NCBI GenBank assembly: GCA_017882765.1
Contig: JADGOW010000005.1
Location: forward strand, 1-34,560
DNA length: 34,560 nt
Source: Frankiaceae bacterium
Lineage (GTDB): Bacteria; Actinomycetota; Actinomycetes; Frankiales; Frankiaceae
Direction: 5' to 3'
The notes under the pieces were generated by a model that worked only from the letters and a program-made list of their open reading frames with translations, was not told where the DNA came from and searched no databases. This document shows positions 1-34,560 of the stretch, piece after piece; within the stretch, counting starts at the first letter, position 1; each line of letters opens with the position of its first letter. The translations under genes and the position numbers were made by a program.

Positions 1-779
1 GCGAGTCGGCGCAGCACCTGCCGGCGCCGCCAGTCGGTACGCATGGCGCATCCCGAGGCGCAATGCTCACAGGCGGTGGGCGTGCTGACCAGGTCGAAGG
101 GACGGGCCCGGAACCGGTAGGCGGTGCCGGTCAGGGCCCCGACCGGGCAGATCTGAACCGTGTTGCCGGAGAAGTAGGACTCGAACGGGGCGCCCTGGTA
201 GATCGCGACCTGCTCCAGGGCACCGCGCTCGAACAACTCGATGAACGGGTCCCCGGCGATCTGCTCCGAGAAGCGGGTGCAGCGCGCACAGCGCACGCAG
301 CGCTCCCGGTCGAGCAACACCTGGCTGGACAGCGGGATGGGCTTCGGGAAGGTGACCTTGACGTCCTTGAAGCGCGAGTCGCCGCGACCGCTGGACATGG
401 CCTGGTTCTGCAGCGGGCACTCCCCGCCCTTGTCACAGACGGGACAGTCCAGCGGGTGGTTGATCAGGAGGAACTCCATCGTTCCTTCCTGGGCCTTGGC
501 CGCCACCTTGGACGTGAGCTGGGTCATCACCACCATGTCCGGGACGACCGGCGTCGTGCAGGACGCGATGGGCTTGTTCTGACCCTCGACCTCGACGAGG
601 CACTGGCGGCAGGCGCCGACCGGGTCGAGCAGCGGGTGATCACAGAACCGGGGGATCTCGATGCCGAGCACCTCCGCCGCTCGGATGATCAGCGTGCCCT
701 TGGGGACGCTGATCTCCAGGCCGTCGATGGTCAGTGGGACCAGCTCGGGCTTGGCCGGAATGCCAGCGGATGCAGTCAT
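1..779 (-). CDS. nuoG: NADH-quinone oxidoreductase subunit G, N-terminal part (runs off the window start)
   Basis: Reverse translation from ATG at 779 gives [36 protein letters not shown]...[21 protein letters not shown]...[18 protein letters not shown]...[20 protein letters not shown], the Fe-S ligand pattern of NuoG; directly downstream of nuoF. Confidence 0.93.
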
Positions 780-861
780 CGCCGATCAACGCCCTTCCCT
801 TGCCACGCGGGGCTGGCCGGCGCCGCCCTCTCGCACCGGCCTGGCCGGCCCGCCCCGGACG

Positions 862-2166
862 TCATTGGTGTGCCCCGATCAGAGCGGGGGACAGCAGGGG
901 AGAGCCCTCGAAGGGGCAGCCGCCCTCCTTGTAGTGGGCGACGAACTCGTCCCGGAAGTGCCGGATGCCGGAGACGATCGGGCTGGTCGCGCCGTCGCCC
1001 AGGGCGCAGAACGACCGGCCGAGGATGTTGTCGCAGGCGTCGAGGAGCGTGTCGAGGTCGTCCTCACTGCCGACCCCCGCCTCCAGCCGGCCCAGGATCT
1101 GCACCATCCAGTGATTGCCCTCCCGGCACGGGGTGCATTTACCGCAGGATTCGTGCGCGTAGAACTCGGTGAGGCGCAAGCAGGCCCGCACGATGCAGAC
1201 CGTGTCGTCCATGACCATCAACGCCGTGGTGCCGAGTTGGGAGCCGGCGGCCAGCACCCCCTCGAAATCCAGGCGGACGTCGAGGTGTTCGGCCGTGAGC
1301 ATCGGCGTGGACGACCCGCCCGGCGTCCACGCCTTGAGGGTGTGCCCGCGCCGGACGCCACCGGCTTCTTCGAGCACCTCCCGGAACGTCACGCCCAGCG
1401 GGAACTCGAACTGGCCCGGGCGGTTGACGTGCCCGCTCACGCTCATGATCTTCGGGCCGGGCGATTTCTCCGTACCGAACGAGCGGTACCACTCCACGCC
1501 GTGCAGGACGATATAGGGCACACTCGAGATCGTCTCGACGTTGTTGACGACGGTCGGGCAGGCGTAGAGCCCGGCGAGCGCGGGGAACGGCGGCCGCAGT
1601 CGCGGCTGACCCCGCCGACCCTCCAGGGAGTCGAGCAGCGCCGTCTCCTCACCGCAGATGTAGGCCCCCGCGCCGCGGTGCAGCGTGATGTCGAGGTCGA
1701 ACCGGCTGCCGAGGATGTTGCGGCCCAGGTAGCCGGCCGCGTAGGCCTCGTCGATCGCCCACTGCAGGCGCCGCCCGGCGTGCACCAGTTCACCGCGCAG
1801 GTAGATGAAGGCGTGATGGCACCGGACCGCGAACGAGGCGATGATCATCCCCTCGATCAGCGCGTGCGGGTCGGCCGTCATCAGCGGCGCGTCCTTACAG
1901 GTGCCCGGCTCGCCTTCGTCGGCGTTGGCGACCAGGTAGTGCGGCCTACCGTCCCCCTGCGGGATGAACGCCCACTTCATGCCGGTCGGGAAGCCGGCCC
2001 CCCCGCGCCCGCGCAGCCCCGAGTCCTTGATCATCTGAATGATGCTGTCCGGGTCCATGCCGAGGGCCAGCGGCAGCGCCCGGTAGCCGTCGAGCCGGCG
2101 GTAGGTCTCCAGCGTCCAGGAGCGCGGCTCGCTCCATCGCCGGGTCATCACCGAGATTCGCGCCAT
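862..2166 (-). CDS. nuoF: NADH-quinone oxidoreductase subunit F
   Basis: 434 aa; SGLRGRGGAGFPTGMKW (FMN/NADH region), NADEGEPGTCKD, ESCGKCTPCREG (4Fe-4S ligands). Confidence 0.97.
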   Translation of the reverse strand: MARISVMTRRWSEPRSWTLETYRRLDGYRALPLALGMDPDSIIQMIKDSGLRGRGGAGFPTGMKWAFIPQGDGRPHYLVANADEGEPGTCKDAPLMTADPHALIEGMIIASFAVRCHHAFIYLRGELVHAGRRLQWAIDEAYAAGYLGRNILGSRFDLDITLHRGAGAYICGEETALLDSLEGRRGQPRLRPPFPALAGLYACPTVVNNVETISSVPYIVLHGVEWYRSFGTEKSPGPKIMSVSGHVNRPGQFEFPLGVTFREVLEEAGGVRRGHTLKAWTPGGSSTPMLTAEHLDVRLDFEGVLAAGSQLGTTALMVMDDTVCIVRACLRLTEFYAHESCGKCTPCREGNHWMVQILGRLEAGVGSEDDLDTLLDACDNILGRSFCALGDGATSPIVSGIRHFRDEFVAHYKEGGCPFEGSPLLSPALIGAHQ

Positions 2167-2172
2167 GCCCGG

Positions 2173-3144
2173 TTACTCCTTGCCGCCAGTGCCGCCAGTG
2201 CCGCCAGTGCCGCCAGTGCCGCCAGTGCCGCCAGTGCCGCCAGTGCGGCCGGCGCCCGACTCGCCGCGGGAGCGCCGCCGGCGGCGCTCCTTGGGTACGG
2301 CCGTCTCGCTCGTCCCGGTGTCGGCGGTGCCGGTGCCCGTCGCGGGGGCTCCGGTGCCGGCGGTGCCGACGGTGTCCGGGCCGCTCGTCTCGGTTCCGCC
2401 GGCATCCAATCGCGGCGGCAGCCCGTAGGTCTCGGCCGCCTTCGCGTCGGTCAGGACGCGCTCGGGTTCCCCGCCAGGCACGCCGTAGCCGGCCCGCACC
2501 CGGCCGATCGGTTCGGTGCCCCGACTGTCGACGGGTTCCCCCGGCTCGGGATGGGCCGCGCCTTGCGCCACCGCTCGCTCGAACTCGGGCTCGATGAAAC
2601 CGGCGAGCTGGCGGGACACCTCCCGGAAGGTGCAGACCGTGGCGCCGCGGACCGGCTCGGGCCGTTCCCCGCGCTCCAGGGCCCGCACGAGGTCGATCGC
2701 CGAATCGGGCGTCGCCTTGTCGAAGAACTCGTAGTTGACGGTCACGACCGGGGCGTAGTCGCAGGCCGCCAGGCACTCCGCGCGCTCGAGGGTGAACCGC
2801 CCGTCCGCGGTCGTCTCGTCGATCTCGACGTTCAGATGGCGGCTCAGCCGCGCGAAGATCTCATCACTGCCGAGCAGCGAGCAGGACAGGTTGGTGCACA
2901 CGCTCAGCAGGTATTCGCCCGTGGGCTTGCGCTTGAACATCGTGTAGAAGGTGAGTACGGCGCCGACCTCGGCCAGGCTGAGCCCAAGCTCCTCCGCGCA
3001 GAAGGAGACACCCTCGGGCGAGACGTAGCCCTGCTCGGACTGGACGAGATGCAGCAGCGGCAGCAACGCGGAACGGGAGTGGCCCTCCGGGTACCGTGAG
3101 ACGATCGTGCGAGCGTCGGCTCGCGTCTGCTCCGAGATCGGCAC
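2173..3144 (-). CDS. nuoE: NADH-quinone oxidoreductase subunit E with a long low-complexity C-terminal extension
   Basis: CTNLSC...ECLAACDYAPV 2Fe-2S ligands. The ORF extends to 3228, but GTG at 3144 (VPISEQTRADARTIV) after AGGGAAAGA is the more likely start. C-terminus ends (TGG)7-KE. Confidence 0.93.
   Translation of the reverse strand: MPISEQTRADARTIVSRYPEGHSRSALLPLLHLVQSEQGYVSPEGVSFCAEELGLSLAEVGAVLTFYTMFKRKPTGEYLLSVCTNLSCSLLGSDEIFARLSRHLNVEIDETTADGRFTLERAECLAACDYAPVVTVNYEFFDKATPDSAIDLVRALERGERPEPVRGATVCTFREVSRQLAGFIEPEFERAVAQGAAHPEPGEPVDSRGTEPIGRVRAGYGVPGGEPERVLTDAKAAETYGLPPRLDAGGTETSGPDTVGTAGTGAPATGTGTADTGTSETAVPKERRRRRSRGESGAGRTGGTGGTGGTGGTGGTGGTGGKE
2182..2244 (-). repeat. 9-bp tandem repeat (gccgccagt on + strand), 7 perfect copies, coding (Thr-Gly-Gly)7 at the NuoE C-terminus
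   Basis: Direct count of consecutive gccgccagt units 2182-2244. Confidence 0.97.
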
Positions 3145-3302
3145 TCTTTCCCTCGCCTGGAGTCGGGTGGGTGTCCGTCGGCCCCGCCGCGTCACGCTTG
3201 CTGGCCGAGCCCCCGCCCGCCGCGCCACAGTGTGGGCCTGCCCTCGCCGGTCGTTTCCCCCGCCCCCCTCGGACCCGGCGGCCGGCAGCTACCAGCGATC
3301 TG

Positions 3303-4637
3303 TCACCGGTCACACCCCCCCATCACCGGGTCGACGCTTGCCACAGCGGCGATGACGTCGGCTACCAGGCCACCCTCACAGAGCGCTGGTATCGAGCCGA
3401 TGTTGATGAACGACGGGTCGCGGACGTGGACACGATACGGATGCGTTCCCCCAGCGCTGATCACGTGATACCCCAACTCGCCGCGAGGAGACTCCACCGG
3501 GACGTACACCTGGCCCGGCGGAACCTTGAAGCCCTCTGTCACGAGCTTGAAGTGATGGATGAGGGCCTCCATCGAGGTACCCATGATCGTACGGATGTGA
3601 TCGAGGCTGTTGCCCATCCCGTCGGCGCCCAGCGCCAACTGCGACGGCCAGGCAATCTTCTTGTCGGCGACCATGACCGGGCCGGGCTCGAGCCGGTCCA
3701 CTGCCTGTTGGATGATCTTCACCGACTCGCGGACCTCGTCCAGACGCACGCCGAACCGGCCCCAGCAGTCCGAGTCCAGCGAGGTCGGGATGTCGAAGTC
3801 GTAGGTCTCGTACCCGCAGTAAGGCTCGATCTTGCGGACGTCCCAGGGCAGCCCGGTGGCCCGCATCATCGGACCGGTGACCCCCAGCGCGATGCAGCCG
3901 GCGGCGTCGAGGTAGCCGACCCCCTGGTTGCGCTTCTGCCAAATGGGGTTTCCCAGCAGCAGGTCTTCGTACTCCTGGAGCCGCTTAGGCATGATCTCGC
4001 AGAATTCGACGATCTCGCCGATGGCGCCGGGAGGCAGATCCTGCGCGACGCCGCCCGGCCGCACGTAGGCGTGGTTCATCCGCAGGCCGGTCACCAGCTC
4101 GAAGATGTCCAGCACCAGCTCCCGCTCGCGGAAGCCGTAGAGCATCATCGACAGCGCCCCGACCTCCAGCGCGTTCGTCGCGAAGGCCACGCAGTGCGAC
4201 GAGATGCGGCAGAGCTCCATCATGATTACGCGGATGACGGTCGCCCGCTCGGGCACCTGCTCGGTGATGCCGAGCAGCTTCTCGACAGCCAGGCAGTACG
4301 CCGTCTCGTTGAACAGCGGAGACAGGTAGTCCATGCGCGTGACGAACGTCGTCCCCTGCACCCACGTCCGGTACTCGCAGTTCTTCTCGATGCCGGTGTG
4401 CAGGTAACCGACGACCGGGCGGACGCGCTTCACGGTCTCGCCCTCGAGCTCGAGCACCATCCGCAGGACGCCGTGGGTGGACGGGTGCTGCGGCCCCATG
4501 TTCAGGGTGATCCGCTCCTCGGCGCCGAGCGCGCCCAGGACGTCCTCCCAGTCGCCGCCGGTGACCGTGTAGATCGGGCCCTCGGTCGAGTCGGTGAACC
4601 CCGCCGGCCCGAGACCGCCGTAGGCGTTGTCGCTCAC
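3303..4637 (-). CDS. nuoD: NADH-quinone oxidoreductase subunit D
   Basis: 444 aa; [36 protein letters not shown], ending DPVMGGCDR. Confidence 0.97.
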
Positions 4638-5305
4638 CCGTACCTCCGGCGTTCCTCCGGGGGCGGGATCTGGGCGCCCTTGTACTCGACCGGAACCCCG
4701 CCCAGTGGATAGTCCTTGCGCTGCGGGTGACCCTCCCAGTCATCAGGCATCAGGATGCGGGTCAACGCCGGATGGTTATCGAAGATGATCCCGAACATGT
4801 CCCACGTCTCGCGCTCCTGATAGTCCGCCGTGGGGTAGACGGAAACGACGCTGGGAATGTGCGGATCTTCAACGGGCACAGAAACTTCCAGCCGGACCCG
4901 GCGGCGGTGGGTCATCGACTGCAGGTGGTAGACGCAGTGCAGGCGGCGTCCCGTCGGATCGGCGAGGTAGTCGACGCCACCGACCGACGAGCACATCTCG
5001 AACCGCAGCCCCGGGTCGTCGCGCAAGACCTGACACACCTGTCGGATGAACTGCCGCTTCACGTGGATCGTCAGCTCGCCGCGGTCGACGACGACCCGCT
5101 CGACCGCCTCACCGAGCTGGGGGAAGACCCGTTCCACGGTCGAATACAGCTGCTCGAAGGCGTCGGGCAGGGGCCGTTCCGTGGCGAGCAGCGGGCCGCC
5201 GGTGCGCACCAGCCCGCCGAAGCCCGACGTGTCACCGCTGCCGTGCACCCCGAAGGCACCGTGGTCGGATGGGGGGACGGGCGCGACGGGGACGAGCTCG
5301 CTCAT
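4634..5305 (-). CDS. nuoC: NADH-quinone oxidoreductase subunit C
   Basis: 223 aa; [47 protein letters not shown]; 4-bp overlap with nuoD. Confidence 0.96.
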
Positions 5306-5970
5306 GACCCGGCCCCCGACGCCGGGTCGGCGCGCAACGGCACAGGGAACCCGCCCGCCCCCTCGACGGAGGTCAGGCGCCCCTCCGCCCGCAGCGCGGT
5401 TTCGTGCGCGGCGACCAGCGCGTGCCGGCCCGACAGGGTGCTCGCCCGCTCAATCGGCTTGACGTAGGGCGACCGGCCGATCTCGGTGCGCTCGAGACGC
5501 CCGTTGATCGGGCCGTCCATGACCTTGTCGTGAATCTTGAGAATGGCGTCCATCAGCATTTCCGGGCGCGGCGGACAGCCGGGCAGGTACATGTCGACCG
5601 GGACGATGTGGTCGACCCCCTGAACGATGGCGTAGTTGTTGAACATCCCGCCGCTGCTCGCGCAGACACCCATCGACAGCACCCATTTCGGCTCGGGCAT
5701 CTGGTCGTAGATCTGGCGCAGTACGGGGGCCATCTTCTGGCTCACCCGGCCGGCGACAATCATCAGATCCGCCTGGCGGGGCGAGGCCCGGAAAACCTCC
5801 ATGCCGAAGCGGGCCAAGTCGTAGCGCCCGGCGCCGGTGGCCATCATCTCGATCGCGCAGCACGCCAGACCAAACGTCACCGGCCACATCGACGACTTAC
5901 GGGCCCAGTTGACCATTTTGGTGGCGCTGGTGAGCAATACCCCTGAGGGCAACTTCTCCTCTAGTCCCAC
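5302..5970 (-). CDS. nuoB: NADH-quinone oxidoreductase subunit B
   Basis: GTG start at 5970 ([15 protein letters not shown]); [27 protein letters not shown]-type [25 protein letters not shown]. Confidence 0.96.
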
Positions 5971-6326
5971 TCCAGCCCCCCCCGCCGCCACACGTACGCG
6001 TACGCAATGAACACGGTGGCAATGAACAGGACCATCTCGACCAGGCCGAACACACCGAGGAAGCCGAAAGTGACCGCCCACGGGTAGATGAAGATGGTTT
6101 CGATGTCGAAGATGATGAAGAGCATGGCCGTGAGGTAGAACTTCACGGGGAATCGGTGCGTGCCCGGCCCCTGCGGCGTCGGCTCAATCCCGCACTCATA
6201 GGCCTCTGCCTTTGTCCGGCTGAAACGCCGGGGGCCGATGTGACGCGACGAGAACAGAACGGAGGCCCCGACGAACAGCGTCGCCAAGCAGAACATTGTC
6301 ACTATGGGTACGTAGGGCGACAGCAT
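5961..6326 (-). CDS. nuoA: NADH-quinone oxidoreductase subunit A
   Basis: 121 aa from ATG 6326; YECGIEP...[27 protein letters not shown]; lies inside the longer artefactual ORF 5961..7526. Confidence 0.96.
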
Positions 6327-6460
6327 CCCGCCTCCTTCCCAGGCACCGGGGATCAGCCTACGCGACCCTGCCATGCAGGCTGACCCACGCCTCAGGTGGG
6401 TTGGAGGCGCCGCCCGACGTGGCCGCGCGCCGTGCCTCGGTGATGCCTCTTTCGTCGCTG

Positions 6461-7735
6461 TCAGGCGTGGGGCGTGAGTCGCGAAACGGCGTTGACGACG
6501 CGGTCGGAAGCGTCCCCGCCCCGCGGGTCCGTCAGGTTGGCCATCAGCTTGAGCAGCAGACGCATGAGGGCAGGGCGTGGCAGCCCGTAGCGGGTCGCCA
6601 GGCGCATCACCGACGGGTTGCCCATCAAGCCGACGAACAGGCGTCCCGCAGTGAAGTAGCCCCCGTACTGCTGGCGAAGCCGCTCGGGATAGGAGTCGAG
6701 GACACGCTCGCGGTCGCGCGCCGACGGCCGCGCGAGCGCCTGCTGCACCACGTCCGCAGCGATCTCCGCCGACTCCATCGCGTAGGCGATGCCCTCGCCG
6801 TTGAAGGGGTTTACCATCCCGCCCGCGTCGCCGAGCAGCAAGAGGCCGCGCGCGTGATGGGGCTTGCGGTTGAAGCCCATCGGCAAGGCACCGCCCCGCA
6901 CCGGGCCGGTCGCCGCCTCTTCGGTCAGGCCCCACTCGGCGGGCTGGGCCGCGAGCCAGCGGACGAGCAACTCGCGATAGTCGGTGTTCTGGAACGCCGT
7001 GGACGTGTTGAGGATGCCCAGCCCGACGTTGACCGTGCCGTCCCCCACCCCGAAGATCCACCCGTACCCGGGCAGCAGCCGGCTCTTGCCGCGGGGACCG
7101 TCCCACAGCTCCAGATGCGACTCCATGAAGTCGTCGTTGGTCCGGGGGCTCGTGTAATAGCGGCGGACAGCCACGCCCATCGGGCGGTCCTCCCGCCGCC
7201 GGATGCCCAGGGCCAGAGCCAGCCGCGCGCTGACCCCGTCGGCTGCGAGGACGACCGGCGCGCGCAAGGTCGTCGTCGCCGTACCGCGACCCGCCCGAGC
7301 CACAACACCGGCGACCCGCCCCGTGCGCTCGTCGTAGACCGGTTCGGTGACCGTGGTCTGCTCGTGCAGCCGCGCGCCCGCTTTCTGCGCCTGCCGGACG
7401 AGTACCTCGTCGAAATCGACCCGGGGCCGGATCAGGCCATAGGACGGAAACGCGGCAAGCTCCGGCCAGGGCAGCTCGAGACGCGCGCCGCCACCCAGGA
7501 TGCGCAACCCGCGGTTGCGGGCCCACCCGTTGCGCTCGCTGGTGTCGACCCCCATGCGTACAAGGCTGCGGACCGCACGTGGCGTCAGACCGTCACCACA
7601 GACCTTGTCGCGCGGGAACGACGACTTCTCGACGACGAGCACGTCGAGCCCGGCCTGGGCGAGGTGATAGGCGGCGGTCGAGCCGGCCGGGCCCGCCCCC
7701 ACCACGACGACATCCGCGTCCTGAACAGGGGTCAC
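6461..7735 (-). CDS. Geranylgeranyl-reductase-family FAD-dependent oxidoreductase (possible menaquinone isoprenoid reductase)
   Basis: GTG 7735: VTPVQDADVVVVGAGPAGSTAAYHLAQAGLDVLVVEKSSFPRDKVCGDGLTPRAV (GGR family N-terminus) plus GDAGGMVNPFNGEGIAYAMESAEIAADVV. Confidence 0.9.
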   Translation of the reverse strand: MTPVQDADVVVVGAGPAGSTAAYHLAQAGLDVLVVEKSSFPRDKVCGDGLTPRAVRSLVRMGVDTSERNGWARNRGLRILGGGARLELPWPELAAFPSYGLIRPRVDFDEVLVRQAQKAGARLHEQTTVTEPVYDERTGRVAGVVARAGRGTATTTLRAPVVLAADGVSARLALALGIRRREDRPMGVAVRRYYTSPRTNDDFMESHLELWDGPRGKSRLLPGYGWIFGVGDGTVNVGLGILNTSTAFQNTDYRELLVRWLAAQPAEWGLTEEAATGPVRGGALPMGFNRKPHHARGLLLLGDAGGMVNPFNGEGIAYAMESAEIAADVVQQALARPSARDRERVLDSYPERLRQQYGGYFTAGRLFVGLMGNPSVMRLATRYGLPRPALMRLLLKLMANLTDPRGGDASDRVVNAVSRLTPHA

Positions 7736-7803
7736 GAGCACTCCGGGGAAGCGGGTCGGGGTCAGTTGGAGTCTCGCACAGCAACAGCCAGGACGTGGGC
7801 GCC

Positions 7804-7839
7804 CCGACCGTGCAGACACCTCCGACCGTGCAGACACCT
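7804..7839. repeat. 18-bp direct tandem duplication ccgaccgtgcagacacct x2
   Basis: 7804-7821 and 7822-7839 identical; lies between divergent GGR and MFS genes. Confidence 0.95.
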
Positions 7840-7919
7840 TCGGCCGTCAAGGCCCGACGGGCTACCGTAGACGCGCCGATCCCGCTCCATACCGACCACG
7901 AGCGACGCCGAGGTGGAAC

Positions 7920-9473
7920 GTGAGCGACCGGCCGGAGCCGGCGGCGTCCGGCGGCCAGACGGCGCGCACCGCCCCAGCCGCAGCCCCCCGCAGCCGTAGC
8001 CGTCTGTTCATCGAACGCAGGCGCCCGGACAGCGTCCGCAGCAACCCGAACGCGCACTGGTACGTCGTAGCGACCGTGTGCATCGGTGCCTTCATGGGCC
8101 AGCTCGACGCGAGCATCGTGACCCTGGCGTTTCCCACGCTCCAGCGCGACTTCCACGCCTCCCTCGCTGCCGTCGAATGGGTGTCGCTGTCCTACCTGCT
8201 GGTGCTGATCTCCTCAGTGATCGCGGTTGGCCGGATGTCGGACATGGTGGGCCGCAAGCTCGTCTACGTCTGGGGGTTTCTGCTCTTCGGCCTCGCCTCG
8301 CTCGGGTGCGGACTGGCCCCGAGCCTGGCCGTGCTGGTCCTGATGCGGATGGTGCAGGCCCTGGGAGCGGCGATGCTCCAGTCGAACAGCATCGCCCTGA
8401 TCAGCACGTCCACGCCGCCGGCGCACCTGGGCAAGGCGCTGGGCGTGCAGGGCGCCGCGCAAGCCCTGGGACTGGCGCTGGGCCCGACGGTCGGCGGCCT
8501 GCTGCTCGCGCTCGGCACCTGGCGGCTGATCTTCATGGTGAACGTGCCGGTGTCGGTCATCGGGTTCGCGTCGGGCTGGTACCTCCTCCCCCGCAGCCGC
8601 AACCTCGCCGCCCGGGTGCCTCTGGACTGGGCGGGCCTGGCGATGTTCGTGCCGGCGATCTCCGGCCTGCTCCTTTTCCTGTCGCTGGGCAGCAGGGACG
8701 GCTTCCTGCACCCCACCGTGTTCCCCATCCTGCTGATCGCCGTGGCGCTGGTGATCGCCTTCGTCGGCCATGAGCGCCGGTTCCGGGGGACGCCGCTCAT
8801 GGACCTGGCGCTGTTCGGCAACCGCACCTACCGCAACTGCGTGCTCGGCGGTCTCATCGCTTTCCTGGTCATGTTCGGAGTGATGTTCGTCGTCCCGTTC
8901 CTGCTGGAAGACGCCCGGCACACGTCCCCCGCCTCGGCCGGCCTGCTCCTCACCGTGCTTCCGTTGATGCTCGGCATCGTCGCGCCGTTCGCTGGACGGA
9001 TCGCCGACCGCGTCGGCCCGCGCACGCTCAAGGTCGCGGGAATGGCCTGCGTGGCGGCCGGAACCGGCCTGATGGCGGCCCGCGGCGGGGTGTCGATGCC
9101 CGCTCTCCTGACCGGGCTGACGCTGTCCGGCATCGGCCTGGGCGCGTTCATCCCGGCCAACAACTCCTCGTTCATGGCCTCCGTCCGACCACAGCAGGCC
9201 GGCGCGGCGAGCGGTATGATCAACCTCGCACGCGGCCTGGGCACTTCGCTGGGAGTGGCCCTGACCGGGCTGGTCCTCGGGGCGGTGGAGGGGAAGCTGA
9301 CACCGCCCGAGCCCGCCTCGGTCGAGGACGGCTTCAGCGCCGCCTGCGCGATGCTCGCCGGCCTCGCCTTCGTCGGCGCGCTGCTGTCGGCGCAGCGCTC
9401 CCCGGTGGTGGACCACTTTGAACCGGCGCCCGCCGAGTCATCCCCTCGGCCGGGACGCCCGGGCGGGTCGTGA
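7920..9473 (+). CDS. MFS transporter, DHA2/EmrB-QacA type
   Basis: 517 aa, about 14 hydrophobic segments; GQLDASIVTLAFPTLQRDF and GRMSDMVGRKLVYVWGF motifs; GTG start. Confidence 0.92.
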   Translation: MSDRPEPAASGGQTARTAPAAAPRSRSRLFIERRRPDSVRSNPNAHWYVVATVCIGAFMGQLDASIVTLAFPTLQRDFHASLAAVEWVSLSYLLVLISSVIAVGRMSDMVGRKLVYVWGFLLFGLASLGCGLAPSLAVLVLMRMVQALGAAMLQSNSIALISTSTPPAHLGKALGVQGAAQALGLALGPTVGGLLLALGTWRLIFMVNVPVSVIGFASGWYLLPRSRNLAARVPLDWAGLAMFVPAISGLLLFLSLGSRDGFLHPTVFPILLIAVALVIAFVGHERRFRGTPLMDLALFGNRTYRNCVLGGLIAFLVMFGVMFVVPFLLEDARHTSPASAGLLLTVLPLMLGIVAPFAGRIADRVGPRTLKVAGMACVAAGTGLMAARGGVSMPALLTGLTLSGIGLGAFIPANNSSFMASVRPQQAGAASGMINLARGLGTSLGVALTGLVLGAVEGKLTPPEPASVEDGFSAACAMLAGLAFVGALLSAQRSPVVDHFEPAPAESSPRPGRPGGS

Positions 9474-9489
9474 GGCGCGAAACGACGGT

Positions 9490-10737
9490 TCAGCTCACCG
9501 TCATACCGGTCCAAGCCTTCCCCGGCGTGTTCGCGCAATGCTTGTCCGTGCTGCCCGCGGGGCTGCTCTCGTAGAGCAGCTCCAGGCACCGGCCGAAGCC
9601 GCGTTGCATGATCGCGTTGGGATGCATGAACTCGCGGATGTCGCCTTGCTTGGGGCTGAGCTGAACCGCACGGAACCATTCGACGTTCGCCGGGTTCACC
9701 CGCTGGGTGGCACTGGTGACCTTCTGGGCGAGCTTGTTGCAAACCTCGTGCCCGGCGCCGGCGTGCTCGAGGTCAAGCAGTACGACGTCGGAGTCTTCGG
9801 CGACCTGACGCTGCATGTCGAGGATCTGCGGGACGAGGGTGTCGGTGACCCAGCGCTCGTCCTGATTGTCGATCGGACATCCCGCGACCACCCGCGCCTG
9901 GGGTGTCTCCGGGATGGCGTTGACCGCCGGCGCAGCGATCGGGGACAGGTACGACTGGTAGATGAGCTGGTAGGAGCCCACCGGGTAGCCGGCGGCGCTC
10001 ATGCCGCCGCGGATCGTGTCGATGGCCCTTTCGACCCCGGCCATCGTCTGCGGCATCTTCGCGTTCAGGGCGGCTCGTTGCGCGCTTTCGCAGTCACCCG
10101 TCCGGAGATCGAAATCCTCCATACAGCTGCTCAGCACCGAGGCGAATCCGAGGTCGTTTCCCCCGATACTCAAGACGATCATCTTGATGTCATACGTCCT
10201 GGCGATCTGCGCCAGTTGGTCGGCCTGTGGCGCTTCGCCCTTCTGCGGCTGCCCGCCCTGCGCCGTGGGGATGATGTCCGCGGTCACGGCGCCCGAGCAG
10301 GCAATGTTGATCTTTTGGTCCACGGGGATCGCGTTGGACATGATCTCGGCGGTATCCGAGCGGTCGCACCCGTCCTGGTAGGAGGGCGGCAGGTAGACCC
10401 TGTGGATTTGCTGCTCCCACGCGCGGTACTGGGCGGGGTCGCTGTGCTGCGCGCCGTCGTAGCCAGGGCAGGCACCGGCCGGATACCGGCCGCAGGTGCG
10501 GTCGGTGGGCATCGGCGCTCCGTTGCCCTCCCACCGGCCGCCCGCCCCGGAGATGTAGCTGTCGCCCATCGCAACGATCGCCGTCGGCTTGCCGGCGACC
10601 CCGGTGGGTGTGGGGCTCGGGGTGGCATCCGGCGCCGGGGCGGCGCAAGCGGCCAGCGCCAGCGACGCGAAGGCCGTGCCGGCCGCGAGCAGGCCGGCCC
10701 CACGGGCGGTTCTCGCCTCACGGGCGTGATGTCTCAT
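9490..10737 (-). CDS. SGNH/GDSL-hydrolase-family lipoprotein
   Basis: Lipobox-like LALAACAAP signal; GDSYISGAGGRWEGN block I, SIGGNDLGFASVL block III; C-terminal FMHPNA. Confidence 0.85.
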   Translation of the reverse strand: MRHHAREARTARGAGLLAAGTAFASLALAACAAPAPDATPSPTPTGVAGKPTAIVAMGDSYISGAGGRWEGNGAPMPTDRTCGRYPAGACPGYDGAQHSDPAQYRAWEQQIHRVYLPPSYQDGCDRSDTAEIMSNAIPVDQKINIACSGAVTADIIPTAQGGQPQKGEAPQADQLAQIARTYDIKMIVLSIGGNDLGFASVLSSCMEDFDLRTGDCESAQRAALNAKMPQTMAGVERAIDTIRGGMSAAGYPVGSYQLIYQSYLSPIAAPAVNAIPETPQARVVAGCPIDNQDERWVTDTLVPQILDMQRQVAEDSDVVLLDLEHAGAGHEVCNKLAQKVTSATQRVNPANVEWFRAVQLSPKQGDIREFMHPNAIMQRGFGRCLELLYESSPAGSTDKHCANTPGKAWTGMTVS

Positions 10738-10764
10738 GCTGCCTCCGGGAAAGCTGGCCCCATC

Positions 10765-11547
10765 TCACGAAGGCACGTTGGCGTCCTGGCGCTCGTCACC
10801 CGGGTCGGGGTGGGGAGCAGTACCGCGGTGCAAGGCGACGATCCCACCGGAGCGGTTGTGCCAGCCCACGTCCGACCACCCGGCGGCGGCGACCCGCGCG
10901 GCCAGTTCCCGCTGCGACGGCCAGACTCGGATGGACTCGGCCAGGTAGACGTAGGCGTCCGGAGAACTCGAGACGGCCCTGGCCAGCGGCGGAAGTGCCC
11001 GCATCAGGTAGTTCAGATACACGGCGCGAAACGGTGCCCAGGTCGGCCGGCTGAACTCGCAGACGACGAGCCTGCCCCCCGCACGCGTCACGCGGCGCAA
11101 CTCGCGCAGGCAGGCCTGCACGTCGGCCACGTTGCGCAGCCCGAACGAGATCGTCACCCGGTCGAACGAGCCGTCGGCGAAGGGAAGCCGCAGGCCGTCA
11201 CCGGCGACCAGATGCACCGACGACGTAGCGGCGGCGACCCTCGAACGCCCGGCCGCGAGCATCCCCAGGGAAAAGTCGCAGGCGACCACGACAGCACCCG
11301 ACCGGGCGAAGGCCAACGCCGATGTCCCGGTACCCGCGGCGAGGTCGAGCACCCGCAGGCCCGGCCGCAGGTCCAGGGCGTCGCGCACCGCGCGGCGCCA
11401 ACTCCGGTCCTGGCCGAGGGACAGGACGGTGTTCGTGACGTCGTACCGAGGGGCGACGTGATCGAACATCCTTGCGACGTCGCCGGGCGCCTTATCCAGC
11501 CCGGCGCGGTCCAGCCCGGCGCGCCCTGCTGCCCCCGCGCCGGTCAT
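10765..11547 (-). CDS. menG: UbiE/MenG-type (demethylmenaquinone) methyltransferase
   Basis: ATG 11547; [54 protein letters not shown] are diagnostic for UbiE/MenG. Confidence 0.9.
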
Positions 11548-12836
11548 GGCGCCCCCCCGCGCGAGAGCACTGCACCGGCAACGACGGTCCCCGCGACGAC
11601 CGTCAGCACGCAGCGGCCCGACTCGACGACCGCCGCGAACGGGTCTGCCGCGGGGTCCGTGACCGAGAACCCCGCCAGGTCGGCGCGACTGCCGGGCGCG
11701 AGGCGGCCCACGTCGGCGAGCCCCATCGCCGTCGCGCCGCCGAGGGTGGCCAGGCTCAGCAGCCGTTCGCACAGCCCCTCCCTGGGGACGCCCTGCGCGA
11801 GCGCCAGGTCGCGCAGGGCCCGGAGCTCATCGAGCAGGTCCAGCGAGGTGACCGAGGCCAGCGAGTCCGTCCCGACCGCCACCGGGGAGCCCTCGGCCAG
11901 GTACGCGGCGACCGGGGCCGCCCCCGCACCCAGGGTCGCGTTGGACCGCACGCACAGCGCCACCGCCGTCCCCCGCCCCCGGAGCAGCGCCCGGTCGGCC
12001 GCGTCGAGGTGGACGCCGTGCGCCACGTGGACGTCGCGTCCGAGGCAACCCAGCGAGTCCAGGTAGGACGTGGCGCTGGCGCCGCAGCCGACGTCGAGGA
12101 GCTCGAACTCCAGCCCCATCCGGCGGCTCGACTCGGCGAGCGGGCCGGTGCCCTGGCGGACGAACTCGTCCTCGGCCGGCGACTCACCGAGGTGCGGATG
12201 CAGCCGCAGGCCGCGCTCCCGGGCGACGCCGGTCAGCTCTTCCAGCACGCGCGTACCGAGGGTGTAAGGCGTGTGGGGACTGACCCCGACACTGCGCGTC
12301 GCCGGGGCGGCATCCAGCACCGACTCCAGCCGGGCGCGTTCGGCTGGCCATCGCGCGGTGTCGATGCCCACGGATTCGACGTAGGAGATGCCGGCCAGGC
12401 CCGCGTCGGCGGCGGCCCCGATGCCCGGGCCGTGGGTGATGACGTCCGCCACGCAGGTGGTGCCGGTGGCCAGCAGGGCGACGATGCTGGCGCGCGCCTC
12501 CCCCTCCCATTGCGCGGTGGTCAGGGCATGTCGGCGGGCGATCATCGTGGCGAGCCATTCCGGGAAGGGCCGGCCGCCCGTGGCGAGATCGGCGAACCCC
12601 GGCCCGTATTCGAGGTGGGCATGCGCGTTCACGAGCCCGGGCGTCACGACGTCGGCGGCGACCACGTCCCGAGGCAGGGACGGCTGGATGTCGGCCACCC
12701 GCCCCTCGACGACGACCACAGTGGCATCGCGGACAGGTGGGCCGTCCATCGGCAGCACCCAGCGCGCGCCGTAGCGCTGCACCGGGCCGCCCGGGCGCGA
12801 CAGCCAGCCCGGCTGCGGGTGGTCAGGCAGGCGCAA
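11544..12836 (-). CDS. mqnX: Amidohydrolase, probable aminodeoxyfutalosine deaminase (MqnX-like)
   Basis: 430 aa; [13 protein letters not shown] metal motif, [21 protein letters not shown]; sandwiched between mqnC and menG. Confidence 0.75.
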
Positions 12837-14094
12837 GATCTAGGCGCCGGCTTTGCCGACTGGGAGACACGCCACCCGGAGACGCGCTGCTACCGGGAGA
12901 CGCGGTGGACGACACGTGCGAGCGCACCTTGCCACCCTCGTCCACCGGGTCGTCGGCCGGGTCGGAATGCACGACCAGGTGGCGGTAGAGGGTGTCGCGC
13001 TGCGCCGGGACGCGTCCCGCGGTGCGGATGAGGCGCAGCAGCTCGGCCCGGTTGGTGCGGTGGCGGGCGCCGGCCGAAGAGACGACGTTTTCCTCCAGCA
13101 TCACCGACCCGAGGTCGTCGGCCCCCATGTGCAGGCTGAGCTGCCCCGCCTCCTTGCCGACCGTGAGCCACGAGCCCTGCAGGTGGGCGATGTTGTCGAA
13201 GAACAGCCGGGCGACAGCCACGAGGCGCAGGTAGGCGAACACGCTGGCCTCGGTGCGGCCGCGGAGGTGGTTGTTCTCGGGCTGATACGTCCAGGGGATG
13301 AAGGAGCGGAAGCCGCCGGTGCGGTCCTGCACATCACGGATCATCCGCAGGTGCTCGATGCGCTCCGCATCGGACTCGCCGGTGCCCATCATGAACGTCG
13401 CGGTGGACTCGACCCCGAGCCCGTGCGCGACCTCCATCACCTGTAGCCACACCTCGCCGGGCTCCTTGAGCGGGGCGATCGCCTGCCGCGGGCGCTGCAC
13501 GAGGATCTCCGCGCCGGCCCCGGCGAACGAATCCAACCCCGCGGCGTGCAGGCGGCGGATGACCTGCTCGAAGGTCAGCCCCGACACCTTGGAGACGTGC
13601 ACGACCTCGCTGCCCCCGAGCGAGTGCAGAGCGAGCTGTGGGTAGGCGGCCTTGATCGCGGCGAAGGTTTCCTCGTACCACTCGATGCCGAACCCGGGGT
13701 GGTGCCCGCCCTGCAGCATGATCTGCGTCGCGCCGAGCTCCACCGCCTCCCCGCATCGGGCGAGGATGTCGTCGAGGTCGCGGACCCACCCCTCCGGGGA
13801 CGACGGCGGCCGGTAGAACGCGCAGAACCGGCAGGCGGTCACGCACACGTTGGTGTAGTTGATGTTGCGGTCGATGATGTAGGTCGCCACGTCGTGCGGA
13901 TGGCGGCGCCGGCGCACCGCGTCCGCTGCTCCGCCGAGCGCGTGGAAGGGCGCTCGCCGGTAGAGCAGCAGCGCCTCCTCGTGAGTGATCCGGCCCCCGT
14001 CGGCGGCATGCGCCAGCAGCCGGGCCACTTCCGGATCGCGGCGCCGGCCGCCACGCTGGTCCGCGGAGGGGCCGGCTGATATCGCAACGCTCAC
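12823..14094 (-). CDS. mqnC: Cyclic dehypoxanthine futalosine synthase (radical SAM)
   Basis: GTG 14094; YIIDRNINYTNVCVTACRFCAFYRP (CxxxCxxC), QGGHHPGFGIEWYEE, IPWTYQPENNHLRG; matches the MqnC rather than MqnE pattern. Confidence 0.9.
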   Translation of the reverse strand: MSVAISAGPSADQRGGRRRDPEVARLLAHAADGGRITHEEALLLYRRAPFHALGGAADAVRRRRHPHDVATYIIDRNINYTNVCVTACRFCAFYRPPSSPEGWVRDLDDILARCGEAVELGATQIMLQGGHHPGFGIEWYEETFAAIKAAYPQLALHSLGGSEVVHVSKVSGLTFEQVIRRLHAAGLDSFAGAGAEILVQRPRQAIAPLKEPGEVWLQVMEVAHGLGVESTATFMMGTGESDAERIEHLRMIRDVQDRTGGFRSFIPWTYQPENNHLRGRTEASVFAYLRLVAVARLFFDNIAHLQGSWLTVGKEAGQLSLHMGADDLGSVMLEENVVSSAGARHRTNRAELLRLIRTAGRVPAQRDTLYRHLVVHSDPADDPVDEGGKVRSHVSSTASPGSSASPGGVSPSRQSRRLDLAPA

Positions 14095-14119
14095 GGGGTC
14101 AGCGTACGGGCGGACGCGG

Positions 14120-14332
14120 CTATCCGCCGGGCCTGGCGGCACGTGCCCGCTTGTCCACGAGCCACTCCCCGGCCGCCATGTAGTGCGTCGGCGGCAACTC
14201 ATTGATCCAGACCCGGATCGAGTCGAGCGAAGCTCCGATCGTGTCCTGAACCACTTTCGTGATCCCCTCTAACAGGGCGCGCTTCTGCTCGTCGGTGCGC
14301 CCGTCGGCCAGGTGAACCTCAATCAGCGGCAT
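14120..14332 (-). CDS. 4-oxalocrotonate tautomerase family protein
   Basis: 70 aa, MPLIEVHLADGRTDEQKRALLEGITKVVQDTIGASLDSIRVWINELPPTHYMAAGE; catalytic Pro directly after Met. Confidence 0.9.
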   Translation of the reverse strand: MPLIEVHLADGRTDEQKRALLEGITKVVQDTIGASLDSIRVWINELPPTHYMAAGEWLVDKRARAARPGG

Positions 14333-14384
14333 GGGACCCTCCCCGGGACGGCAGAGTATGGAGGGGTCAACCGTAGGAGGTGCC

Positions 14385-15476
14385 GTGACGGCCGACGAGG
14401 AAATCGGGCAGGCGGGCGGGAACGCCCCGACAGCTGCTGGTGGACGGGCGGAGGCCGAGGCGCTCGCCGGGGTGGTGGCCGACGGCGCGCGTCCTGTGGG
14501 CGCGGCCCTGGAGGCCGACGTTCTGATCGTCGGCGCGGGCCCAGCAGGCCTGTTCGCCGCCTATTACGCGGGCTTTCGCGGCCTGAAGGCCGCCATCATG
14601 GACTCGCTGCCCGAGCCCGGCGGCCAGGTGACCGCCATGTACCCGGAGAAGATGATCTTCGACGTGGGCGGCTTCCCGTCGGTACGCGGGCGCGACCTTG
14701 TCGACGCCCTGGTCGCGCAGGCGGCGCCGTTCCAGCCGCACTACCTGCTGGGGCATCAGGCGACCGAGCTGGCGCACGTGGAGGACGCCGTGCTCGTCAC
14801 GAGCTCCCAGGGCGTGCACGTCCGCGCCAAAGCCGTGATCATCACTGGCGGCCTGGGAACGTTCACCCCCCGGCCGCTGCCCACCGGCAGCGAGTACCTG
14901 GGGCACGGCCTGGCCTACTTCGTCCCCAAGCTGGACGACTACGCCGGGATGGACGTTCTCATCGTGGGTGGCGGCGACAGCGCCTTCGACTGGGCGCAGT
15001 CCCTGGAGCCGCTGTCACGTTCGGTGACGGTCGTGCACCGGCGCAAGGGGTTCCGCGCGCACGAGCACACCGTCAGCAATGTGCTCGCAAGCTCGGTCAA
15101 GGTGCTCGTGGACAGCCAGGTCGCCGAGGTCAGCGGTTCGGGCCAGGTCGAGGCGGTGGAAATCCTGCACACCCCGACCGGGGAGCGGCAGCGGCTGGAC
15201 ATCCAGCGAATCGTCGCGGCCCTCGGCTTCACGGCCGACCTCGGCCCGCTGACCCATTGGGGACTGAACATCCAGCGGCGGCAGATCGTGGTGGAAACGA
15301 CGATGGCGACCGGCGTCGAGCGCGTCTTCGCCGCGGGGGACATCACCGAGTACCCGGGCAAGGTGCGGCTCATCGCCACGGGCTTCGGGGAGGCGGCGAC
15401 CGCGGTCAACAACGCCGCGCCGGTCATCAACCCCGGGGCCCATGTCTTCCCGGGGCACTCGAGCAACGTCAGCTGA
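14385..15476 (+). CDS. Thioredoxin-reductase-like ferredoxin--NADP+ reductase
   Basis: GTG 14385 after GTAGGAGGT; VLIVGAGPAGLFAAYYAGFRGLKAAIMDSLPEPGGQVTAMYPEKMIFDVGG; second GGGDSAFDWA; no redox CxxC, as in FNR rather than TrxR. Confidence 0.88.
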   Translation: MTADEEIGQAGGNAPTAAGGRAEAEALAGVVADGARPVGAALEADVLIVGAGPAGLFAAYYAGFRGLKAAIMDSLPEPGGQVTAMYPEKMIFDVGGFPSVRGRDLVDALVAQAAPFQPHYLLGHQATELAHVEDAVLVTSSQGVHVRAKAVIITGGLGTFTPRPLPTGSEYLGHGLAYFVPKLDDYAGMDVLIVGGGDSAFDWAQSLEPLSRSVTVVHRRKGFRAHEHTVSNVLASSVKVLVDSQVAEVSGSGQVEAVEILHTPTGERQRLDIQRIVAALGFTADLGPLTHWGLNIQRRQIVVETTMATGVERVFAAGDITEYPGKVRLIATGFGEAATAVNNAAPVINPGAHVFPGHSSNVS

Positions 15477-15496
15477 TGGCTGCGGCGGAGCGGGCC

Positions 15497-15922
15497 TCAG
15501 CCAGGGACGCGCTTGCTCGGGCGAATCACCTCGCCGCGCAGTCGCTCGACCAGTGTCTGCACCCCGGCGGCGCCCTTTTCGAGGACGGCGTTCGCACCCG
15601 CGGCGCGCGCCTCCGACTCCAGGGCGGCGTCGGTCAAAGCGGTGAACATGACCAGGTGGGCGGCCGGCAAGAACCGGCGAATACCCGACGCAGCCGCAAG
15701 CCCGTCGACCACCGGCATCGACACGTCCAGAACCACAAGATCCGGAGATGTCTCTTCGGCCAGCGACATGGCCTCGGCACCGTTGCGGGCGCAGCCGACC
15801 ACGTCGAAATCCGGCTCGAGACCCAGCAGCAGGGCGACCAGGTCACGAACCCCGTCGTCGTCGTCTGCCACGAGCGTCCGAACGGGACGATCCCACGGCC
15901 CTGAGGCAGGCGTCCTCGTCAC
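15497..15922 (-). CDS. Stand-alone response-regulator receiver domain protein
   Basis: 141 aa; TLVADDDDGVRDLV, DLVVLDVSMPVVDGL (phospho-Asp), MFTAL, LEKGAAG (Lys); no output domain. Confidence 0.88.
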   Translation of the reverse strand: MTRTPASGPWDRPVRTLVADDDDGVRDLVALLLGLEPDFDVVGCARNGAEAMSLAEETSPDLVVLDVSMPVVDGLAAASGIRRFLPAAHLVMFTALTDAALESEARAAGANAVLEKGAAGVQTLVERLRGEVIRPSKRVPG

Positions 15923-16012
15923 AGCGTATTTCTATCCGAAGTCGGCCCAATAACCCCATGGTCATTCTGAGTCATCTTCCGGACCATGTACGAGATGTAA
16001 CAAAGTAGGGCT

Positions 16013-16882
16013 TCACAGCGGGGCAAATGTCACGGTGCGCAACAGTGGTGCGCCGCCAAAGGCGGCTGCACGGCGCGCGAACTCCGCAAGGCCAGCTAGT
16101 TGCGCTTCGCCGAGCCGAAAGTCGAGGGTCCGGAAGTACTGGGCGAGCTCCGCCGCGGAGAACGGCTCCCACTGAGCCGCCTCCTCGGCAATGAGGTCGA
16201 TTTCCTGCAATGCCATATGCAGACTCCGGACAAAACCGGCATGAACCTCCTTCACTTCTCCGGGCCGACGATCCATCACGTCCCGGCGCACCGCCCAAAT
16301 GGCGAACACCATGGGTACCCCTGCCCAGTCACGCCACTGCTGGCCCAGGTCGTAGACGTGCAGCCCCACCTCCGGTGCCGCATGAGTGGCCCGAAGGGCG
16401 TCGTCACCGATGAGCACAGCCGCGTCCGCGTCCAGCAGCATGGTCGTCAGGTCGGGCGGCATCGACTCGTATTCGGGGTGCAAGCCGTAGCGCTGCTCCA
16501 GCAGCATCCGGGCCAGCAGGACGCTGGTGCGCGAGGTCGAGCCGAGCGCCACCCGCTGGATGTCGGGGAGGGGGCACCGGGCGGCAAGCACCACCGAAAG
16601 CACCGGACCGTCACTGCCGACGGCGAGCTCCGGCAGGACGAGCAGGTCGCCGGGATGGTTCAGGTACTCCGCGACGCTGACCGGACCCAGGTCGAGGTCG
16701 CCGGCCACCAGCGCGTCACTGAGCCGGTCGGGGGTGTCCTTGACGAGCTCGACCTGCGGCAGTGAGCCGGAGCGCGCGAGCCCCCAATACAGGGGCAGGC
16801 AATTCAGGAATTGAATGTGGCCGACCCGCAGCCGGTCGGGGCCCCCGGCCCGACCTGGCCCGGTGGGCTCGCCTCCGTGCAC
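16013..16882 (-). CDS. mqnA: Chorismate dehydratase (menaquinone futalosine pathway)
   Basis: 289 aa; RVGHIQFLNCLPLYWGL, LDLGPVSVAEYL, LGSTSRTSVLLARMLLEQRYG, VLIGDDAL, DLGQQWRDWAGVPMVFAIWAVRRD. Confidence 0.93.
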   Translation of the reverse strand: MHGGEPTGPGRAGGPDRLRVGHIQFLNCLPLYWGLARSGSLPQVELVKDTPDRLSDALVAGDLDLGPVSVAEYLNHPGDLLVLPELAVGSDGPVLSVVLAARCPLPDIQRVALGSTSRTSVLLARMLLEQRYGLHPEYESMPPDLTTMLLDADAAVLIGDDALRATHAAPEVGLHVYDLGQQWRDWAGVPMVFAIWAVRRDVMDRRPGEVKEVHAGFVRSLHMALQEIDLIAEEAAQWEPFSAAELAQYFRTLDFRLGEAQLAGLAEFARRAAAFGGAPLLRTVTFAPL

Positions 16883-16942
16883 AACCCCGAGGGTAGTTGC
16901 GCCGCGGGGCCGCGGCCGGGGATCGGCGTCTACCGGACGGCG

Positions 16943-17122
16943 TCAGCGCTGCTCCCGTGGGGACAGCAACGTCACGTGGGTGGCGCAGGCCGGGCAGACG
17001 GCAAACGACGTGCCCGGCTCGTCGTCGCCCGGGTAGAAGCGACCGAGCGAGATGACGCCCAGGCAGCGGGGGCAACGGACCCACGGCCCCTCGGGGAGTT
17101 GGGGGATTTCCGCGGGCGCCAC
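16943..17122 (-). CDS. 59-aa putative zinc-ribbon protein (not in supplied ORF track)
   Basis: GTG 17122: VAPAEIPQLPEGPWVRCPRCLGVISLGRFYPGDDEPGTSFAVCPACATHVTLLSPREQR*; two CPxC pairs; an in-frame TAG (the previous gene's stop) lies just upstream. Confidence 0.82.
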   Translation of the reverse strand: MAPAEIPQLPEGPWVRCPRCLGVISLGRFYPGDDEPGTSFAVCPACATHVTLLSPREQR

Positions 17123-17128
17123 CGGGGC

Positions 17129-17350
17129 CTACTCCCTGCGCTGCCGGCGGGTCTCGAACGCCCGCACCATCGACTGGCGCTGGTTGCGGGCCAAGGGATA
17201 GGAGATGACGCCACTGACGACGAATGCCAGGACAATGCACCACAGGCCGCCGAGGCCCACGGCCATGAGCGCTACCACGGCGGCCGCGAACAGTCCAATC
17301 CGGATCCCGTAGTAGCGCAGCAGGGAACGCGTCATGGGCCTCGCAGTCAC
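17129..17350 (-). CDS. Small two-TM membrane protein, DUF4229-like
   Basis: 73 aa from GTG 17350 (4-bp GTGA overlap with upstream ORF): LLRYYGIRIGLFAAAVVALMAVGLGGLWCIVLAFVVSGVISYPLARNQRQSM. Family name recalled, not searched. Confidence 0.78.
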   Translation of the reverse strand: MTARPMTRSLLRYYGIRIGLFAAAVVALMAVGLGGLWCIVLAFVVSGVISYPLARNQRQSMVRAFETRRQRRE

Positions 17351-17685
17351 CGCCGGCCCACCCATCCCAGTCGTTTGAGCAGCAAGGGGTAGGTCACGCT
17401 GGACACCAGCATGACCAGCAGGCCGAGCAGACCTGCAGGGCCCAGCGGGGCACCGGCGGCGCGCAGGGCGATGAAGACCAGGATGCCCGGGATCAGCACT
17501 GTCGCGAAGGCGAGCACCCAGATCCGCCCGATCTGGTCTGCCGGCGGGGGCGGACGGTCCGCAGCCGGGCGGTCCGGGGAGGTAGCCGGGCGGTCCGGGG
17601 AGGTAGCCGGGCGGTCCGGGGACGCGACTGACGGCGGGCGGTCCTGCGACGCGGCCGGCTGCTCGGGCCCCAGCGTCATGATCAC
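17347..17685 (-). CDS. Small membrane protein with N-terminal SPDRPAT repeats
   Basis: 112 aa; overlaps mqnE stop (GTGA); hydrophobic C-terminal half WVLAFATVLIPGILVFIALRAAGAPLGPAGLLGLLVMLVSSVTYPLLLKRLGW. Confidence 0.75.
   Translation of the reverse strand: MIMTLGPEQPAASQDRPPSVASPDRPATSPDRPATSPDRPAADRPPPPADQIGRIWVLAFATVLIPGILVFIALRAAGAPLGPAGLLGLLVMLVSSVTYPLLLKRLGWVGRR
17570..17611 (-). repeat. 21-bp tandem repeat (cggtccggggaggtagccggg), 2 full copies plus a partial third, in-frame
   Basis: 17570-17590 and 17591-17611 identical, continuing cggtccgggga; encodes SPDRPAT repeats. Confidence 0.93.
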
Positions 17686-18803
17686 ACCCCTACCGGCGCC
17701 GCGATCTCAGCCGGCCCCGCGTACTCGCGCAGGACGTTGTACCGAGTGTCGCGCTCGACCGGCTGGAAGCCGGCCTCCCGAATCAGCTCCAGCAGATCCT
17801 CCCGGGTGAGCTGGTTCGGCGTGCCGAACCCGTCCGCGTCGTGGGTGATCTTGTATTCCACGACCGAGCCGTCCAGGTCGTCCGCCCCGAAGGTCATTGT
17901 GAGCTGAGCGGTCGTCAGCCCGTGCATCACCCAGAAACACTTCACGTGGTCGACGTTGTCGAACAGCAGCCGGGACACCGAAAACGTCTTGAGCACTTCC
18001 GCGCCCGTTGCCATCGGCAGGTGCGACAGCCGGTTGTTGTCATTGTGGAAGCGCAGCGGAATGAAGGCGATGAACCCGCCCGTCTCGTCCTGAAGTTCCC
18101 GCAGGCGCAGCACGTGGTCGACCCGGTGCCGGGGCTCTTCGATGTGCCCGTACAGCATCGTTGCGGGCGTGCGCAGCCCCTTCGCGTGGGCGAGGCGGTG
18201 GATGCGCGACCAGTCTTCCCAATGGGTTTCGTGGTCGACGATCTGCTTGCGCACCTCCCAGTCGAAGATCTCCGCGCCGCCGCCGGTCAATGACTCCAGC
18301 CCGGCGTCGATCAGCTCGTCCAGAATCTCGTCCGCCGGCTTGCCGCTGATCTTCTCGAACCACTGGATCTCGGTGGCGGTAAAGGCCTTGAGCGCCACAT
18401 CGGGCAGCGCTGCCTTGAGCTCTCGGAGCACCTTCGGGTAGTAGCGCCACGGCAGGGTCGGATGCAGGCCGTTGACAATGTGCAGCTCGGTGATCCCGGC
18501 CGGCTTCATCTGCTCGGCGAGCCGGACCGCCTCCTCGATGCGCATCGTGTAGGCGTCCTTGTCGCCCGGCTTGCGCTGGAAGGAGCAGTACGCGCAGGTC
18601 GCGGAGCACACGTTGGTGAGGTTGAGGTGGCGGTTGACGTTGAAGAAGACGCGGTCGCCGTTCTTGCGGGTGCGCACGAGGTGGGCCAGCCCGCCCAGCC
18701 AGGCGAGATCGTCGCTGTCGTAGAGATCCTCACCGTCCTGCTGGGTCAGCCGCTCTCCCGCGACGACCTTGTCCTCGAGCTCGCGCTTGCGCCCGTCATC
18801 CAT
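17682..18803 (-). CDS. mqnE: Aminofutalosine synthase (radical SAM)
   Basis: 373 aa; NRHLNLTNVCSATCAYCSFQRKPGDKDAYTM, ITELHIVNGLHPTLPWRYY, GGGAEIFDWEVR, ATMLYGHIEEPRHRVDH; MqnE pattern. Confidence 0.92.
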   Translation of the reverse strand: MDDGRKRELEDKVVAGERLTQQDGEDLYDSDDLAWLGGLAHLVRTRKNGDRVFFNVNRHLNLTNVCSATCAYCSFQRKPGDKDAYTMRIEEAVRLAEQMKPAGITELHIVNGLHPTLPWRYYPKVLRELKAALPDVALKAFTATEIQWFEKISGKPADEILDELIDAGLESLTGGGAEIFDWEVRKQIVDHETHWEDWSRIHRLAHAKGLRTPATMLYGHIEEPRHRVDHVLRLRELQDETGGFIAFIPLRFHNDNNRLSHLPMATGAEVLKTFSVSRLLFDNVDHVKCFWVMHGLTTAQLTMTFGADDLDGSVVEYKITHDADGFGTPNQLTREDLLELIREAGFQPVERDTRYNVLREYAGPAEIAAPVGV

Positions 18804-18947
18804 GGTCCCGAGGCTATGTCACCAGACGGCGAGCGGCGGCCCACGCGCGCGCACTGAAGGCGCCCTGCCCGGCTGCACGCGCACCACCTTGAAACGCTTG
18901 CGCGCCGGGATGCGGACGCGAGGCAGGGTAGCCCGCACGTCCCACGG

Positions 18948-19928
18948 TCACCCCATCAGCCCCCGGGAGATCAAGTCGGCCACCCCGAACAGGAACAGGG
19001 CGATACCCACAACGCCGTTCATGGTGAAGAAGGCGCGGTTGACCCGCGACAGATCGTCGGGCGCCACGATGTGGTGCTCGTAGGCAAACGCCGCCGTGAC
19101 CACGATGAGGCCTGCGTACCACCACGGCCCCGCCCCGACCGCAGCGCCGAAGGCGATCAGCATCCCGACCGTGGCCACGTGGGCGGACTTGGCGACCCGC
19201 AGCGCGACGGGCGCCCCGAACCGTGCGGGCAGCGAGTGCACACCGGTGGCCCGGTCTGAGTCGATGTCCTGCAGCGCGTAGATGAGGTCGAAGCCGCCGA
19301 TCCACAGGCCGACGGCGGCTCCGAGCAGCACCGCCGACCAGGACCAGGCATCCGTGACAGCGATCCACGCCCCGATCGGGGCGATCATCTGGGCAAGGCC
19401 CAGCAGGCCGTGGCAGCCCCAAGTGAAACGCTTCCCGTACGGGTAAACGACCAGAGGAATCAGAGCCAGCGGGGCGAGGGCAAGGCACAGCGGCGACAGT
19501 GCCGCCGCCACCCCGAGGAACACGAGAAGCGACACCGCCGCGCCCGTGGCAGCGGTCCGCACGCTCATCGCGCCGGTGACGAGCTCGCGGCCGGCCGTAC
19601 GGGGATTGCGGGCGTCCACCCCTCGGTCAATGATTCGGTTTGCCGCCATCGCGAACGTGCGGGCCGCGACCATCGCCAAGGTGACCAGCGCGAGTGCATT
19701 CCAGTGCACGCTGCGGCTCACCTGGTAGGAGGCGTAGAGCACCGCAAGGTAGGCGAACGGCAGCGCGAAGACCGAGTGCTCGATCATGACGAGCCGCAGG
19801 AAGGCGCGGGCCGGCCCCCGCCGGGCCAGCCCCGGCCCCGGCCCCGGTCGGCCGTGCCGCTGTTCTGTCCGGCCTCGCGGCTGCTCCGTCAGGCCTCGCG
19901 GCGTCGCGGCCGCCGGCATCTCGGTCAC
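18948..19928 (-). CDS. mqnP: UbiA-family prenyltransferase (menaquinone biosynthesis, MqnP-type)
   Basis: GTG 19928 overlapping mqnL stop; ARTFAMAANRIIDRGVDARNPRTAGREL (NRxxD), DLIYALQDIDSDRATGVHSLPARFG second Asp motif. Confidence 0.9.
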   Translation of the reverse strand: MTEMPAAATPRGLTEQPRGRTEQRHGRPGPGPGLARRGPARAFLRLVMIEHSVFALPFAYLAVLYASYQVSRSVHWNALALVTLAMVAARTFAMAANRIIDRGVDARNPRTAGRELVTGAMSVRTAATGAAVSLLVFLGVAAALSPLCLALAPLALIPLVVYPYGKRFTWGCHGLLGLAQMIAPIGAWIAVTDAWSWSAVLLGAAVGLWIGGFDLIYALQDIDSDRATGVHSLPARFGAPVALRVAKSAHVATVGMLIAFGAAVGAGPWWYAGLIVVTAAFAYEHHIVAPDDLSRVNRAFFTMNGVVGIALFLFGVADLISRGLMG

Positions 19929-21376
19929 AGGCCGTACTCCCCCCACCGTCGGCTGACCCGCTCGACGACCGCCGGATCCTGACCGATCATGTCCGGCCAG
20001 CCGCGTGCGTAGCCCTCCCCGGGCAGCTTCCGAGTGGCATCGACCCCCGCCTTACCGCCCCAGAACTGGGAGTAGGACGAGTGATCGAGATGGTCCACCG
20101 GGCCGACCGTAGTCAGCAGGTCATGGGCGTAATCGACGTTACCGAAGGCGCGCCAGGCAACCTCGGAGTAGTCGTGAACGTCGCAATCGGCATCCACAAC
20201 CACGATGAGCTTCGACAGCGACAGCAGACCCGCGCCCCAGATCGCGTTCATCACCTTCTGGGCGTGCTTCGGGTAGCGCTTCTCGATGCTCACGATCACG
20301 CAGTTGTGAAAGACGCCCGCGACGGGCAGGTCGTAGTCGACGATCTCGGGCACGGTCATCCGGATGAGCGGCAGGAAGATGCGCTCGGTCGCCTTGCCGA
20401 TCGGTCCGTCCTCCTGGGGTGGCCGGCCGACCACGATGGACTGGTAGACCGGACCGCGCTGCATGGTCATGCATTCGACAGTCAGCGCCGGGAACGGTTC
20501 CACCGGTGTGTAGAAGCCGGTGTGGTCGCCGAAGGGACCTTCGGGCAGGCGGCGGCCGGGTTCCAGCCACCCCTCCAGCACGATCTGGGCCTGGGCGGGC
20601 ACCTGCAGCGGGACGGTCAGGCAGTCGACCAGGTCGACCCGCTGGCGGCGCAGGAAGCCCGCGAACAGGTACTCGTCGATCTCGGGCGGCAACGGGGCGC
20701 TGGCGCTGTAAGTGACCGCGGGGTCGCAGCCGAAGGCGATGGCCACCGGCAGCCGCTCACCTCTGCGCTCGGCCACCGCGTGGTGGGCGTTGGAGTCCTT
20801 GTGGATCTGCCAGTGCAGGCCCACGGTGCGCGGGTCGTGCTGCTGCAGCCGGTACATCCCGAGGTTGCGGTGCCCGGTGACGGGGTGCTTCGTGTGGGTC
20901 AGGCCCAGGTTGAGGAACGGCCCGCCATCCCCGGGCCACGCCATCACGCCGGGCAGCTCGTCCAGGTCGACGTCCGGGCCCCTGCGGACGACGTCCTGGC
21001 AGGACCCGTGCCGCACCTTCTTCGGCGGGACGCTGCGCAGGCTCGCCAGCTTCCCGAGCGCCTCCCGGAGCCCGCCGAATCCCGTAGGTACCTCGGGTTT
21101 GAGCAGCCCGGCAATCGTGTCGCCGATGTCGTCGAGCCGGTCGACGCCGAGAGCCCTCGCCATCCTCCGTTCGGTGCCGAACACGTTCATGGCCAGTGGC
21201 ATGATGCCCCGGGTGGGGCGGTCGAAGACCAGGGCGGGCCCACCCTCCCGAATGACCCTGGTCACGATCTCGGTGGCTTCCAGCGTCGGGTCGACCGGTA
21301 CCCGGACGTGCCGGAGATCTCCTTCGCGCTCCAACGCGGCAATGAAGTCCCGGATGTCCGAGTACGGGTAGGACAC
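19925..21376 (-). CDS. mqnL: UbiD-family decarboxylase (menaquinone biosynthesis, MqnL-type)
   Basis: 483 aa; RDFIAALEREGDLRHVRVPVDPTLEATEI, GMYRLQQHDPRTVGLHWQIHKDSNAHH, EGPFGDHTGFYTP; GTG start 21376. Confidence 0.92.
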   Translation of the reverse strand: MSYPYSDIRDFIAALEREGDLRHVRVPVDPTLEATEIVTRVIREGGPALVFDRPTRGIMPLAMNVFGTERRMARALGVDRLDDIGDTIAGLLKPEVPTGFGGLREALGKLASLRSVPPKKVRHGSCQDVVRRGPDVDLDELPGVMAWPGDGGPFLNLGLTHTKHPVTGHRNLGMYRLQQHDPRTVGLHWQIHKDSNAHHAVAERRGERLPVAIAFGCDPAVTYSASAPLPPEIDEYLFAGFLRRQRVDLVDCLTVPLQVPAQAQIVLEGWLEPGRRLPEGPFGDHTGFYTPVEPFPALTVECMTMQRGPVYQSIVVGRPPQEDGPIGKATERIFLPLIRMTVPEIVDYDLPVAGVFHNCVIVSIEKRYPKHAQKVMNAIWGAGLLSLSKLIVVVDADCDVHDYSEVAWRAFGNVDYAHDLLTTVGPVDHLDHSSYSQFWGGKAGVDATRKLPGEGYARGWPDMIGQDPAVVERVSRRWGEYGL

Positions 21377-21393
21377 GCTGCGATCCTCGCAGC
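21377..21393 (-). promoter_or_regulatory. Hairpin enclosing the mqnL ribosome-binding site
   Basis: Minus strand GCTGCGA-GGA-TCGCAGC immediately followed by GTG; perfect 7-bp stem, GAGGA spans stem/loop with 7-nt spacing. Confidence 0.6.
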
Positions 21394-21457
21394 CGAGGGC
21401 GGCTCCCGCAGGACTCTGGTCGGCTCCGGCGGGCAGGGTGGCGGGTCAGCAGCTCGC

Positions 21458-21594
21458 GGTGACTGGCCGGAACTGCATGCAAGCCCTGCGCTCTTTCAAG
21501 ATTGCCTGCCCGAAGAGTGCCACCATACTGGGATATTTTCAGGCACCCACCCCTCTTGATCAGAAGAGCTTGCATGCAGTTACGGCCAGCCACC
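21458..21594. repeat. Long imperfect palindromic element (MITE/REP-like candidate)
   Basis: Left arm 21459-21487 gtgactggccggaactgcatgcaagccct; right arm 21565-21593, reverse complement gtggctggccgtaactgcatgcaagctct: 26 of 29 match, plus one more outer pair; inner pairings gctctttcaag/cttgatcagaagagc and tgcctg/caggca. Confidence 0.85.
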
Positions 21595-21647
21595 CGGGGC
21601 CGGGCGACCGGGGGTGTCGGCGCCGAGTAGCTCTGAGCAGCGCAGAG

Positions 21648-21691
21648 TAGGTCTGGGCTAGGTCTGGGCTAGGTCTGGGCTAGGTCTGGGC
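21648..21691. repeat. 11-bp tandem repeat taggtctgggc, 4 perfect copies
   Basis: 21648-58, 21659-69, 21670-80, 21681-91 identical. Confidence 0.97.
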
Positions 21692-21701
21692 TCTGAGCAG
21701 C

Positions 21702-22850
21702 TCAGACGCCCGCGTACGAGTGGAGCCCGGTGATCCAGATGTTGACGACGTAGTAGTCGATGAAGAGCGCGGCGAACCCGGTGAGCGCCACCAGCGCAGC
21801 GCGGCGCCCGCGCCAGCCTGCGGTCGCTCGCGCGTGCAGGTAGCCCGCGTAGATGACCCAGGTGATGAACGACCAGGTCTCCTTCGGGTCCCAGCCCCAG
21901 TAGCGGCCCCACGCCGCCTCCGCCCAGATGGCGCCGGCAATGACCGCGAAGGTCCAGATCGGGAAGGCGAAGGCGATGACCCGATAGGCGGTCCGGTCCA
22001 GGGTCTCTGCGGCGGGGAGCCGCGCCAGGATCCCGCCGCGAGTCACGACGGCGACCCCGGGCCCAGGCTCGTCGGGGTAGGGCACGGGCTGCCGACGCTC
22101 CCAGCGCTCCTTGAACAGGTACAGCACGGTCGTCGCGGCACCCACCATGAAGACGCCGCTGGCGATGATGGCCGCCACCACATGAATCTTGATCCAGTAG
22201 GAGTTGAGCGCGGGGACGAGCGGGCCGGCCGCCGTGTAGAGCACCTTGCCCGCGAGCCCCAGGTAGCAGACCACGGGCAACATGACGAACACACCGAGAT
22301 AGCGCACGGGCTGGCGGGCCATGAGCACGAGGAACGTTGTCACCGCGACCAGGGAGATCGCCGAGGAGAACTCGTACATGTTGCCCCAGGGCACGCGATG
22401 GGTCGCGAAGCCGCGGGCGACGAGAGACCCGACATGAGCCAGCCAGCCGAGGATCGTCAGAGCAACGGCGATCTTGCCGGCCAGGGCCGCCTGGTCACGC
22501 CCGGCCCCAGCACGCCCGGCCCCAGCACGCCCGGCCCCAGCACGCCCGGCCCCAGCACGCCCGGCCCCAGCACGCCCGGCCCCGTCACGCCCCGCCCCAC
22601 CGGCCCGGTCGTCGTCGCGCTCCGAAGCCTGCTGACCGGCGCCCTCGCCCGACGGGACGGCACCGGCGATCGGCGGCCCACCAGCGCCGACCAACGCCGC
22701 CTCGGGTTGCCGCTCGACCACGGGTTCACCCGCGCGTCGCCGGCGGAAGGCAAACTCGGCTGCATAGCCCAGCATGGCCAGCGAGTAGCAGACGACCGCC
22801 ACGAACAGCAGGTTGTCCGACAGCCGGGCAAGCCCGAGATCGACCGGCAC
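21702..22850 (-). CDS. ccsB: Cytochrome c biogenesis protein CcsB (CcsA/ResC family, heme channel)
   Basis: 382 aa, multi-TM; WGNMYEFSSAISL, LNSYWIKIHVVAAI, WGRYWGWDPKETWSFITWVIYAGYLHAR (WWD-type tryptophan-rich motif). Confidence 0.93.
   Translation of the reverse strand: MPVDLGLARLSDNLLFVAVVCYSLAMLGYAAEFAFRRRRAGEPVVERQPEAALVGAGGPPIAGAVPSGEGAGQQASERDDDRAGGAGRDGAGRAGAGRAGAGRAGAGRAGAGRAGAGRDQAALAGKIAVALTILGWLAHVGSLVARGFATHRVPWGNMYEFSSAISLVAVTTFLVLMARQPVRYLGVFVMLPVVCYLGLAGKVLYTAAGPLVPALNSYWIKIHVVAAIIASGVFMVGAATTVLYLFKERWERRQPVPYPDEPGPGVAVVTRGGILARLPAAETLDRTAYRVIAFAFPIWTFAVIAGAIWAEAAWGRYWGWDPKETWSFITWVIYAGYLHARATAGWRGRRAALVALTGFAALFIDYYVVNIWITGLHSYAGV
22495..22591 (-). repeat. 15-bp tandem repeat (cggccccagcacgcc), 5 perfect copies with degenerate flanks; encodes GAGRA repeats in CcsB
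   Basis: Perfect copies 22502-22576; degenerate unit cggccccgtcacgcc 22577-22591 and partial unit before 22502. Confidence 0.95.
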
Positions 22851-22868
22851 CGTTCCTCCTCAGCGGAA

Positions 22869-24530
22869 TCATCTTCGCGCGAGCGCGCGCGCCACATCGT
22901 CGAATTCGGCGGCGAACCGGTCACCCTCCGACCGGGACAGCCCGCCGACCTCGACGAGCGTACGGCCGTCCGAGCCGCGCCCGGCGCGCAACCAGATACG
23001 GCGGCGGCGCACCCGCAGGCTCGTCACGAGCCCCATGAGCAGCAGCACGGCGGCCACGAGCACCAGCCCCTTGTAGGGGTCGGACTTGATCTGGAAAGTC
23101 GCGAACTGGCGGACGTCATCGACAGTGAGAGTCATGCCGCCCGGCAGACCGGTGAGGGTGCGCTGCTTGGGGTTCCCCGGCGCGAGCACCTGAGCGGGGC
23201 GCCGCGTACCGGCGGGCCCGGTCACCGGCACCTGCTGCATGGCCGACTCGTCTAGGGCGTAGACGTTCTGCGGCACCCCGTTGGCAAGGTGCAGGTCGCC
23301 GACCAGAGCTCGCACCGTCAACCCCGGTGCCTGCAGCGCCGGGTACGCGGACACGTATCCCTCGCGCGGGTCGAGCCGGGTCGTCGGGAAGAAGACACCC
23401 GTGAATGCGAGCTGCTGGGGGCGCTTGTTCGGGCCCGCAGCCGGCAGCCCCGTGTCCGGCACTTTGACCGTGCACGTCGAGGTGAAGTTCTCGTCCCGCG
23501 GCGTGCAGGGGATGTACTGGTCGAACCAGACCCGCCCGGACGCGTCCCGCACGGTGAAGTGGGGCGCGTAGCCGTGCCCGATCAGGTAGACCTTCGCGCT
23601 GCCGTCCCGCCAGGGAGCGTTGACGGCAATGTCGCCGGGGGTCGCGGCACCGGCCAGATCCGTGCGGGCGGCGACGTGCGCCATGAACGTCCGGGGCGTC
23701 CCGTCCGGCTGGTAGGACGCGTCGAAGGAGGTGAGCTTCAGCGAGAACGGGGGCAGCCCCGCCCGGTCGAGCAGGGGTCCCGAGGTGAACTGGTCGTAGT
23801 TGATCAGACTGTTCGTGAACGAGGACCCTTCGACGACCAGCACCGTTCCGGAGTACCCGTAGGCAGCGCCCAGGCCGACACCGGCGAGCAGCAGCAGCAG
23901 GGACGTGTGAAAGAGCAGGTTGCCCGCCTCGCGGAGCCGTCCCTTCTCCGCAGACAAAGACGCCCCGTCGGTCACCACGCGCCAACGCCGCCGCCGCAGC
24001 AGCGGCTCGGCCTTGCCGATCGCCACCTCCGGTGCGGCAGACGTCACGTAGGTCGTGCCGTGCTGGAGCCGGGACGGGTGGGCGGGCGCCCGCGGGGGCG
24101 GCGACGCCAGCGCGCGCGCGTACATGCGCGTCCGGGGAACTACGCACCCGACGAGGGACACGAACAGCAGCGCGTAGATCGCGCCGAACCACGGCGCGGC
24201 GAACACGTCGAACAGGAACAACCGGTCGAAGAACGGCCCGAGCGTCGGGTGCCTGGCGATGAACGAGTCCACCTCGAGGGGATTCACCCCGCGCTGCGGC
24301 AGCAGCGAACCCGGGATCGCCGCCATCGCAAGCAGGAACAGCAGCAGCAGGGCCGTCCGCATGCTCGTGAGCTGCCGCCACGCCGAGCGGGCCAGCCAGC
24401 GCACCCGCCCGCGCCCGGGCGGCGCGGGGGACCGCGGGCCAGGCGCCGGGGATGCGCCGCCCGAGGTGGACGTCGGGGCCGTCGAGGGCGGGGCGGTCAC
24501 GGCAGTGGCTCGTCCTCTCGTGGCTGTCAC
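22869..24530 (-). CDS. resB: Cytochrome c biogenesis protein ResB (Ccs1)
   Basis: GTG 24530 overlapping ccdA stop (553 aa); TSMRTALLLLFLLAMAAIPGSLLPQRGVNP, LREAGNLLFHTSLLLLLAGVGLG. Confidence 0.93.
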   Translation of the reverse strand: MTATRGRATAVTAPPSTAPTSTSGGASPAPGPRSPAPPGRGRVRWLARSAWRQLTSMRTALLLLFLLAMAAIPGSLLPQRGVNPLEVDSFIARHPTLGPFFDRLFLFDVFAAPWFGAIYALLFVSLVGCVVPRTRMYARALASPPPRAPAHPSRLQHGTTYVTSAAPEVAIGKAEPLLRRRRWRVVTDGASLSAEKGRLREAGNLLFHTSLLLLLAGVGLGAAYGYSGTVLVVEGSSFTNSLINYDQFTSGPLLDRAGLPPFSLKLTSFDASYQPDGTPRTFMAHVAARTDLAGAATPGDIAVNAPWRDGSAKVYLIGHGYAPHFTVRDASGRVWFDQYIPCTPRDENFTSTCTVKVPDTGLPAAGPNKRPQQLAFTGVFFPTTRLDPREGYVSAYPALQAPGLTVRALVGDLHLANGVPQNVYALDESAMQQVPVTGPAGTRRPAQVLAPGNPKQRTLTGLPGGMTLTVDDVRQFATFQIKSDPYKGLVLVAAVLLLMGLVTSLRVRRRRIWLRAGRGSDGRTLVEVGGLSRSEGDRFAAEFDDVARALARR

Positions 24531-25441
24531 AGGCCGGGAGTGAACGTGGGGGCGACACCCCGCATGGCGGACAGGACGTCCTCCCACAGGCCGGTGAGCT
24601 CGAGCAGTCCCAGGGTGACGAGCATGCCACCACCGACGAGCTGCAGCGCCCGGGCGTGGCGGCGCAGCAGCACCATTGCACCCGCGGTCCGCCGGAACGC
24701 GACGCCGACGACGAGGAAGGGCAGCCCGAGCCCCAGGCAGTAGAGGGCTGACAGGAACGCCCCCCGCGCGGCGGTGGCGCTGTCGATCGCGAGGCCCTGG
24801 ACGGCGGCCAGCGTCGGCCCGACGCAGGGCGTCCAGCCCAGGCCGAACAGCACGCCCAGCACTGCCGCCCCGGCCAGGCCCGGGGCGGGCAGCCGGTGGA
24901 ACCGCCACTCGCGGTTCGCCAGCGGCAGGCTGCCGAAGACGCCGGCAAAGAGCAGGCCCAAGATGATCGTCAAGATGCCCAGGACCTGGTTGAGGCCGTG
25001 CTGGTGCTCGATGAGCCGCCGGCCCAGGTCGCCGAACAGGGCGCCGTAGGAGACGAAGACCGCGGTGAAGCCGAGGATGAACAGCGCCGTGCCGACGACG
25101 ACCCGGCCAGATCGGCGGACCCTGGCGGGCCGCACAACAGCCGGCCGCGCGGCGGTCAGGGTGGCGGCGGGGGCACCCGAGGCGGCGGCATCGTCGGGCG
25201 GGTCGGGGGCGGTCGCCGTCGCGCGATCCGTCGGTGCGGGCGCGCCGTCAGGAGGCGAGGCAGTGGGGGTGGCAGCCGGCTCGGCCGACAGCTCTGCCCC
25301 GGACATGCCCGTCACGTAGGACAGGTAGCCCGGCACGAGCGGCAGCACGCAGGGGGACAGAAACGAAACGAGCCCTGCCGCAGCCGCTACGGGCGCCGCC
25401 AGCAGCAACGGGCCGTCGGTAACCAGCGAGCCAACGCTCAC
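24527..25441 (-). CDS. ccdA: CcdA-family cytochrome c biogenesis / thiol-disulfide transmembrane protein
   Basis: 304 aa; AGLVSFLSPCVLPLVPGYLSYVTGMSG, LGWTPCVGPTLAAV: paired membrane cysteines. Confidence 0.93.
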   Translation of the reverse strand: MSVGSLVTDGPLLLAAPVAAAAGLVSFLSPCVLPLVPGYLSYVTGMSGAELSAEPAATPTASPPDGAPAPTDRATATAPDPPDDAAASGAPAATLTAARPAVVRPARVRRSGRVVVGTALFILGFTAVFVSYGALFGDLGRRLIEHQHGLNQVLGILTIILGLLFAGVFGSLPLANREWRFHRLPAPGLAGAAVLGVLFGLGWTPCVGPTLAAVQGLAIDSATAARGAFLSALYCLGLGLPFLVVGVAFRRTAGAMVLLRRHARALQLVGGGMLVTLGLLELTGLWEDVLSAMRGVAPTFTPGL

Positions 25442-26058
25442 GGCCGCTCCGCGATCAGCTGGTTGACGACATCCGAAAGCTGGCTGTAGGTGACCTCACC
25501 GGTGAAGCGAGCGGCGACCCGCCCCTGCCGGTCGAGCACCAGCGTGGACGGCAACGTGCTCGGCGGGACGGGGAAGCGCGCTGCCACCGTGCCGTCGTCG
25601 TCATACAAGCTGGGGTAGGGAATCGAGCGGGCCCGGGCGAAGGCCGCGGCGTTGGACTTCGAGTCGCGGGTGGCCACGCCGAGGAAGGCGGCCTGCGGCG
25701 CCGTCCGCCGCGCGATCTCGGCGAGGGCGGGAGCCTCCGCGACGCAGGGCGCGCACCAGGATGCCCAGAAGTTGACCACCACGACCTTGCCGCGCAACGC
25801 CGCGAGGTCGACCTGGCCGCCGGACACGGCCGGGCCGGCAAGAGCGGGAGCGGGCTTGCGGTCGGCGACGGGGACGGAGGCCTGCCCTGGGGCGTCCTTG
25901 ACGAAGCCATAGTTGGCTTCCTGTGCCGAACTGGAGCCCGAGGCGGACGTGGAACATCCCGCCGCCAGGACACCGAGGACAGCCAAACCGACGAGGGCAG
26001 CGGCGCAGCGGAGCGCAGCACGACGCGGGCGGCTGCAGACACCCGTCCGTGAGGTCAC
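25438..26058 (-). CDS. resA: TlpA/ResA-like thioredoxin-fold lipoprotein
   Basis: GTG 26058; lipobox LGVLAAGCSTS; VVVVNFWASWCAPCVAEAPALAEI (WCAPC). Confidence 0.92.
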   Translation of the reverse strand: MTSRTGVCSRPRRAALRCAAALVGLAVLGVLAAGCSTSASGSSSAQEANYGFVKDAPGQASVPVADRKPAPALAGPAVSGGQVDLAALRGKVVVVNFWASWCAPCVAEAPALAEIARRTAPQAAFLGVATRDSKSNAAAFARARSIPYPSLYDDDGTVAARFPVPPSTLPSTLVLDRQGRVAARFTGEVTYSQLSDVVNQLIAERP

Positions 26059-26127
26059 CGCTGCAGTATCCGTCCCGCCGGGCGTGCACGAGCAAGACCG
26101 GGCTCCATTAGCGACGAATCCGTACCT

Positions 26128-26150
26128 TCGTGCGGCGACATGCCGCACGA
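26128..26150. promoter_or_regulatory. Perfect 9-bp inverted repeat in divergent resA / DUF7144 promoter region
   Basis: tcgtgcggc-gacat-gccgcacga. Confidence 0.5.
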
Positions 26151-26222
26151 TGTGCAGCGGAAATCGAGGCCGCCGCGGGAAGATCGTCGCCGGAAACGAT
26201 CGCACGTCTCCCGGAGGAACCG

Positions 26223-26945
26223 ATGAGCCAACCCACGGACACGCCCCCGCAAGGGGCCCAGCCCGCGCAGCCACCGCCCGCAGCCACCGCGCCGGCCGCG
26301 CCTGCAACCGCCCCGGCACCCCCCGTGCCAACCAAGGCGTCTGCCGCTGCCCCGGTAGCGGCTGCCCCAGCTGGCGCAGCCATGGCCACCCCTTCTGCCA
26401 CCCCTGCGGCCACTCCTGCGGCCCAGGCCGCCCCCGCGCCCGCCGCTGCGGCGAGCCCTCCCCCCGCCGCCGCTGCCCCCCCGCCCGCGCAGGAGTCCTG
26501 GACAAATCCCAGCGCGACCCCCGCCCCGAGCTCTCCGCCGTCCGACCGGCTGCCGGCGGACGAAGGGGGGAACAGCTGGGTCCTCTTCGCGATCGTGATG
26601 CTGTTCCTCGCCGGAGCATTCAACGTCATCTTCGGCCTCACCGCGGTGTACCGGAACAACCTGGTCGTTCTGCACGCGGACGGCTACGTCACTGTGTGGG
26701 ACATCGAGACGTGGGGCTGGGTCCACTTCGTCGCCGGCTGCCTGCTGATCCTGGCCGCGGCGGGCTTGTGGACGATGAGCAGCTGGGCACGCTGGCTCGC
26801 CATCGTCCTGGCCGGCCTGGACGCCATCGTTCAAGTCGGACTGATCACTTTCGTGCCTGCCTGGTCCATCCTGGTGATCGCGATCGACTGCCTCATCATC
26901 TACGGCCTTGCCGCGAGGTGGGACACCCGAACTCCCGCCGCCTGA
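26223..26945 (+). CDS. DUF7144-type membrane protein with Pro/Ala-rich N-terminus
   Basis: ATG 26223 after CGGAGGAACC; four-TM C-terminal domain NSWVLFAIVMLFLAGAFNVIFGLTAVYRNN...WGWVHFVAGCLLILAAAGL. Family name recalled, not searched. Confidence 0.82.
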   Translation: MSQPTDTPPQGAQPAQPPPAATAPAAPATAPAPPVPTKASAAAPVAAAPAGAAMATPSATPAATPAAQAAPAPAAAASPPPAAAAPPPAQESWTNPSATPAPSSPPSDRLPADEGGNSWVLFAIVMLFLAGAFNVIFGLTAVYRNNLVVLHADGYVTVWDIETWGWVHFVAGCLLILAAAGLWTMSSWARWLAIVLAGLDAIVQVGLITFVPAWSILVIAIDCLIIYGLAARWDTRTPAA

Positions 26946-26971
26946 CCGGCGGACCCTGCCTGACGGCTGAA

Positions 26972-27015
26972 CTGGGGAGCGTTAGCGGGGCTATAGCCCC
27001 GCTAACGCTCCCCAG
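26972..27015. terminator. Perfect 44-bp palindrome, probable bidirectional terminator
   Basis: ctggggagcgttagcggggcta|tagccccgctaacgctccccag; 22-bp arms with no mismatch, between convergent genes ending 26945(+) and 27048(-). Confidence 0.7.
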
Positions 27016-27047
27016 CCCGTATATGCCCGCAGGTCTGTGAACCACGA

Positions 27048-27680
27048 CTACGACCCGACCGAGCCGTACTTCGCCGACGCGGGCCCGTTCGGCTCGACGT
27101 ATTCGATCCAGCCCAGCTCGGCGCCCTCGTAGATCATGCTGGTGACGCTTGCCAGCGCGCACTGGCGGCGGTCCGGACGGTGCCAGAGCCGCCGCCCCTC
27201 CAGCGCCCGCCGCGCCATCCAGACCGGAAGCTGATGGGTGACGAGCACCACCTCGCGCCCCGGGTACGCATCGCGGGCGTCCTGGACGGCGGCCACCGCC
27301 CGCGCGGCCACGGTCACGTATGCCTCGCCCCACGACGGGCGGAACGGGTTGACGATGTGCTTCCAGATGTAGGGATGCTTGAGGATCTCGGGTCCCTGCT
27401 CCACCCGGCGGCCCTGGAAGACGCTGCTGCTCTCGATCAGCCGGTGGTCGGTCTCCACGGGCAGGCCGTACCACTCGGCAATCGGGTTCGCGGTCTGCAC
27501 GGCCCGCTCCAGCGGGCTGGAGATGATCGCCGCGACATCGCGCCCCTGCAGGAACTTCGCCGTCACCTCGGCCTGGCGCCGGCCCCGCTCGGAGAGCTGG
27601 AACGCGGGCAGCCGCCCGTACAGCACTTTCTCGGGGTTGTGCACCTCTCCGTGACGCACCATCGTGACCGTGGTCCTCAC
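27048..27680 (-). CDS. Histidine phosphatase family (phosphoglycerate-mutase-like) protein
   Basis: GTG 27680 overlapping hemL stop; [38 protein letters not shown] (RHG), [21 protein letters not shown]. Confidence 0.9.
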
Positions 27681-29029
27681 GACCGCTCCTCCTCTGCCGG
27701 CACGCGTGCGGCAGCTTGGGCCGCCGCGGGCGCAGCGGCCGCAATCTGATCGAGCGCGGCATCGTCGAGGGCCGCGGATACGAACCATGCCTCGAAGCCC
27801 GACGGGGGGAGATACACCCCCGCGCCGAGCATCGAGGCGAAGAACGCGGCGTAGCGCGCCGCCGATTGGCGCCGGGCGCCGGCGTAGTCGATGACGGCAG
27901 GGGCGGCGGCGGCACGGTCGACCTCGCCGTCGAACAGGAACACGCTGAACAGCGAGGCGGCGGCGTTGACCCGGTACGGGACACCGGCCTCCGTCAGGGC
28001 GGCCGAAACGATGCCCGTAACCTCGCCCGCACGCGCGTTCAGCGCCGCATAGACCGCATCGGTGCAGGCCCGCAGCGTCGCAAGCCCCGCCGCCATCGCC
28101 ACCGGGTTCCCCGACAACGTCCCGGCCTGGTACACCGGCCCGGCGGGCGCGAGTTCGCCCATCACCTCGGCCCGACCCCCGAAGGCGGCGGCCGGTAGCC
28201 CACCGCCCATGACCTTCCCGAAGGTGAACAGGTCGGGCGTGACGCCCTCCAGGCCCCACCAGCCGCGCGCCGAGCAGCGGAAGCCGGTCATCACCTCGTC
28301 GAGGACGAGCAGCGCGCCGTGCCGGTCGCACAGCGCGCGCAGGCCCGCGTTGAAGCCGGGCGCGGGCGGGACCACCCCCATGTTGGCGGCCACGGCCTCG
28401 GTGACGACGCAGGCAATGTCCGCGCCGTGGACGTCGAAGGCGGCGGCGACGGCGGCCGGGTTGTTGTAGGGCAGGACGATCGTGTCGGCGGCCGTGGCTG
28501 CCGGGACGCCTGGGGTGCCGGGCAGCCCCAGCGTCGCGACGCCGGAGCCGGCCTCGGCGAGCAGGCTGTCCACATGCCCGTGGTAGCAGCCGGCGAACTT
28601 GACGACCTTGCTGCGCCCGGTCACGGCCCGGGCCAGGCGCAGGGCGCTCATCGTCGCCTCGGTGCCGCTGCTGACCATCCTGATCATGTCGACCACAGGG
28701 ACGCGGCTGATGATCAGCTCCGCGAGTTCCACTTCCGCCGGCGTCGGCGTCCCGAAGCTCAGGCCGCGCGCGGCGGCCTCCTGCACGGCCGCGACGACGT
28801 CGGGGTGGGCGTGGCCGAGGATGAGGGGGCCCCACCCGCACACGAGGTCCACGTAGCTGCGGCCGTCCGCATCCTGCATCCGGCAGCCCTGCCCGCCGAC
28901 CATGAATCGCGGCGTGCCGCCGACCGCGCGAAACGCGCGCACCGGCGAGTTGACCCCGCCCGGGATGCGCCGTTGGGCCCGGGCAAAGAGGGCGGCGCTG
29001 GAGCTCGCGGGGGAGGACACGAGGCGCAT
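27677..29029 (-). CDS. hemL: Glutamate-1-semialdehyde 2,1-aminomutase
   Basis: 450 aa; [47 protein letters not shown] (PLP Lys), [17 protein letters not shown]. Confidence 0.96.
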
Positions 29030-29083
29030 CCTGCCAGTCGGACACCTCGGGGTGGGTGGCGCCGGGGCCGCGGAGTCGACCGC

Positions 29084-30073
29084 TCAGCGCCCCAGCTTCG
29101 CGGCCACCTCAGTCGCCCAGTAGGTCAGGATCGTGCTCGCGCCGGCCCGCCGGATGCCGAGCAGGGACTCCACGATGATCCTCTCCCGGTCGATCCAGCC
29201 TCGCTCGGCAGCGGCCTCCACCATCGCGTACTCGCCGCTCACCTGGTAGGCCGCCACCGGCACGGGCACTGCGTCGGCCACCGCGCGCACGATGTCCAGG
29301 TAGGGCCCCGCGGGCTTCACCATCACGACGTCGGCGCCCTCGGCCACGTCCAACGTCGCCTCCTGCACGGCCTCGGCCGCGGAGCGGGCTGGGTCTTGCT
29401 GGTAGGACGCCCGGTCGCCGAACTGCGGCGCGCACTCGGCCGCATCCCGAAACGGGCCGTAGTACCCCGACGCGTACTTTGCCGAGTAGGCCAGGATCGC
29501 GACCTCGCCGAACCCGGCCCCGTCCAGCGCGGAGCGGATCGCCCCGACCTGGCCGTCCATCATCCCGCTCGGCGCGACGACGTGCGCCCCTGCGCCGGCC
29601 TGGGCCGCGGCAACCGACGCATAGCGCCGCAGCGTCGCGTCGTTGTCGACTTCACCGGCTGCAGTCAGGACGCCGCAGTGGCCGTGGTCGGTGTACTCGT
29701 CCAAGCAGAGGTCCGAGATGAGGACGGTGTCGGTGCCGACCTCGCCAACCAGGTCGGCCAGGGCGAGCTGCACGATCCCGGCAGGGTCGTCGGCGCCCGA
29801 CCCGCGCGCGTCCTTGACGGCGGGCACTCCGAACAGGATGAGGCCACCGACGCCCGCGGCGACGGCCTCCGCGGCTGCCTTGCGCAGCGAGTCGCGGGTG
29901 TGCTGGACGACCCCGGGCAGCGACGGCACGGGCGCCGGCTCGGTCAGCCCCTCCTTGACGAACAGCGGCTGGATCAGATCCGCCGGGTGCAGCCGCACCC
30001 GCGCGACGAGCCGGCGCAGTGGAGCGCCCCGCCGCAGCCGGCGCGGCCGCACATCGGGGAACGCGCCGGTCAC
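29084..30073 (-). CDS. hemB: Delta-aminolevulinic acid dehydratase (porphobilinogen synthase)
   Basis: 329 aa; LISDLCLDEYTDHGHCG, APSGMMDGQVGAIR, VMVKPAGPYLDIV. Confidence 0.96.
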   Translation of the reverse strand: MTGAFPDVRPRRLRRGAPLRRLVARVRLHPADLIQPLFVKEGLTEPAPVPSLPGVVQHTRDSLRKAAAEAVAAGVGGLILFGVPAVKDARGSGADDPAGIVQLALADLVGEVGTDTVLISDLCLDEYTDHGHCGVLTAAGEVDNDATLRRYASVAAAQAGAGAHVVAPSGMMDGQVGAIRSALDGAGFGEVAILAYSAKYASGYYGPFRDAAECAPQFGDRASYQQDPARSAAEAVQEATLDVAEGADVVMVKPAGPYLDIVRAVADAVPVPVAAYQVSGEYAMVEAAAERGWIDRERIIVESLLGIRRAGASTILTYWATEVAAKLGR

Positions 30074-31725
30074 CGCCGGCGGCCCCGCAGCATGGATGGG
30101 CGGCTGACCTGCTCCCGCGCCTTCCAGGTCACGGCGAACTCGGCCAGGGCGTCCACCAGGACTGTTACGGACGGCTCGGGTGCCATGACGTCCAGCCGAA
30201 GCCCATGCTCGGCCATCGTGTCGGCGGTGTTGGGGCCGATCGCGCCCAGAACCGTGCGCTCGTGCGGCTTGCCCGCGATACCGACGAGGTTGCGCACGGT
30301 CGAGGACGACGTGAACAGCACGGCATCGACACCGCCGCCCTTGAGGGCCTCGCGGATCGGGGCGGGCGGCGGGGCAGCGCGGACGGTGCGGTACGCCGTG
30401 ACGTCGTCCACCGCCCAGCCACGGTCCTTCAGCCCGGCGGCAAGGGTCTCGGTCGCGATGTCCGCCCGGGGCAGCAGCACCCGGTCGATGGGGTCGAGCA
30501 TGCTGTCGAAGTGCGGCCAGTCGGCGAGCAGGCCCTCGGAGGACTGCTGGCCGCTGGGCACGAGATCCGGCTTGATGCCGTAGTCACGCAATGCGGCGGC
30601 GGTGCTCTCGCCCACCACAGCGATCCGGACGCCGGCGAAGGCGCGCGCGTCGAGGCCGAAGTCGTCGAGCTTGTCGCGCATCGCCTTCATCGCGTTGACC
30701 GAGGTGAACGCAATCCACTGGTACCGGCCGGAGACCAGCCCCTTGATCGCCCGGTCCATCGGGGCCGGCGTGCGGGGCAGCTCGACGGCGATCGTGGGCA
30801 CTTCCAATGGCCGGGCGCCGTACCCGCGCAGCCGGTCGGCCATCTCCGCCGCCTGCTCGCGGGTGCGCGGGACGAGCACCGTCCACCCGAACAGCGGCCG
30901 GCTCTCCCACCAGGACAGCGACTGTTGCGCCCGCACCGGGGCGCCGACGACGGCGACCGCCGTCGGTGCCTCGCCCTCCGCAGGGAGGGTGAGCGAGGTG
31001 CCGACCGTGTCAAGCGTGGCCACGACGGTCTTCTGGGAGGTGGTCGTGCCCTGCTGGGTGACGCTGATCGGGGTGTCACCCGGACGCCCGTGCTCGATGA
31101 GAGCGGCGGCGGCCTTGCCTACGAGGGGAACGGGGACGCTCAGGAGCAACGGCGCCGTTGCGCCCAGTGACATGGTGCCTGCCAGCGTGGCCCAGTCAGG
31201 GTCGGCATCGCCGTCGCTGGTCAACGTCGCGACGCAGAAGGGTGTGCCGGCCGGAACCCCGGCGTAGGCGGCCACGCCCGTCTCCAGCGGCACCCCGGGC
31301 ACGATCTCGAATGGGATACCTTCGGCGGCCAGCTGCGTGGCCTCGGCGGCACCGCGCCCGCCGACGAGCGGGTCCCCGGGGAAGACCCGGACGACAAGCG
31401 CGCCGCCGGCGGCCCGCTGCGCGCACGCGTGCGCAGTCTCCGCAGCCTGCCCGGGCGCCTCGACCACCTCGGCGGACAGCGGCTCGGGCAGCTGCGGCAG
31501 GGCGTCGACCCGGTCGACGACCACGACATCCGCCCGGGCGAGGAGATCACGGCCGCGCACCGTCAGCAGGGCGGCATCACCCGGGCCGCACCCCAGGAGC
31601 ACGACCCTCGGCGCGGGCCCTATCCTCGGCGACCGCGCGGGGGTGCCGCGCTCGGCGCCGGCACCGCGGCCCCGCCCGCCTGGCGCGGTCGGCGAATCGC
31701 TGCTGGGCTGGGGGATGTTGGTCAC
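30070..31725 (-). CDS. hemD: Uroporphyrinogen-III synthase fused to an N-terminal SUMT/CobA-like domain
   Basis: 551 aa; N-terminal VVLLGCGPGDAALLTVRGRDLLARADVVVVDRVD, FEIVPGVPLETGVAAYAGVP; C-terminal HemD: FTSVNAMKAM, FTSSSTVRNLV, AIGPNTADTMAEHGLRLDVMAPEPSVTVLVDAL. Confidence 0.92.
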   Translation of the reverse strand: MTNIPQPSSDSPTAPGGRGRGAGAERGTPARSPRIGPAPRVVLLGCGPGDAALLTVRGRDLLARADVVVVDRVDALPQLPEPLSAEVVEAPGQAAETAHACAQRAAGGALVVRVFPGDPLVGGRGAAEATQLAAEGIPFEIVPGVPLETGVAAYAGVPAGTPFCVATLTSDGDADPDWATLAGTMSLGATAPLLLSVPVPLVGKAAAALIEHGRPGDTPISVTQQGTTTSQKTVVATLDTVGTSLTLPAEGEAPTAVAVVGAPVRAQQSLSWWESRPLFGWTVLVPRTREQAAEMADRLRGYGARPLEVPTIAVELPRTPAPMDRAIKGLVSGRYQWIAFTSVNAMKAMRDKLDDFGLDARAFAGVRIAVVGESTAAALRDYGIKPDLVPSGQQSSEGLLADWPHFDSMLDPIDRVLLPRADIATETLAAGLKDRGWAVDDVTAYRTVRAAPPPAPIREALKGGGVDAVLFTSSSTVRNLVGIAGKPHERTVLGAIGPNTADTMAEHGLRLDVMAPEPSVTVLVDALAEFAVTWKAREQVSRPSMLRGRRR

Positions 31726-32723
31726 TGTGGTTGCTCTCCTGTCGACATAGGCGAACCCCCGGTGGGCGGAGACGCCAGAACATCGGCGGCTCCCAACTCG
31801 AACATTTCCCGGGCAAGCCGGCGGCCGACCTCCCCCGGGTCGGTCACCGCCCCCGTCATGGACTGGCGGAACACTTCCTCGCCGTCAAGCGAGGCGATGA
31901 CTCCGCGCAGGTACAGCTCGTCTTCGGCCACATCGGCGAGCGCACCGACGGGCGCAGTGCACCCCGCTTCCACCGCGGCCAGAAACGCACGCTCGGCGGC
32001 GACCGCCGCTCGGCTGCCGAGGTCGTCGAGTGCCGCCGCGAGCATGGCGGCGAGCGCGTCGTCCGACGCACGGCATTCCACCGCCAGGGCGCCCTGCCCG
32101 GGGGCGGGGAGCATCTGCAACGGGTCGATCACCTCGGTCACCGCGTCAAGCCGACCGATGCGAGCCAACCCCGCGCGGGCGAGGACGACCGCCTCCACCT
32201 CGCCGGCCTCGACCTTGCGAAGGCGCGTGTCCACGTTGCCGCGGATCGCCACGACGTCGAGTTCCTGCCCGAGCGCCCGTAGCTGTGCGGCCCGCCGCGG
32301 CGACCCGGTGCCGACAAGCGTTCCCGGCGCGAGCTCGCCCAGAGTCCACCCGGACGGGCAGCACAAAGCGTCGCGCGGATCAGCCCGGAACGGGACCGCC
32401 GCGAGCACGACATCGTCGTCGGCGGCCGTGGGCAGGTCCTTCAGGGAGTGCACGGCCAGGTCGATTTCCCCGGCTCGCAGGGCGTCGCGCAGCGCCGAGA
32501 CGAACACCCCGGTGCCGCCGAGCTGGGCCACGGCATTCGACGAACGGTCGCCTTGGGTCACGATCTCGACGAGCTCGACCCGTTCTCCGGTCTGCTCGAC
32601 GACCGCGTCGGCAACGGTCCTGGCCTGGGACAGGGCCAGCTGCGAACGCCGAGTGCCGAGCCGCAGCAAGGTCGCGCCGCGTGCCCCGTGCCCTGCCCCG
32701 CCCCCAGAGCCAGTCCCGGTCAC
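31722..32723 (-). CDS. hemC: Porphobilinogen deaminase (hydroxymethylbilane synthase)
   Basis: GTG 32723 overlapping hemA stop; [49 protein letters not shown] (cofactor Cys). Confidence 0.95.
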
Positions 32724-34153
32724 GCCAGCTCGTCCACGTCGAGGCTGGACACTGCCGCCGCGGTGCACGGGTCGAGCTCGAACAGCTCCCGCAGCGCGGC
32801 GGCGTAGCTGTCCCCACCCGGGCCCCCGGCCAGCTGCTTGACGCGCACGGTGGGAGCGTGCAGAAGCTTGTCCACGACCCGGCTGACAGTCATCCCCACC
32901 TCGGCCCGGGCGGCAGGATCGAGACCCGGCATGCGGGCCGACAGCCGGTCCAGCTCATAGGCCACAACCTCGGCCGCCCGCGCGCGCAGCGCCACGACGG
33001 TCGGTGCCACCCGCTGCGCCCGCTGGGCGGCCAGGAACGTCCGGACTTCGCTCGCGACGAGCAGCCGCACCGCCTCGACGTCGGCGGCGGCGTCCTGGCC
33101 CTCCAGGGCGTCGCGCAGCCCGTCCAGATCCAGGAGGGTGACCCCGGGCAGCGCCCGCACTGCCGGATCTATGTCGTGCGGCAGGGCAAGGTCGAGGAGA
33201 AACAGCGGCCGGCCGGCGCGTTTGCGAACGGCAGCGGCCACTGCGTCCGCGCGCAGCATCAGCCCCGCAGCGCCCGTGCAACACACGACCACGTCGGCGA
33301 CTGCCAGCTCGTCGGCGAGGCGACGCAGCCCGGTCGCGCGGCCGCCCAGGCTGGCGGCGAGGCGCTCCGCGCGCTCGCCACCTCGGTTGGCCACCACGAG
33401 GGGCCCGACGCCGGCGCGCCGCAGCACCCCGCCCGCGAGCGCGCCGGTCGACCCTGCCCCGACGAGCAGGGCGGGACGGCCCTGTAGGGAACCCAGCGGC
33501 CCGGCGGCCAGCCGCACGCCCACCGACACCAGGGACGCACCGGCGGCGTCGATGCCGGTCTCGGTCCGGACCCGCTTGCCCAGCCGCAGCGCCGAGCGGA
33601 ACAGCGCGGACAGCACCCGCCCCACGCTGCCGGCCTCGTCCGCTGTCCGGAACGCCGCGCGGACCTGGCCGAGGATCTGCGCCTCGCCGACGAGCATCGA
33701 ATCCAAACCACAGACGACGGTGTAGAGGTGGGCGACCGCGCGCGCGTCGTGATGCACGTACAGGTGCGGGGTCAGCTCGTCGTGGGGCAGGCCGGACACC
33801 CTGGCGAGCACGTTCGTGATCTCAGCAACGCCCGCGTGGAAGGCCGACACGTCGGCGTAGACCTCAACGCGGTTGCAGGTGGACAGAACGACCGCTTCGG
33901 CGACCGGGGCCTCCGACCCGGCCGCGCCGGACACCGCCCGGCCCGCCACCGCCGTGCCCACTGCGGCCGTGCCCAACACCGTGCCCACATCCACATGGCC
34001 CGCCTGGAGCTCGGCTGTCGCGGCCTGCGCGGCCAGGTCGGCCGACAGCAGCTCGTCGAGCACCTTGCCGACCTCGCCGGCCGGCACGGCTGCCTTTTCG
34101 AGCAGCGGCACCGGTGCTGTCCGGTGCGACAGCCCCACTGCGAGCAACGTCAC
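32720..34153 (-). CDS. hemA: Glutamyl-tRNA reductase
   Basis: [53 protein letters not shown] opens at 34162, but GTG 34153 is 8 nt after AGGAG and gives the canonical N-terminus. Confidence 0.95.
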
Positions 34154-34190
34154 GCGGGTCACTCCTGATGCTCACCGAGGGTCAGAACCG

Positions 34191-34243
34191 GGGCCAGATC
34201 ATACGTCTCCCATGCTGCGGATGCGTAATCCGCATGATCTGAC
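34191..34243. promoter_or_regulatory. Nested inverted repeat upstream of hemA
   Basis: Outer arms ggccagatcat (34191-34201) / atgatctgacc (34233-34243), 10/11 complementary; inner arms tgcggat (34215-34221) / atccgca (34227-34233), perfect with 5-nt loop. Confidence 0.5.
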
Positions 34244-34344
34244 CCCTCTGCCCTGACCTCTCTGCCCTGCAACCCATCCCTCACAACTGTCTTCCCACCA
34301 CCGCGCGCCGGCCAACTGGCACCGCCGCCGCCTGGTTCCGTGTC

Positions 34345-34560
34345 TCACAGCCACCCGCGGCGGCCGGCGAGGGCCTGCCGCAGGCGGCGCTCGTCAACGT
34401 TCCAGTACGTGTGTTCGGTGCCGTCCACCAGAACGACCGGGACCCGGTCGCCGAACTCACCGGCCAATGCCAAATCGGCGTCGACGTCCACCTCGCGGTA
34501 GGCCACCCCGAGGTCGGTGGCGACCCGGGTGACGGTCGCCTGGGCCTGCTCGCAGAGGTG
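34345..34560 (-). CDS. Glutaredoxin-like thiol-disulfide protein, C-terminal part (runs off window; not in ORF track)
   Basis: Translates ...HLCEQAQATVTRVATDLGVAYREVDVDADLALAGEFGDRVPVVLVDGTEHTYWNVDERRLRQALAGRRGWL*; typical of short glutaredoxin-like proteins (CHLC...VPVVLVDG). Confidence 0.85.
   Translation of the reverse strand, partial: HLCEQAQATVTRVATDLGVAYREVDVDADLALAGEFGDRVPVVLVDGTEHTYWNVDERRLRQALAGRRGWL

Follow-up and report, generated by a model that had tools for sequence, protein, structure and literature searches.

Dispersed small palindromic repeats with conserved paired arms in a Frankiaceae genome

Introduction

REPINs, which are among the small repeats found in bacterial genomes, consist of two conserved inverted ends with a spacer between them that is less conserved and of set length. 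They are extragenic and commonly carry compensatory changes (PMC3116915). MITEs, Correia elements, ERIC and RUP form a second group of relevance here: they measure about 100-200 bp, end in inverted repeats, have no evident coding capacity and are dispersed between genes.

In this report we analyse an element located in a 34,560-nt stretch of DNA from a Frankiaceae bacterium, referred to below as the window, together with its relatives elsewhere in the same genome. It shares the properties just listed with the second group and, as expected of a MITE, it is short, devoid of evident coding capacity, bounded by terminal inverted repeats, multicopy and dispersed. It differs from that group in that neither a target-site duplication nor a parent transposon was found, in having only 13 full copies, and in a centre that is far more diverged than the arms although the 136-bp span is nearly constant. 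With REPINs it has in common a conserved inverted end pair, a variable spacer of set length and an extragenic location, but no arm-flanked RAYT was found, no compensatory changes were detected and the copies are far fewer. Its anatomy is therefore closest to that of MITEs and REPINs, while the duplication and the partner gene by which these are tested were not found. These small palindromes between genes constitute a real repeat family, so far encountered in a single genome. Our literature searches on Frankia and on actinobacterial MITEs yielded nothing relevant and no such element, and the family, apparently undescribed until now, adds to the repeats of the actinobacteria.

Results

The window copy

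The strongest spaced inverted repeat in the window is the palindrome at 21458-21594, the parts of which are listed in Table 1. When the arms are taken as 30 nt each (21458-21487 and 21565-21594) they are complementary at 27 of 30 positions (90%) and enclose a spacer of 77 nt. In 20 shuffles of the window under a first-order Markov model, the best 30-nt arm match ranged from 19 to 24, and the palindrome proposed in a first-pass annotation of this DNA is therefore real. Folded as single-stranded DNA, the copy has a free energy of -42.9 kcal/mol (z = -3.57). It is also comparatively AT-rich, with a GC content of 0.569 against 0.709 for the whole window and 0.729 for the remainder of the intergenic gap. 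The mirrored GRNCMQAL peptides that had been pointed out on the two strands are both present in the list of open reading frames, yet they are trivial, because an inverted repeat produces them automatically. The copy lies 107 nt past the stop codon of ccsB and 81 nt ahead of the start of mqnL. Two tandem repeats lie nearby. One, at 21648-21692 between the element and ccsB, consists of the 11-bp unit TAGGTCTGGGC repeated perfectly 4.1 times; the other, at 22496-22599 within the ccsB reading frame, repeats a 15-bp unit about seven times, which gives the protein a recurring AGAGR stretch.

Table 1. Coordinates of the window copy, its parts and the flanking genes
Feature	Position	Strand	Remarks
Full element, window copy	21458..21594	+	137 bp, the usual length plus 1 bp; 94.2 bits against family model R1 (in-sample, as R1 was built from the same copies)
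5' arm, 27 nt	21458..21484	+	GGTGACTGGCCGGAACTGCATGCAAGC; 0.83 mean pairwise identity across copies against a baseline of 0.27
Variable centre	21485..21567	+	83 nt in the window copy, 82 in most copies; middle 49 columns 0.43, baseline 0.26
Inner box 1	21497..21502	+	CAAGAT; family consensus CAAGATC; from the copy alignment
Inner box 2	21555..21561	+	CTTGATC; family consensus CCTTGATCnnAAgAGC; from the copy alignment
3' arm, 27 nt	21568..21594	-	inverted 5' arm, 25/27; mean pairwise identity 0.78
ccsB (gene name from the first-pass annotation)	21702-22850	minus	flanks the window copy
mqnL (gene name from the first-pass annotation)	19925-21376	minus	flanks the window copy

Thirteen full copies with sharp ends

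The draft assembly of the host (2,991,513 bases, or 3.0 Mb, in 292 contigs, 94% complete), which is probably a MAG, was searched by BLAST, by pattern and then with a sequence-only model. These searches gave a total of 13 full copies and one half copy, the latter on contig C79 at about 1347-1412. The full copies are located on 13 contigs (C280, which contains the window, and C248, C3, C175, C230, C271, C237, C83, C88, C35, C231, C66 and C138) and score 82-108 bits with the family model, these scores being in-sample for copies known beforehand from BLAST and pattern. Eleven of the 13 are 136 bp long, the exceptions being C83 (135) and the window copy (137), and almost all arm matches in the host genome belong to paired elements. 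The earlier statement that the window contains no second copy is correct; the 12 further full copies lie elsewhere in the genome, and the element is thus not single-copy.

The 27-nt arm consensus is GGTGACTGGCCGGAACTGCATGCATGC. Between copies the arms are about 80% identical (Table 1) and the centres only 40-50%. Identity in the flanks is near chance, 0.29 on one side (baseline 0.30) and 0.37 on the other (baseline 0.33), so that the ends of the element are sharp. Departures from the consensus number 2-10 per copy over the 54 arm positions and 17-42 over the 82 centre positions, and across copies these two measures of divergence are uncorrelated (r = -0.15). The identity of each centre to its nearest counterpart is 0.44-0.76, the closest two centres being 76% identical. 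No two copies are near-identical, and recent movement is therefore not visible. Within the centre, the inner boxes CAAGATC and CCTTGATC recur at almost fixed positions. In C3 and C35, reading by eye revealed seemingly compensating 1-nt internal shifts that leave the overall length unchanged. Gene conversion between the arms of one copy was considered and rejected, as it would have homogenised them, which is not observed.

The hairpin is not a visibly conserved feature

The two arms of a copy match each other at 21.5 of 27 positions, compared with 21.7 of 27 for arms taken from different copies (permutation p = 0.73). RNAalifold detected no compensatory or covarying pairs, with 0 of 16 pairs changed on both sides. 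Halves swapped between copies fold as stably as the real halves with either RNA or DNA parameters (p = 0.67 and 0.77, respectively, for the whole element, 0.11 and 0.14 for the centre, 0.98 and 0.99 for the arms). With 13 copies, the power of all these tests is limited where the arms hardly vary. Because arms match no better within copies and swapped halves are equivalent, the hairpin is not visibly conserved, and the tests favour arms that are recognised in double-stranded form rather than a hairpin under selection. Neither a terminator nor a promoter match was obtained, and the element contains no Rfam match; a sub-threshold Rfam match to a microRNA lies outside the element and was discarded.

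Genomic surroundings

Gene positions around the copies were taken from our own simple codon-usage gene call. By this call the copies are intergenic, apart from the one on C271, whose sequence shares 13 bp with the end of ilvD. Neighbours named from Pfam include RelA/SpoT, PGI, asparagine synthase, an inositol-phosphatase family protein and the ilvD C-terminal domain, among others, and one neighbouring pair, also named from Pfam, consists of a class I/II aminotransferase and a dapD-type succinyltransferase (here termed dapC and dapD). Tandem and convergent gene pairs both occur, the C230 copy for instance lying 38 and 35 bp from the stop codons of two converging genes; no divergent pair was found among those that could be classified. 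When the gene call is combined with the alignment, the element, which is asymmetric, is seen to occur in both orientations relative to transcription. Tandem and convergent contexts in either orientation are at odds with a role as promoter or leader for a single gene.

Distribution outside the host

No convincing copy was found in 34 genomes of the family; the sole weak match (G008:C101) had no arm pair when it was read. A 395-genome sample of the class, with members of the family among them, was scored under more stringent filters and contained no copy besides those of the host genome. An exact two-arm pattern, which recovers 7 of the 13 host copies, was applied to 84,980 species genomes and matched only a palindromic contig end in Streptomyces pseudogriseolus, unrelated to the element beyond the pattern. 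The phages, plasmids and viral contigs searched contained no copy.

The order ccsB-mqnL is kept in most of the relatives examined, with larger gaps, and none has the element. The order dapC-dapD is likewise kept in most relatives, and the element is absent from those genomes. The comparison of empty sites that had been suggested for ccsB-mqnL gaps thus finds the gene order without the element, in relatives that, for both gene pairs, are members of other genera. In several of the dapC-dapD gaps of relatives (L170-L195) a CCTCGTAAGGTCGGGCCTGTG-like motif at the start of dapD resembles a leaderless promoter, and in the host gap the end of the element lies just upstream of a similar CTCATAGGCTCCAACCATG.

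Tests of mobility

Over the 13 copies no target-site duplication was detected. The best of about 1,100 combinations of length and offset reached z = 2.5, which is unremarkable because so many were tried, and the remark that there is no clear duplication therefore holds for all copies. Such a duplication, if once present, could have been erased by age. The draft, which is 94% complete and in 292 contigs, showed no autonomous transposon with these ends, though assemblies of this kind frequently lack insertion sequences. A PF00872 (IS256-type) transposase was not found in the host genome.

The only Y1_Tnp gene in the assembly (C139:8097-8450; L167, G000:C139) is situated at a contig end, with an IS605-type hairpin upstream (AAGCCCACGACTTCAGTCGTGGGTC), unrelated to the arms, and an apparent tnpB start downstream. 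No arm is present on this contig, the best match being 17/27. This gene was considered as a RAYT, but with its tnpB-like start, its hairpin and no arm it reads as IS200/IS605. A RAYT flanked by arms, or adjacent to a REP or REPIN, was not found in the draft assembly. By eye, HVP stands at the expected position of the HUH motif in the Y1 gene, and this enzyme may thus be inactive. A reading of the element as an integron attC site was provisionally set aside on the basis of the GTTRRRY box of such sites.

Discussion

The copy number, the sharp ends, the unrelated sites and the absence from relatives all point to spread by movement. The copies probably represent an old, dispersed, non-coding repeat family of inverted 27-bp sites at a fixed 136-bp span, which most likely spread in the manner of a MITE or REPIN. 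We infer that the arms are bound by a protein, that transposition gave rise to the copies and that the spread ceased long ago. A miniature non-autonomous element would have been moved in trans by a recombinase, which would have recognised each arm as double-stranded DNA, until movement stopped. The first-pass suggestion of a MITE- or REP-like element is largely right, given that the repeat is multicopy and that no convincing copy turned up in the other family, class, phage, plasmid or species genomes searched. Its dispersed, intergenic and palindromic nature, the lack of a protein of its own and the relatives with the same gene order but no element agree with this suggestion; the duplication, a transposon with the same ends and a RAYT, which would have completed it, were not found. 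The reading as a REPIN, a REP doublet mobilised by a RAYT, which is a Y1 transposase encoded by the host in single copy, has only a small chance of being correct. The anatomy does match the published description (PMC3116915) and one Y1_Tnp gene is indeed present, but that gene has the surroundings of an IS605-type element on a contig with no arm, and the compensatory changes common in REPINs were not detected. An element that acts as RNA, whether as a 3'-UTR hairpin, a terminator or a leader attenuator, has a very small chance. Its hairpin potential is strong and several copies lie directly downstream of a gene. Against this, no terminator, covariation or Rfam signal was detected, swapped halves are equally stable and the copies take either orientation to their neighbours. 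The leader or attenuator of mqnL that had been proposed is not supported: the other copies adjoin unrelated genes, some of them convergent, and halves are no more complementary within a copy than between copies.

The contrast between conserved arms and diverged centre could reflect either selection acting where the copies now lie or a transposase that preserved the arms while mobile lineages diverged. Under the first of these, the copies would be paired binding sites that the host maintains, with purifying selection acting on each of them however they originated, and a candidate protein of the nucleoid, segregation or replication type would bridge or wrap the 136 bp. Neutral decay after a single burst would affect arms and centre alike, and the uncoupled divergence therefore favours such sites, as does the total length kept despite the shifts read by eye in C3 and C35. 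However, transposition that keeps the arms functional while the centres of mobile lineages diverge would leave the same pattern, and a core system that organises the chromosome would not usually be missing its sites in relatives. We consider host maintenance rather unlikely, and it is doubtful that the 13 elements form a lineage-specific chromosomal site system acting in place through putative binding at the 27-bp inverted arms with their 136-bp span. A paired-site system of this kind would perhaps have begun as a mobile element and been co-opted for chromosome architecture. Uncoupled divergence of arms and centre, a fixed span and no hairpin signal together offer a simple means of deciding, for small bacterial repeats, whether selection acts on a DNA site or on a hairpin.

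A second palindrome in the window

Between two converging genes, at 26972-27015, the window contains a perfect 44-nt palindrome, consisting of CTGGGGAGCGTTAGCGGGGCTA and its complement with a spacer of 0. It perhaps belongs to another dispersed family of palindromes, or acts as a terminator in both directions. Half-site matches in the genome number 20, compared with 8 for a reversed-pattern control, and similar half-sites recur in pairs with the same 20-bp offset at C145:6301-6336 and C267:6088-6123.
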